Of a stretch of 46,109 nt of DNA, positions 1 to 46,109 are shown one piece after another. The position numbers and the translations under genes were made by a program. The stretch lies in IMG/VR virus record IMGVR_UViG_3300036859_000070, positions 1-46,109 of that record; one strand, 5' to 3'. Positions within the stretch are counted from its first letter, which is position 1, and every line of letters begins with the position of its first letter. This DNA is from a virus. A model generated the notes under the pieces. It was not told the DNA's origin. It worked only from the letters and a program-made list of their open reading frames with translations, and made no database searches.

Positions 1-243
1 TCTTACGCCCTCGCGGCGGTCCTGGCAGGTGGCTCGATGGCCACCTACAACATCTCCGCCGCCTCGGGCGGGACGCTCGTGGCGGCCAGTGCGGTGCCGA
101 AGCTGTTCACCCCCTGGCCCAACAGCTCCGTCGAGGTGCGCCACAGCAACCCGTCGGTGACCACGACCACCTCCGCCCTGGCCGTGTTCCCGCCGGTGAT
201 CTCCACCGGCGCGGGCGGCAACGCCGCTGGCAACATCACTACT
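1..243. repeat. Terminal direct repeat, left copy
   Basis: The first 243 bases recur at 45867-46109. I see one difference: C at 128 versus T at 45994, which changes Ser to Phe in the encoded protein. The same reading frame continues through both copies, so this is a circular-contig overlap (or circular permutation), giving a unit of 45,866 bp. Confidence 0.97.
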
Positions 244-378
244 CCGAGCCCGAACGGGGTTCCCTACCTGCCCGGGGAGGGGTTCGTATGGAACACCGCC
301 TCGGGGGACATTGATCAGCGCTGGAACATCACGTTCATCTGGGCTGAAGTGGCCCTCGATTCGGTGGAGACGGTCTGA
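1..378 (+). CDS. Beta-rich virion protein, 3' part of a gene split by the contig ends
   Basis: The frame is open from base 1 and its beginning lies at 45696 at the other end of the window. Joined through the 243-bp overlap, the gene encodes about 182 residues. The sequence is rich in Ser, Thr, Gly, Ala and Val with no charged helices, as in beta-sandwich virion proteins. It sits between two other small beta-rich genes and the following gene starts 2 bases after its stop. Placement in the structural cluster suggests a head or tail accessory protein; no family was recognised. The internal ATG at 37 is not the real start. Confidence 0.8.
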   Translation, partial: SYALAAVLAGGSMATYNISAASGGTLVAASAVPKLFTPWPNSSVEVRHSNPSVTTTTSALAVFPPVISTGAGGNAAGNITTPSPNGVPYLPGEGFVWNTASGDIDQRWNITFIWAEVALDSVETV

Positions 379-379
379 C

Positions 380-742
380 ATGTCAACTACGACGACAACC
401 CCCGGCGGAACCATCATCACCATCCCCGCCAACTCCGTGTGGCGGGGCTCGGTGAGCCTGTGTGCCACCCTTGCGGTGGCGGTGGGCGGCAGTGCCGCCA
501 CGCAGTTCCCGGAGGTCGTGGTCAGCGGCACCCAGGCCACCTGGGCCGACGGAGACACGGTCCTCAAGCTGGCCCTGTTCGTGCCAGCGGTGGGCCTCAC
601 CGCCCTGACGGGCTCCCAGGTCGCCGCGACGATCAACACTGGCATGATCTTCGTTCAGACCCGGGCGAACGCGATCAGTCTGATCATGAATCACGGCACC
701 GGCGTGACTGCGGCCGGTACGGCCATCGGCGAGGTGCTGTGA
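380..742 (+). CDS. Beta-rich virion protein, 120 aa
   Basis: It starts at the ATG 2 bases after the upstream stop; an in-frame ATG at 311 lies inside the previous gene and is rejected. The product begins with a Thr run, is Val/Thr/Ala/Gly rich and lacks obvious helices. The 'TIPANSVWRGSV' region resembles 'TVPAGRTWVGQV' in the gene at 45292, so the two are probably diverged duplicates flanking the junction-spanning gene. The stop overlaps the next GTG start (GTGA). Likely a small structural protein; its exact role is unknown. Confidence 0.75.
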   Translation: MSTTTTTPGGTIITIPANSVWRGSVSLCATLAVAVGGSAATQFPEVVVSGTQATWADGDTVLKLALFVPAVGLTALTGSQVAATINTGMIFVQTRANAISLIMNHGTGVTAAGTAIGEVL

Positions 743-1644
743 CGACATTCAATGACCTGGTCACCCGGGTGAAGCAGCAAGTCCAGGGCTATTCCAAGAA
801 CCAGGAGTCCGTGAGCGAGCTGAGCGTCGCCATGGGCTCTGGCGACACCACGTTCACGGTGGACACTGGGACCATCACCAACATCAGCCGTGGTCTGGTC
901 GAGATCGATGACGAGCTGATCCTGGTCAAGTCTTACGACCGCACCTCCGGCGTGGTTTCGGTCATGGGTCTGGCCAATGGCCGTGGCTACAACGGCACTA
1001 CGGCCGCTTCGCACACGGTCAACAGCCTGGTTGTCGCCGATCCCTCCTTTCCGCGCGCTCGCGTCAAGGAAGCTGTCAACGACACGATCAGCTCCATGTA
1101 CCCGGATCTCCAGATCTTTGCGACCACGGAGATCTCCCGGCTCGCGCCGGTGTATGAGTACGAGCTGCCGTCCACTGCCAAGGACGTCTGGTACGTGACG
1201 GGGCAACTGGTGGGTCCGACCAAGATCTGGCAGCCGCTCCAGCGGTGGCGCTTCAATCCGCAGGCCAACACCACCGACTTCCCTTCGGGGAAGTCGATCG
1301 AGATCTTCGATTACGTCACGCCAGGTCGTGCCCAGCGGGTTGTGTACGTCAAGGAACCCGCCACGCTGACCAACAACACCGACGACTTCACGACCGTAAC
1401 GGGCTTCCCTGACCGCGTGAACGACATCGTCGTCTGGGGTGCGTGCGCACGCTTGCTGCCCGCCTATGAGGCTGCCCGTCTTCAGCAGACGGCCGTGGAA
1501 GCCACGGAACGGGCACCGCTGGTGCCCCCCGCATCGGCGGCGAAGGCCGCCGCGTACTACCAGCAGATGTATTACCAGCGGCTCCAGGAGGAGCGGCGTC
1601 GGCAGTTCGAGGAAGTCCCCATGTACCAGCGGTACCAGTCGTAA
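739..1644 (+). CDS. Virion structural protein, possible head-tail or neck protein, 301 aa
   Basis: It begins with GTG overlapping the preceding stop. The protein opens with a helical segment (VTTFNDLVTRVKQQVQGY), followed by a beta-rich part containing DDELILV and RGYNGT motifs typical of phage structural proteins. The last 60 residues are helical, Ala-rich then Gln/Arg/Tyr-rich. Its position after the head genes and before the fibre and hub genes fits an adaptor or stopper in a short-tailed virion. No family name can be assigned from the sequence alone, so the function rests on context. Confidence 0.75.
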   Translation: MTTFNDLVTRVKQQVQGYSKNQESVSELSVAMGSGDTTFTVDTGTITNISRGLVEIDDELILVKSYDRTSGVVSVMGLANGRGYNGTTAASHTVNSLVVADPSFPRARVKEAVNDTISSMYPDLQIFATTEISRLAPVYEYELPSTAKDVWYVTGQLVGPTKIWQPLQRWRFNPQANTTDFPSGKSIEIFDYVTPGRAQRVVYVKEPATLTNNTDDFTTVTGFPDRVNDIVVWGACARLLPAYEAARLQQTAVEATERAPLVPPASAAKAAAYYQQMYYQRLQEERRRQFEEVPMYQRYQS

Positions 1645-1653
1645 GGAGGGGAC

Positions 1654-2970
1654 ATGCCTGTCCTGCGTTTCTACTCAAGCATCGCCTCGCCGACGACCCT
1701 GTCGGGGTCGATCTCGGCGGGCGCCACGTCCATCACCGTCGGCGCCACGACGGGCTTCCCGACCTCAGTGCCGTACACGCTGGCGCTGGATTACGGCGCC
1801 GCCACTGAAGAGCTGGTGGATGTCACTGCCGTGGCTGGCACCACGCTCACGGTCACGCGTGGCGTGGATGGCACTTCGGCGCAGAGCCACAGCCTCGGGG
1901 CTGTGGTGCGCCACGTGGCCTCTGGCCGCGACTTCGCGGACTACCAGACCCACCAGGCCGCCTCGTCGGCGGTACACGGCGTCACGGGCACGCTGGTCGG
2001 CACCTCCGACACGCAGACGCTGAGCAACAAAACGCTCTCTTCTCCGACCATCAACTCCGGTGCCGTCAGCGGCACCTTCACTGGCGCCGCCACCTGGTCG
2101 GGCCTGCAGACGATCAACGGCGGCGTCGCCTCCTCCGGCAATATCGGCACCAGCGCCCAGTTCACCGGCACCGGCAGCGCGATCGGCCAGGACGTTTTCC
2201 GTGGGCTCGTTTCCGGAGACGCCCAGAACCGCTTCACCATCGACGCCGACGGGCGCCTGGAGTGGGGCACTGGCGCATCCGGCCGCGACACCGACCTGTT
2301 CCGCAACGGAGTCGGGATCCTGCAAACCGCCAGCCGCATCTCCGCGCAGCGCGGCACCTCCACGGAGCTGGCCTTTCACACCCAACTCCAGGCCGACACC
2401 GGCTCGCGGTGGTACATCCAAAGCGGAGGCACCCTCAACTGGGGTGACGGCGCCGGTGCGGTGGACACCAACCTGTACCGCAGCGCGGCGAACACCCTCA
2501 AGACCGATGACGCCCTGGTGGTCACCGGTAACCTGACGGCCGCGAACATCGCGACCGGCGCCGCTACGAGCTACACGCCGACGTGGACCTCCAGCGGAGG
2601 TACTACCTCGGTCGGTGACGGCGTCCTGGAGGGCTACCACCTCAAGCAGGGCCGCGATGTGCTCTTCTGGATCCGCCTCCAGTGGGGGGGCACTACCTCT
2701 TCCACCGGCACCGAGTGGATGTTCGCACTGCCGTTCGCGGTGGCGACCACCAGTGCGAACGCGAATACCTTGTATCCGGTGCAGGCGTGGGCGTTCGACT
2801 TCTCCACCAACAACCGGTACATGGCCTTCGGGTACGTCAACCAGAGCGGCCAGAACGTTCAGCAGTTCACCGCGAGCGGCACGGCCACTGCGTGGGACCA
2901 GGCCGACCCCTTCACCTTCGCCTCGGGTGACCGCATCAACATCTGGGGCTCCTACGAGGCCGCCTCCTAA
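1654..2970 (+). CDS. Tail fibre / receptor-binding protein, 438 aa
   Basis: A strong ribosome site (AAGGAGG) precedes the ATG. The N-terminal 100 residues form a beta domain with TLSGSISAGATSITVG. Near residue 110 is the motif GTSDTQTLSNKTLSSP, very common in phage tail fibres between the virion-attachment part and a trimeric shaft. Gly/Ser/Thr repeats follow, and a compact C-terminal beta domain rich in Trp, Tyr and Phe starts near residue 305. It probably trimerises and binds the host envelope. The gene directly precedes the large hub-like protein. Confidence 0.8.
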   Translation: MPVLRFYSSIASPTTLSGSISAGATSITVGATTGFPTSVPYTLALDYGAATEELVDVTAVAGTTLTVTRGVDGTSAQSHSLGAVVRHVASGRDFADYQTHQAASSAVHGVTGTLVGTSDTQTLSNKTLSSPTINSGAVSGTFTGAATWSGLQTINGGVASSGNIGTSAQFTGTGSAIGQDVFRGLVSGDAQNRFTIDADGRLEWGTGASGRDTDLFRNGVGILQTASRISAQRGTSTELAFHTQLQADTGSRWYIQSGGTLNWGDGAGAVDTNLYRSAANTLKTDDALVVTGNLTAANIATGAATSYTPTWTSSGGTTSVGDGVLEGYHLKQGRDVLFWIRLQWGGTTSSTGTEWMFALPFAVATTSANANTLYPVQAWAFDFSTNNRYMAFGYVNQSGQNVQQFTASGTATAWDQADPFTFASGDRINIWGSYEAAS

Positions 2971-2979
2971 GGAGCTGAC

Positions 2980-4896
2980 ATGGCGCAGATCGTCACACGC
3001 CTGCCCATGGCGCTCACCGAGCGCACTGCGGCAGCCGGTGCCGCCACGTACGGCCTCGCCGACGTGGTGTATCAGTTCGCCATCGGCGGCATGCCGTTCT
3101 TGTCGGCGATCAGTGATGACCGCCCGATGACCCGGGCGCTGGCGCCCATCCGCAAGGACCAGTTCGACAACCAGCAGATCCCGGGCGAGCAGTCTCTCGC
3201 CTCCTGGTGGCTGCGCAGCCAGGCCACCTTCATTGGTGGTGCAGGGCTGCTCTACCAGGACCCCAGCAATGACAACCAGTACGCCACACGCTTCGCCGAC
3301 AGCGTCGGCGTCAACCCCTGGACAAATGGCGCGCTGACGCTGCTGCGCCGCACGTCGGTGCGCGTGACCGACGGTACGGCGGACAAGCATTTCGTGGTGG
3401 GCTGGAACGACGGCACGGACCGCTACTGGTCTGCCGTCGGCGCCGTCCTGAAGTCCGACACCGGCAGCGCCATCACCACGATCACGTGGGGTGGCGCGAA
3501 CACCATCAGGTCGCTGACCTCGGACGGCACGCGCTACTTCGCGGCCGACAACGTCAACATCTACGTCGGCACCGGCAACGGCGCAGGGGCGGCACTGGCC
3601 GCCACGGGCACCACTAACACGGTCGTGCGGTGGGTCAAGGGCCGCTTGATGCTGGGCCAGGACAACCTCGTGTACGAGGTCAGCAACGCTGGCGCGAAGA
3701 CGCTGAAGTTCACGCACCTCAACAGCGCTTTCGTCTGGACGGACTTCGCCGAAGGCACCAACGCCATCTATGCCTCCGGCTACGCCGGAAGCCAGAGCAA
3801 CATCTACAAGTTCACGCTGTCCACGGCGGGTGACGTGCCGGTGCTGAGCACCGGCGGTGTCATCACCGCGCAGCTCCCGCTCGGTGAGCGCGTGCTGTCG
3901 ATGACCAGCTACTTGGGCACCTTCGTGGGGATCGGCACCAACCGGGGCTTCCGGGTGGGGCAGATCGACACCAACGGAGACATCGTCTATGGGCCCCTGC
4001 TGATCACAAACGCCAACGGCGTCAAAGCGGTCGGGGCCTATGATCGCTTCTTCTTCGTGGCCGCGACCAATGCCATCGCGGGCAATTCCGGGCTGTACCG
4101 GGTGGACCTGGGCCAGCCGGTCAGCGCCACCGAGATGAGTCCCGGCGTGCGCTTCGCGTACGCCACCGATCTCCAGGCGTTGGCCACCGGGGAAGTCAGC
4201 GGTGTGACCAACTTCGGAAACTCCGACCAGATGGTCTTCGCCGTCGTCGGTCAGGGCTCCTACCTGGAGCACGCCACGGAGAAGGAGTCCACGGGCTACC
4301 TGACCACGGGCCGCGTTCGCTACAACACGCTTGAGCCGAAGATCTACAAGTTCATCAGCGTGAAGACGCCGGTCTCGCAGTTCGGTTCGGTCAGCGTTTC
4401 GGTCATCGACCCCGGAGGGGCCGAGACCTCCATCATCACCGTCTCCCAGGGGTCCTCCCAGGCCATCGACAACGTCATCCTGACGGCGCCGCCGACTGCC
4501 GTGGAATGGATCGCCCTGAAGATGACCTTGACTCGGTCCACCACGGACCTGACCAAGGGCGGGGAGCTGAACGGCTGGCAGCTCAAGGCCATGCCAGGTG
4601 CGGTGCGCCAGCGGATCTTCAAGATCCCGCTGGCCTGCTTCGACTTCGAGAAGGACATCTCGGGGCAGAAGGTGGGCTACGAGGGCCGCACGCGGGAGCG
4701 CCTCACGGCCTTTGAGCAGATCGCCCAGAAGGGCGATGCCGTCTCCTTCCAGGATCTGGCATCCGATACGTCGTACCTCGTGGTTGTGGACAACTACGAG
4801 TTCAACCAGCAGGCCAACCCCGGCACCAACCGGACGACGTACGGCGGGTACCTGTGGGTGGAATTGCGTACGATTGCGGATGTCATTACTACGTGA
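2980..4896 (+). CDS. Tail hub / tubular protein-like, beta-propeller-rich minor tail protein, 638 aa
   Basis: AAGGAG precedes the ATG, 9 bases after the fibre gene. The protein is mostly repeated beta strands: residues ~110-400 show about 45-residue Trp/Tyr-ending blades such as FAADNVNIYVGTG and TRYFAADN. A second beta domain covers ~430-560. This organisation resembles the distal nozzle proteins of short-tailed phages and the beta-propeller minor tail proteins of actinophages. With no tape measure or tail-tube gene present, a nozzle/hub role is the simplest reading. It is an inference, not a family match. Confidence 0.7.
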   Translation: MAQIVTRLPMALTERTAAAGAATYGLADVVYQFAIGGMPFLSAISDDRPMTRALAPIRKDQFDNQQIPGEQSLASWWLRSQATFIGGAGLLYQDPSNDNQYATRFADSVGVNPWTNGALTLLRRTSVRVTDGTADKHFVVGWNDGTDRYWSAVGAVLKSDTGSAITTITWGGANTIRSLTSDGTRYFAADNVNIYVGTGNGAGAALAATGTTNTVVRWVKGRLMLGQDNLVYEVSNAGAKTLKFTHLNSAFVWTDFAEGTNAIYASGYAGSQSNIYKFTLSTAGDVPVLSTGGVITAQLPLGERVLSMTSYLGTFVGIGTNRGFRVGQIDTNGDIVYGPLLITNANGVKAVGAYDRFFFVAATNAIAGNSGLYRVDLGQPVSATEMSPGVRFAYATDLQALATGEVSGVTNFGNSDQMVFAVVGQGSYLEHATEKESTGYLTTGRVRYNTLEPKIYKFISVKTPVSQFGSVSVSVIDPGGAETSIITVSQGSSQAIDNVILTAPPTAVEWIALKMTLTRSTTDLTKGGELNGWQLKAMPGAVRQRIFKIPLACFDFEKDISGQKVGYEGRTRERLTAFEQIAQKGDAVSFQDLASDTSYLVVVDNYEFNQQANPGTNRTTYGGYLWVELRTIADVITT

Positions 4897-4906
4897 GGAG
4901 AAGCAC

Positions 4907-5206
4907 GTGGGATCTGAAGAGGCTGAAGACCTCTACCCCCTGACGCCCTTCATGGACTTCGCCACGAAGGACCAGCCGATCAACCTGGTGCGGGAGCGCC
5001 AGCTCGCCCTGGCGGAGCGCGAAGCCTGCCTTGGTGACATCGTCCACTTCTGGACTGGTGCGGATTGCCGCGCCGCCATCGTCGTTGATCTCGTGGACGA
5101 CGAAGAGACGCTGCACGTCTTCTGGCCCGGCCAGGAGGACAGCGAGGTCACCTGCATCCACGACGAGCGCCGCTCTGTCTGCACCTGGCACTGGGGGCAC
5201 GAGTGA
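4907..5206 (+). CDS. Small acidic protein, 99 aa, unknown function
   Basis: It starts at a GTG with GAGGAG upstream, 11 bases after the hub gene. The first half is acidic and helical. The second half is strand-rich and carries the only Cys residues, with Trp/His-rich segments LGDIVHFW and CTWHWGHE, suggesting a small SH3-like or metal-binding fold. The stop overlaps the GTG of the zinc-finger gene, so the two are probably translationally coupled. I recognise no family; this is typical of small late genes in actinophages. Confidence 0.7.
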   Translation: MGSEEAEDLYPLTPFMDFATKDQPINLVRERQLALAEREACLGDIVHFWTGADCRAAIVVDLVDDEETLHVFWPGQEDSEVTCIHDERRSVCTWHWGHE

Positions 5207-5301
5207 GGTTCTTCCCTGGCGACTGGCGTTGCCGCGCCTGCGGGCGCAGCAACCACTTCCACCGGCTGATCTGCCGTCACTGCGGAGCATCCCGTGGCTG
5301 A
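5203..5301 (+). CDS. RanBP2-type zinc finger miniprotein, 32 aa
   Basis: A very short gene starting at a GTG inside the GTGA overlap with the preceding stop. The product reads W-x-C-x2-C-x3-N-x6-C-x2-C (DWRCRACGRSNHFHRLICRH then Cys), the exact spacing of RanBP2-type (RBZ) zinc fingers, and the whole protein is that single finger. A second 32-residue protein of the same pattern is encoded at 7122-7220 on the other strand. RBZ fingers in general bind RNA or ubiquitin-like proteins; the phage role is unknown. Its 3' end overlaps the next gene by 8 bases. Confidence 0.7.
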   Translation: MRFFPGDWRCRACGRSNHFHRLICRHCGASRG

Positions 5302-5530
5302 GTGGCTGCCGCGCGACATCGTCGCGCCCGTCTCCGATGTGGAGCACGAGGCCGTGCGTATCGCCCAGAGGGCGCTGCGCCTTGAGCCCACCGGGCTCAT
5401 GGATGAGCCCACCAGGGCCTCCCTGAGGGGCCTCCAGAGGTTCTATCGCCTCCCGGTTCACGGAAACCTGGACGGGCCCACAGCGGAGCGCCTGGACGCG
5501 CTGCGCCCGTATGTACTGGGGGACATGTGA
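5294..5530 (+). CDS. Peptidoglycan-binding (PG_binding_1-like) protein, 78 aa
   Basis: GTG start overlapping the zinc-finger gene. Residues ~18-70 form the three-helix pattern of PG_binding_1 modules: IAQRALRLEPTGLMDEPTRA, then LRGLQRFYRLPVHGNLDG with a second copy of the G-x-D-x-x-T signature. There is no catalytic domain, signal peptide or membrane segment. It lies in the lysis-proximal end of the late operon, just before the holin, so it may anchor a lysis or virion protein to the cell wall. The stop overlaps the next GTG. Confidence 0.7.
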   Translation: MAEWLPRDIVAPVSDVEHEAVRIAQRALRLEPTGLMDEPTRASLRGLQRFYRLPVHGNLDGPTAERLDALRPYVLGDM

Positions 5531-6180
5531 GCGGTTACATGCATACGGGATGGACGCAGGAGGAGTACGAGGCCCGCGTGGCCGCGTACAGCGTGCTGTA
5601 CGAGCACGTCTATCCGGACGGCAAGGGCGGCCTGGATTTCCAGAAGCACGCCTACCTCAGCACCGCGTGCGTGCATGGCGAGCACGGCCGCTGCCTTGCC
5701 GACGCCTTATCGGCGGGAGCCAAGGCTCCCGGGCAATGCAAGCTCTGCGCAGCGCCATGCATCTGCGCTTGTCATGAGGAGGGTCATGCCGTTCAAGAGT
5801 CAGGCGCAGCGTCGCAAGCTCTACGCCACCAACCCGAAGGTGGCGGCGGAGTTCGAGGCCAAGACGCCCAAGGGCAAGAAGCTGCCCGAAAAGGTCAAGT
5901 CAAAGAAAAAGGGGAAGAGATGACCGCCAACCGTTTGCTTCAGCTCGGAGTCTTCGCCCTTGTGGTGGGCGGCTTCGTCGTACTGAGCGTGCAGGACAAG
6001 GACGTGTCGGCCTTCGTCGGCCTGGTGACGCCGATCCTGTCGGCGCTGTTCGTGGTCAATCACCTGTCCAACCAGGACCAGGTGCTCAGGAAGATCAATG
6101 AGCAGACCAATGGTGTGCTGACTCAGCGGATCAAGGATGCGGTGAGTGAGGCGCTGTCGGATCGGGACGCTATGTTGTAG
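5527..6180 (+). CDS. Cys-rich protein open in frame into the holin (possible fusion), 217 aa
   Basis: It starts at a GTG overlapping the upstream stop. Residues 1-87 look like a genuine small gene ending in a Cys/His cluster (CKLCAAPCICACHEEG) that probably binds zinc. No stop codon follows: the frame stays open through low-complexity sequence, which overlaps the separate gene 5786-5923, and runs into the holin at 5920. Either the small gene lost its stop and makes a Cys-rich/holin fusion, or most ribosomes start afresh at 5920. The middle ~45 residues look like a shadow of the overlapping basic gene. Confidence 0.5.
   Translation: MSGYMHTGWTQEEYEARVAAYSVLYEHVYPDGKGGLDFQKHAYLSTACVHGEHGRCLADALSAGAKAPGQCKLCAAPCICACHEEGHAVQESGAASQALRHQPEGGGGVRGQDAQGQEAARKGQVKEKGEEMTANRLLQLGVFALVVGGFVVLSVQDKDVSAFVGLVTPILSALFVVNHLSNQDQVLRKINEQTNGVLTQRIKDAVSEALSDRDAML
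5786..5923 (+). CDS. Small basic protein (MPFKSQAQRRK type), 45 aa
   Basis: A good ribosome site (GAGGAGGGTC) precedes the ATG. The product begins MPFKSQAQRRKLYATNPKVA and ends in a Lys/Arg-rich tail. This style of small basic protein is widespread in phages and near lysis or structural genes, but its function is not known; nucleic-acid binding is plausible from charge. It lies wholly inside the longer frame 5527-6180, and its stop overlaps the holin ATG (ATGA). Its characteristic start and ribosome site argue that this frame is the real coding one here. Confidence 0.75.
   Translation: MPFKSQAQRRKLYATNPKVAAEFEAKTPKGKKLPEKVKSKKKGKR
5920..6180 (+). CDS. Holin-like membrane protein, 86 aa
   Basis: The ATG overlaps the stop of the small basic gene and is preceded by a GGGGAAG ribosome site. 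Two hydrophobic segments are visible (residues ~6-24 and ~31-48), then a charged helical C-terminus (QVLRKINEQT). Size, two membrane spans and position at the end of the late operon fit a class II holin that releases the amidase at 28415. The hydrolase gene is about 23 kb away on the circle, so the lysis genes are not adjacent. Confidence 0.7.
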   Translation: MTANRLLQLGVFALVVGGFVVLSVQDKDVSAFVGLVTPILSALFVVNHLSNQDQVLRKINEQTNGVLTQRIKDAVSEALSDRDAML

Positions 6181-6204
6181 TCGGTTCTGCGCACCGCCCA
6201 CAGC

Positions 6205-6234
6205 GAAGGCCCCCTCTTACCAGAGGGGGCCTTC
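6205..6234. terminator. Bidirectional terminator at the convergent junction
   Basis: A perfect 12-bp stem (6205-6216 with 6223-6234) and a 6-base loop lie 25 bases after the holin stop, between the rightward late operon and the last leftward gene. There is no U-tract, which is usual for high-GC actinobacterial terminators. Confidence 0.85.
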
Positions 6235-6242
6235 GTCGGTCT

Positions 6243-6338
6243 CACCCCGGAGTTCTAGGGGGCGTGACTCCGGGGTGCGCTGGACGACTGACCCCGTCCA
6301 GCGCTGACGGCGACTCGGAGAGGAGTCCCATCGCCGTC
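6243..6338. repeat. Three further tandem hairpins after the terminator
   Basis: Stems pair 6243-6252 with 6268-6277 (10 bp), 6277-6286 with 6295-6304 (10 bp) and 6306-6313 with 6331-6338 (8 bp, with an inner GACTC/GAGTC). With the terminator upstream, four stem-loops occupy most of the 172-base gap between convergent genes. They may act as stacked terminators or another structured element. Confidence 0.75.
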
Positions 6339-6352
6339 GGATCCATCATGCC

Positions 6353-6625
6353 CTACTCCGGATCGGTCGAAGCCTGATCCAGAAGTTCCCATCCGTTAGG
6401 GATGGGCGCGGGCTCCAGGCTCTTGGGCTTGTAGACCTGGTCGATCGCCCGGTTCGGGCGTACCTCCTGGACGGGGTAGGTCGTCTGCGCCTTCACGAAG
6501 TCCAGCATCTGCTGGAGCTTGGACGCCAGCTCCGGATCTTCCGGGGCGAGCGTCCAGGTCGCCTCCATGGCCCCGTCCTTGTACGCGAAGCGAACGGGGC
6601 TCTTGCCCATCAGTTGAAGCGTCAT
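6353..6625 (-). CDS. Unknown small protein, 90 aa, last gene of the leftward block
   Basis: The start MTLQLMGKS follows a GAGAGGAGA ribosome site, and the ATG overlaps the upstream stop (ATGA). The protein has a short beta region, a helix around residues 30-48 (PELASKLQQMLDFVKAQ) and a Pro-rich tail. No family recognised. As the promoter-distal gene of a long operon ending at the hairpin cluster it is probably a small early or middle protein. Confidence 0.7.
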   Translation of the reverse strand: MTLQLMGKSPVRFAYKDGAMEATWTLAPEDPELASKLQQMLDFVKAQTTYPVQEVRPNRAIDQVYKPKSLEPAPIPNGWELLDQASTDPE

Positions 6626-6927
6626 CGGTCTCCTCTCGACTGGCAGCACCCATCACAGGAGTGGATCCCCAGGGTGTTGTACAGCTCTTCGTGCTGCACC
6701 TCATTCTCCGGCAGCAGGAATACCTGCGAGGTGACCCATCTCAGGGAATCCGGATCGGGATGCCCCACTCCATGGGGGCACAGCCGCTCCACCATGACGG
6801 GCCGCAGGTCCATACGGAAGGTCACCGGCCAGTCCACCATGAGGTGGTCCGACGGGTTGTGCAGACAGCAGCACGAGCCCGCACATTGCGCGGGCTCGTG
6901 AGTGGCCATGCCGTCACGTTCTCTCAT
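6622..6927 (-). CDS. Cys/His-rich protein, 101 aa
   Basis: The start MRERDGMATH is chosen because GGGGGAG lies 4 bases upstream; MATH at 6909 is an alternative. Cysteines cluster at both ends (CAGSCCCLHN near residue 16 and HSCDGCC near residue 90), suggesting a metal site closing the protein, with a beta-rich middle. No family recognised. It overlaps both neighbours by a few bases in the small-gene part of the leftward operon. Confidence 0.7.
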   Translation of the reverse strand: MRERDGMATHEPAQCAGSCCCLHNPSDHLMVDWPVTFRMDLRPVMVERLCPHGVGHPDPDSLRWVTSQVFLLPENEVQHEELYNTLGIHSCDGCCQSRGDR

Positions 6928-7057
6928 CGATCTCCCCCTTGAGGGCTCGCTCGATGGCGTCCAGGTGTGGACGCTCCGGGGTCTTGCAGGCCCGGAGCTG
7001 ACCCGAGGCCCACAAGAGAGCCTGCGCCTGCTCACTGGTCAGGTGCAGGGTGATCAC
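6914..7057 (-). CDS. Small helical protein, 47 aa
   Basis: GTG start overlapping the preceding stop (GTGA). The product is mostly helical, with ITLHLTSEQAQALLWASGQL and IERALKGEIDE. It overlaps the following start by 14 bases. The tight packing and coherent amphipathic composition support it as a real gene; function unknown. Confidence 0.6.
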   Translation of the reverse strand: MITLHLTSEQAQALLWASGQLRACKTPERPHLDAIERALKGEIDERT

Positions 7058-7125
7058 CGCTTGTCACTCCGGTCATCCGGGGTGGAGCATCCGCCTTTGC
7101 GGCAGTCAGGGTTCTCACAGCTCAT
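7054..7125 (-). CDS. Cys-containing micropeptide, 23 aa
   Basis: Very short, but preceded by a near-perfect AGGAGGTGA ribosome site and linked on both sides by 4-base overlaps. It has three cysteines (MSCENPDCRKGGCSTPDD) and a charged C-terminus. A structural zinc knuckle or a coupling peptide are both possible; no function can be given. Confidence 0.5.
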   Translation of the reverse strand: MSCENPDCRKGGCSTPDDRSDKR

Positions 7126-7220
7126 GTCGTCACCTCCTGTCCGAGCACGCTGCCCTTGCACTTGCGGCAGAACCACAGCAGAAGCGGGTTCCAGGCTCCG
7201 CAGTACTTGCACTTCCACAT
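7122..7220 (-). CDS. RanBP2-type zinc finger miniprotein, 32 aa
   Basis: The start MWKCKYCGAWN places the gene immediately after its neighbour. The pattern W-x-C-x2-C-x3-N-x6-C-x2-C is complete (WKCKYCGAWNPLLLWFCRKC), matching RBZ zinc fingers. Same length and fold signature as the protein at 5203, but on the opposite strand and in a different operon, with little identity outside the ligands. The gene overlaps the next by 4 bases. RNA or protein binding is possible; the phage role is unknown. Confidence 0.7.
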   Translation of the reverse strand: MWKCKYCGAWNPLLLWFCRKCKGSVLGQEVTT

Positions 7221-7224
7221 CACG

Positions 7225-7332
7225 TCACCGCCGGTCTGTTCCGGGATGCGGCTGGTCGTGGCCAGCCTGCGTCCCTTCGTCATGGGTGTCCTGGTCCTGC
7301 CCGTCATCGACGGGCTCGTGCTCGTCGCCCAT
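7225..7332 (-). CDS. Acidic His-rich micropeptide, 35 aa
   Basis: The ATG is inside a TGATG overlap with the preceding stop. The product is almost entirely Asp, Glu, Gln, His, Gly and Pro (MGDEHEPVDDGQDQ), so it is probably disordered and very acidic. Evidence is the coupled start and exact fit between neighbours; it could be non-functional filler. Confidence 0.45.
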   Translation of the reverse strand: MGDEHEPVDDGQDQDTHDEGTQAGHDQPHPGTDRR

Positions 7333-7541
7333 CACGCCTCCGGGTCAATGAGATCGGCCGCTGCGTTGCAGTCGGCCATGTGGTCGTCCGTGAAACGCCG
7401 TAGTTCGTCCGAGTTCCGGATCTTCTCCGCCAGTTCGTGGGCGTGCTCCTTGCGGATCTTCTCCACCCACCCAGGTGGGATGGGGACCCGCACGGGAACG
7501 CCCATCCCTGGAATTCGGACTTCCATCTCGTAGCGGGTCAT
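7332..7541 (-). CDS. Unknown small protein, 69 aa
   Basis: ATG in a TGATG overlap with the upstream stop. Residues 1-25 are beta-like and Pro-rich (VRIPGMGVPVRVPIPPGW), then a charged helix (EKIRKEHAHELAEKIR). The codon pattern is strongly GC-ending, as expected for a real gene here. No family recognised. Confidence 0.7.
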   Translation of the reverse strand: MTRYEMEVRIPGMGVPVRVPIPPGWVEKIRKEHAHELAEKIRNSDELRRFTDDHMADCNAAADLIDPEA

Positions 7542-7900
7542 CACGCCTCCAAGGGCCGCACGCGGCCGATACGGAAGGTGTCGGAGACACCGTCGTGCCG
7601 GATGATCAGCGTGTTGCCGACGCACTCCACGACGGCGTCGTGGGGCAGAGCCAGCTCACGCACGTACGTGTGCTCGACGCCGTTCTCCAGCACGGTGAAG
7701 TAGTACGCCACCCCGTACGGGTGACCGCCTCCGGTCGGCGCCGGAGGCGAGGAGGCGTGGGTCTCCATGTATTGGAGATCCTCGGTCAGGGCCCTCGACG
7801 CCGCCGCTTCCTCGGCATGAGCCCTGGCCAGCTCTTCGTAGAGGACTGCGTCCTCTACCTCGCCCTCAAGGACGAGCGGCTGATCGTTGGTCTCACTCAT
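7541..7900 (-). CDS. Unknown acidic protein, 119 aa
   Basis: The start MSETNDQPL follows a GAGGGGAG ribosome site. The N-terminal ~50 residues are acidic and helical (EELARAHAEEAAASRALTED) and may form a coiled coil; the rest is beta-rich with ENGVEHTYVRELALP. The ATG overlaps the end of the small Cys peptide upstream. No function recognised. Confidence 0.72.
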   Translation of the reverse strand: MSETNDQPLVLEGEVEDAVLYEELARAHAEEAAASRALTEDLQYMETHASSPPAPTGGGHPYGVAYYFTVLENGVEHTYVRELALPHDAVVECVGNTLIIRHDGVSDTFRIGRVRPLEA

Positions 7901-7979
7901 CTTTTTCTCCCCTCTTGACGATCTCGGTGTTGCAGATACAGCGCTCAGCCATCGCGCCGCAGTCGCACTCACCAGTCAC
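7893..7979 (-). CDS. CxC micropeptide, 28 aa
   Basis: A GTG start with GAGG about 8 bases upstream, 13 bases after the TOPRIM gene. The 28 residues carry two Cys-x-Cys pairs (ECDCGAMAERCIC), a compact metal-binding arrangement, then a charged tail. It overlaps the next start by 8 bases. Real but minimal; no function recognised. Confidence 0.5.
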   Translation of the reverse strand: MTGECDCGAMAERCICNTEIVKRGEKDE

Positions 7980-7992
7980 GACGATTTCCTCG

Positions 7993-8655
7993 TCAGGTGC
8001 GGGCTTGCGCCAGACGCTTTTGAACCCCACTGGGCCCCTCCGATAGGTAGATGTCGTTCACGTCCATACCCGTGGGCATCTTGATCACGTTCACCCTGAC
8101 CTCCTTGGCCAAGAACTTGCCCAGCTTGTAGCCCGCGTCGTCGCCGTCGGCGAAGAGGTAGAGCTGGCTGAAGTCGTCCAGGCAGAGGTTGAAGTGGTCC
8201 TTCCAGTTCGCCACGCCGGGCACCCCGATCGCGGGGAGCCCGCACATGGACAGAGTGATCGCGTCGATCTCGCCTTCGGCGATGCACAGGAAGTCCTCAT
8301 CCGTGCCCAGCGCGGGCACGTTGTAGAGGTTGGTGCCGACGTTCTCGTGGCGCTGGTACTTGCGGTGATACTCGCCCTGCTGCTTGCAGTCGTGGGCCTG
8401 AATGCACCGGAAGGTGAAGTTCACGACCCCCGCCCTGGTCAGGTAGGGGATCGCCAGGCGACTCGCGAACCGCTCATCACCCGGCTGCGGGTTTCGTACG
8501 CTGCCCAGGCGGAACCCAGCGGCGACCTCGGGGCCGATCCCCCGCCGCAGCAGATACTCCTGGGCGTAGGTATCGCTGCTCAGATCGCTCTGATACTGCG
8601 ATGCCGCTCGCTCGAACAATCTCTGTTGCTCGACGGTAAGCGCCCGTACGGTCAC
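7993..8655 (-). CDS. TOPRIM-domain primase subunit, 220 aa
   Basis: The second half of a DnaG-type primase. The TOPRIM motif FLCIAEGEIDAITL (residues 122-135, catalytic Glu) and LYLFADGDDAG (166-175, metal-binding Asp) are intact, with VPGVANWKDHF between them. The N-terminal 115 residues match the region after the zinc domain of phage primases. Start: GTG with GGAG 4 bases upstream. It overlaps the zinc-domain gene by 179 bases in another frame; a +1 shift would join them. Makes RNA primers at the fork, presumably with the ATPase at 9585. Confidence 0.85.
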   Translation of the reverse strand: MTVRALTVEQQRLFERAASQYQSDLSSDTYAQEYLLRRGIGPEVAAGFRLGSVRNPQPGDERFASRLAIPYLTRAGVVNFTFRCIQAHDCKQQGEYHRKYQRHENVGTNLYNVPALGTDEDFLCIAEGEIDAITLSMCGLPAIGVPGVANWKDHFNLCLDDFSQLYLFADGDDAGYKLGKFLAKEVRVNVIKMPTGMDVNDIYLSEGPSGVQKRLAQART

Positions 8656-8842
8656 AGTTCTCCATCAGCATGACCAGGTGCACCGCCGTTCCTCCGGCTT
8701 GGCACGAATGACAGAAGAAGACGCCCTTCTCCGCGTTCACGCGCATTGAAGGGCGTCGGTCCCCATGGACCGGGCAGCAGGCCATGGCCTCGCCCCAGCG
8801 GGGCCCCTTGACTTCCACTCCGTAGTGGAGGAGTACCGGCAC
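8477..8842 (-). CDS. Primase zinc-binding (CHC2-type) subunit, 121 aa
   Basis: It contains the DnaG-like zinc ribbon: MACCPVHGDRRPSM (residues 20-33) and VFFCHSCQAGGTAVHLVMLM (41-60), giving Cys22/23, His26, Cys44 and Cys47. This module recognises template DNA in primases. The GTG at 8842, 11 bases after the previous stop, is the best available start but has no clear ribosome site, so the true start may be a rare codon upstream. The tail overlaps the TOPRIM gene out of frame. Together the two genes replace one full-length primase. Confidence 0.75.
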   Translation of the reverse strand: MPVLLHYGVEVKGPRWGEAMACCPVHGDRRPSMRVNAEKGVFFCHSCQAGGTAVHLVMLMENCDRTGAYRRATEIVRASGIAVSERSEQRYLRPGVSAAAGDRPRGRRWVPPGQRTKPAAG

Positions 8843-8853
8843 CAGCCAGGGAC

Positions 8854-9249
8854 TCAGTACTCCCGGAGATTCATCAGAGTCACCGCGTCTGCGAGGTCCA
8901 TGCGCACCCATACGTCCTCCATCAGACCGATCGCGAGAAAGTCCATGGGAATGTGCACGTCCCACTCCGCGACGGGCCTGCGCTCGACGCGGACGACCAG
9001 GAAGTAGAACTCGACCGACGCGTTGAACGCCTCGGTCACGGTCTCCTCCCGCCACTTGGCGATCCGGTTGGCCCGGTCGCCCTTGACCTCGATGACCACG
9101 CCGGGGATCCCGGTGATGTCGCCCTGGTCGGCGGAGCCCTTCAGGCGCCGCCGTTCGGCGTGCGGGTACCCGTGGTCATTCAGGTACCCCACGACCATGT
9201 TCTCCGTCTCGCGCCCCCGCGCCTTCGCGCGGGTCTGCGGGGTGCTCAC
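8854..9249 (-). CDS. PD-(D/E)xK nuclease, Holliday-junction-resolvase-like, 131 aa
   Basis: GTG start with a GGAGGG ribosome site 7 bases away. The nuclease core is complete: RGRETENMVVGYL (Glu15), GDITGIPGVVIEVKGDRAN with Asp44, Glu54 and Lys56 (the D-x9-E-x-K signature), and a following helix. Size and motif spacing resemble archaeal-type resolvases and VRR-type phage nucleases. It probably resolves branched DNA before packaging or during recombination. It lies beside the primase genes. Confidence 0.75.
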   Translation of the reverse strand: MSTPQTRAKARGRETENMVVGYLNDHGYPHAERRRLKGSADQGDITGIPGVVIEVKGDRANRIAKWREETVTEAFNASVEFYFLVVRVERRPVAEWDVHIPMDFLAIGLMEDVWVRMDLADAVTLMNLREY

Positions 9250-9409
9250 ACTGCTGCCCTCCGTGCTCTAGGTCGTGCTCCAGCGCCGCCCTGAAGGCGG
9301 CAAGGTGCGTGACTTGCGGCGGTGCGATCTCGCCGTGAGGGATGCACTGTACGGACCAGTCATCCTCGATGTACACCACGTGCATATCGTCGAGGTTGGG
9401 ACCGCTCAC
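9176..9409 (-). CDS. Unknown small protein, 77 aa
   Basis: GTG in a GTGA overlap with the upstream stop. Residues 1-50 look coded (DDMHVVYIEDDWSVQCIP, then a helix AAFRAALEHDLEHGG). The final ~25 residues are Arg/Gly/Glu-rich and overlap the nuclease gene by 74 bases in another frame, so they may be only a readthrough tail. No family recognised. Confidence 0.6.
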   Translation of the reverse strand: MSGPNLDDMHVVYIEDDWSVQCIPHGEIAPPQVTHLAAFRAALEHDLEHGGQQCEHPADPREGAGARDGEHGRGVPE

Positions 9410-9597
9410 GACGCTTCGCAGTGCTTCATGTGCTGCTCCGCAGCGAGCTGGGCCATCTCCCAGTGCTGGTATCCCCCGTGAGCCACGAAGTGGCTGTGCC
9501 AGGGGCACCAGTGCTTCCAGCTCCAGGTGTCCAGGCCCTTGTAGACCTTCGCCCTGGGGCAGAGCGGAAGGTCGCGCGATTCGGTCAACGCCACCAC
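9406..9597 (-). CDS. Small Trp/His-rich protein, 63 aa
   Basis: GTG start inside the end of the ATPase gene, 13-base overlap. The centre is unusually rich in Trp, His and Cys (WSWKHWCPWHSHF), then a helix with YQHWEMAQLAAEQHMKHC. The Cys/His spacing could form a zinc site. Function not recognised. Confidence 0.65.
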   Translation of the reverse strand: MVALTESRDLPLCPRAKVYKGLDTWSWKHWCPWHSHFVAHGGYQHWEMAQLAAEQHMKHCEAS

Positions 9598-10403
9598 TGA
9601 TCGTCCTCCTCTCCTTGGACTGAACCGCCGTAGACCGGCTCGATCCAGTCCCCCACCTTGGATCGCTCCGGATCCCAGGTCATCCGGAACCGGTTCTCCC
9701 CGCTCTTCTTGCTGGGCCCGAACCGGTTCTTCACGCAGGCGGCCCAGAAGCCGCCCGTCTGGTCCTGCCCGAAGGTCACCATCAGCGCGGGCTGCGCTGA
9801 GAGCTTGCCCATGACGTCACCCCGACTGGGGGTGATCCGGGATTCCGGTATCCCTTCGGTGCAGTGGTGGACCAGCAGCACGCAGGCGTTGGTCTCGCGC
9901 GCCAGCACCTTGGACTGACGCAGCACTTCGCGCAGCGTGGCCCACTCGTCCTTTCCGTCGTGGGAGACATCCGAGAGGATGTCGATCACGATCAGATGGG
10001 GCCACTCCCCGTACGCCTCCAGGTAGGCGTACGAGTTGAGCCAGATGTCATCAAGCGTGGGATTCGGGTTGAACTGCCACTTCAGGTTGTCGCGCAATGG
10101 CCGCAGCGCGGCTGCGGCGTTGGCAGGCTCGGAGGCGATCCACGCCTCCGCCTGGTCCGTGGTCCGGTTGGTACGGATGGCGATCAACCTCTGGGCGATC
10201 GTCATGTCATCGCTGTCCGAGCTGAAGACCAGCGTCGGCACGGCCATGTTGATGATGGCGTTGAGCGCCACCATCGTCTTGCCCATGCCAGCCACAGCCG
10301 CGAACAGCGCCACGTTGCCTTTGCGCAGGAGCATCTTGCGCGCGCTCCACGACGGAAATGGCGGAGGCAGGGGCTCGGCGCTGAGCGAGCCCCTGCGAAT
10401 CAA
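9585..10403 (-). CDS. RecA/RepA-type replicative ATPase (AAA_25-like), 272 aa
   Basis: Walker A AVAGMGKTMVAL (residues 36-47), Walker B HLIVIDILSD (135-144) and a sensor-like VLLVHHCTEG (175-184) define a RecA-fold ATPase of the RepA/KaiC helicase type. It lies upstream of the primase genes, so it probably supplies helicase or loader function at the fork. No ATG or GTG fits the 5' end: a TTG at 10403 is used, and an ATT at about 10418, 4-5 bases after a GGGGG ribosome site, is an alternative. The domain itself is secure. Confidence 0.82.
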   Translation of the reverse strand: MIRRGSLSAEPLPPPFPSWSARKMLLRKGNVALFAAVAGMGKTMVALNAIINMAVPTLVFSSDSDDMTIAQRLIAIRTNRTTDQAEAWIASEPANAAAALRPLRDNLKWQFNPNPTLDDIWLNSYAYLEAYGEWPHLIVIDILSDVSHDGKDEWATLREVLRQSKVLARETNACVLLVHHCTEGIPESRITPSRGDVMGKLSAQPALMVTFGQDQTGGFWAACVKNRFGPSKKSGENRFRMTWDPERSKVGDWIEPVYGGSVQGEEDDQWWR

Positions 10404-10430
10404 CCGGTCAAGAGACTGAATGACGCCCCC

Positions 10431-10628
10431 TTAGGTCAGTTCAGCCTTGCCCTGGGCGTACTCGTAGACCAGGACGAACCCGGCCAGGGCGCAGCCCGCG
10501 CCGAAGATGCCAGCGGCAGCAAGGGCGTAGGGCCCCTGGTTGGGTAGCGCCAGGGCGGTGGCGGTGACCACGACGTACGGGAATAGCGTCGCCTGGACGA
10601 ATGCCACGACCCAGTGGATGGGCTTCAC
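10431..10628 (-). CDS. Small membrane protein, two spans, 65 aa
   Basis: GTG start with a GAGAGGAGAGG ribosome site. Two hydrophobic segments (residues ~6-27 and ~34-54) are joined by a short Pro/Asn/Gly turn; the C-terminus is charged (EYAQGKAELT). Holin-like topology, but its place in the replication operon makes another early membrane role equally likely. Confidence 0.65.
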   Translation of the reverse strand: MKPIHWVVAFVQATLFPYVVVTATALALPNQGPYALAAAGIFGAGCALAGFVLVYEYAQGKAELT

Positions 10629-10640
10629 GGTCCTCTCCTC

Positions 10641-10766
10641 TCAGAGGTTCGAGTTGAACGAAGGGTTGTCTGTCTTGCGGCTCGCCACGAGCCGCTGCAC
10701 GACCGCGTTATTGCTGACGCGCGCCAACGGCGCGTGCTTCCTGCCCGCTTTGACGTTCTTGGTCAT
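10641..10766 (-). CDS. Small basic protein, 41 aa
   Basis: ATG overlapping the preceding stop (ATGA). The peptide is strongly basic (MTKNVKAGRKHAPLARVSNN) and ends in a polar Asn/Ser tail. Probably nucleic-acid binding by charge; no family recognised. It fills the gap between its neighbours exactly. Confidence 0.6.
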   Translation of the reverse strand: MTKNVKAGRKHAPLARVSNNAVVQRLVASRKTDNPSFNSNL

Positions 10767-11470
10767 GCCGGTACCGCCCCGTACTGCGCGAAGTACTGGA
10801 CCACGTCAGGGGCGACGAAGTAGTTACCTCCGGACTGCCACTTGATCTTGCCGCTGAACGCCTGCTTGTTCTGCTCCCGGTACGCCTTGAAGGCGTCCTT
10901 GGACGCGAAGGGCACGTTGATGCGGTACCACCCCGGGGGCGGTGCGTCAGTGCCCTGACGGCCTCCCTGGGGGGCGGCAGGAGCCGCCGGGGCGTACTGA
11001 GCCGGGGCGCCTGCCTGCTGCCAGGCAGGCTGGCCCGGGTAGGGCTGGTTGGGCGGCGGGGTAACCGGGTTGTAGTTCACCGGGGCCGCCTGCGGCGCGG
11101 ATGCGGGCGCCGGTGCGGGCCCTGCGGGCTGCGGCCCGTAGGACTTGGCCTCCTGTATCGCCATGGCGATGGCGGCGTACGCGCCGGACTGGCTCAGATC
11201 CTGAAGGGCTTCGATCAGCTCCGCGCCGGAGTCGGCGCGGACCACGATCGCCGCGCTGCCAACGGTGATCGTGAACTTGTGGTTCTGGCGGTTGGACTTG
11301 GGCGGGAACGCCCACGTCGCATGACCTTCGGCTGCGCCGTCAGTCGCGTCCTGCTCGGGCTCGTAGCCCTCGGTGTCCGTCAAGTTCTTCTCCTCGATGA
11401 TCTCGATCAGGGTCATGGGGCCAAGCGCTTCCCGCAGGATGAGCCCGGCACTGCGGTCTTCATCCGTCAC
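10763..11470 (-). CDS. Two-domain protein with Pro/Ala linker, 235 aa, possible ssDNA-binding role
   Basis: GTG coupled to the preceding stop; the ATG at 11416 (MTLIEIIEEKN) is an alternative start. An N-terminal alpha/beta domain (KFTITVGSAAIVVRADSGAE, then helices) joins through a ~60-residue Pro/Ala/Gln linker to a C-terminal domain (WYRINVPFASKDAFKAYRE ... KIKWQSGGNYFVAP). Such domain-linker-domain proteins in phage replication operons are often ssDNA-binding or recombination accessory proteins, but I see no diagnostic motif. Context only. Confidence 0.65.
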   Translation of the reverse strand: MTDEDRSAGLILREALGPMTLIEIIEEKNLTDTEGYEPEQDATDGAAEGHATWAFPPKSNRQNHKFTITVGSAAIVVRADSGAELIEALQDLSQSGAYAAIAMAIQEAKSYGPQPAGPAPAPASAPQAAPVNYNPVTPPPNQPYPGQPAWQQAGAPAQYAPAAPAAPQGGRQGTDAPPPGWYRINVPFASKDAFKAYREQNKQAFSGKIKWQSGGNYFVAPDVVQYFAQYGAVPA

Positions 11471-11949
11471 GTCTGCGAGCTGCGCTCCGGGTGGACGAAG
11501 CAAAGGTGGTTCCCCCTCAGGCCACAGGAACAGGCCGGGCGGGCCTTCGAGTCATCCGGAACCCACGCAGCCAGGCTGCTGCGGACCTGCTCTCGCAGAA
11601 TATCCGCCTGCGGCGGAGGCTTGAGTTCATCCCAGGCGGCCCTAGGGGACGGGTAGGCGGGGGCCAGGGCGTACATGCCGTCGCCCGGATGGGCGAGGCT
11701 CACGCAGGCCGCTTCGCCCATCCTCTTGGCCTCCGTTACGGATCTGGTGCTGTACGGGCCCAGGACTGCCAGGGAGTAGGTGCCGCCGTTCCAGCGGTGG
11801 CGAACCACCACCGCCAGGCGGTTGTGTTCGGCTCTGACCTTGTCCAGGGCTGAGATCAGCGCATCGGCGATGTCGTCAGAGTCGAGATCCGCATTGGCGG
11901 GGTCCTCCAGAACTTCCGTCACGGCCTTCAGCTCACGCCTCAGAGCCAT
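11467..11949 (-). CDS. Unknown protein, 160 aa
   Basis: Preceded by a canonical GGAGGTGATCC ribosome site, the strongest in the leftward block. Residues 1-45 are helical and acidic, 45-90 beta-rich (HRWNGGTYSLAVLGPY), and the C-terminus has a Cys/His cluster (CSCGLRGNHLCFVH). A 15-residue frame (11933-11980) overlaps its start and probably only carries the ribosome site. Function not recognised. Confidence 0.72.
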   Translation of the reverse strand: MALRRELKAVTEVLEDPANADLDSDDIADALISALDKVRAEHNRLAVVVRHRWNGGTYSLAVLGPYSTRSVTEAKRMGEAACVSLAHPGDGMYALAPAYPSPRAAWDELKPPPQADILREQVRSSLAAWVPDDSKARPACSCGLRGNHLCFVHPERSSQT

Positions 11950-11976
11950 GGATCACCTCCGGCCCGTTGATGTCGC

Positions 11977-12075
11977 TCATAGCGCCTCGCCGACGAAGAA
12001 GGCGAGAATCCCCACGGCGATACCGCCGATGATGCTGAATGCCACCAGGAGGCAGATCGCGCTGAAGTCCCTCAT
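11977..12075 (-). CDS. Single-span membrane micropeptide, 32 aa
   Basis: ATG overlapping the stop of the upstream membrane peptide. After MRDFSA the peptide is one continuous hydrophobic segment (residues ~7-28) ending GEAL. Two such peptides in tandem, chained by 4-base overlaps, argue for real coding. Confidence 0.6.
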   Translation of the reverse strand: MRDFSAICLLVAFSIIGGIAVGILAFFVGEAL

Positions 12076-12146
12076 CGCTTGGTCACCTCGATGATCAGTA
12101 GCCCCGCAACCAGCCATGCTGCGAAAGCGGCGAGCTTCCACCACAT
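12072..12146 (-). CDS. Single-span membrane micropeptide, 24 aa
   Basis: Strong GGAGAGGAGA ribosome site before the ATG. Product: MWWKLAAFAAWLVAGLLIIE plus a short basic tail, a single transmembrane helix with an amphipathic N-terminus. It overlaps the end of the upstream gene (stop at 12095) by 52 bases in another frame. Function unknown. Confidence 0.55.
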   Translation of the reverse strand: MWWKLAAFAAWLVAGLLIIEVTKR

Positions 12147-12493
12147 TGCCGTCTCCTCTCCATGTCCTTCTCGAAGCCCTCGCGCAGTGCCGCGAGGAAG
12201 TCTGCCTGGTCGCCTTCGCGGATACCGGTACTGAACTCCAGGTAGGCCGTCTTGGTGTAGCTGAGTTCTTCGGTGTCCAGCAGGCCCCCCTTCCGCAGGG
12301 CGGCGATCTCCGCGCGAAGGGCTTTGCCGATGGCCGCCTTGGCGGCCTGCGCCTGCCGCTCCGCGCGGCGCTCCTCCTCCCGGTAGTACAGCTCCCGCTG
12401 CTCGCGCCCTTGGCGGGCCCAGAAGCTCTCTTCGTCGGCGTAGTACTCCGGCCAGCCGAAGTGCTCAGAATGGGGCGGCGTATCTTGGGTCAT
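12095..12493 (-). CDS. Charged coiled-coil protein, 132 aa
   Basis: The start MTQDTPPHSEH is chosen over an upstream ATG because GAGAGG lies about 10 bases before it. Residues ~25-65 are a long Glu/Arg/Gln/Ala helix (ELYYREEERRAERQAQAAKA), probably a coiled coil, followed by a second helical region. It overlaps the exonuclease gene by 29 bases. No family recognised; it may be an accessory to its nuclease neighbour. Confidence 0.68.
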   Translation of the reverse strand: MTQDTPPHSEHFGWPEYYADEESFWARQGREQRELYYREEERRAERQAQAAKAAIGKALRAEIAALRKGGLLDTEELSYTKTAYLEFSTGIREGDQADFLAALREGFEKDMERRRQCGGSSPLSQHGWLRGY

Positions 12494-13334
12494 CCGGGTC
12501 AAACCTCTCCGAGAGATGCCCCCCGTTGGCATAGCAGGCTTCCTGCACGTCGCACAGGAAGCACCCGTCCCCCACGTGGGCGTTGAAGTTGCCCGCCTTG
12601 ATCTGCGCCCACGCCCGGCCGTACGTCATGCCGACGTACTCAGGCGTGAAGATCGTCAGATCGAACGGCTCCGACGGGGCCGCCTTGCGGTTCATGAACG
12701 GCACACCCCACTGCACCTGGATGCCGTACTTCTGCGCGAGCAGAGCGGCGTACGTACCGAACTGCGCAGGCGAGTTCGGCTTGCGGGTGCCCGTTTTGAT
12801 ATCCACGATGGTCAATTTGCCCAGGTTTGGGTCATAGAAGACCCGATCCAGGTAGGCCTTGATCTCGACTTCGCATCCCGGCAGCTTGCCGGAGATGTCC
12901 AGCTCGATGGCGGCTTCGCCGTCCGGCGTAACCCAGATCTCCCAGGGGGAGCGCTCGCGCCAATCGATCCACGCCTGGACGTACCCCAGGCCGTCGGCAC
13001 GCCACTCCTCGACGCCCTGCTTGGTCTTGCGCCACCGGTCGCGGTTGGCGTCCTTGGCGTCCAGCTCCGCGAGCTGAGCGTCGAAGGTGGCATTCCATGC
13101 CGCTTCCAGGCCAACCGCTGGGATCTCTCCGCGATCCCAGCCTTCGGTGACCTCGTGCACCGCCGACCCGCCCGCCAGCCATAGGGCTGGACGGGTAGGG
13201 GCCTTGGCGATGCGGGACAGAAAGTAGGACTTGGCACAGCGCTCCAGCGTGTCGCGGGCGCTGTAGGAGATGTGGCCGGGAAGCTCAAGGAGCTTGCCGA
13301 CCACGCTCTCAGCCTGCGGTTTCCCTCGGGACAT
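12465..13334 (-). CDS. Cas4/RecB-type exonuclease with probable 4Fe-4S cluster, 289 aa
   Basis: The PD-(D/E)xK core is clear: GSAVHE (residues 56-61), YLDRVFYD (161-168), LTIVDIKTG (174-182) and QFGTYA (191-196). Cys33 near the N-terminus and Cys258, Cys261, Cys267 near the C-terminus (C-x2-C-x5-C) reproduce the split four-cysteine iron-sulfur arrangement of Cas4 and AddB nucleases. AAGGA precedes the ATG, which overlaps the WhiB gene by 26 bases. A role in end resection or recombination is likely; there is no CRISPR context. Confidence 0.85.
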   Translation of the reverse strand: MSRGKPQAESVVGKLLELPGHISYSARDTLERCAKSYFLSRIAKAPTRPALWLAGGSAVHEVTEGWDRGEIPAVGLEAAWNATFDAQLAELDAKDANRDRWRKTKQGVEEWRADGLGYVQAWIDWRERSPWEIWVTPDGEAAIELDISGKLPGCEVEIKAYLDRVFYDPNLGKLTIVDIKTGTRKPNSPAQFGTYAALLAQKYGIQVQWGVPFMNRKAAPSEPFDLTIFTPEYVGMTYGRAWAQIKAGNFNAHVGDGCFLCDVQEACYANGGHLSERFDPDDPRYAAPF

Positions 13335-14022
13335 TGAGATCCTTACGGTCGTGACGACGGGCGGTGTACCGCGAGATGTCCGGACGGACCACTACGTCCG
13401 CAGCCTTGCACCACTTGCGGACAGTCACGCCCCGCGATTTGGACTGGACCAGGATCTGACCAGCCCGCTCGGCAGTGCCGTCGCCCAGGTACTGGACGCC
13501 CTGCCAGTGCGCTTCCATCCACACGTAAGCCTCCGATCCCGCCCAGGTGCCCGGCGGATCGGGACGCCTGCGCGGAGGTGGGGCCTCCTTCGGAGGGCGC
13601 AGCTCCAGCACTTCGGCATAGTCCAGCTTCGTCAGGCGCATGATGTCGCGCACCCGGAAGCCCTGCTTGTGCAGGCGCACCGCCTCCTCCCTGGCGGGCA
13701 TTTTGAGATCGCGAGGCTTGACGCTCTCGCGCTTGTGACGCCGCATGTGGCGGCGCTCGTCCTTGTCGCGACCGCCGAAGACCCCGTCGGTGGAGACCAG
13801 GCCCAAGCGCATGTGGCACAACTCGCGCACGGGGCATCGGTCGCAGTAGGACTTGGCCAGGGCTCGACGCTCGACCTTCCGCCGCGCCGTCACGTCGGGG
13901 TGCTGGCCGACTCGGCCGTTGGTGTGTTCGTTATCGACATCGAAGAACAGCTCGGGGTCTGCGCCCCGGCAAGCAGCCGCCGCATAGAAGTCCGGCGACA
14001 TGAGATCAATGCTGCGGTTCAT
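13309..14022 (-). CDS. WhiB-family iron-sulfur regulator with C-terminal extension, 237 aa
   Basis: The WhiB signature is complete: AAACRGADPELFF (Cys18), YCDRCPVRELC (Cys60, 63, 69) binding a 4Fe-4S cluster, then GVFGG (80-84) and a basic RRHMRRHKRE stretch for DNA contact. WhiB proteins bind the host sigma factor and reprogram transcription, and are confined to actinobacteria and their phages. This copy is over twice the usual ~90-110 residues, with a ~140-residue basic extension containing HTH-like FRVRDIMRLTKLDYAEVL. Ribosome site GGAGGGG. A likely early regulator. Confidence 0.9.
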   Translation of the reverse strand: MNRSIDLMSPDFYAAAACRGADPELFFDVDNEHTNGRVGQHPDVTARRKVERRALAKSYCDRCPVRELCHMRLGLVSTDGVFGGRDKDERRHMRRHKRESVKPRDLKMPAREEAVRLHKQGFRVRDIMRLTKLDYAEVLELRPPKEAPPPRRRPDPPGTWAGSEAYVWMEAHWQGVQYLGDGTAERAGQILVQSKSRGVTVRKWCKAADVVVRPDISRYTARRHDRKDLNVPRETAG

Positions 14023-14042
14023 GCTCCCCTCCCTGGGAACAG

Positions 14043-14072
14043 CACAGGGCCGCCCCGAAGGGCGGCCCTGTG
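14043..14072 (-). terminator. Strong hairpin with UUCG loop
   Basis: A perfect 13-bp stem (14043-14055 with 14060-14072). On the leftward transcript the loop reads UUCG closed by C-G, a very stable tetraloop. It lies 7 bases downstream of the gene ending at 14080 and before the WhiB gene, so WhiB may have separate expression. Confidence 0.85.
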
Positions 14073-14079
14073 GGCGGAT

Positions 14080-14586
14080 TCAGGGCAGCTTGACGCCCGT
14101 CGCCTCGATGCAGATGCGGGTGGCCTGCGCGGTGGCGGTCAGGACCGCGATGAAGACCGACTTGGCCGACGCTTCGTCGGCCTCGTGCAGGAAGTCGTGC
14201 ATGGCGTCCAGCGCCTGCTCGAACCTCTCTCCGGCGCCGTCGAGGGCGACGGCGCCGGAGAGCAGGTTCATGAAGGTCTCGGAGACCTGATCCTCGACGG
14301 TGAGGTCGGACTTGATCTTGCCGTCCGCCGTGCTCGCGGCGAAGGTCACTTCCGCGCCCGTGCTGCGGACGGCCATGTTGGCGATGTTGACCCATGTCGC
14401 CATGAAGAAGACCTTCTCCTTGCACCCCTTGGACCAGATGTCCTCGATCTGAGCGAGGACCATCTCGGTCATCCCGGACGCCATCGCGGCCAGGGTGGAG
14501 CTGGCCTGCGCCTGCATGACGAGCATCTCGTTCTCGCCTGGCTCCGAGGAAGCGTCGTCGCCGGGGAAGCTGAATTCCTCATTCAT
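14080..14586 (-). CDS. Unknown helical protein, 168 aa
   Basis: ATG preceded by GAGAGGAGAAAG. The protein is largely alpha-helical and acidic at the N-terminus (MNEEFSFPGDDASSEPGE), with segments such as LAAMASGMTEMVLAQIEDIW and LHEADEASAKSVFIAVLTAT. It stands between two strong hairpins, so it may form its own transcription unit. The composition suggests a soluble oligomeric protein; no family recognised. Confidence 0.72.
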   Translation of the reverse strand: MNEEFSFPGDDASSEPGENEMLVMQAQASSTLAAMASGMTEMVLAQIEDIWSKGCKEKVFFMATWVNIANMAVRSTGAEVTFAASTADGKIKSDLTVEDQVSETFMNLLSGAVALDGAGERFEQALDAMHDFLHEADEASAKSVFIAVLTATAQATRICIEATGVKLP

Positions 14587-14638
14587 GATCTTTCTCCTCT
14601 CATTCCCGGGCGCCCGCGCCCGAGGTAGGTTCTGGTTG

Positions 14639-14675
14639 GGCGGTGGCCTGCCTCCTTCTCCAGCGGGCCACCGCC
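14639..14675 (-). terminator. Intergenic hairpin
   Basis: A 10-bp perfect stem (14639-14648 with 14666-14675) and 17-base loop in the 111-base gap between the genes ending at 14698 and starting at 14586. It suits termination or attenuation of leftward transcription. Confidence 0.7.
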
Positions 14676-14697
14676 TCTTAGATCTTCGGGGGATTTG

Positions 14698-15090
14698 TCA
14701 CGATTGTCCGGATGGCATCTGATGCCTGTCGGCGTACGCCTGCGAGTACGACGGCCCCAAGGTGTCCCATGAGGGCTCAGCGGGAACGTCAGCCCAGGTA
14801 TCGGGGTGCTGGGCAACGCGCCAGCGGGATTGGGTGCCAGTGTCGGCAAGGATCGTGTGCCCCGTCTCCGACTGGACGTAGTTCCGACTGTTTGCTTGGC
14901 GCATCGGGACGTCGGGATCGATGTCGTACTCCTCGATCAGGGCGTGATGTGTGACGAAGCGCGGCGGATGAAGCCCGGCCGACTCGTAGTGCCGACGCCG
15001 GAGATCCCACACCTCCACCAGTCCCGGCCGCCTGGGGTGGGGTGCCGCTTCAAGCCAGCTCACGCCCTCCCGATTAACCTCCATAGCCAT
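14698..15090 (-). CDS. Unknown protein, 130 aa
   Basis: The start is uncertain: ATG at 15090 has only a weak GGGGG upstream, and ATG at 15084 is possible. The protein is rich in Trp, Tyr, His and Pro, with segments VEVWDLRRRHYESAG and VTHHALIEEYDIDPDVP. It overlaps the short membrane gene upstream by 31 bases and ends at an intergenic hairpin. No family recognised. Confidence 0.62.
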   Translation of the reverse strand: MAMEVNREGVSWLEAAPHPRRPGLVEVWDLRRRHYESAGLHPPRFVTHHALIEEYDIDPDVPMRQANSRNYVQSETGHTILADTGTQSRWRVAQHPDTWADVPAEPSWDTLGPSYSQAYADRHQMPSGQS

Positions 15091-15209
15091 TGCAGCCCCC
15101 AGGGCCCTCTCCGATGACGCCCCCCAGGGGGGGGCAGGAACAGGAACGTACAGAAAGCGCTGGACCCCAGGAGCGTGGCCCCCAGGGTCCAGTCGATGGC
15201 CTCTTTCAC
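15060..15209 (-). CDS. Putative small membrane protein, 49 aa
   Basis: The GTG at 15209 sits in a GTGA overlap with the preceding stop and has GAAGG upstream. The first half is hydrophobic (TLGATLLGSSAFCTFLFLP), one probable membrane span; the second half is Arg/Gly/Trp-rich and overlaps the next gene in another frame. The coupling argues for a gene; the odd C-terminus argues against. Confidence 0.4.
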   Translation of the reverse strand: MKEAIDWTLGATLLGSSAFCTFLFLPPPGGRHRRGPWGLQWLWRLIGRA

Positions 15210-15481
15210 CCCTTCGAGGCCTTCCGGCGCTCCCTGATCGCGTTGCCGTACTTGATCTTGACGGCGACGCCCGACGGGCTGGTGCCGCCGACGACGCCGC
15301 GAGCGAGGTTGGCCATGCTGCTGGTGTCGCTCAGGTTGTAAGCGATATCAGCCTGGCTGACGCCCGCTGCGGCGGCGTCGGCGACCAGGATCAGAAGATC
15401 CTCAATAGCTGTGATGACCAGGGTGTTCTGCTTGTCCAGCTTGGCCGTCCAGCGACTACGTTCGGCGCGGGAAATTGCCAT
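15206..15481 (-). CDS. Small HTH-like DNA-binding protein, 91 aa
   Basis: The start MAISRAERSRW is preferred over MPDM at 15490 because GAGAGG lies 8 bases upstream of it. Residues 1-40 are helical; then AAGVSQADIAYNLSDTSSMA has the spacing of a helix-turn-helix, followed by a Gly-rich, basic tail (VKIKYGNAIRERRKASKG). A small regulator or DNA-packing protein is plausible, coupled to the ParB/Srx-like gene. Confidence 0.65.
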   Translation of the reverse strand: MAISRAERSRWTAKLDKQNTLVITAIEDLLILVADAAAAGVSQADIAYNLSDTSSMANLARGVVGGTSPSGVAVKIKYGNAIRERRKASKG

Positions 15482-15482
15482 G

Positions 15483-16397
15483 TCAGGCATCCTCTCGGGG
15501 GGACTTGATCGCGGTACGCGGGTGATCCACCACCTCTGGCAGCGGATCGCTGTAGGCGAATCGGAGCACGTTCATGTCTTCGCCGAGGGCGAAGCCGTTC
15601 CACGCCTTCGCGAGCAGGGCGTAGTTGACTGCTACGGCCGCAGCCCCGCGCTTGACGTTGACTCCCGTGACCAGGAACTTCCTGCGAAGGTGCCAGGCGG
15701 GATCGGTCTGGTCGATGTTGGCACCAGTGGTGACCTGCTCCAGCCAGTTCTCGATCTTGTTTCGGTACGGCGTGCGGGCTGCCTGCGCGAGGACGGCGGC
15801 GTGAGGGCCCATGGGGGCGCCACCCAGTCGCGCGGCTTCGTGCAGCTCGGAGGCGTACCACTCCAGTTCCGGCCAGCCGTGGAAGGTCTCCAGAACTTCT
15901 TGATTGGAGATCCGGCTGTACCGGGGCACGCCATAGCGGTCATTGTCCCCGAGCGCCGCAAGAATGCGGGCGCCTGAGGCGAGGTGAGTGGCGTACTTGA
16001 CGCGCATCAGATGGGCCGCCGTGCGGCTGTACCCCTGGTCCACGTACTCGAAGATCTCCCGGGGCTCGTTCGGGAAGATCCACATCTCCAGCGTGTGGTT
16101 GCCGTTGGCCTGCGCCTTCAGGCGGTGCTGAGCGGAGATGATGTAGCCATCAGTGTCGAAGATGTACCCCTCAGGGGTGCCCGCGCGGAACAGGCCCTCA
16201 TTCATGAGGGCCTGGTACCTGCTCGCGCGGGCAGCGCTCAGCGGCCTGTTCTTCGGGTGGTTCCGGTACGACAGCCAGTCGCTGGCCATCTCCGGGGTCA
16301 CGATGAGCTTCTGGGGCTCCGACGGGAGCCTGTACTTGCTGTTCGCCGGAACGAGAGCATTCTCGTCATCCTCCGGCGTCCAGAGGGTGGATGCCAC
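15483..16397 (-). CDS. ParB/sulfiredoxin-fold-like DNA-associated protein, 304 aa
   Basis: GTG start after GGAGAGGAACC. Residues ~28-105 carry a ParB/Srx-like pattern: ITVSP-style opening (LIVTPEMASDWL), NRPLSAARASRYQALM, DTDGYIISAQHRLKA (in place of the usual G-Q-H-R) and FEYVDQGYSRTAAHLM. The C-terminal ~150 residues are helical. Proteins of this kind in actinophages are little characterised; binding or nicking of DNA is an inference from the fold. Gene order places it between two HTH-type genes. Confidence 0.6.
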   Translation of the reverse strand: MASTLWTPEDDENALVPANSKYRLPSEPQKLIVTPEMASDWLSYRNHPKNRPLSAARASRYQALMNEGLFRAGTPEGYIFDTDGYIISAQHRLKAQANGNHTLEMWIFPNEPREIFEYVDQGYSRTAAHLMRVKYATHLASGARILAALGDNDRYGVPRYSRISNQEVLETFHGWPELEWYASELHEAARLGGAPMGPHAAVLAQAARTPYRNKIENWLEQVTTGANIDQTDPAWHLRRKFLVTGVNVKRGAAAVAVNYALLAKAWNGFALGEDMNVLRFAYSDPLPEVVDHPRTAIKSPREDA

Positions 16398-16400
16398 GCT

Positions 16401-16416
16401 GGTTCCTCTCCGATGG
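16401..16416 (-). promoter_or_regulatory. Leader motif CATCGGAGAGGAACC upstream of a start
   Basis: The 15-base string CATCGGAGAGGAACC, including the ribosome site, occurs here and again before the AAA+ gene (18617-18631), on the same strand. It could be a shared operator or translational leader. Confidence 0.5.
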
Positions 16417-16426
16417 TTTGTTCGGA

Positions 16427-16597
16427 TCACACGGCCGCGCGGGCCAGGTATGCGTCCAGGTCTGCCTTCTTGATCCGGTAGGAACGGCCGACGCGCACGG
16501 CCGACAGCTCGCGCTGTTCGATCAAGCGGTAGATGGACATCGGCGAAAGCTTGAGCTGGTCGGCGACGTCCCTGACCTTCAGGTATTCGTTCTCCAT
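16427..16597 (-). CDS. Excisionase/MerR-type helix-turn-helix protein, 56 aa
   Basis: A short gene with AAGGAG before the ATG. The sequence is a textbook HTH_17/excise domain: YLKVRDVADQLKLSPMSIYR (helix-turn-helix), LIEQRELSAVRVGRSYRIKK (wing) and DLDAYLAR at the end. Such proteins act as excisionases or small repressors. No integrase or attachment site is visible in the window, so a transcriptional role is more likely here. It lies between the ParB/Srx-like gene and a small unknown gene. Confidence 0.85.
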   Translation of the reverse strand: MENEYLKVRDVADQLKLSPMSIYRLIEQRELSAVRVGRSYRIKKADLDAYLARAAV

Positions 16598-16600
16598 GCA

Positions 16601-16945
16601 TTACTCCTTGTCTTCGGGCAGGCGTTCCTGCCCGACGGGGATCTTCCCTAGGTGCTGGTCCAGGTAGTGGCCGATGTCGCGCCGGTGTACGAGCGTGACC
16701 GTGTACCCCTCCAGGGCCAGCGTGAGCGGGTCCCGGTTGGTGGCCCATTGGCAGAAGCGCTTCAGGGCTCGCTCGGGAACGGCAGTGCGTGAGCCCACAT
16801 AGCCCCGCGCACTGCCGTTGGACAGGTCGGAGCGCTCCACGTTCATGAAGCTCACGGGGTAGCCCTTGGGGTCACGAATGACCCATTCTGTCTGGTCGTA
16901 CGGCACCTGTTCGCCGTCGATACCGACGGTCAGCCGGGCAGCCAT
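16601..16945 (-). CDS. Unknown protein, 114 aa
   Basis: The start MAARLTVGIDG follows GAGAGGAGGAG. It looks like a small alpha/beta protein: beta-rich at first (GEQVPYDQTEWVIRDPKGYP), then a helical middle (PERALKRFCQWATN) and a strand-helix end (YTVTLVHRRDIGHYLDQHLG). Its stop is 3 bases from the HTH gene, so both are probably cotranscribed. No family recognised. Confidence 0.7.
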   Translation of the reverse strand: MAARLTVGIDGEQVPYDQTEWVIRDPKGYPVSFMNVERSDLSNGSARGYVGSRTAVPERALKRFCQWATNRDPLTLALEGYTVTLVHRRDIGHYLDQHLGKIPVGQERLPEDKE

Positions 16946-16971
16946 CACTCCTCCTCTCGTAAGGCCAAAGC

Positions 16972-17019
16972 CCTGCGCAGGCGTCTCCGGGGCCACCGGA
17001 GAGAGCATGCCTGCGCAGG
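16972..17019. repeat. Nested cruciform-like inverted repeat
   Basis: An 11-bp perfect outer stem (16972-16982 with 17009-17019) encloses a 7-bp stem (TCTCCGG/CCGGAGA). It lies in the gap between the AAA+ gene and the gene starting at 16945, next to a smaller hairpin at 17029-17044. It may be part of a terminator or a protein-binding site. Confidence 0.65.
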
Positions 17020-17028
17020 ACGTTTCAC

Positions 17029-17044
17029 CCGGCGAGAGCGCCGG
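17029..17044 (-). terminator. Short hairpin directly after the AAA+ gene
   Basis: A 6-bp perfect stem (17029-17034 with 17039-17044) begins at the base after the leftward AAA+ stop codon; with the nested repeat beyond it, it probably ends or attenuates transcription. Confidence 0.55.
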
Positions 17045-18613
17045 TTAGATCAGGCTGTCGCGGTCAACCGCGAAGCCCTCGATGTTGTCGCGCTCGCCGT
17101 AGAGCTTCGCGGGGTCACCGTCGCCATCTACGGGCTGGAGGTTGTCCAGAACGTCGGCCACGACCTCGCGGAAGGCGCGGTCCACGGTCGGCGTGGTCTT
17201 CTCCTCCGCTGCCTCCTTCATCAGCTCCAACTGCGGGCGCAGTGAAGCTGCCGCACCAATGAAGTCATCGGTGCTGAGGTAGTCCGGCTTGGCGCCCAGA
17301 CGGGCGATGGCAAAGCGCTTGGTGCGGCTGATGGCCTCAGCCGCGAACGCCGGGGTGAAGTCCTTGAAGGACTCGTAGATGGCGGTGTAGTCCAGCCCGA
17401 GGCTGATCATGTCGGCCGGAACCTTGGCCGCGATCAGCTTCTTCACGCCCTCCTGATCGAGCTGGTTGATGGTGATCACTGCGTCCAGGCGCCCCGGGCG
17501 CAGCATGCCCTTGTGGATCTTGTCCTTCCGGTTGGTGGTCAGAACCGCGACCACTTCGGCGCCCTTCGCGCCGATGCCGTCGAAGCTGTCCAGCAGCTTG
17601 CTGACCTTCGCCGGGTCTCCGGCATCGCCGATCACGTCGATGTCCTCGAAGAACACGACCGCCGGAGCGTAGAGCTGCGCCGTACGCATGGCGGCGTCCA
17701 GGTCGTCGCCGGGGCGGACGAACAGGAAGGTCCAGCCGTTGGCCTGGGCCTTCTGAGCGGTCAGGAAGGCCGCCAGGGACTTGCCGGTGCCGTACGGGCC
17801 TTCGAGCAGGACGGCCCGCTTCAGCGGCTCGCCCAGCTCCCGCATCAGCTCCGTGTGCTCGATGAGCGACCACACGTTGGCGTTGAGCTGCTGGAGCACC
17901 TCTTCGGAGTAGATGACGTGCGCCGGGTTGACCTTCCGTACGTCCAGGAACTGCGGCATGAGCTGGTCGCCGCCGATCAGGGCCTTGCCCCGGTAGATCG
18001 AAGCCTCGCCCAGCTTCTTGTCGATGACCTTGAACAGGCCTTCGACCGCCGCCTTGGCGGCGCGCGGAGCGTGCACCTGGACGAAGCCAAGAGCGCCCTT
18101 CTCGCGGCTGTTCTTGTGGGTGAGCACCAGGTAGGCGTCGCCGCCCAGCGGCGGAAATGCGATGCGCTCATAAGGGACCTGGATGCTCTGACCCACGCCG
18201 ATCGGGACCTCGACGTACTCGGGGTGGATCGGGCCGAACATGGTCTGCACCGTCTCGCCCAGACCAGTGGACCCGAAGACCTCCTTCAGCGCGAGCCGTA
18301 CGGCGTTGGCCACGTCGTACGGCCGGTAGTTGAAGGTCTTGTTGTAGTCGAAGTACTGCTGCTGCTGCGCGATGTGGCGCTTGAGGTATTCAATCGCCTC
18401 GCCAAGGCGACCTTCGTACTGCGCCGGGAGGTGGAACTTGGTCCCCCCGAAGCTGAGATCACTCTCAGTGATGCTCTGGCCGCCGATCTCCGCGAGCAGC
18501 GCCATCGCGGCGGCCTGCGCCTTCTCCTGCTGGGAGAGACTGGTTGCCTGCTCGGTGTGCCGAGTCTGCACCATGTCCAGCAGTCGCTGCGCGGCGTTCG
18601 TGTGCTCTGACAT
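17045..18613 (-). CDS. AAA+ ATPase (FtsH/katanin-like AAA module), 522 aa
   Basis: Walker A GPYGTGKS (residues 272-279), Walker B VVFFEDID (319-326), sensor-1 VAVLTTNRKD (355-364) and arginine finger LRPGR (371-375) define a classical AAA domain. The N-terminal 265 residues carry a helical, Gln-rich segment and a beta-rich domain with no protease motif, so it is a remodelling ATPase, not FtsH itself. The last 20 residues are acidic. It is among the longest leftward genes; its target is unknown. The start follows the shared leader GGAGAGGAACC. Confidence 0.85.
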   Translation of the reverse strand: MSEHTNAAQRLLDMVQTRHTEQATSLSQQEKAQAAAMALLAEIGGQSITESDLSFGGTKFHLPAQYEGRLGEAIEYLKRHIAQQQQYFDYNKTFNYRPYDVANAVRLALKEVFGSTGLGETVQTMFGPIHPEYVEVPIGVGQSIQVPYERIAFPPLGGDAYLVLTHKNSREKGALGFVQVHAPRAAKAAVEGLFKVIDKKLGEASIYRGKALIGGDQLMPQFLDVRKVNPAHVIYSEEVLQQLNANVWSLIEHTELMRELGEPLKRAVLLEGPYGTGKSLAAFLTAQKAQANGWTFLFVRPGDDLDAAMRTAQLYAPAVVFFEDIDVIGDAGDPAKVSKLLDSFDGIGAKGAEVVAVLTTNRKDKIHKGMLRPGRLDAVITINQLDQEGVKKLIAAKVPADMISLGLDYTAIYESFKDFTPAFAAEAISRTKRFAIARLGAKPDYLSTDDFIGAAASLRPQLELMKEAAEEKTTPTVDRAFREVVADVLDNLQPVDGDGDPAKLYGERDNIEGFAVDRDSLI

Positions 18614-18616
18614 GTC

Positions 18617-18631
18617 GGTTCCTCTCCGATG
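18617..18631 (-). promoter_or_regulatory. Leader motif CATCGGAGAGGAACC before the AAA+ gene
   Basis: Identical over 15 bases to the motif at 16401. It contains the ribosome site and sits 4 bases from the ATG. Confidence 0.5.
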
Positions 18632-18657
18632 TGTCACGTCACCTTGGGGTGACGCAG

Positions 18658-18747
18658 TGGGCGGGGGTGGAGTTGAACCACCACGACGTACTGGCCTGGC
18701 CCGTGCCGTTCGGCACGTTGCACGCACGCCATAAAGCCCTATCGCCC
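18658..18747 (-). other. tRNA-like 3' half (T-arm and acceptor strand)
   Basis: On the leftward strand a perfect T-arm (GGTGG-TTCAACT-CCACC, 18666-18682) is followed by CCCGCCC and A, as in a tRNA 3' end. A matching 5' strand is only partial (GGGCGAT gives five pairs) and I could not fold convincing D and anticodon arms; an internal CGTGCC/GGCACG hairpin is present. It may be a decayed tRNA or a mimic. It lies between the AAA+ gene and its upstream neighbour, in operon orientation. Confidence 0.3.
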
Positions 18748-18752
18748 TTGGG

Positions 18753-18772
18753 CCCGCCCCCGAAGGGGCGGG
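18753..18772 (-). terminator. GC-rich hairpin with UUCG loop
   Basis: A perfect 8-bp stem (18753-18760 with 18765-18772), reading UUCG in the loop on the leftward transcript, 7 bases after the gene ending at 18779. Confidence 0.8.
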
Positions 18773-18778
18773 GTAGTG

Positions 18779-19390
18779 CTACCGCTCGTTGCTGGGCGGG
18801 TTTTCGTCGGCGAGGCTCTCGTCCTTCTTGAGGACCAGAGCCGCCGCCCACTCAGCCTTCGCCTCCGCGACGGCCTCGGCGATGACCTCGTTGAGGTTTT
18901 CTTGCACCGTAGCGATCTGGTCGTTGTAAACGAACCTGCGGAGAGTCCGGTTCATCCTGATCCGGGCGGGGCTCACAGGCTTGCCGCCGAAGACGCCTTC
19001 GGTACGGGCCGTGTCGAGGAAGTGGGTGTATGTCTCGCACCACCCCTGGTCCCTGCCCAGATTGATCAGCTCCCCCTCGGTAAGGGGAAGCTTCTTCAGG
19101 ACGGTCGTCGCTGTCTCGTAGTAGTCGCGCACGTTGTGCGCGATCCACGAGACCATCGGGTTACTTGACTGCTTCAGCTCTTCCCATGCTGCCGGTTCGG
19201 CGTCGCGGCAAGCGTCCTCCGTGGCGACCAGCTCAGCCCGCGCTTTGCGGCTGGCCCGCTGAAACTCGTGGCTGTACCGGTCGGCGAGTACGCTGACCTG
19301 GTATTTCTTGCCGACTTCCTCGCGCGTCTTCTCGTACGCGTCCTTGGCGTCCGAGATGGTCTTCAGGTACTTCTCGACCTCAGGAAGCAT
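18779..19390 (-). CDS. Unknown helical protein, 203 aa
   Basis: The start MLPEVEKYLK follows GAGAGGAAAG. The protein is almost wholly helical and charged: EKYLKTISDAKDAYEKTREE, ASRKARAELVATEDACRDAE and VQENLNEVIAEAVAEAKAEW suggest coiled coils at both ends. No catalytic motif seen. Transcribed just before the AAA+ gene, it could be an adaptor or substrate of that ATPase, but this rests on position only. A terminator follows. Confidence 0.7.
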   Translation of the reverse strand: MLPEVEKYLKTISDAKDAYEKTREEVGKKYQVSVLADRYSHEFQRASRKARAELVATEDACRDAEPAAWEELKQSSNPMVSWIAHNVRDYYETATTVLKKLPLTEGELINLGRDQGWCETYTHFLDTARTEGVFGGKPVSPARIRMNRTLRRFVYNDQIATVQENLNEVIAEAVAEAKAEWAAALVLKKDESLADENPPSNER

Positions 19391-19440
19391 GATCTTTCCT
19401 CTCCTCTTCGGGATGAAGCGGCTCGCGCCCCGCGAGCCCG

Positions 19441-19532
19441 TCGGCAGGGTTGGATTCGAACCAACGCAGGCCCCGCATTCCGGGGGGCGGCAAGTGCACA
19501 GTTGCCCGGGGTAGCCAACCCCCATCCTGCCG
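19441..19532 (-). tRNA. Class II-like tRNA with 8-base anticodon loop, identity unclear
   Basis: A complete cloverleaf on the leftward strand: acceptor CGGCAGG/CCTGCCG with discriminator A; D-arm GGGG-(8)-CCCC containing TTGG; anticodon stem GGCAA/TTGCC; a long variable arm of 23 bases with its own stem; T-arm GTTGG-TTCGAAT-CCAAC. The anticodon loop has 8 bases (CTGTGCAC) instead of 7. After U33 it reads GUG, or GUGC if four bases are exposed, which does not fit Leu, Ser or Tyr. No CCA is encoded. It may be decayed or a frameshift-type tRNA. Confidence 0.6.
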
Positions 19533-19538
19533 ATGGTG

Positions 19539-19581
19539 CTCCCCTCCTCCAGCGGCCTTGGCCATCCGAGGAGGAGGGGAG
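19539..19581 (-). terminator. 12-bp hairpin between tRNA-like gene and 19586 gene
   Basis: A perfect 12-bp stem (19539-19550 with 19570-19581) around a 19-base loop, 4 bases past the leftward stop. It separates that gene from the tRNA-like element. Confidence 0.75.
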
Positions 19582-19585
19582 GTCA

Positions 19586-19756
19586 TTACGTGGCGCTCAC
19601 GCGCCACTTCTCTTCTTCGTGGTCGAAGAAGAGCTTGCACGTCTCACCCCGCAGGATGCCGTCGCTGCCGAACTCAATGCCCTCCCCTTCCTCTTCGAGG
19701 ACGTTCATCGCTGCCGCGATGGCGTCGTACATCTCCCGGATTTGCTCGCGGGTCAC
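19586..19756 (-). CDS. Small acidic protein, 56 aa
   Basis: GTG in a GTGA overlap with the preceding stop. A helix with REQIREMYDAIAAAMNVLEE is followed by a beta part (IEFGSDGILRGETCKLFF, then KWRVSAT). Good coding character and exact coupling support it. No family recognised. Confidence 0.65.
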   Translation of the reverse strand: MTREQIREMYDAIAAAMNVLEEEGEGIEFGSDGILRGETCKLFFDHEEEKWRVSAT

Positions 19757-20016
19757 CGCGCAGCCGCCTTGAACTGCTCCGCGCCGATGTAGCGGGCCAC
19801 GGCCGTTGTCACACGGGCGTTGGGGTAGCGCGTGAACAGCTCGGCAAGAACGGCTTGCACGTCACCCCTCGCTGCTGACAGGCGCACGGAAACGGAGTTG
19901 GTGCCCGTATCGCGTAGCGCCATGATCCTGATGTTCCTGCCGACGGCCGTCACGATGTCGGCCATGTCTTCAGCTGTGAATTTCTGCCCGCTCACGGCGG
20001 GCACGTGGATACGCAC
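19753..20016 (-). CDS. Unknown protein, 87 aa
   Basis: GTG start with GGGGGAG upstream. The protein alternates strands and helices (FTAEDMADIVTAVGRNIRIM, then SVSVRLSAARGDVQAVLAEL), like a small alpha/beta fold. It overlaps the following gene by 4 bases. Function not recognised. Confidence 0.68.
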   Translation of the reverse strand: MRIHVPAVSGQKFTAEDMADIVTAVGRNIRIMALRDTGTNSVSVRLSAARGDVQAVLAELFTRYPNARVTTAVARYIGAEQFKAAAR

Positions 20017-20073
20017 TGCTCCCCCTTTCAGGGTGGTTGCGTTTCAGGCTGAGCAGCCTAGAGGGCGCACGGC

Positions 20074-20087
20074 GCCGCCGAAGCGGC
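20074..20087 (-). terminator. Short hairpin with UUCG loop
   Basis: GCCGC/GCGGC stem (20074-20078 with 20083-20087), UUCG on the leftward transcript, flanked by further GC-rich complementarity, 23 bases after the gene ending at 20110. Confidence 0.55.
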
Positions 20088-20109
20088 ATCCGCGCGCCCA
20101 GTGGGTGGC

Positions 20110-20823
20110 TCAGTCGGTCTGGCCGATCCGTTGGTCACCGTGTTCGAGGTAGAAGCGGTCATCGCGCTCTTGTGCGCGGACCTCTGCTCTGCTGCGCATG
20201 ATCAGGCTCGCAGCGCTGCTGATCTGCGCGAACGTCTCCGCTTCAAGGGCCGCCATGCGGTCCATAAGGGATGCCGTCGGGTCCTCCACCGGCGCGGCCG
20301 GTGCGCGCTCCGTCTCCGCGCGGGAGCGTTCGTTGTACAACTCGATCGAGTCGGGGTTTGCCAGGTCCGTGCGCCGCACGTCAAACGCGACGCGATCCAG
20401 GCGCTCTTGGCGCAGCAGCGACGTGCGCTCGCGCACGATGGCGCCCATCGTGGGCTCGCGCACGATGGCGCGCTCTTGCCGCGCAGTCTCACGCTCGCGC
20501 TGGGCGGCCTCCCTGATGCCCGCACGGACATCCACGGCCGTGAGCTTGAGGACGTACAGCAGCCCTTGGTGGCCCGAGGTGGTGCGGCTGTACTTGACGT
20601 TCGGGACGACTACCTCTCCGGAGTCCGCAACCCACCCGATGGGCGTGCGGTAGCTGTAGACCACGTACTGAGCGCCACCGGCGCTCGCGTGGTACTCAGG
20701 GGGCAGGTGCCCATACTCACTGGCGCCGCCGGGCGTGGCGCGCATGGCGCCGCCAGTCTCGTACGGCTCGCGATCCATAAGCGCTACGCGGGCACGCCAT
20801 GAGCGAGTCGGGTACTTAGCCAT
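20110..20823 (-). CDS. Unknown protein, 237 aa
   Basis: ATG preceded by the repeated motif ACTCCGACTGGAGG. Residues ~50-100 are beta-rich with QYVVYSYRTPIGWVADSGEV, a pattern I associate with uncharacterised actinophage early proteins. The second half is a long Arg/Glu-rich helical region (REAAQRERETARQERAIVRE), probably coiled coil. It may be a DNA- or RNA-associated early protein; unproven. Confidence 0.7.
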   Translation of the reverse strand: MAKYPTRSWRARVALMDREPYETGGAMRATPGGASEYGHLPPEYHASAGGAQYVVYSYRTPIGWVADSGEVVVPNVKYSRTTSGHQGLLYVLKLTAVDVRAGIREAAQRERETARQERAIVREPTMGAIVRERTSLLRQERLDRVAFDVRRTDLANPDSIELYNERSRAETERAPAAPVEDPTASLMDRMAALEAETFAQISSAASLIMRSRAEVRAQERDDRFYLEHGDQRIGQTD

Positions 20824-20827
20824 GATT

Positions 20828-20843
20828 CCTCCAGTCGGAGTGA
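20828..20843 (-). promoter_or_regulatory. Start-associated repeat, copy 1
   Basis: On the leftward strand ACTCCGACTGGAGG lies 4 bases before the ATG at 20823. CTCC and GGAG can pair, so the ribosome site is the 3' arm of a small hairpin. Another palindrome (20845-20861) is directly upstream. Confidence 0.65.
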
Positions 20844-20866
20844 AGACCTGACCATCAGGTCAAGAC

Positions 20867-20892
20867 CCGGCGGGGACGGATGCCCCCGCCGG
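20867..20892 (-). terminator. 9-bp intergenic hairpin
   Basis: CCGGCGGGG/CCCCGCCGG (20867-20875 with 20884-20892), 15 bases after the gene ending at 20907. Confidence 0.7.
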
Positions 20893-20906
20893 ATGTTGAG
20901 AGCTGG

Positions 20907-21038
20907 TCAAAGACCACACGTGTCGTGCGTGCCGGGAGCGTGCCGACGGCCGCACGGGCGCAGCTTCCATGCCTTGCGGTTACGGCGCTCCATGTTGGAG
21001 CTCTTGCCCTTCTCGGGCTTCGGCTTGGCGTTAGCCAT
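20907..21038 (-). CDS. Small basic protein, 43 aa
   Basis: The start MANAKPKPEKGKSSNMERRN excludes an upstream in-frame ATG. Lys/Arg-rich throughout, with two Cys and several His at the end (LRPCGRRHAPGTHDTCGL). Nucleic-acid binding is likely from charge. The gene begins 2 bases after the upstream membrane peptide. Confidence 0.62.
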   Translation of the reverse strand: MANAKPKPEKGKSSNMERRNRKAWKLRPCGRRHAPGTHDTCGL

Positions 21039-21040
21039 AC

Positions 21041-21151
21041 CTACGTGTCCTTCCTGTGTCCTGGCCGGGCGAACTCGTTCACTCGCTCGGCAATCCAGAT
21101 GAGCAGGAGCAGGTTCGCGGAGGCACCGCAAATGGCGATGGCAAGCACCAT
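21041..21151 (-). CDS. Single-span membrane peptide, 36 aa
   Basis: Strong GAGAGGAGAG ribosome site before the ATG. Residues 2-20 are hydrophobic (MVLAIAICGASANLLLLIWI), followed by a charged tail (AERVNEFARPGHRKDT). One membrane span with cytoplasmic C-terminus is likely. Function unknown. Confidence 0.6.
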   Translation of the reverse strand: MVLAIAICGASANLLLLIWIAERVNEFARPGHRKDT

Positions 21152-21209
21152 GACTCTCCTCTCAGTACGGCAACGGACGCCCGGAAGGCGTACGCGTATC
21201 GATGGGCTG

Positions 21210-21229
21210 CGGCCCGCTGGGGCGGGCCG
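21210..21229 (-). terminator. 8-bp intergenic hairpin
   Basis: CGGCCCGC/GCGGGCCG (21210-21217 with 21222-21229), 4-base loop, 21 bases after the gene ending at 21251. Confidence 0.65.
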
Positions 21230-21250
21230 TCTTGCGAATGCGGAGTTGCT

Positions 21251-21517
21251 TCACATCTCCTCCAGTTCCGCCAGGACGGCGGCCCCCACGGGGTCGCCGA
21301 TCTCTCCGTGCCCCTGGCAGTAGTCGCTCGGGTCACCGCACACCGGGCACTCCTCGACGCCGTAGGCGTCGGAGCGCTGACAGTCGGAGCCACTGCCCTC
21401 CCCGTAGCTGATGTCGCAGCCAGCGTCCTTGCAGAGCAGGCACAGGGCCGGAGCGTCGGTGCTGCTGATCGCAACGTCGAAGCAATCGCGGCACCCGCAG
21501 GGCACGTAGCCGCTCAT
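21251..21517 (-). CDS. Cys-rich zinc-binding protein, 88 aa
   Basis: ATG overlapping the preceding stop. Ten cysteines occur in pairs (CGCRDC near residue 7, CLLCKDAGC near 26, CPVCGDPSDYC near 57), arranged like two or three zinc ribbons. An acidic helical tail ends AELEEM. No known family identified; one of many small metal-binding proteins in this genome. Confidence 0.7.
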   Translation of the reverse strand: MSGYVPCGCRDCFDVAISSTDAPALCLLCKDAGCDISYGEGSGSDCQRSDAYGVEECPVCGDPSDYCQGHGEIGDPVGAAVLAELEEM

Positions 21518-21816
21518 GCCGCCGTCACCTTGACGCCGCCGAGCGGGCCGTTCTCGACCAGGTAGGACGGGTAGTCGAACGGGCACCCGATTTCCGCGTA
21601 CTCCTCCGCGTCCGCCCAGTCCTCATTGGTGTACGGGTACAGCTCGCCGGAACAGCCATACTGCCCGGTCACTTGCAAATCCTGGTAGTAGCCGGTGTTC
21701 CGGCCGTACTCGATGAGCGCAGCCTTGGCCGCCTCATGCGAGGTGACGCGCTGGACGTCGAAACCCCCGATGGGGTTGTGCAAGTACATGATCCAGCGGT
21801 AGCGCGTGTCCTTCAT
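21514..21816 (-). CDS. Unknown protein, 100 aa
   Basis: The start MKDTRYRWIMY follows the repeated ACTCCGACTGGAGG motif. Aromatic-rich alpha/beta sequence: a helix TSHEAAKAALIEYGRNTGYY, a Cys-containing turn, then acidic DWADAEEYAEIGC. No family recognised. Coupled by 4 bases to the Cys-rich gene. Confidence 0.68.
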   Translation of the reverse strand: MKDTRYRWIMYLHNPIGGFDVQRVTSHEAAKAALIEYGRNTGYYQDLQVTGQYGCSGELYPYTNEDWADAEEYAEIGCPFDYPSYLVENGPLGGVKVTAA

Positions 21817-21820
21817 GGTT

Positions 21821-21836
21821 CCTCCAGTCGGAGTGG
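21821..21836 (-). promoter_or_regulatory. Start-associated repeat, copy 2
   Basis: CACTCCGACTGGAGG, 4 bases before the ATG at 21816; immediately upstream is the palindrome GGGCTGATCAGCCC (21839-21852). Confidence 0.65.
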
Positions 21837-21860
21837 CAGGGCTGATCAGCCCCAGTGCAC

Positions 21861-21880
21861 GCACGGGCCGCAGCCCGTGC
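21861..21880 (-). terminator. 8-bp intergenic hairpin
   Basis: GCACGGGC/GCCCGTGC (21861-21868 with 21873-21880), 13 bases after the gene ending at 21894. Confidence 0.65.
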
Positions 21881-21893
21881 GCACAAGTAGAGA

Positions 21894-22280
21894 TCAGCCG
21901 AAGTAGTCGGTGAACAGCTTGTTGCCTTCCGCGCGGTGCGGGTGGAAGGGCGCGGCATAGTCGTCGCTCTTGACCCGCAGGAACTCGCGGGTCTCGTGCA
22001 TCTCAAGGTCCATGATCTGGGCGAGGATCATCCCGTAGACCTCGTTCGGGGAGTCGAAGATCTCGGAGCTGATCACGCTGGGCACCTCAAGGTGCTTCGG
22101 CGTGCTGTACCCATCGCGGGCGCACTCCCGGTTGGTATCGACCGTGTCAACGTCGAACATCACGATCACGTCACCGCCGACGCTGTCCCGGAACTCCTCC
22201 GGCACCACCTGTGCGCCGATGGTCCAACCCGGGCGATAGGCCAGGGAGTTGACGATGTCGGCGCACTGCTCTGCAAGCAT
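21894..22280 (-). CDS. Unknown protein, 128 aa
   Basis: ATG preceded by CTACTCCGAACGGAGAG. An alpha/beta protein with a strand-rich start (VIVMFDVDTVDTNRE), a helix EIFDSPNEVYGMILAQIMDL and an aromatic C-terminus (NKLFTDYFG). No family recognised. Stand-alone cassette between two hairpins. Confidence 0.7.
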   Translation of the reverse strand: MLAEQCADIVNSLAYRPGWTIGAQVVPEEFRDSVGGDVIVMFDVDTVDTNRECARDGYSTPKHLEVPSVISSEIFDSPNEVYGMILAQIMDLEMHETREFLRVKSDDYAAPFHPHRAEGNKLFTDYFG

Positions 22281-22284
22281 GTTG

Positions 22285-22301
22285 CTCTCCGTTCGGAGTA
22301 G
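22285..22301 (-). promoter_or_regulatory. Start-associated repeat, copy 3
   Basis: CTACTCCGAACGGAGAG, 4 bases before the ATG at 22280. The inner base change (C to A, T to C) leaves the CTCC/GGAG pairing intact. Confidence 0.65.
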
Positions 22302-22331
22302 GGGCAGGTACCGCAGGCTGCGGAACCAAGA

Positions 22332-22356
22332 GGGTGCCCGTGCGTGACGGGCACCC
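22332..22356 (-). terminator. 10-bp intergenic hairpin
   Basis: GGGTGCCCGT/ACGGGCACCC (22332-22341 with 22347-22356), 8 bases after the gene ending at 22365. Confidence 0.75.
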
Positions 22357-22364
22357 GATGGCTC

Positions 22365-22556
22365 TTACAGAACCGTGATCTGCATGTTCGTGATGCGACC
22401 GAACGCGGTCGCGCCTCGCGCCCAGAGGGTTTGAAGCTCTTCCGTGTGCGCGGCACACAAGTGCTGTGTGGTCTCCCTGCCATCCGCCCACGCGAACGCG
22501 GCGGAGGTGGTGGCAGGCGCGGGTGCTGCCGCGTGGCTCACGTGGTCGCAGTTCAT
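22365..22556 (-). CDS. Small Cys/His protein, 63 aa
   Basis: The start MNCDHVSHAAAPAPAT is coupled by ATGA to the upstream gene. One CDH near the N-terminus and QHLCAAHTEE in the middle could form a single zinc site, similar in plan to other 'C-x-H ... C-x2-H' phage miniproteins. Ends TNMQITVL. Confidence 0.62.
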   Translation of the reverse strand: MNCDHVSHAAAPAPATTSAAFAWADGRETTQHLCAAHTEELQTLWARGATAFGRITNMQITVL

Positions 22557-22870
22557 GCGCGCGCCTCGTTTCCCTCGGCGTCGCCGAGGTACAGACCGAA
22601 CACGCTCGGGAAGTACTCGTCGCGGTCGATGCCGCACCGGTGCCACATATGCACGCACTCACGCCCGCCACCGGGCGTGTCGTACGCGTCCGGGCACGGG
22701 CGGGATACGGCCACGCGGCCGGAGCTGTTGCCGTAGGCGCCGCGTGAGACGCTCTCGAAGGTCCACTCCTCGCCCCGGAAGCTATGGACCGTGTCGCCGG
22801 TCATCAGGTGACGGCCACTGGGGGCCTTTTCGCCCTCAAGGCGCGCCCAGGCGTACTGCTGCTCGCTCAT
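22553..22870 (-). CDS. Unknown protein, 105 aa
   Basis: The start MSEQQYAWARL follows the repeat CTACTCCGACTGGAGAG. Beta-rich (GDTVHSFRGEEWTFESVSRG), with Cys/His in CVHMWHRCGIDRDEY and an end rich in Gly, Glu and Ala. Possibly a small barrel; no family recognised. Confidence 0.68.
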   Translation of the reverse strand: MSEQQYAWARLEGEKAPSGRHLMTGDTVHSFRGEEWTFESVSRGAYGNSSGRVAVSRPCPDAYDTPGGGRECVHMWHRCGIDRDEYFPSVFGLYLGDAEGNEARA

Positions 22871-22873
22871 GTT

Positions 22874-22890
22874 CTCTCCAGTCGGAGTAG
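22874..22890 (-). promoter_or_regulatory. Start-associated repeat, copy 4
   Basis: CTACTCCGACTGGAGAG, 3 bases before the ATG at 22870, with TTGATCAA just upstream. Confidence 0.65.
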
Positions 22891-22917
22891 GACGATTGAT
22901 CAACTGACCAACCAAGA

Positions 22918-22942
22918 GGGTGCACACCAAAGGTGTGCACCC
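22918..22942 (-). terminator. 11-bp intergenic hairpin
   Basis: GGGTGCACACC/GGTGTGCACCC (22918-22928 with 22932-22942), 3-base loop, 10 bases after the gene ending at 22953. The arm GGGTGC..GCACCC resembles the hairpin at 22332. Confidence 0.78.
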
Positions 22943-22952
22943 GATGGTCATC

Positions 22953-23393
22953 TCAGGCGTTGCGGTGCTCCGCATGACGGAGCGCCTGCCAGCTACCGCG
23001 ATTGAGGTACCACTGCGCGCCGATCATGTCGGCGACATCGAACGTGTGGAACTCGCACAGGCTCACCCCGATCACCTTTCGCTTGAGTGATTCGCCTCCG
23101 CGACGGCCTCGGATGACAGGCTGGTCGTCGTAACGGCCGTAGACCAGCCTGCGTACCTCGCCGTCACACTCGGGCGTGCTTGAGTGCGGCATCCGGCACG
23201 CGCGTGCCAGGGACACGGCCGGGAACAGGCCAGGAAACCATTCCCGTGCGTGCTCCTCGCACGCGTACTCCGACCACTGGAGATCATCGGTGATGGTGTG
23301 GACCGCGTCGCGGGCACACCATGAGCACCGCCGGTCGGTCATCACGCCGCCGGACGGGTACAGACCAGTGAACGGGGTCAGGGTGTAGCTCAT
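22953..23393 (-). CDS. Zinc-binding-type protein, 146 aa, first gene of the leftward block
   Basis: ATG preceded by CTACTCCGAATGGAGAG; an internal MTDRRCSWC is a possible second start. CSWC near residue 23 with CEEHAREW about 20 residues later suggests a C2-CH metal site; further Cys and His occur in CRMPHSSTPEC and LCEFHTFDV. A beta-rich, basic middle (YGRYDDQPVIRGRRGGESL). It faces the large hairpin region, so it is likely the first early gene. Confidence 0.68.
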   Translation of the reverse strand: MSYTLTPFTGLYPSGGVMTDRRCSWCARDAVHTITDDLQWSEYACEEHAREWFPGLFPAVSLARACRMPHSSTPECDGEVRRLVYGRYDDQPVIRGRRGGESLKRKVIGVSLCEFHTFDVADMIGAQWYLNRGSWQALRHAEHRNA

Positions 23394-23398
23394 GATCG

Positions 23399-23415
23399 CT
23401 CTCCATTCGGAGTAG
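23399..23415 (-). promoter_or_regulatory. Start-associated repeat, copy 5
   Basis: CTACTCCGAATGGAGAG, 5 bases before the ATG at 23393, the most upstream copy. Confidence 0.65.
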
Positions 23416-24092
23416 TCCGATACGAACCCTCAGGGGTGATCCCTGAGGGCACCGACGGACGCGGGGGGCACTTCGGTGCCCCCCGCAACGTCATGCGGCC
23501 CGCCATCATGCGGGCCCGCACCCCATCACTCTCGCCATGGGGTGTATTAGCGTCTGCTCAGCCACGGGAGACACCGATACGCGGTGTCCTGTGCCCTTGT
23601 GGCGCTCTCGCAGACCCGCTGTGACCCAACGGGTAGGGGGCAGCCCGCGAGGCTGCCTGTCGCCCGTACGTGACCTCTGTACGGGTAGGGGAAGGATCCC
23701 TGCCTGCCTATGGCAGCAGACATGATCATTCGTGCATCGTAAGGGCCCGCTGTACCTCGCCCCCGGGACAAATGTCTCTGCCTCCCGGTAAGCGGGGAAC
23801 GTCGTTCACCATGGTGGTTTGCCCCCGGACCCTCGCCCTAGGCACCTGCCACGGCCGCCGCTCCCGCGTCAGCCCTGTATGCGTCGCTATTGAGTTCACA
23901 AGCACGTCATGCGCTCCGTTGGACGGGCATCTCATCCCGCTTCCCGTGCGCTCCCTTACCTCTCGCGGGAGCGACCCTCGGAGGGGGTCTCGCTCCCGGC
24001 TGCTCCCTGGACCCTCAACCCCTCTCGGAGGGGGAGCTGTCCGGTGCTGCTGGGCAGGTGGTGCAGTTCGAGACTCCCCGTAGGAGCTGGGG

Positions 24093-24350
24093 CAGTCAAC
24101 ATCTTTTGATGTAAAGGAATGGCAAAGGATACAGATGTACAGGTCAGAGCATTGATCATACTCATGGGTAAGGAGCTATCTCATGATGTGAACTGATGTG
24201 GAGTACACAGATCAATGGGAAATCAAGATCAGGAAGGGCTCGCCGGACGGGCCGGACACGGCCTCCGTAACGGAGGTGATGCCTGGCGCACCTGGTGTGC
24301 GGCAGGGGCATGACAACGGCATGGATGGTCAAGATCAAAAAAAGCAAGGA
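24093..24350. other. AT-richer, mostly hairpin-poor core, candidate origin or promoter zone
   Basis: Inside the hairpin array, most of this stretch is clearly richer in A and T than the rest, with GATGT at 24108, 24134, 24185 and 24195, TGATCA near 24154, and AAGATCA twice (24235 region and 24330 region). Only a CATC-TTTT-GATG loop and a small CCTCCG hairpin near 24265 interrupt it. It could be an unwinding region or the divergent early promoter zone; I cannot name specific boxes. Confidence 0.4.
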
Positions 24351-25333
24351 AGCGCATAGGCGGGGGACTGCACCGCCAGTCCCCCGCTGTCGGCGGTGCC
24401 GACCTTGCCGAGACATCGGATCGCGCGGAGCGCATCCGACGCTCTGCCCGTGCCGACGACTGCTGTCGTCTTGCACGGGAAGGGCTGTCCTCGGGCCGGA
24501 CGGGCCCGAGGGTATCCGGCGAGAGCTGGGCCTGCCCCTGAGGGCAGGAACAGCTCTGCCCCTGACTGCTGGGGCGACGGCCACCACCGGAGGTGGTGAC
24601 CTAGCCCCGCTCTCTCATCGCGCACCCGCGCGTCCCATCCGGCAGCGGTGTGCCGGATGGGCGTGGTGCGGTGCACCACCGCAGGCCACCGGCCTGCCCT
24701 GTGCGGTGCGGTGCACCGCTGTGCCCCCCCTTGAGAGACACTCGGCGACCACGTGAGTGGTCTAGACCCGAGTGTCTCCGTCGGTGCATGGCACCGACCA
24801 CACTTACCCCTGGTAAGGGCCCCTGACCTGGGCTCTTTGCGTCCGCAAAGAGCTAGTTGGCAGTGCCACGCACTGTCAACCCATCGACCCGGGGGTGTTA
24901 AACCCCCTGGTCGATGCCATGGATGGTCTCTCGCTCGGGATTCTTCGCAATCCCGAGCTTCGACCCCATCCCTTACCGCGTCATACGCGCGCCCGTCCGC
25001 TAGGGCGGCCGAACGCGCTTTGCGCGACCTTTACGCGCGCGGTGCGCGCCCCCGCCACCGGCGGGCATGGGTAGCCCCCGCAGGAGCTTGGACCTGGGCA
25101 TTACTCCAGGTCAGCGCGGCATGCAGAGCAGGTACTTGAGACGTTCATTACCCAACCTCGGTGGACCCCCACGGCGCTCCGGCCTCGGGTCGTCCTGCTC
25201 TTCGTGGATTCTTGGCCCGGCTGTATCCGGGCACATTTGCTCGACCCCATCTGACGGGCCGACCCCGGTTACTAGCCGGAGACCAGGGAGCGTGCTCCAC
25301 CTGGCCCCTCATTTCTACCAGCTCGTCCGAGAC

Positions 25334-25422
25334 GTCATACGTATAACCCCCTTGTAGGAACCTACAAGGATCGGGCCGGAATTTTGTAGGAACACACCAC
25401 TGGGGTCATACGTATGACCCCA
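25334..25422. promoter_or_regulatory. Paired palindromic operator-like sites before the first rightward gene
   Basis: GTCATACGTATAACCCC (25334-25350) and GTCATACGTATGACCCC (25405-25421) differ at one base; the second is the core of a perfect 22-base palindrome (25401-25422). Between them TTGTAGGAAC occurs twice (25352 and 25384), the first within a 9-bp hairpin (25350-25358/25361-25369). Two copies of two motifs in 90 bases directly upstream of the rightward operon suggest a regulator-binding site. Confidence 0.6.
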
Positions 25423-25455
25423 GGAGACCTCCAGGACCATGGAGGGGTGATCGAC

Positions 25456-25719
25456 ATGGAGCGAGACCACTGCATCGGCCCCCACTGCACCCGGCGGCAC
25501 GACTTCCCGGATGGTGAGGGCGTTCTGTTCATGGGGGCCCTCGGGCCTGAAGACGGCGCGACCGTCACCTTTCTGCACAAGGAGTGCCAGCGGGACTTTG
25601 AGTCCTGCGCTGGCTGCACTGGCGTATCCCGCGCCGGGTGGCACCCCCTGGCCGATCAGATCCCCGCCGATCTGTTCGTCCACACGGACGGCTGTCCGAT
25701 GATTGAGTACTGGGCGTAG
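25456..25719 (+). CDS. Cys-rich zinc-binding-type protein, 87 aa, first rightward gene
   Basis: The start MERDHCIGPHC is chosen because GGAGGGGTGAT lies about 9 bases upstream; an in-frame ATG at 25414 lies inside the operator palindrome. Six cysteines in three groups (CIGPHC, CQRDFESCAGC, CPMIEYW) plus His residues suggest one or two zinc sites. It heads the packaging/structural operon behind the palindromic sites, so a regulatory role is possible but not shown. Confidence 0.68.
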   Translation: MERDHCIGPHCTRRHDFPDGEGVLFMGALGPEDGATVTFLHKECQRDFESCAGCTGVSRAGWHPLADQIPADLFVHTDGCPMIEYWA

Positions 25720-25735
25720 CCGCATACTGGGGCCC

Positions 25736-26098
25736 ATGGAGAAGGAAGAGCTGGCCCTGGAGGGCCTCCTGGGCCTCTGGGGCCCCCGCGCGCAGGCGCA
25801 GGTGGATGAGGACGCGTTCAGGGAAGAGAAAGCCCTGGAGCAGCGGGACGCGGCCCTGGAGGGCCTGGAGGCAGCCCGGCGACAGGCGGCCATCGCCGAG
25901 CAGGTGACGGCCGCCACCAAGGATCTTCTTGCCCGCAGGACGGCCACGCTGCTGGCACGGGCCGTGCGAGCCGAGGCCGCCATCGCCCGCGTGCGGGCGA
26001 TGCACAGCAGGCACACCTACGACACTGACGAGTGCCGTCAGTGCGAGGAGGACTACCCCTGCCAGACCATCCGGGCCCTGGATAACGTGGAGGGCTGA
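25736..26098 (+). CDS. Coiled-coil protein, 120 aa
   Basis: The start MEKEELALEGLL is 16 bases after the previous stop; the ribosome site is weak (GGGG). Residues ~25-95 are a long Ala/Glu/Arg helix (EKALEQRDAALEGLEAARRQ). The C-terminus carries Cys and His (HTYDTDECRQCEEDYPC), a probable zinc tail. Position just before the terminase makes a small-terminase or accessory role conceivable; no HTH is evident. Confidence 0.68.
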   Translation: MEKEELALEGLLGLWGPRAQAQVDEDAFREEKALEQRDAALEGLEAARRQAAIAEQVTAATKDLLARRTATLLARAVRAEAAIARVRAMHSRHTYDTDECRQCEEDYPCQTIRALDNVEG

Positions 26099-26223
26099 TG
26101 GAGGCTCAGCACGAGGGGCCGTGCTGCCCGGCCTGCGAGCGCCAGGCAGCACAAGGCGAAGGCGTCAGGCCGGAGGGGTTCTGCTGCTGCCGCGACCACA
26201 AGATCCTGGAAGGACCGTGGTAG
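26098..26223 (+). CDS. Cys-rich miniprotein, 41 aa
   Basis: ATG in a TGATG overlap. Cysteines at CCPAC and CCCRDH, 18 residues apart, form a plausible zinc knuckle. Ends ILEGPW. Function unknown. Confidence 0.6.
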   Translation: MEAQHEGPCCPACERQAAQGEGVRPEGFCCCRDHKILEGPW

Positions 26224-26228
26224 GGCTG

Positions 26229-26390
26229 ATGGCTTGTCCTACCGACAAGATTCGCTACCGCGATGAGATCGCGGCCAAGTTGTCCCTGGCGTCCGTCTCC
26301 GCCAAGGACGGCTCCCGCCGTCCGAAGACGGAGCGCAGGCCGTACCGGTGCCCGCAGTGCGCCGGGTGGCACCTGACGAGCAAGAGGTAG
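26229..26390 (+). CDS. Small basic zinc-ribbon-type protein, 53 aa
   Basis: ATG 5 bases after the previous stop. A helix (KIRYRDEIAAKLSLASVS), a basic linker, then YRCPQCAGWHLTSKR, where C-x2-C-x3-H resembles half zinc ribbons often found in small phage proteins next to terminase. Possibly a cofactor for packaging or a nuclease; unproven. Confidence 0.65.
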   Translation: MACPTDKIRYRDEIAAKLSLASVSAKDGSRRPKTERRPYRCPQCAGWHLTSKR

Positions 26391-26393
26391 GGC

Positions 26394-28325
26394 ATGGCAC
26401 GCATCTACGTCTCCAAGGCTGGCGGCGGCACGGTCTACGACAGTGCCAACGCCAAGAAGATCTTCGTCTCCGCCATCCGCTCCGGCTTCTCCGTCGAGCA
26501 GGCGCTGAAGTCCTGCGGCAAGGCCGAGAGCACCTACAGCTACTGGCGCAAGACCGATCCGGACTTCCGCAAGCTCGTGGAGGAGGTTCGCGGCACCCAG
26601 GCGCAGCGCCGCGCGACCAACGCGGTGGAGATCCCGGATTTCCCGGAGTTTTCCGAGAAGTACTTGGGTACCCAGATGTTCTGGCACCAGAAGCAGTGGT
26701 ATGACCTCCTGGAGGGCAGGGCCCCCCGGGACCTGCACGAGGCCCAGTTCTACATGCCCGGTGAGCCGGACATGGTCTTGATCAACACCCCTCCGGAGCA
26801 CAGTAAGTCCACGACGGTCACGGTCAACTACGTGACCTGGCGGATCTGCCAGGACCCCAACATCCGCGTCCTGATCGTCTCCAAGACCCAGGACATGGCC
26901 AAGAAGTTCCTGCTCTCGATCAAGGAGCGCCTGGCCGAGTCTGACACCTACTACGAGCTTCAGACCAAGTTCGGCCCGCCCGGCGGCTTTGCCGAGGGCT
27001 CCGCCTCCTGGACGGCCGACCGGATCTACGTCGCCGGGCGCGAGTCCGGCGAGAAGGACCCCACGGTCCAGGCTCTGGGCATCAAGGGCCACATCTACGG
27101 ATCCCGTGCCGACCTGGTGATCATGGACGACTGCGTCGATCACACCAATCACGGCGACTACGTCAAGCAGATCGACTGGATCCAGAACATGGTCATGTCC
27201 CGCGTCGCAGACGCGGGCGGCAAGATGATCATCGTGGGGACCAGGATCGAGACCACCGACCTCTACTCCGAGATCATGAAGTCCGAGTACTACGGCGAGG
27301 ACGCCTCGCCCTGGACCTACCTGACCCAGCCCGCCGTCCTGGAGTACGGCGAGACCAGCGCCGACTGGAAGACCCTGTGGCCCTTCACCAACCGGGCCCC
27401 GGTCTCCATCCAGGGCCGTCGCGTCCTGGAGGGCCAGGGCTGGCCGCAGGAGGGTCTGTGGCCGATGTGGAACGGCTCCGCGCTCGCCCGCAAGCGGGCG
27501 CGCATGTCGCCCCGCAACTGGTCGATGGTCTACCAGCAGGAGCAGGTCGCGGACGACCAGGTCTTCGCGACCAAGGACGTCATGGGCTGCATCGATGAGC
27601 AGCGCTATGCCGGGCGCCTGGTCGATGGCGTCTCCGGCCACCGCCGGTACGGCATGGAGGGACTGTTCATCGTCGCCGGGCTGGACCCGGCCGATGTGGG
27701 CAGCACCGCCGCTGTCGTGATCGGTCTGGACCGCCAGACCGGTACTCGGTGGGTCCTGGATGTCTACAACAAGCGGGGCACCCGCCCGCATGAGCTGCGG
27801 GAGCTGATCCGGTCCTGGACCGACAGGTACCGCATCGCGGAGTGGCGGATCGAGAAGAACGCCTTCCAGGGGTCGATCCTTCAAGACGACGAACTCAAGA
27901 CCTACCTGTACGGCCGTGGCTGCGTCATGACCGGCCACTTCACCGGCAGCAACAAGTACGACTCGAACTACGGCGTCTCCTCCATGGCGACGCTGTTCCA
28001 CAACAGCGCCGCCGGTCAGAACCTGATCAGGCTGCCGTCGAGGTACCAGTCCGAGGGCGCCCGCGCCCTGATCGAGCAGTTGTGCACCTGGAACCCGATC
28101 CCGGCCGGTACGCGCAGGCACAGCCAGGCCGGGCACTGGGACGCGGTCATGGCCCTGTGGTTTGCCGAGATCCGCTGCCGGGAGATGATGCAGGGGGAGT
28201 ACAGCGACTATCACCTCAGCTCGGAGTTCATCTCCGACCGTGACAACGAGAACCAGTTCGTCATAGACGTGGACTTCGCCATGTCCCAGGGGGGTATACA
28301 ACCCTGGGACGGGCGGCTTTGGTAG
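26394..28325 (+). CDS. terL: Terminase large subunit, 643 aa
   Basis: DNA-packaging motor. ATPase: a deviant Walker A NTPPEHSKSTT (residues 131-141), Walker B ADLVIMDDC (239-247) and coupling motif IIVGTRIETTDL (279-290). Nuclease: VAGLDPADVGSTAAVV with catalytic Asp431, a middle IEKNAFQG and a C-terminal HWDAVMAL. The first ~70 residues hold a helix-turn-helix-like part (QALKSCGKAESTYSYWRKTD) more typical of small terminases, and no separate small subunit was found. Ribosome site GAGGTAGGG. The portal gene follows after the lysin. Confidence 0.95.
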   Translation: MARIYVSKAGGGTVYDSANAKKIFVSAIRSGFSVEQALKSCGKAESTYSYWRKTDPDFRKLVEEVRGTQAQRRATNAVEIPDFPEFSEKYLGTQMFWHQKQWYDLLEGRAPRDLHEAQFYMPGEPDMVLINTPPEHSKSTTVTVNYVTWRICQDPNIRVLIVSKTQDMAKKFLLSIKERLAESDTYYELQTKFGPPGGFAEGSASWTADRIYVAGRESGEKDPTVQALGIKGHIYGSRADLVIMDDCVDHTNHGDYVKQIDWIQNMVMSRVADAGGKMIIVGTRIETTDLYSEIMKSEYYGEDASPWTYLTQPAVLEYGETSADWKTLWPFTNRAPVSIQGRRVLEGQGWPQEGLWPMWNGSALARKRARMSPRNWSMVYQQEQVADDQVFATKDVMGCIDEQRYAGRLVDGVSGHRRYGMEGLFIVAGLDPADVGSTAAVVIGLDRQTGTRWVLDVYNKRGTRPHELRELIRSWTDRYRIAEWRIEKNAFQGSILQDDELKTYLYGRGCVMTGHFTGSNKYDSNYGVSSMATLFHNSAAGQNLIRLPSRYQSEGARALIEQLCTWNPIPAGTRRHSQAGHWDAVMALWFAEIRCREMMQGEYSDYHLSSEFISDRDNENQFVIDVDFAMSQGGIQPWDGRLW

Positions 28326-28334
28326 GAGGAGACC

Positions 28335-28418
28335 ATGGAGCAGCACTGCGCACGTTGCCATCAGCGGATCAGCCGCTGCATCTGTCCGCCCCGTCCGGGA
28401 GTGCAGGAGACATCATGA
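28335..28418 (+). CDS. Cys-rich micropeptide, 27 aa
   Basis: GGAGGAGACC precedes the ATG, an excellent ribosome site. Four cysteines (HCARCHQRISRCIC) form a C-x2-C ... C-x-C arrangement able to bind one zinc. The stop overlaps the amidase ATG, so it may couple amidase translation. Confidence 0.55.
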   Translation: MEQHCARCHQRISRCICPPRPGVQETS

Positions 28419-29128
28419 GCGCACCGCTGAGCGCCGACGCGTTCATTCGTGCGCTGAAGGCCGAGGGCCTCAGCGTGCACGAGCATGCCAACTGGAGGTC
28501 CCACACCCGCAGCGGCAGCGGTCGCCCCTGGGGGCCGGTTCACGGCGTGATGATGCACCACACCGCATCCGGCACCTCCGGGATCGTTGAGTACTGCTAC
28601 AGGGGCTCATCGGCCCTGCCGGGGCCGCTGTGCCACGGCGTCATCGACAAAACCGGTCTGGTGACCCTGGTCGGTTACGGCCGGACCAATCACGCCGGTG
28701 GAGGCGACCGCGACGTGCTCAACGCGGTGATCGCGGAGTCCTACGCCACCAATCCCCCGGCCACCCACGAACACCAGGACTCCGATGGAGCCGTGGATGG
28801 CAACAAGTCCTTCTACGGCTTCGAGGCCGTCAATCACGGCGACGGCAAGGACCCCTGGCCCGTGGTGCAGTACGAAGCCATGGTGAAGGCGGCAGCCGCC
28901 ATCTGCCGGGTTCACGCCTGGACGGGCAAGTCGGCCATTGGCCACAAGGAGTGGTCGGATCAGAAGTCCGACCCCAAGGCCCCGTGGACCATGGCCACCT
29001 TCCGCCACGACGTGGCGGCCTGCCTGGCCAAGAAGCCCGGCGCATGGCACATCGTCCCTGAGCCCGAGGTCAAGCTGACGGTCGAGCAGCGGCTCGACCG
29101 CATCGAGAAGAAGCTCGGACTCGATTAG
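28415..29128 (+). CDS. Endolysin, N-acetylmuramoyl-L-alanine amidase (Amidase_2/PGRP), 237 aa
   Basis: Cleaves the amide bond between muramic acid and the stem peptide to lyse the host. The zinc site is visible: VHGVMMHHTASG (His48/49) and AIGHKEWSDQKSDP (His177, Asp186), with FYGFEAVNHG between. The last 25 residues (KLTVEQRLDRIEKKLGLD) form a short amphipathic helix, perhaps an oligomerisation or wall-targeting tail. There is no signal peptide, so it needs the holin at 5920. Ribosome site AGGAG. Unusually it lies between terminase and portal. Confidence 0.93.
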   Translation: MSAPLSADAFIRALKAEGLSVHEHANWRSHTRSGSGRPWGPVHGVMMHHTASGTSGIVEYCYRGSSALPGPLCHGVIDKTGLVTLVGYGRTNHAGGGDRDVLNAVIAESYATNPPATHEHQDSDGAVDGNKSFYGFEAVNHGDGKDPWPVVQYEAMVKAAAAICRVHAWTGKSAIGHKEWSDQKSDPKAPWTMATFRHDVAACLAKKPGAWHIVPEPEVKLTVEQRLDRIEKKLGLD

Positions 29129-29161
29129 CCCTACAGTTTGTAGTGTCAGTAAGGAGGCGTG

Positions 29162-30976
29162 ATGGACATTGATTTCGTAGCCCGGCGCGTAGACGCCCTC
29201 CGTCGCGCCTCCGCTGAGCGCGATTCGCGGTATCAGGAGCTGTACGACGTACGTCGTGGTCAGCTCTCGGATGTCATGCCCGGCTCGCTGCCGGACGCAT
29301 GGCCCAAGCCCATCGTGGCCAACTGGATCGACAATGCGGCCCGGCAGCTCGCTGAGAACCTGGCTCCGCTGCCGTCGATCAACTGCGCCACCGGCGTGAT
29401 GTCCTCGGAGGCCTCGCGGAAGTTCGCGGGCAAGCGGACCAAGATCGCATACAGCTACATCTTCGAGTCCGAACTCAAGAAGAAGATGCCGACGGCGTGC
29501 GACTGGTACATCTCGTACGGCATGCTGCCGATCATCATCGAGCCCGACTGGGAAGCCGGTCGGCCGGTCATGCGGTTCGACAACCCGATGAAGTCCTACC
29601 CGCAGTGGGATATGCGGGGCCGGGTGATCAGTTACACCAAGGTCTGGCGCGAAGAGGCCTGGAAGCTCGCGGCCAAGTTCCCGGAGTTCCGGGGCATCAT
29701 CCTGGGCAAGACCGGCAGCCCCTGGGATCAGGGCTCAAGCCCTGACACCCTCCTGGAGTGCGTGAAGTACTGCGACAAGGACAACTACGTCCTGTACCTG
29801 CCGGAGCGCAAGAACCAGGTTCTGCTCAACACGCCGAACCCGTTCGGCAAGGTGCCGGTCGCTATCGCGTGCAAGCCCACCTACGACGATCAGCCGCGCG
29901 GACAGTTCGATGACGCCAAGTGGGTACATCTGGCTCGGGCCAAGATGGCCCTGCTCGGCCTGGAGGCCACACAGAAGACGGTGCGTGCACCGCTGGCCAT
30001 CCCGACCGACGTGCAGAAGATCCCGTTCGGCGACGACGCGATCCTGCGGACCAACAACCCCCGGGACATCGTCCGCGTCGGCCAGGACTTCCCGGCCGCA
30101 GCCTTCCAGCAGGAAGCGATGCTGGAGCAGGAGATCATGCGGGCAACCCGCACTCCCGCTGCGGCCACCGGCGATGTCAACGCCTCGATCATCACCGGCA
30201 AGGGCGTCGAAGCCCTTGGCGCCGGATATGACATCCAGATCGTCACCGGCCAGGCCATGCTGGGCGCGGCGCTCGAAGACGCCATCGCCCTGGCCTTCGA
30301 GATGGACGAAGCGTTCTGGCCGGACCAGAGCAAGACCATCAAGGGGACGGTGAACGGTACGCCGTTCACCGAGACCTACCGCCCGGCCAAGGACATCAAG
30401 GGCGACTACACGGTCAACGTCTCGTACGGGTTCGCCTCCGGCATGAACCCGAACCAGGCGCTGGTGTTCTTGCTCCAGCTCCGTGGCGACCAGGACATCA
30501 GCCGTGATTTCCTCCAGCGGCAACTGCCGATGGACATTGACGTGGCTCAGATGCAGAGCCAGATCGACAACGAGCAGGTGACGGACGCTCTCAAGCAGGG
30601 CGTCTTCGCGATGCTCTCCAGCGCGGGGATCATGGCCCAGCAGGGCATGGATCCCACGGAGACCCTGCGCAAGGCCGCGTCGATCATTGAGATGCGGGAG
30701 AAGGGGACGCCCATGCATGAGGCGATCCTCAAGGCGTTCGCGCCGCCCCCGGCGCCCCGGGGCCCGGCAGCACCTGGAGCCCCGGGTGAAGCGGGCGCCG
30801 GAGGCGGCGTTCCCTACGGTATCAATCCCGCCACCGGCGCCCCCGGCGGCGTAGCCCCCGGCCAGGCCGGAATGGGCCTCGGCGGCAAGCCGGATCTCCA
30901 GACCCTCCTCGCCGGTCTCGGCGCTGGGGGCAAGCCCCAGCTCTCGGCATCAGTGAAGAGGAGCGTTCCCGCGTGA
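29162..30976 (+). CDS. Portal protein, 604 aa
   Basis: Assigned from its position after the terminase, its length and its fold pattern: helical N-terminus (RRVDALRRASAERDSRYQEL), beta wing and crown in the middle (YVLYLPERKNQVLLNTPNPF), a long stem-helix region around residues 320-380, and a Pro/Gly/Ala-rich disordered tail. It forms the dodecameric ring through which DNA enters and leaves the capsid. The ATG at 29162 is preferred over GTG at 29159 from the AAGGAGG spacing. Confidence 0.88.
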   Translation: MDIDFVARRVDALRRASAERDSRYQELYDVRRGQLSDVMPGSLPDAWPKPIVANWIDNAARQLAENLAPLPSINCATGVMSSEASRKFAGKRTKIAYSYIFESELKKKMPTACDWYISYGMLPIIIEPDWEAGRPVMRFDNPMKSYPQWDMRGRVISYTKVWREEAWKLAAKFPEFRGIILGKTGSPWDQGSSPDTLLECVKYCDKDNYVLYLPERKNQVLLNTPNPFGKVPVAIACKPTYDDQPRGQFDDAKWVHLARAKMALLGLEATQKTVRAPLAIPTDVQKIPFGDDAILRTNNPRDIVRVGQDFPAAAFQQEAMLEQEIMRATRTPAAATGDVNASIITGKGVEALGAGYDIQIVTGQAMLGAALEDAIALAFEMDEAFWPDQSKTIKGTVNGTPFTETYRPAKDIKGDYTVNVSYGFASGMNPNQALVFLLQLRGDQDISRDFLQRQLPMDIDVAQMQSQIDNEQVTDALKQGVFAMLSSAGIMAQQGMDPTETLRKAASIIEMREKGTPMHEAILKAFAPPPAPRGPAAPGAPGEAGAGGGVPYGINPATGAPGGVAPGQAGMGLGGKPDLQTLLAGLGAGGKPQLSASVKRSVPA

Positions 30977-31197
30977 CCTGTAAGAAGTGTGGCCGCACGG
31001 CCGCCGAAGGCGGCGGCCACTGGATTGGCTGCGAAGCCCTTAAGCGCGGCACGCAGTCCCCTGCCGTGCCGCTCAAGGAAAGCCCCGAGGCACCTCCTGG
31101 GGGCTGTGAGCACGAAGGCTGCGAGCAGCCCAAGTACAGCAGTCACCAGTCGGTGAAGTACTGCCAGACCCATCGCGACCCGAAGAACAGGAAGTAA
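30973..31197 (+). CDS. Small zinc-binding protein, 74 aa
   Basis: GTG in a GTGA overlap with the portal stop. Cysteines are TCKKCGR near the start, GCEAL, then GGCEHEGCEQPKY and KYCQTH at the end: two probable zinc sites with a Pro-rich centre. No family recognised; it lies within the head genes. Confidence 0.68.
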   Translation: MTCKKCGRTAAEGGGHWIGCEALKRGTQSPAVPLKESPEAPPGGCEHEGCEQPKYSSHQSVKYCQTHRDPKNRK

Positions 31198-31200
31198 GCC

Positions 31201-31437
31201 ATGACTGACGGATGGGGCGGCGACCCCGGTCACAGCGGCGCGAAGCCGATGATGCACCTCCAGGGCGGCATGGCCGCTCCGCACACCCAGACGCCCATGA
31301 CCTCCGAGGCCATGACCGGTGGCCGTGTCGGCGCGACTGACACTGCTCCGATCGACACCGGCTGGGAGGCGTTCCTGTCGTCCAGCGGTGGCGACACCCC
31401 CAACCGGGGCACCGACGCCCGGAACAAGACCACCTGA
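31201..31437 (+). CDS. Unknown low-complexity protein, 78 aa
   Basis: AGGAAG precedes the ATG. Gly, Thr, Met, Asp and Pro dominate (MTDGWGGDPGHSGAKPMMHL); little secondary structure is expected. Possibly a disordered head-assembly protein. Confidence 0.6.
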   Translation: MTDGWGGDPGHSGAKPMMHLQGGMAAPHTQTPMTSEAMTGGRVGATDTAPIDTGWEAFLSSSGGDTPNRGTDARNKTT

Positions 31438-31447
31438 GAGGTAACCA

Positions 31448-31912
31448 ATGGCGGGCAAGGGGGGCTACCAAGCCCCGGCTCGCCCGGCCCCGGTCTCCGG
31501 GCCGGGCGCTCTCTCCAGGCGTACGGATGGCAGCCCCGGCCAGCCGATTCGCACGCCCACGGGTGGTTCGTACGGTGAGGCAACGGAACTAACGGGGCTT
31601 CAGCAGGCTGCGCCACTGGCGCAATCTCCTGGTGGCACCACCGCGCCCAGCCTCCTGGGGGGTCTCACCCTCCCCCAAGGGGCCGGGTTCGATGAGGGGA
31701 CTCAGGAGCCGGGCACGCCGGTCACGGCGGGCGCCGCCCTGGGCGCAGGCCCCGGCACGGAAGCTCTGGGCATCACCGACCAGGAAGACACGGACCTGCG
31801 GGCCCTGGTCAACTACCTGCCGGTGTATGAGGCCATGGCCAATGTGCCAGGCAGCAGCAAGGCTGCCCGGAACGCCGTGCGGTCGCTCAAGGCGTACGCA
31901 GGGGGTGCGTGA
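31448..31912 (+). CDS. Disordered N-terminus, helical C-terminus protein, 154 aa
   Basis: GAGAGG precedes the ATG. The first 100 residues are Pro/Gly/Ala/Thr-rich and probably unstructured; the last 50 form helices (LRALVNYLPVYEAMANVPGS, then AARNAVRSLKAYAGG). Position after the portal suggests a virion or assembly factor. No family recognised. Confidence 0.68.
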   Translation: MAGKGGYQAPARPAPVSGPGALSRRTDGSPGQPIRTPTGGSYGEATELTGLQQAAPLAQSPGGTTAPSLLGGLTLPQGAGFDEGTQEPGTPVTAGAALGAGPGTEALGITDQEDTDLRALVNYLPVYEAMANVPGSSKAARNAVRSLKAYAGGA

Positions 31913-32103
31913 TGGAGTGGTGGAACGAGTTCGGCGCGTACGTGATGGGCCTGGAGGGTTTTCCTGCCCTGGCGCACGACATGACGCACAATGGCCCCCG
32001 TGGCGATTTCGGGTACACGCTGACGGCGCTGATGAACAACACCGCCACCCCGATCGACCTGTACCCGCCTGACGAGCCCGACTTCTCGGGACTGGGGGGC
32101 TGA
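31912..32103 (+). CDS. Small acidic/aromatic protein, 63 aa
   Basis: The ATG lies in a TGATG overlap; a GTG 3 bases earlier is less likely. Trp, Tyr, Phe and His are abundant (MEWWNEFGAYVMGLEGFPAL), and the protein ends in a Pro/Asp tail. No family recognised; coupled to the 1640-aa gene. Confidence 0.65.
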   Translation: MEWWNEFGAYVMGLEGFPALAHDMTHNGPRGDFGYTLTALMNNTATPIDLYPPDEPDFSGLGG

Positions 32104-35100
32104 TGGGCTTCGGGAGCTGGCTCAGCGATGTCGGTGACAGCATCGCCACCGGCCTGCGGGCTGGGGTCAACACGGTCAACGCCCTGGACCCCTTCAACAA
32201 GATCCACTATGACGTGACCAGCGCCGCAGCCCCCGAGAAGGAGCTGCGGACCGCAGGCGTGGGCCTGGAGGCGTTCGGGGCCGGTACACAGTGGGTGCGC
32301 ACCAATGTGGTGTCGCACCCCATAAGCACGCTCCTACTTCAGGCCAAGCGTGCGGGCACCGATCCCGGCGTGTACTTTTCGACTGCCGACTGGTCGTCTG
32401 CGTGGAAAGCGGCCTGGAACGTCTCTCCCGGCCAGGCAGCCCTGCTGGGCCAGCAGTCGTTCCTCAACAACCCCAACGCCCCCCTGGGCGCGCAGCAGGC
32501 AGAGAAAGCCATCGCCTCGCCCCTCCAGTACTACAAGCCCGCCGCAGCGGATTTGCCCGCCGGGTTCGACGCCCTGCCCGAGGACGAGCAGCAGCGAATC
32601 CTCAGGGAAGCGGGCATGCCGGTCACCGGCAACCGTTACGTGGAGGAACTGCGCCAGAGCTCGACGTTCTACAAGAACGCCAGTGGCGTGCTGGACTTCA
32701 GCCTGGCCTGGTGGGCCGACCCCACCATCGTGGGCGGCAAGCTGGCCGTCGGCGCCCGTCGGGCACGGATGATCCGACAGCACGGCGCGCAGGGCTGGTC
32801 AACCGCTGATATCGACACGATTCTGAACGAATCGACCATGGTCAAGACTCAGAAGTACATCCTTGACAATCGGGACAACCCTCAGCTTCTGAACAACCTG
32901 CACTTCGCGGAGGACTCCGCGATGGGGCCGCGCTTCGGCCACATCGCCTCGCTGCTCAAGGACGAGGAGGAGGTCAATCTCTTCCTCCGCGTCGGCATGG
33001 GCGACCTCACGGCCATGGACCGCCTCATCGGCAAGAACAAGCTGGTCGAGGGCCGCCTGGCGCAGATGAACGACCGCATCGGCGGTCTGAATCTCATGCG
33101 CACGCGCTGGCTGCACAATCCCAACATCCAGGCGACGATCGATCAGCAGATCGCCGATCTTGAGGCGCGCATCAACGCCGACGACCTCATGAAGCTGCGC
33201 TACAGCGAGATCCTTGAGCATGGCGACGAGATCGACAAGATCAACCTCTCGCGCTGGGGATTCGCCCGCGCGGAGCAGAAGACCGAGGCGCAAAACGCCT
33301 ATCGCGCTGGTGCCGCATACGGCTACAAGACCGAGCGCGAACGAGTGATCACGCCGGGCGTGCCGCTCATCTCCAGGGTCGGGGCGCCTTTGGCGACCCC
33401 GATCGACGGGGGCATGGTCAAGCAGCGCATCTGGGGCCTGGGCGACTTCTTCTCCACGCCGGTCACGGTGGTGCGTGCGCTCAAGGAGGCCAACCCCAAT
33501 GGGTGGATGCGCATTGACGACATCACCAAAGACTCGGTGGCCGAGCTGCGCGCCCACGTGGCGCGCATTCCGAACATCACCGCAGAGGCACGCCTGAAGG
33601 CGGTCAACGACTACCTGAAGACCTCCACCGACGGTGAGCGCCTGGCATACCTGACCGACCTGGACAACATGGCCGTGGCGAAGATCGCCGAGAAGCACGG
33701 CATGGACCCCAAGGCTGGCCAGGAGCTGCACAAGAGTTACGTCATCAAGCGCCGGAAGGAGGTGGAGAACGCCAAGGCGTACGGAGCCAGCAAGAAGCCC
33801 GGCAGCACCAATGACATTCGCGTGGATGAGTTCGAGGACGCCGGTGGGCGCGTCGTCATCCACCCCCACACGGTGACCCGGTTGGCCAACACCCACGTCC
33901 TCACCCCTCTGGACGAGTTCGACAAGGTGCTGGCCCGGCACAGCTCCGCACTGTCGGCCCTGCGCGAGACGCGCGTGGGCAATCCCGACTGGCTGATCGA
34001 TGGCTCCGAGTTCCTGACCAGCCTGTTCAAGGTTTCTGTGCTGGCCCGTCTGGGCTACATCCCCCGCGTCATCGGCGATGACCTCGCCGGTCAGTGGTCT
34101 GCAGCGGGCTCCGCCGCCATGGCGGCCCGTATCGGTTGGGGCGTGCGCAACGGCGCCACCAACACCGCCCGCGCGCTGGCGTATCCCTGGCAGGCAGCCA
34201 GGGAGCAGGTGCAGCGCGAAGGCGTGAAGTACGCCGACGAAGAGATCAAGATCGCGGAAGCCCAGAACAAGGCGCTCCGCGCCCAGCTCAAGGGAATCCA
34301 GGCTTCGAACGCACGGGATCTCGCCCGCGCGCAGAAGAGGTTCACCCGCGCTGAGACGCGGTACCGGGCGCTCGACCCGGCGGATCGCAGCCCCAAGGCC
34401 CTGGCGGTCCGCCAGTACCACCAGCAGCAGCTCAGCCAGCTCCGTCAGGCCAATAGTCGCGTGGCGGCTGGCCCATCGGCCGGGCGCATGGCGCACGTGG
34501 CGCGGCAGGACCAGCGTATCCAGTACCTGACGACATACCGGGACCTCGCGCAGCGGAAGGCTGACGACCTGGCTAAGTGGCGCACGGTGGAGCGCCAGGG
34601 CGACAAGCCGGTCGTGGTTGACGGCATCACCTTCCCCGCCGCGTTCGGCGGCAAGGAGGGCGAGTACATGCACGCTCAGGTCTCGGCTGACGAGTCGATC
34701 GGCAACATCTTCGCGAGCAACAAGCAGCTCATGCATGGCAACCTCATGCGCTCCTTCGATCACGGCGGACGCGTGATCCGTACCGCCGAGGACGAAGAAC
34801 TGCACGCCCAGTCCTGGGCGCATGCGATCAACGCGCAGATCATGCAGGATCCCCTGGAGCGCATGGCGGTCCAGGGGGCCGACGTGACCACCATGAAGAA
34901 GTGGCTGTATCGCGATCCGGCCGGTAAGGAGTACCGGCGCCGCATCGGCCTGAAGCTGGCCACGCCGGAGGCGCTGGCACAGTCCGCCAAGCACGAGGTG
35001 GACGATCTCCTGCCGGACTGGACCATCCGGCAGGCCGCCATGGACGGCACGCTCACGCCGGAGTTCCTCAAGAAGGCAGTCCCCCGGCCGGTGGACCGGC

Positions 35101-37025
35101 CCGAGGTCCACACCGGGATGATCGGCGTTCAGGGTCAGGGTGGTTTCCAGCAGGGGCTGGACCGCATTCAGCAGAAGTGGTTCAACTTCGCCGCCACCAT
35201 CCCGTCGAACCGGATGAGCCGCCACCCTCTGTACAACCAGCTCTACGAAGGTCACACCAAGATCATTGCCAAGTCGCGCAAGCTCCAGGGCGGCTTCACG
35301 GTCTCCGATGTGGACCAGATGACCACCGCCGCCCGGCGGCTCGCGCTGCGCGACATGCGCAAACTCGTCTTCGATATCGCCCACCGCAGTGACGCCGCAG
35401 CGGCCATGCGCTTCATCTCGCCGTTCTTCTCCGCCACGGCGGAGTCGTTCCAGCGCTGGGGCCGCATCATCGCCGACAAGCCCCAGGTGGTCGGCTACGC
35501 GGCCAACTTCTTCAACGCCCCCATCGCCGCCGGGTCCATGCAGGACTCCGACGGCAACACCATCATGCAGGGCGGCTACCGCATGGTGAAGGACGCCAAG
35601 ACCGGCAAGTTCAAGAAGGAGCTGGTCCCCAAGGCCGAGCGGTGGATCGTGGGGCGCATGCCCCACTGGCTGGCCGATTCCCCGGTGGGAATCGCGCTGG
35701 GCGTGGAGCACTCCAGTGGCAACTTCGCCTTGAGCCAGAACAGCATGAACCTGGTGACCCAGGGAGATCCCTGGTTCAACCCGGGCGTCGGCCCGGTTGT
35801 TCAGATCCCGGTCAATGAGCTGGTGAAGGACAAGCCTTCGCAGGCCGAGACGGCCCGAGCCCTGGGGATTCTGCCCTTCGGCCCCCAGCAGGGAGGGGTT
35901 GTCGGCCGCACGACCGGGTTCGTCACGTCAGCGCCGATCAAGAACTTCCTGACCGCCTTCGACACCTCGGACGAGCGGTACCAGGCAGTCAAGCTCCAGA
36001 TCGTCCAGCGCGCCGCGTACGAGCACGACAATCTCGGTAAGCCGATGCCGTCAGCGCAGCGGATTGCCGACATGACCAGGGAGTACTGGCTTTTCAGCGC
36101 CGCATCGGCGTTCAGCCAGCCGATGGCCACCAAGCGCAAGGACGCGTTCCAGTTCTACCGGGACCAGTACAACAACCTGCGTCGTCAGGACCCGCAGAAG
36201 GCGGACCAGAACTTTCTGGACCGCTTCGGCGAGAGCTACTTCGTCTTCGCCCAGGCGCAGAGCCAGAACCTCACCGGCACCCAGGCCACCAAGCGAGCCT
36301 TTGAGCTGAGCCAGGAGTACGCCCCGCTGATCGCGGAACATCCCGAGCTGGGCGCCTTGATCGTGGGCCCGGAGGGCAATGGGCCCTTCAGCCCCGAGGT
36401 GTACTCCTACCAGCTCAACCATCCGGTTACCCCGGGTGGGTCCGAGATGCAGCGGACCAAGATGTCCGCTGATGAAGCCATGGCCGAGAATCAGCGCAGG
36501 CTGGGCTGGTCGAAGTACATGGCGCGGATGAACAGCCTCAACGCCAAGCTCACCTCCGCCGGGTTCACCTCGTTTGAGGACCAGGGGGCCGAGTCGCTCA
36601 AGCAGGACAAGCAGAACTGGACCAAGCTCTACGCCGAGCCGCTGTATCCGGACGGGTCTCCGAATCCGTACTACAACGACGAGTGGAGCAAGGACTTCTA
36701 CTCGTTCGACGTGCGCAAGAACGACCGTATGGTCGCCGCCCTGACCGATCTGGTGCGTTCGGATCTCGCCGATGATCCCCGCCGCACCGACCTGAGGAAG
36801 CTCCAGGAATACCTCGGTGGGCGCCAGCAGGTAATGGCGGAATTGAACGCCCGCGACGCTGCGGGCGGCGCCAAGATGCTGAGCGCGAAGGCCAACTCCG
36901 ACCTGTCCCTGCGGTGGGGACGATTTGTTGACGGACTGGTCGAATCGGACACTAACTTTGGGGATCTGTACCACCGGTACCTGTCCCGAGACCTTGGGGT
37001 TGAGGTTGTGGAGGAGGAGAGCTGA
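32103..37025 (+). CDS. Very large internal virion (ejection) protein, 1640 aa
   Basis: Over a tenth of the genome. TGATG overlap with the previous stop. Mostly helical, with a coiled-coil stretch at ~690-830 (EEIKIAEAQNKALRAQLKGI) and a conserved-looking block near residues 1060-1150 (MSRHPLYNQLYEGHTKIIAK; AAAMRFISPFFSATAESFQR). I see no transmembrane tape-measure pattern and no peptidase or lysozyme motif. In short-tailed phages such giants sit inside the head and are ejected to form the DNA channel; that role is inferred from size, order and absence of a tape measure. Ends VEEES. Confidence 0.72.
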   Translation: MGFGSWLSDVGDSIATGLRAGVNTVNALDPFNKIHYDVTSAAAPEKELRTAGVGLEAFGAGTQWVRTNVVSHPISTLLLQAKRAGTDPGVYFSTADWSSAWKAAWNVSPGQAALLGQQSFLNNPNAPLGAQQAEKAIASPLQYYKPAAADLPAGFDALPEDEQQRILREAGMPVTGNRYVEELRQSSTFYKNASGVLDFSLAWWADPTIVGGKLAVGARRARMIRQHGAQGWSTADIDTILNESTMVKTQKYILDNRDNPQLLNNLHFAEDSAMGPRFGHIASLLKDEEEVNLFLRVGMGDLTAMDRLIGKNKLVEGRLAQMNDRIGGLNLMRTRWLHNPNIQATIDQQIADLEARINADDLMKLRYSEILEHGDEIDKINLSRWGFARAEQKTEAQNAYRAGAAYGYKTERERVITPGVPLISRVGAPLATPIDGGMVKQRIWGLGDFFSTPVTVVRALKEANPNGWMRIDDITKDSVAELRAHVARIPNITAEARLKAVNDYLKTSTDGERLAYLTDLDNMAVAKIAEKHGMDPKAGQELHKSYVIKRRKEVENAKAYGASKKPGSTNDIRVDEFEDAGGRVVIHPHTVTRLANTHVLTPLDEFDKVLARHSSALSALRETRVGNPDWLIDGSEFLTSLFKVSVLARLGYIPRVIGDDLAGQWSAAGSAAMAARIGWGVRNGATNTARALAYPWQAAREQVQREGVKYADEEIKIAEAQNKALRAQLKGIQASNARDLARAQKRFTRAETRYRALDPADRSPKALAVRQYHQQQLSQLRQANSRVAAGPSAGRMAHVARQDQRIQYLTTYRDLAQRKADDLAKWRTVERQGDKPVVVDGITFPAAFGGKEGEYMHAQVSADESIGNIFASNKQLMHGNLMRSFDHGGRVIRTAEDEELHAQSWAHAINAQIMQDPLERMAVQGADVTTMKKWLYRDPAGKEYRRRIGLKLATPEALAQSAKHEVDDLLPDWTIRQAAMDGTLTPEFLKKAVPRPVDRPEVHTGMIGVQGQGGFQQGLDRIQQKWFNFAATIPSNRMSRHPLYNQLYEGHTKIIAKSRKLQGGFTVSDVDQMTTAARRLALRDMRKLVFDIAHRSDAAAAMRFISPFFSATAESFQRWGRIIADKPQVVGYAANFFNAPIAAGSMQDSDGNTIMQGGYRMVKDAKTGKFKKELVPKAERWIVGRMPHWLADSPVGIALGVEHSSGNFALSQNSMNLVTQGDPWFNPGVGPVVQIPVNELVKDKPSQAETARALGILPFGPQQGGVVGRTTGFVTSAPIKNFLTAFDTSDERYQAVKLQIVQRAAYEHDNLGKPMPSAQRIADMTREYWLFSAASAFSQPMATKRKDAFQFYRDQYNNLRRQDPQKADQNFLDRFGESYFVFAQAQSQNLTGTQATKRAFELSQEYAPLIAEHPELGALIVGPEGNGPFSPEVYSYQLNHPVTPGGSEMQRTKMSADEAMAENQRRLGWSKYMARMNSLNAKLTSAGFTSFEDQGAESLKQDKQNWTKLYAEPLYPDGSPNPYYNDEWSKDFYSFDVRKNDRMVAALTDLVRSDLADDPRRTDLRKLQEYLGGRQQVMAELNARDAAGGAKMLSAKANSDLSLRWGRFVDGLVESDTNFGDLYHRYLSRDLGVEVVEEES

Positions 37026-37957
37026 TGAGCGTCACCAAGAAGAGCCCCACTTCCAGCGGCGAAGACGTTGGAGCGGGGAAGTTCGGCGACACGACCACCA
37101 CCACCGGCGGCAAGGTATTCATGGGCATGCGGCCTCCGCCGCAGCAGACGTTCGGTTCCTATGGCGCCGCTGTGGCGGCGGGTCAGGCCCAGGTGTCGCA
37201 GCAGTACCAGTCGTACGGAGCCGCTGTGGCGGCGGGCAAGAAGCAGGTCGCCAAGCGGAGCATCTTCCTGAGCGTGGCCGACGCCTTGGCGTCGTACGAC
37301 ACCTGGACCGACAAGAAGCGCCAGGATTTCCTGGCCAAACTGAAGATCTCCGGCCTGGTGCAGGCCGACGCCGGTGAGATCGAGGCATACAGGGTCTGGC
37401 AGGTCCTGGTGGAGGAGTCCGCTCGCAAGACGGCCAATGGCCGTAACGTCTCGCCCTTCGACATCCTGGGCTCATATGTGAGCCAGGCTGGCGGCATGGG
37501 TAAGGGCGCATGGCAGACCAGCGCCGATGGGCGCTGGAAGACCAACGTCGTCACCGGTGAGCGTCAGTACGTCGGACCGCGCTTCACGACCACCACGGAC
37601 AGCCGGATCGATGTCACTGATCCGGCGACAGCCCGTGCCATCGCGACCAAGATGTTCCAGGAGCTGATGGGCCGCGACCCCGGCAAGGGGGAACTGGCCA
37701 ACTTCGGCACGGCCCTGTCGTCGGCCGAGGCGTCGAACCCGGCGGTTGCGACGACCACGACTGAATACGGCACCGCAGGCGCCCAGGCCGGTGAGGTGAT
37801 CGGCTCCAGCACGGTCACCTCGGGCGGCGTCAGCGCCGAGGGTAAGGCGCAGATCGCCGAGGAGCAGGCCAAGAAGAAGCCCGAGTACGGCGCTACGCAG
37901 AGCGCGACGACGTACATGAACGCACTGGAGAACGAGGTCTACGGGGCGCCGGAATGA
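37025..37957 (+). CDS. Internal virion-type protein with SYGAAVAAG repeat, 310 aa
   Basis: GGAGGAGGAGAG precedes the ATG. SYGAAVAAG occurs twice (residues 45-53 and 63-71), each followed by a Gln/Lys-rich stretch. A helical domain follows (VADALASYDTWTDKKRQDFL), then ATKMFQELMGRDPGKGELAN near residue 210, a motif style common in actinophage virion proteins, then a Glu/Lys-rich tail. It overlaps the NlpC/P60 gene by 4 bases and probably works with it inside the virion. Confidence 0.68.
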   Translation: MSVTKKSPTSSGEDVGAGKFGDTTTTTGGKVFMGMRPPPQQTFGSYGAAVAAGQAQVSQQYQSYGAAVAAGKKQVAKRSIFLSVADALASYDTWTDKKRQDFLAKLKISGLVQADAGEIEAYRVWQVLVEESARKTANGRNVSPFDILGSYVSQAGGMGKGAWQTSADGRWKTNVVTGERQYVGPRFTTTTDSRIDVTDPATARAIATKMFQELMGRDPGKGELANFGTALSSAEASNPAVATTTTEYGTAGAQAGEVIGSSTVTSGGVSAEGKAQIAEEQAKKKPEYGATQSATTYMNALENEVYGAPE

Positions 37958-39249
37958 GCGGCATCACGGGTGAGCAGTTGGTAGCGGCAGCCAGGAGCTG
38001 GCTTGGCACGCCCTATCAATGGGGCGGGGAATCCCGCTCCGGCGTGGACTGCTCCGCCCTGGTCCAGAACATCTACAAGTCGTTCGGCATCGACATCCCC
38101 CGGGTCACCTTCAACCAGATCGGCGTCGGCGCCAGCGTCGGCCTTGGCAAGCTCCGCGCAGGCGACCTGGTGTTCTTCGACACCGATGCCAAGAGGAGTG
38201 GTCCAGACCACGTCGGTATCTACATCGGTGGCGGAAAGTTCATCCACGCGCCGAAGACCGGCGACGTGGTGAAGGTCAGCTCCCTGACGGACTCGTACTA
38301 CAGCAACCGGTGGATGGGCGGACGCCGGATCAACGGCGTTGTCACCTCCGCCGACTACGGCGAGGACGTCAGCCAGGCGCCGGAGGTCAAGCTCTCCAAG
38401 ACCGAGCTGGCCGAGACCTACGGCATGAGCTACGCGTTCTTCAAGTCGCAGCCGGAGCTGATGAAGAAGCTCAACGAGGCGGTCGAGGGGCAGTGGGACG
38501 CCAACCACTTCACGGCCGAGCTGAAGAACACGAAGTGGTGGAAAGACAACTCCAAGAGCATGCGCGAAGCGCAGGTTATGGCCAAGACCGACCCGGCTAC
38601 GTATCGGGCCAGCCTCGCCGCCGCGCAGGCTGTCGCCGCGCAGGCGGCGGTGAAGATGGGCGCCGTCCTGTCCACCAAGCAGCTCGCCAAGCTGGCGAAG
38701 AACATGATCACGTTCCAGTGGAACGACGCTCAGGTGGCCAACTACATGGGCCAGTACGTGAAGTTCAACGAGGATCACGTCCTGGGAGGCCAGGCCGGGG
38801 CCGCCGCTGCGGCCATCGAGAAGAACTCCTACGACAACGGCATCCAGGTCTCGGACCAGACGGTGAAGAACCAGGCCGCGTACCTCATGCGCGGCCTGAC
38901 CACCATGGAGAAGATCCAGGGAGAAAGCCGCCAGCAGGCGGCGGGCGCCTATCCGGCGTTCGCCGACCAGATCAACGCCGGTGCGTCCATGCGCGACATC
39001 GCGCAGCCGTACATCCAGATGGTGGCCCAGGAGCTGGGGCTGCCGGAGACGGATGTGGATCTATGGCATCCCAAGGTCCGTAGCGCTCTCCAGCGCAAGG
39101 ACTCGGCGGGCGCTCCCGCACCCATGACCCTGACGGATTTCCGTACCGCGCTGCGGGATGATCCCGCGTGGCGCAGGACGCCGCAGGCGGCGGATGCGAT
39201 GCTCACGGTCGGAAGGCAAGTGCTCTCCGACTTCGGATTGCTGCGGTGA
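37954..39249 (+). CDS. Virion-associated NlpC/P60 peptidase with shared C-terminal domain, 431 aa
   Basis: NlpC/P60 cysteine peptidase in residues 1-115: RSGVDCSALVQN (Cys33), GPDHVGIYIGGG (His86) and KFIHAP (His98) form the triad that cleaves peptidoglycan stem peptides. Residues ~147-431 are helical and clearly paralogous to the same region of the next gene: YGMSYAFFKSQPELMKKL, LKNTKWWKDN, TDPATYRAS, ending QVLSDFGLLR. It presumably cuts the wall during DNA entry. ATGA coupling to the previous gene. Confidence 0.88.
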   Translation: MSGITGEQLVAAARSWLGTPYQWGGESRSGVDCSALVQNIYKSFGIDIPRVTFNQIGVGASVGLGKLRAGDLVFFDTDAKRSGPDHVGIYIGGGKFIHAPKTGDVVKVSSLTDSYYSNRWMGGRRINGVVTSADYGEDVSQAPEVKLSKTELAETYGMSYAFFKSQPELMKKLNEAVEGQWDANHFTAELKNTKWWKDNSKSMREAQVMAKTDPATYRASLAAAQAVAAQAAVKMGAVLSTKQLAKLAKNMITFQWNDAQVANYMGQYVKFNEDHVLGGQAGAAAAAIEKNSYDNGIQVSDQTVKNQAAYLMRGLTTMEKIQGESRQQAAGAYPAFADQINAGASMRDIAQPYIQMVAQELGLPETDVDLWHPKVRSALQRKDSAGAPAPMTLTDFRTALRDDPAWRRTPQAADAMLTVGRQVLSDFGLLR

Positions 39250-39253
39250 ATGA

Positions 39254-40534
39254 ATGGCAGGCTTCGAGGCGTTCTTCTGGGCCATCGCCCAGCAGGAATC
39301 AGGAGGGTCGTACACGGCCGTAGGGCCGCAGACCACGTACGGCCACGCCTACGGCAAGTACCAGGTGCTCCAGGGGAACATCGCCCCCTGGACGAAAAAG
39401 TACTTCGGACGTGCCCTCACGCCGCAGCAGTTCCTGGCGAGCCCGCAGGCCCAGGAGGCCGTGGCTCGCGGTGTCCTCAAGGGGTACTACAACCGATACG
39501 GCGCCCGAGGCGCCGCTGCCATGTGGTACTCCGGGCAGTCCGACCCGAATAAGACTTACGGAAACCCGCCGGTCTACAAGTACGTCAACTCCGTGATGAA
39601 GCGCGTTGGCGGGTACTCCGGGCAGTCCACCCTGTACGCCGCATCCACATCAGGAGGGTCCACCGTGGCGAAGCTCGATGACCGCACGATGGCCTCCATG
39701 TACGGCTTGTCATACGACATGATCAAGTCGTCCCCGGAGCTGAAGAAGCTCTTCCGTAAGGCGGTGAATGAGGGCTGGAGCGGCACGCTGTTCGCCGCCC
39801 ACCTGAAGAACAGCAAGTGGTGGAAGACTCAGTCTTCCACCCTGCGCAAGTACATCACCCAGAAGTACACCGACCCGGCCACCTGGAAGCAGAGCAACTC
39901 AGCATCCGCCGCGAAGATCAACGCCCTGGCCATCCAGATCGGCCTGGGCCGCCAGATCTCCAAGGGTGACTACACCAAGCTCCTCCAGGAAGCCCTCTAC
40001 AAGTCCCGCGCGCTCGGCTGGTCCGAGGAGCGGATCAAGGATTACCTCGGAGCCCGCGTCACCACGCACGGTGGTGTGATGTGGGGCGAAGCCGGGGAGG
40101 CCTTCGACAAGCTCCATGAGCTGGCCTATCTCAACGGCATGTCGTACAAGACATGGTTCGCCACCGAGGCCCGCGACATCGTCTCGGGCAAGTCCACCCT
40201 GGAGACTGCTGAGGCCAAGATCCGCAAGGAGGCGGCGGCGAAGTACAGCGCTTTCGCCGATCAGATCAAGGCGGGCCAGAACGTCATGGATCTGGCCTCG
40301 CCGTACATCCGCTCGGTCGCCTCCATCCTGGAGTTGGCCGAGACGGACATCGACCTGAAGAACAAGTACGTCTCCGACGCCATGACCGGCGCCAAGGCGG
40401 GTGCGAACTACCCCTTGTGGGAGTTCGAGAACAAGCTGCGTGAAGATCCACTGTGGAAGAAGACCAACAACGCCCGCGAGGGCATGATGACCACAGCGCG
40501 GGCCGTCTTGCGCGATTTCGGTTTTGCCTACTAG
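39254..40534 (+). CDS. Virion-associated lysozyme/transglycosylase-like protein with shared C-terminal domain, 426 aa
   Basis: Residues 1-115 resemble a goose-type/soluble lytic transglycosylase fold: FFWAIAQQESGGSYTA with candidate catalytic Glu15, HAYGKYQVLQGN and AAAMWYSGQSDPN. Residues ~140-426 match the C-terminal part of the preceding protein: YGLSYDMIKSSPELKKLF, LKNSKWWKTQ, TDPATWKQS, ending AVLRDFGFAY. Same chassis, different enzyme head. The start ATG at 39254 has a weak ribosome site; ATG at 39250 is out of frame. Confidence 0.85.
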   Translation: MAGFEAFFWAIAQQESGGSYTAVGPQTTYGHAYGKYQVLQGNIAPWTKKYFGRALTPQQFLASPQAQEAVARGVLKGYYNRYGARGAAAMWYSGQSDPNKTYGNPPVYKYVNSVMKRVGGYSGQSTLYAASTSGGSTVAKLDDRTMASMYGLSYDMIKSSPELKKLFRKAVNEGWSGTLFAAHLKNSKWWKTQSSTLRKYITQKYTDPATWKQSNSASAAKINALAIQIGLGRQISKGDYTKLLQEALYKSRALGWSEERIKDYLGARVTTHGGVMWGEAGEAFDKLHELAYLNGMSYKTWFATEARDIVSGKSTLETAEAKIRKEAAAKYSAFADQIKAGQNVMDLASPYIRSVASILELAETDIDLKNKYVSDAMTGAKAGANYPLWEFENKLREDPLWKKTNNAREGMMTTARAVLRDFGFAY

Positions 40535-40547
40535 TGGAGGGAGTGCT

Positions 40548-41690
40548 GTGACTACAGCAATGGAAGAGCAGTACGTCCCCGAGGACTTCCAGACCGAACT
40601 GGATCTGCCGACGGCGCAGCCGGTTGACCAGGCCGCACTGGGCAGCTCCAAGGCCGCTCTGACGCGCGCCAAGCTCGCCTCCCGGGCCGCAAAGAGCACC
40701 GTCTCGACGATCGAGCGGGCTCTGAAGCGGGAGGGCCTGTCGGCCAAGGGCAAGAAGGCGCTCCAGGAGCAGCTCACTCGCGCGCAGGCGTCGTATCAGA
40801 AGGCCGTCAAAGCCCAGACCGAGGCTCGGAACAAGGTCTACGAGACTGGCGGCGAGTACGAGAAGCTCCTGGAGGGAGCCAACCGGGACGCCTTTCTCGC
40901 GCTGCGGACCCTGTTCTCGGGGTTCGGCCTGGGCTCCCTGGCGGGCAAGATCTACGACTACGCCAAGCAGGGCTATGGCGCCGACACGATCTCACTACTC
41001 CTCCAGGACACCAATGAGTACAAGCAGCGCTTCGCCGGGAACGAGGCCCGCCTGAAGGCGGGTCTGCCAGTACTCAGCCCGGCTGAGTACCTGAGCGTGG
41101 AGAGTGCCTACCGCCAGGTACTCCAGGACGCAGGGCTGCCCAAGGGGTTCTATGACAACCCTGCCGACTTCCAGAAGTGGATCTCCTCCGACATCTCCCC
41201 CACGGAGATCAAGAGCCGGGTGGACATCGCCACCGCCGAAGTCTCGCAGTTCGATGACGTGGCCAAGCAGCAGCTTGCTCTCTTCTATGGCGTGGACGAG
41301 AAGTCCCTGGTGGCGTACGCCCTGGACCGCACCCGTGGCGTGGCCCTGCTCCAGAAGCAGGCCAGCGCCGCACAGTTCGGTGCCGAGGCAGCGCGGCGCG
41401 GGCTGGCCACAGACCGGACCCGGATGGAGGGCTACATCAGCCAGGGACTGTCCCAGTCCCAGGCTGCGCAGGGTTTCCAGATCATCTCCGAGGAGCTGCC
41501 GAACCTCACCGCCATCGCCGAGCGCTTTGGTACCACGTTCGGCCAGGTAGAGGCCGAGCAGGCGGTCTTCGGCACCTCCGCCTTCGCCGCTGAGAAGCGC
41601 AAGGGTCTGGCCTCGCAGGAGCGAGCCCTGTTCGGAGGCAGCCAGGGCTCCAGCGCGGCCGGGCTGTCGGCCGGGTATCGTGCGACGTAG
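40548..41690 (+). CDS. Internal virion-type coiled-coil protein, 380 aa
   Basis: The start is GTG with GGAGGGAGTGCT upstream, preferred over an upstream in-frame codon. Residues ~25-105 are coiled coil (SKAALTRAKLASRAAKSTVS). A block around residues 120-215 contains LLLQDTNEYKQRFAGNEARL and LPVLSPAEYLSVESAYRQVL, a pattern I have seen in ejection-type actinophage proteins. Helical C-terminus. Its stop codon overlaps the tRNA-Met 5' end. Probably the last ejection protein. Confidence 0.7.
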   Translation: MTTAMEEQYVPEDFQTELDLPTAQPVDQAALGSSKAALTRAKLASRAAKSTVSTIERALKREGLSAKGKKALQEQLTRAQASYQKAVKAQTEARNKVYETGGEYEKLLEGANRDAFLALRTLFSGFGLGSLAGKIYDYAKQGYGADTISLLLQDTNEYKQRFAGNEARLKAGLPVLSPAEYLSVESAYRQVLQDAGLPKGFYDNPADFQKWISSDISPTEIKSRVDIATAEVSQFDDVAKQQLALFYGVDEKSLVAYALDRTRGVALLQKQASAAQFGAEAARRGLATDRTRMEGYISQGLSQSQAAQGFQIISEELPNLTAIAERFGTTFGQVEAEQAVFGTSAFAAEKRKGLASQERALFGGSQGSSAAGLSAGYRAT

Positions 41691-41762
41691 CGGGGTAGAG
41701 CAGCTCGGTAGCTCGGCAGGCTCATAACCTGTAGGTCGCGGGTTCAAATCCCGTCCCCGCAA
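41689..41762 (+). tRNA. tRNA-Met (CAT anticodon)
   Basis: Good cloverleaf: acceptor GCGGGG/CCCCGC with an A1-A72 mismatch, D-arm GAGC/GCTC, anticodon stem GCAGG/CCTGT with loop CTCATAA, T-arm GCGGG-TTCAAAT-CCCGT. Anticodon CAT may be Met or, if modified, Ile. The anticodon stem lacks the three consecutive G-C pairs of initiator tRNA. No CCA is encoded. Its first two bases overlap the stop codon of the preceding gene. Confidence 0.92.
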
Positions 41763-41765
41763 CTC

Positions 41766-41795
41766 AAACGCCCCCAGCCTGCGCCGGGGGCGTTT
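41766..41795 (+). terminator. 10-bp terminator hairpin after tRNA-Met
   Basis: AAACGCCCCC/GGGGGCGTTT (41766-41775 with 41786-41795). Two short hairpins follow (CTCTT-GCA-AAGAG and GCTTT-TGC-AAAGC), so transcription probably restarts before the scaffold gene. Confidence 0.8.
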
Positions 41796-41797
41796 GC

Positions 41798-41838
41798 TCT
41801 TGCAAAGAGTGTTTGCTTTTGCAAAGCGGGTACAGTCT
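41798..41838 (+). promoter_or_regulatory. Candidate scaffold/capsid operon promoter with TTGCAAAG repeats
   Basis: TTGCAAAG occurs twice about 19 bases apart, and TACAGT downstream could be a -10 box. It lies between the tRNA terminator and the scaffold gene, whose start is about 100 bases away, leaving room for a leader. The promoter call is tentative. Confidence 0.4.
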
Positions 41839-41933
41839 TAGCGAACGGATCGTCCGGCCCCGTTCGCTATCAGTCCGGAGCAGGAGCTTCACCGCAACCC
41901 CGGCGGTGAGTGGCCATACGAGGGAGAAGCTCG

Positions 41934-42458
41934 ATGAGCGAGTACGGCTTTGGGTACTACGACGGCGACGCCGAGGAAGAGGGCCAGCAGGCCCCTCCGC
42001 AGGAGACCAAGCAGACTCCGGAACCCAAGTGGTTCCGGGACTACATGAAGAAGTCTTCGCAGGAGATCAACGAGCTTCGAGGAAAGCTCGCTGCCAAGGA
42101 AGTCGCTGAGAAGTTCCAGGCCAAGGGGTACGACCCGACAGCGTCAGCGCTGTATCAGGGAGACCCCGACAAGGTGGATGAGTGGCTGGCCGCCAACGGA
42201 ACCCTTCTGGCCAAGCGCCCTGGCGCCGAGCAGGAAGAGATCGTTACGCCCCCGACGGGGGCACCGGCTTCCGCTGTGTCCGCCGAACACCAGGAGCAAT
42301 TTCAGCGCATGCAGTCCGCTGGTGACGGCGCCGCCGCCGCGCAGGGCTCAGAGGCCGAGCTGGTCGCCGCACTCAATGCGGCCAAGACCGTCGAGGACTT
42401 CGAGAACGTAGCGCGGGCGAACGGCTGGCAGTACAGCACCGACGGCCTGTTCGGCTGA
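41934..42458 (+). CDS. Scaffold (capsid assembly) protein, 174 aa
   Basis: The start MSEYGFGYYDGDAEEEG follows GGGAGAAG. Acidic N-terminus, Glu/Gln/Lys coiled coil (KKSSQEINELRGKLAAKEVA), Ala-rich helices and no Cys: the usual look of phage scaffolds, which fill the procapsid and are expelled. It lies immediately before the capsid gene, as in many phages. No protease partner is seen. Confidence 0.8.
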   Translation: MSEYGFGYYDGDAEEEGQQAPPQETKQTPEPKWFRDYMKKSSQEINELRGKLAAKEVAEKFQAKGYDPTASALYQGDPDKVDEWLAANGTLLAKRPGAEQEEIVTPPTGAPASAVSAEHQEQFQRMQSAGDGAAAAQGSEAELVAALNAAKTVEDFENVARANGWQYSTDGLFG

Positions 42459-42466
42459 GATAACGC

Positions 42467-42505
42467 GCCTGGTCTCCCTTATCGGCTTCTCTTCGAGGAC
42501 CAGGC
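42467..42505 (+). promoter_or_regulatory. Hairpin ending at the capsid start codon
   Basis: GCCTGGTC (42467-42474) pairs perfectly with GACCAGGC (42498-42505), the last bases before the capsid ATG at 42506; the likely GAGGA ribosome site abuts and partly enters the 3' arm. It could tune capsid translation or act as an RNA processing site. Confidence 0.55.
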
Positions 42506-43480
42506 ATGGTTAACGCCTATACAGACACTACGGCGATGTCGAACGCGGTTCAGACCGCGTACGACCGCCTCTTCGAGTTCGCACTCCGTGCGCAGCCCCT
42601 GTTCCGCCAGGTGGCGGACAAGCGCCCCGCACAGCAGACCGCCCCCGGCGGCTCTGTGGTTCTGGAGCGCTTCGCGGATCTTGCCGTGGCCACCACGGCT
42701 CTGACCGAGACCGTCGATCCCGACTCGGTCGCTCTCGGCAACCCGACCACGGTCACCATCACCCTGAGCGAGTACGGCAACCCGGTGCTCCGCACCCGCA
42801 AGCTCTACCTGTTCTCGCTGACCGACGTGGACCCGGCCATCGCCAACATCGTGGCGTTCAACATGGCCGACTCGATCGACTCGGTGGTCCAGACCGTCCT
42901 GCGGGCTGGCACCAACGTGATCCAGCGCAAGGCTGGCGCGATCACCTACGTCACCAACGGCACGCTCACCACCCCGGTCGGCACCACCATGGCCGCCACC
43001 GACACCTACACCTCCGCGATCTCGCGCCTGGCGGTGGCCAAGCTCCGCACCAACAAGGCCGTGCCCCGCAAGGGCTCGCTCTACTGGAGCGCCATCCACC
43101 CGGAGGTCTCTCACGACCTTCGCGCGGAGACCGGCGCCGCCGCGTGGCGTGACCCGCACAACTACTCGGCTCCCGGCAACATCTGGGCCGGTGAGATCGG
43201 CGCCTACGAGGGTGCGTACTACATCGAGTCCCCGCGTTGCTACAACGCGGTCGATGCCGGTACCGGCGACAACACCGTTCGGCGTTTCCGTACCTACTTC
43301 GCAGGCCAGCAGGCTCTCGCGGAGGCCGTGGCGGATGAGTTCCACATCGTGGCTGGTCCGATCACGGACAAGCTCATGCGGTTCCGTCCGCTCGGCTGGT
43401 ACGGCGTAGCCGGTTGGGCTCGCTACCGCGAGGAGTCGCTGATCCGCGCGGAGACCACCAGCTCGATCGACTCTGCCTGA
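42506..43480 (+). CDS. Major capsid protein, 324 aa
   Basis: Assigned from order (scaffold, then capsid), length and composition: an N-terminal helix (YTDTTAMSNAVQTAYDRLFE), an E-loop-like beta part (PGGSVVLERFADLAVATTAL) and a spine-helix and A-domain pattern (GSLYWSAIHPEVSHDLRAET; FHIVAGPITDKLMRFRPLGW) typical of HK97-fold capsids. The A-domain-like end and a beta-rich insertion near residues 130-175 fit well. Preceded by the hairpin described above. Confidence 0.88.
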   Translation: MVNAYTDTTAMSNAVQTAYDRLFEFALRAQPLFRQVADKRPAQQTAPGGSVVLERFADLAVATTALTETVDPDSVALGNPTTVTITLSEYGNPVLRTRKLYLFSLTDVDPAIANIVAFNMADSIDSVVQTVLRAGTNVIQRKAGAITYVTNGTLTTPVGTTMAATDTYTSAISRLAVAKLRTNKAVPRKGSLYWSAIHPEVSHDLRAETGAAAWRDPHNYSAPGNIWAGEIGAYEGAYYIESPRCYNAVDAGTGDNTVRRFRTYFAGQQALAEAVADEFHIVAGPITDKLMRFRPLGWYGVAGWARYREESLIRAETTSSIDSA

Positions 43481-43499
43481 TCAGGAACGGGGACTCCTC

Positions 43500-43823
43500 A
43501 TGAGTGGCACCGACAATCTCAGCTACACGGTCACGTCTGTGACGGCGACGGCCTATACCGCCACCGCCACGGACTCCGTCCTGCTCTGCGACCCGGCGGG
43601 CGGCGCTATCACCGTCACCCTGCCGACGCCGGGCTCCACCTCGTTCCCGGCCGGGCGGATGATCTACATCCGCTCCACCGGCACGACCAACGCTGTGACC
43701 ATCGACCCCGCCGGGTCGGTGACCATCGACGGCGCAGCGACCATCTCGCTCGCGTCGGCGGCGAAGCACGGTGCCCTCATCACCACCGACGGCACCAACT
43801 ACTTCACCATCGTGGTCAGCTGA
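43500..43823 (+). CDS. Beta-rich capsid accessory (decoration-like) protein, 107 aa
   Basis: The ATG is 19 bases after the capsid stop, with a weak GGGGA site. Nearly all strand (YTVTSVTATAYTATATDSVL, then GGAITVTLPTPGS and GSVTIDGAATISLASAAKHG), like a short beta-helix or beta-roll. Position suggests a head decoration or spike protein; not a recognised family. Confidence 0.7.
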   Translation: MSGTDNLSYTVTSVTATAYTATATDSVLLCDPAGGAITVTLPTPGSTSFPAGRMIYIRSTGTTNAVTIDPAGSVTIDGAATISLASAAKHGALITTDGTNYFTIVVS

Positions 43824-44312
43824 TCAAGATGGCTTCAAGTAGTCGATCGCTGCCCGAAGGAGGTGAGGATCGTGTTCGAATCGCCCGATAGCCATGTTGC
43901 AACGGCCGCAGAGCAGGCCGCGCACGTGACCTCCTTCGTGGCAGTGATCGACTGCCAGGAGGCGGCCCTTGACCTCGGATTCGGGCTTGCGGCAAATGGC
44001 GCAGGCCCCTCCCTGGCCAGCGAGAATGGCCTGGTACACGGACAGGCTGATGCCGTACTTCTGCCGGAAGCGCTGGTCACGCACTCGGTCGCGGTTGGCT
44101 TGCTGGTACGCCCGTCGGTGGTCGGCGTTGACAGCCCGCCAGCGCGCCGCGTACTCGCTTCGCTCTCCGCGATGGGCGGCGTTGTACTCGGCCTTCTGGA
44201 GTCGCTTGCACGGTTTGCACCAGTAGGACCATCCACGCTTCTCGGACGGGGTTCGGTAAAACTCCGCCTGGGGCTTCTCCTGCTTGCACTTGGTGCACGT
44301 AAGAACGTCCAT
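43824..44312 (-). CDS. Recombination endonuclease VII-like HNH nuclease, antisense in the head genes, 162 aa
   Basis: An endonuclease VII/HNH core is complete: YGISLSVYQAILAGQGGACA, with Cys104, Cys107, the catalytic VDHCHEGGHVRG (Asp122, His123, His125) and LLCGRCNMAIG (Cys135, Cys138) binding zinc. An N-terminal zinc ribbon is also visible (LTCTKCKQEK ... YWCKPC). It lies on the opposite strand between two structural genes, the usual position of a free-standing homing-type nuclease, though endonuclease VII can also resolve DNA branches. The start at 44312 has TACACT just upstream, suggesting its own leaderless promoter. Confidence 0.88.
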   Translation of the reverse strand: MDVLTCTKCKQEKPQAEFYRTPSEKRGWSYWCKPCKRLQKAEYNAAHRGERSEYAARWRAVNADHRRAYQQANRDRVRDQRFRQKYGISLSVYQAILAGQGGACAICRKPESEVKGRLLAVDHCHEGGHVRGLLCGRCNMAIGRFEHDPHLLRAAIDYLKPS

Positions 44313-44326
44313 GCAGGTGAAGTGTA

Positions 44327-44602
44327 GTGGCCCTTTACACATTTAAGACGCCCACCGTGGAGGAGGGGCCTGCCTCCTGGGAAGACATGCTCTTCCTCCG
44401 CGTGAAGCTCACGCGCGGGGTGTCCATCCAGGAGAAGCCGCAGGGCACCTACCGTGCCCTGCGGTTCCCTACTCAGGACGAGATCGCGGACGCCTTCTTC
44501 TTCTACATGGGCGGCCACGAATACACGGTCGATGACGCCACCAAGGCCGCACTCATCGCTGGCGGGGTAGGCGTTACCGAAGGTAACTTCACCGCGCAGT
44601 AG
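44327..44602 (+). CDS. Unknown small head gene, 91 aa
   Basis: GTG start with AGGTGA upstream, divergent from the nuclease gene by only 14 bases. Compact alpha/beta sequence (DEIADAFFFYMGGHEYTVDD, then AALIAGGVGV). Position after the capsid suggests a head-completion protein; no family recognised. Confidence 0.65.
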   Translation: MALYTFKTPTVEEGPASWEDMLFLRVKLTRGVSIQEKPQGTYRALRFPTQDEIADAFFFYMGGHEYTVDDATKAALIAGGVGVTEGNFTAQ

Positions 44603-44610
44603 GAGGAATC

Positions 44611-44781
44611 ATGGCGAAGGGAATGGGCTTCAAGGCGGCGGCTGCCAGCGTCGCCAAGAAGCAGGGCGTCTCCAAGGAGCGCGCCAGCGCAATCATCGCC
44701 GCAGGTGCCCGCAAGGCGTCGCCTGCGGCCAAGAAGGCCAACCCCAACCTGAAGAAGGTCAAGGGAAAGGCGAAGTACTGA
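44611..44781 (+). CDS. Small Lys/Ala-rich protein, 56 aa
   Basis: AGGAGGAATC precedes the ATG. Very basic and Ala-rich (MAKGMGFKAAAASVAKKQGV ... KKVKGKAKY), histone-like composition, so DNA or RNA binding is likely. This type of small basic protein is common in phage head operons. Confidence 0.72.
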   Translation: MAKGMGFKAAAASVAKKQGVSKERASAIIAAGARKASPAAKKANPNLKKVKGKAKY

Positions 44782-45008
44782 TGCCCAAGCCCCAGACAGC
44801 GCCCGATCGCCCCGAGACCAGCTCGGGGTATTTCGGGGACGAAGGCCGCTCTCCGCTCACGCGGGGCGGCAACAGCACTCTGACCAATGGCAACGAGTTC
44901 CATACCCTGGACCGGACGATCGAGACCGTTCCGGCCGTGTACTGCGAGACGTACGGCATGGAAGACGACTCGCACACCCAGGGTGTGTACCGGAGGGACC
45001 TGATCTGA
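44781..45008 (+). CDS. Unknown protein, 75 aa
   Basis: ATG in a TGATG overlap. Polar, Thr/Asp/Gly-rich sequence with little predicted helix (TSSGYFGDEGRSPLTRGGNS). No family recognised. Confidence 0.65.
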   Translation: MPKPQTAPDRPETSSGYFGDEGRSPLTRGGNSTLTNGNEFHTLDRTIETVPAVYCETYGMEDDSHTQGVYRRDLI

Positions 45009-45292
45009 TGGCTTGCCGATCCGGTTGCCGTACGCAGGACCACGCGTCCTACGCGCAGTGCTGCCAGGCTGCCGGTATCGGCGCCTGGATGGTCGCGGTC
45101 TCCAAAGGCTTCGACCAGGGCTCTCAGCGCCGCTGGGATGGCGAGCTGACCGACTACAAGGCCCTGCGCAAGGAGGGCATCCAGCCGGACGGGACCACCC
45201 GTCCGCACCTGGACAGGGCCAAGAAGCTCTCCGACATGGTCGGGGCCGCCTACGGCTCCGCCTTCAACGTCGCCACCCCGATGGAGGACTGA
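45008..45292 (+). CDS. Unknown protein with N-terminal Cys cluster, 94 aa
   Basis: ATG in a TGATG overlap. MACRSGCRTQDHASYAQCCQ gives a C-x3-C ... H-x6-CC group that may bind metal; the rest is helical and charged (DYKALRKEGIQPDG; DRAKKLSDMVGAAYG). Located in the head/neck gene series; function unknown. Confidence 0.65.
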   Translation: MACRSGCRTQDHASYAQCCQAAGIGAWMVAVSKGFDQGSQRRWDGELTDYKALRKEGIQPDGTTRPHLDRAKKLSDMVGAAYGSAFNVATPMED

Positions 45293-45693
45293 TGGCTGGC
45301 AGCACAGTGGGCGTCGAGCCTGTCGCCGTCAACCCGGCCAGCGTCCTGGCCAACAGCGTGGTCGTGACCAACAGCGTCACGCAAACCAATGTCCTTACGG
45401 TGCCCGCCGGGCGCACGTGGGTAGGCCAGGTAGTGGTGATCTCCACCAACCTGATCACCGTCGCCGCCGCGCAGAACACGCGTGCCATCATTGCGGGCAC
45501 GGGCGCCCTTCCGGCCGTTGGCACGATCATCGCCCTGGCCACCAGTGCACGGGACACCGCGTCCACCGTGGTGGCCGCGAAGAACGTAACCATCACCGCC
45601 CCGTCGGGCAATGCGGTGACGGTGGACCTGCTTAACTCCACCAACGCCACCTACTCGGGCACGGTTTCCTGCTACGGGAACCTGGTGGGCTGA
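45292..45693 (+). CDS. Beta-rich virion protein, 133 aa
   Basis: ATG in a TGATG overlap. Val/Thr/Ala/Asn-rich throughout (VTNSVTQTNVLTVPAGRTWV), few charges, a strand-dominated fold. Similar in style and partly in sequence to the 120-residue protein at 380, so the two may have arisen by duplication. Probably a small structural protein; no family recognised. Confidence 0.72.
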   Translation: MAGSTVGVEPVAVNPASVLANSVVVTNSVTQTNVLTVPAGRTWVGQVVVISTNLITVAAAQNTRAIIAGTGALPAVGTIIALATSARDTASTVVAAKNVTITAPSGNAVTVDLLNSTNATYSGTVSCYGNLVG

Positions 45694-45695
45694 CC

Positions 45696-46109
45696 GTGGC
45701 CGACTTCCCGACCGTCCAGGCGCTCCCAACGGGAGACCCACGTTGGCGGGTCTACGTCTACAGCATCATCGACGTGCCCGGCGTGGTCGCCTCGAACAAC
45801 TTCCTGTCGTTCTACAACCCGCCGACGAGCGGCAAGATCATGCTTGCCGTCCAGGGCATCGTCACCTCTTACGCCCTCGCGGCGGTCCTGGCAGGTGGCT
45901 CGATGGCCACCTACAACATCTCCGCCGCCTCGGGCGGGACGCTCGTGGCGGCCAGTGCGGTGCCGAAGCTGTTCACCCCCTGGCCCAACAGCTTCGTCGA
46001 GGTGCGCCACAGCAACCCGTCGGTGACCACGACCACCTCCGCCCTGGCCGTGTTCCCGCCGGTGATCTCCACCGGCGCGGGCGGCAACGCCGCTGGCAAC
46101 ATCACTACT
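45696..46109 (+). CDS. Beta-rich virion protein, 5' part of the gene split by the contig ends
   Basis: GTG start 2 bases after the previous stop, GGTGGG upstream. It opens VADFPTVQALPTGDPRWRVY and runs off the window end; bases 1-378 carry the remainder (about 182 residues in total). It contains the 243-bp overlap in which codon Ser (first copy) is Phe (second copy). Confidence 0.8.
   Translation, partial: MADFPTVQALPTGDPRWRVYVYSIIDVPGVVASNNFLSFYNPPTSGKIMLAVQGIVTSYALAAVLAGGSMATYNISAASGGTLVAASAVPKLFTPWPNSFVEVRHSNPSVTTTTSALAVFPPVISTGAGGNAAGNITT
45867..46109. repeat. Terminal direct repeat, right copy
   Basis: Identical to 1-243 except T at 45994. See the left copy. Confidence 0.97.

Follow-up and report, generated by a model that had tools for sequence, protein, structure and literature searches.

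In integron attC sites and in the terminal hairpins of parvoviruses, it is the folded form of single-stranded DNA, not its sequence, that carries the function, and the concatemer junction of phage T7 gives rise to hairpin-ended processing intermediates. Very stable mini-hairpins are formed in DNA by C(GNA)G and C(GNNA)G. The telomeres of Streptomyces are built of palindromes set close together on a 3' overhang of ~300 nt, where Palindrome I is complementary to part of Palindrome IV, and hairpins II and III, which lie between the two, are closed by sheared G:A pairs (PMC4513846). In six telomere classes, all loops have a length of 3 or 4 nt, the most frequent being GAA, GGA, and GTA, while the stems are little alike (PMC8743542).

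The window, that is, the whole stretch of DNA that was analysed, is a virus record of 46109 bases. Its terminase is ~51% identical to those of the cultured Streptomyces phages Immanuel3, FlowerPower, and Abafar of the Beephvirinae. A single clear tRNA gene (Met, 41689-41763) is present, where the Beephvirinae isolates have 14-22 at the same place. Ahead of the terminase gene lies a stretch free of genes, with the following parts and neighbours:

22953-23393, minus strand: first gene of the leftward operon, without a family match.
23427-23973, no strand assigned: left hairpin block, which precedes the leftward operon and is separate from the array.
24096-24215, no strand assigned: AT-rich core (GC 0.40) to the left of the array, with the repeated motif TAAAG..GGCAAAG.
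24355-24960, plus strand: hairpin array of ~18 perfect stems of 6-11 bp, with loops mostly of 3-6 nt.
24878-24916, plus strand: stem CATCGACC/GGTCGATG with inner hairpin GGGGGTGTTAAACCCCC around the conserved motif, from sequence and DNA fold.
24886-24903, plus strand: conserved motif GACCCGGGGGTGTTAAAC, one difference from the terminal-repeat motif of Immanuel3.
24925-24926, no strand assigned: predicted right end of the packaged genome, placed at TTAA + 28 nt from the isolates.
24933-24958, plus strand: hairpin GCTCGGGATTCTTCGCAATCCCGAGC of 10 bp, immediately to the right of the predicted end.
25091-25130, plus strand: hairpin GACCTGGGCATTACTCCAGGTC, then AGCGCGGCATG.
26394-28325, plus strand: terminase large subunit, the first large late gene 3' of the array.

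Perfect stems of at least 6 bp (loops of 3-14 nt) number 36 in 23300-25500, and 18 of them fall in 24360-24960, where the original prediction had seen about 17. The densest 700 nt, 24355-25054, hold 18 stems (at least 6 bp, loops of 3-8 nt), against a mean of 1.4 and a maximum of 3 in shuffles of the same segment; the fold z is -18 on the plus strand and -21 on the minus strand. Shuffles and relatives together rule out a chance origin. A coding gene is ruled out for want of a conserved frame, in keeping with the earlier view that the stretch holds no convincing one: between 23.4 and 26.1 kb, no open reading frame of at least 60 aa has a homologue in at least 3 of the 19 genomes compared. The AT-rich core was also rightly recognised and is a candidate promoter or origin. 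The two blocks described around it both exist but differ in kind, as the left block and its counterpart in the sister phage L007 share ~81% sequence identity and the right block keeps its structure only. Conserved sequence is nevertheless also found in the gene-free region, above all the motif at 24886-24903.

Both edges of the stretch carry further elements. The leader TACTCCGANYGGAGAG, which is able to form a small hairpin, stands directly before three starts of the leftward operon (22284-22300, 22873-22889, and 23398-23414, minus strand), against a chance expectation of 0.01, and also precedes leftward genes in L007. On the other side, the 10-bp palindrome CTGGGGTCATACGTATGACCCCAG (25400-25423) lies just ahead of the first small rightward ORF, with a second palindrome, ATACGTAT, ~70 bases upstream of it; these are possibly a promoter or operator.

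Two terminase scans, the second of which used the L008 terminase as query and led to 72 loci, yielded ~40 related phage loci with the same element 0.3-2.3 kb before the terminase; a genome scan with the portal protein as query gave no matches. The structure of the array is conserved and its sequence is not. In L007, whose terminase is 88% identical to that of the window, the same array is built from altered stems (e.g., cctcgggccGGACGggcccgagg against cctcacgccGGACGggcgtgagg), and the GCTCGGGATTCTTCGCAATCCCGAGC hairpin has kept its loop while its outer stem pairs are compensated. Among 35 arrays examined, 34 hold 12-22 stems per 700 nt, where shuffles average 1-3; the exception, L076, has only 7 and its motif lies near the contig start. 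Helices retained in 22 aligned pairs carry 291 double Watson-Crick changes beside 46 G-T, 32 A-C, and 94 other combinations, a count in which, as in the other statistics on pairs, loops, and loci of the array, shared ancestry is only partly corrected. The proposal that selection acts on structure rather than on stem sequence is thus borne out, and no phage element of exactly such form was found in the literature searched, as had been supposed. The array is absent from L036, from the cultured Beephvirinae, and from more distant relatives. The hairpin and following sequence at 25091-25130 recur upstream of the terminase in L037, L077, and L082.

The key fact beyond the original prediction is the likely position of this element at a genome terminus, read from the direct terminal repeats of relatives. 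Such repeats occupy the same place before the terminase in Immanuel3, FlowerPower, Manuel, Stella, and other Beephvirinae. In the eight isolates checked they measure 253-276 bp in seven, with 396 bp in Abafar, where the edges are set differently, and in seven of eight the TTAA of GACCC..GTTGTTAA(A)C stands exactly 28 nt before the end of the repeat. The Immanuel3 motif, with up to 3 errors allowed, has a single match in the window; it lies at 24886 and shows one difference. Array phages carry TTGACCC..GTTAAA, and a hairpin usually stands at the corresponding distance, so that GACCC..GTTAA is common to both groups; the distance to the cut is fixed in the Beephvirinae isolates. Because of the motif at 24886 and the 28-nt TTAA spacing in the isolates, the right end of the virion genome is predicted near 24925, within the right part of the array. 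The location of the array at this predicted terminus is well supported by the comparison. With the predicted end as the point of alignment of the loci, the density of stems lies at 0.25-0.53 between about -600 (or -550) and +200 and declines outside this range towards the 0.08 of a coding control, and the array extends ~200 nt to the right of the end. In array phages the left edge of the terminal repeat is not recognisable by motif. The isolates differ from the array phages in having few, weak hairpins and no fold-back stem; as they carry the terminus motif and lack the array, packaging does not need the array.

Around the conserved motif, relatives form a nearly perfect stem, P1, of 13-20 bp, whose 34 distinct sequences differ between clades; the stem at 24878-24916 is its short counterpart in the window. 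Of 37 distinct sequences, 33 have as their longest stem near the predicted end one of 12-20 bp, against at most 10 bp in shuffles. The 3' arm of this stem stops 1-10 nt, mostly 3-6 nt, before that end, which would allow the 3' end to fold back. The window departs from this pattern, with a fold-back stem of only 7 bp and the short stem around the motif instead.

The composition of these stems bears on whether DNA or RNA is under constraint. The main rival to a DNA terminus is a noncoding RNA, large and structured in the manner of GOLLD and ROOL, that would be transcribed to the right from the AT-rich core and hold many hairpins and, on its 3' side, a multibranched domain. GOLLD and ROOL, large ornate RNAs, share with the array its size and complexity, its presence in phages, and the precedence of structure over sequence. 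The pairs of P1 in the 34 distinct sequences comprise 529 Watson-Crick, 0 G-T, 1 A-C, and 2 other pairs, and when G-T is permitted the best stems contain 26 G-T in 558 pairs, against 290 in 1012 in shuffles. Folded as RNA, the arrays have G-U in 5.7% of minimum free energy pairs on the plus strand and 4.5% on the minus strand, compared with 10.9% in both shuffles and tRNAs and 20% in rRNA windows. That G-T pairs are almost lacking counts against RNA, although selection for very stable RNA stems could also explain it, and among the kept helices G-T slightly exceeds A-C. The loops are strand-asymmetric, as an RNA would have it: GNA triloops number 71 on the plus strand and 26 on the minus strand, GNRA 17 and 1, and GNYA 30 and 16. 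UNCG loops (4 and 8) are not enriched. Folding is also slightly better on the plus strand in 26 of 35 loci, with the coding control showing the opposite; in the window itself the fold is more stable on the minus strand. The unpaired-looking conserved sequence of the putative 3' domain would likewise suit an RNA, but that domain coincides with the genome-end motif, and the window and four relatives have no match in Rfam even at a relaxed threshold, on which ground a known RNA family was rejected. A structured RNA is accordingly held to be unlikely, and the constraint probably acts at the level of DNA, judging from pairing and loop patterns.

The same strand preference is shown by the loops expected to be stable in DNA. 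Left of the predicted end, de-duplicated GNA and GNNA loops number 82 on the plus strand and 17 on the minus strand, and the preference per locus is for plus in 25 loci and for minus in none. To the right of the end the numbers are 13 and 7, and the difference between left and right bias is not significant (p = 0.12). Such a bias, together with the same placement in ~40 diverged loci and a fixed distance from stem to motif, speaks against perfect palindromes that are maintained by nothing more than template-switch repair of replication hairpins. Correction of this type does yield perfect arms, double changes, and no G-T, yet a functionless mutational by-product appears very improbable.

The array is thus real, widely conserved, and structurally constrained, with a terminus motif inside it. 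The reading put forward for it, at a probability of roughly 0.55, is a telomere-like packaging terminus of a linear double-stranded DNA phage genome, conserved in structure and acting as folded single-stranded DNA. The last ~570 nt before the predicted end (near 24925) would turn into a row of short hairpins when the plus strand is single-stranded. This would be the strand whose 3' end lies at the right terminus, and also the lagging-strand template of a rightward fork, so that on linear DNA it might persist as an overhang, or else become exposed in terminal-repeat duplication. It may become single-stranded through an unreplicated 3' overhang or through processing of the terminal repeat, and would then fold into the array, in most relatives with its extreme 3' end folded back. 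Folding could hide the overhang from nucleases, and the folded-back 3' end could be held ready for priming or packaging enzymes. In this manner the fold may protect the end and/or help to refill or duplicate it as the genome is replicated and packaged; the exact job would be end protection, patching, or terminal-repeat duplication. The last of these recalls the T7 junction, where palindromic DNA likewise lies near a direct terminal repeat and may have a role in repeat duplication, although the array is long and all its stem sequences have turned over. A terminus of this kind also resembles attC sites and parvovirus terminal hairpins in that folded single-stranded DNA would carry the function; it differs in context and scale, and there is no sign of a recombinase or Rep.

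In form, the array is closely similar to Streptomyces telomeres, which share its dense palindromes, its 3-4 nt loops of GNA type, and its unlike stems (PMC8743542). Its commonest triloops are GAA (28) and GGA (20). The telomere hairpins lie on the 3'-ending strand, and the GNA/GNNA loops of the array favour the plus strand, which is 3'-ending at the predicted end. Pairing of the 3'-terminal segment with an inner arm around hairpins, as in the telomeres, is found in 33 of 37 array relatives and weakly in the window. The array differs in being longer (~600 nt), in belonging to a packaged phage genome with relatives whose terminal repeats are direct and not inverted, and in lying internally in prophages, with an end that is predicted, where the telomeres stand at a physical DNA end. 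Its sequence has no resemblance to the linear plasmid end compared, and in a rough comparison of six loci with few stems, the ends of host telomere plasmids were without a clear strand bias of GNA loops. None of the window proteins that were scanned in Pfam and NCBIfam matches Tap, Tpg, or another terminal protein, a function that host proteins may possibly supply. Because Tap/Tpg was not found, the end is predicted only, and the element is internal in prophages, membership among the telomeres is not claimed. It is a tentative suggestion, and a doubtful one, that these probably temperate Streptomyces phages have a true telomere at the packaged end, with a 3' strand that folds back and forms ~15-20 hairpins, many of them GNA-looped, and an end kept by fold-back priming or by end-patching through host or unknown phage functions.

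Candidate users of a single-stranded DNA element are encoded in the window, namely the split primase and the RusA-like resolvase, both on the leftward arm with the helicase and the exonuclease:

7993-9249 region, minus strand: split DnaG-type primase, with a Toprim ORF at 7993-8655 and a zinc-domain ORF at 8477-9055.
8854-9249, minus strand: RusA-like resolvase.
9585-10403, minus strand: DnaB-like helicase.
12465-13334, minus strand: Cas4/RecB-type exonuclease.

The two primase ORFs overlap each other (7993-9055, minus strand). On the same strand, a protein at 15483-16748, whose true start is probably near residue 115, occurs in 9 of the 12 array phages compared, and three Beephvirinae isolates all lack it; it has no family match in Pfam or NCBIfam, and by its appearance we take it to resemble ParB-like proteins.

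These genes also invite the reading of the stretch as a replication origin or single-strand initiation zone, in which the phage helicase and split primase would read the AT-rich core and hairpins on the lagging template. The conserved repeats of the core to the left of the array, the presumed lagging-template position of the plus strand, and a set of scanned window proteins in which helicase and primase are seen and a DNA polymerase is not are all compatible with it. Multi-copy iterons and DnaA boxes were looked for and not found, the array is centred on the terminus motif and not on the core, and isolates with the same replication genes have no array, which makes an origin improbable. From the possibilities first offered for the hairpins, a single-stranded DNA element comes nearest to the evidence, and an insulator, a decoy RNA, or a set of small RNAs finds no support.

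The structural operon encodes a 1640-aa protein (32103-37025) that is 29-30% identical to its Beephvirinae counterparts and has no recognised domain. Promoters of phage N4 carry C(GNA)G loops like those of the array, and the major capsid protein belongs to the N4-gp56 family; hairpin promoters for an N4-like virion RNA polymerase might therefore be imagined, with the very large protein as the enzyme. That protein matches no polymerase among solved structures, Pfam, or NCBIfam in sequence comparison, the isolates possess it without the array, and no promoter sequence is common to the stems. For lack of polymerase homology this candidate was rejected and is barely credible.

Hosts of array phages include Streptomyces himalayensis, S. 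composti, and Streptomyces sp. t39 and MP131-18, with the element lying internally in the prophages. In MP131-18 a serine recombinase (L191:11734-13752), whose ORF additionally has an IS4/5 transposase-like match, sits between the phage side and host metabolic genes; from its place at this junction the array phages are probably temperate. Many metagenome contigs start inside or near the array (L041, L044, L046, L048, L049, L054, L056, L067, and L092). Shared breakpoints as physical ends were rejected, since the starts vary between loci, and they probably reflect assembly failure at hairpins. That many contigs break here suggests that the element is under-represented in assemblies.

The array is nonetheless common in viromes, with ~40 loci from two terminase scans, and its prophages in Streptomyces isolates make it testable. 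A terminus conserved in DNA structure and not in sequence would be an unusual signal for packaging or replication, of a kind missed by sequence-based annotation. If the telomere reading is true, these phages would be a second user, independent or ancestral, of the Streptomyces telomere principle. Should the array work like the telomeres of its hosts, it would bear on the origin of Streptomyces telomeres and on the upkeep of linear bacterial ends.
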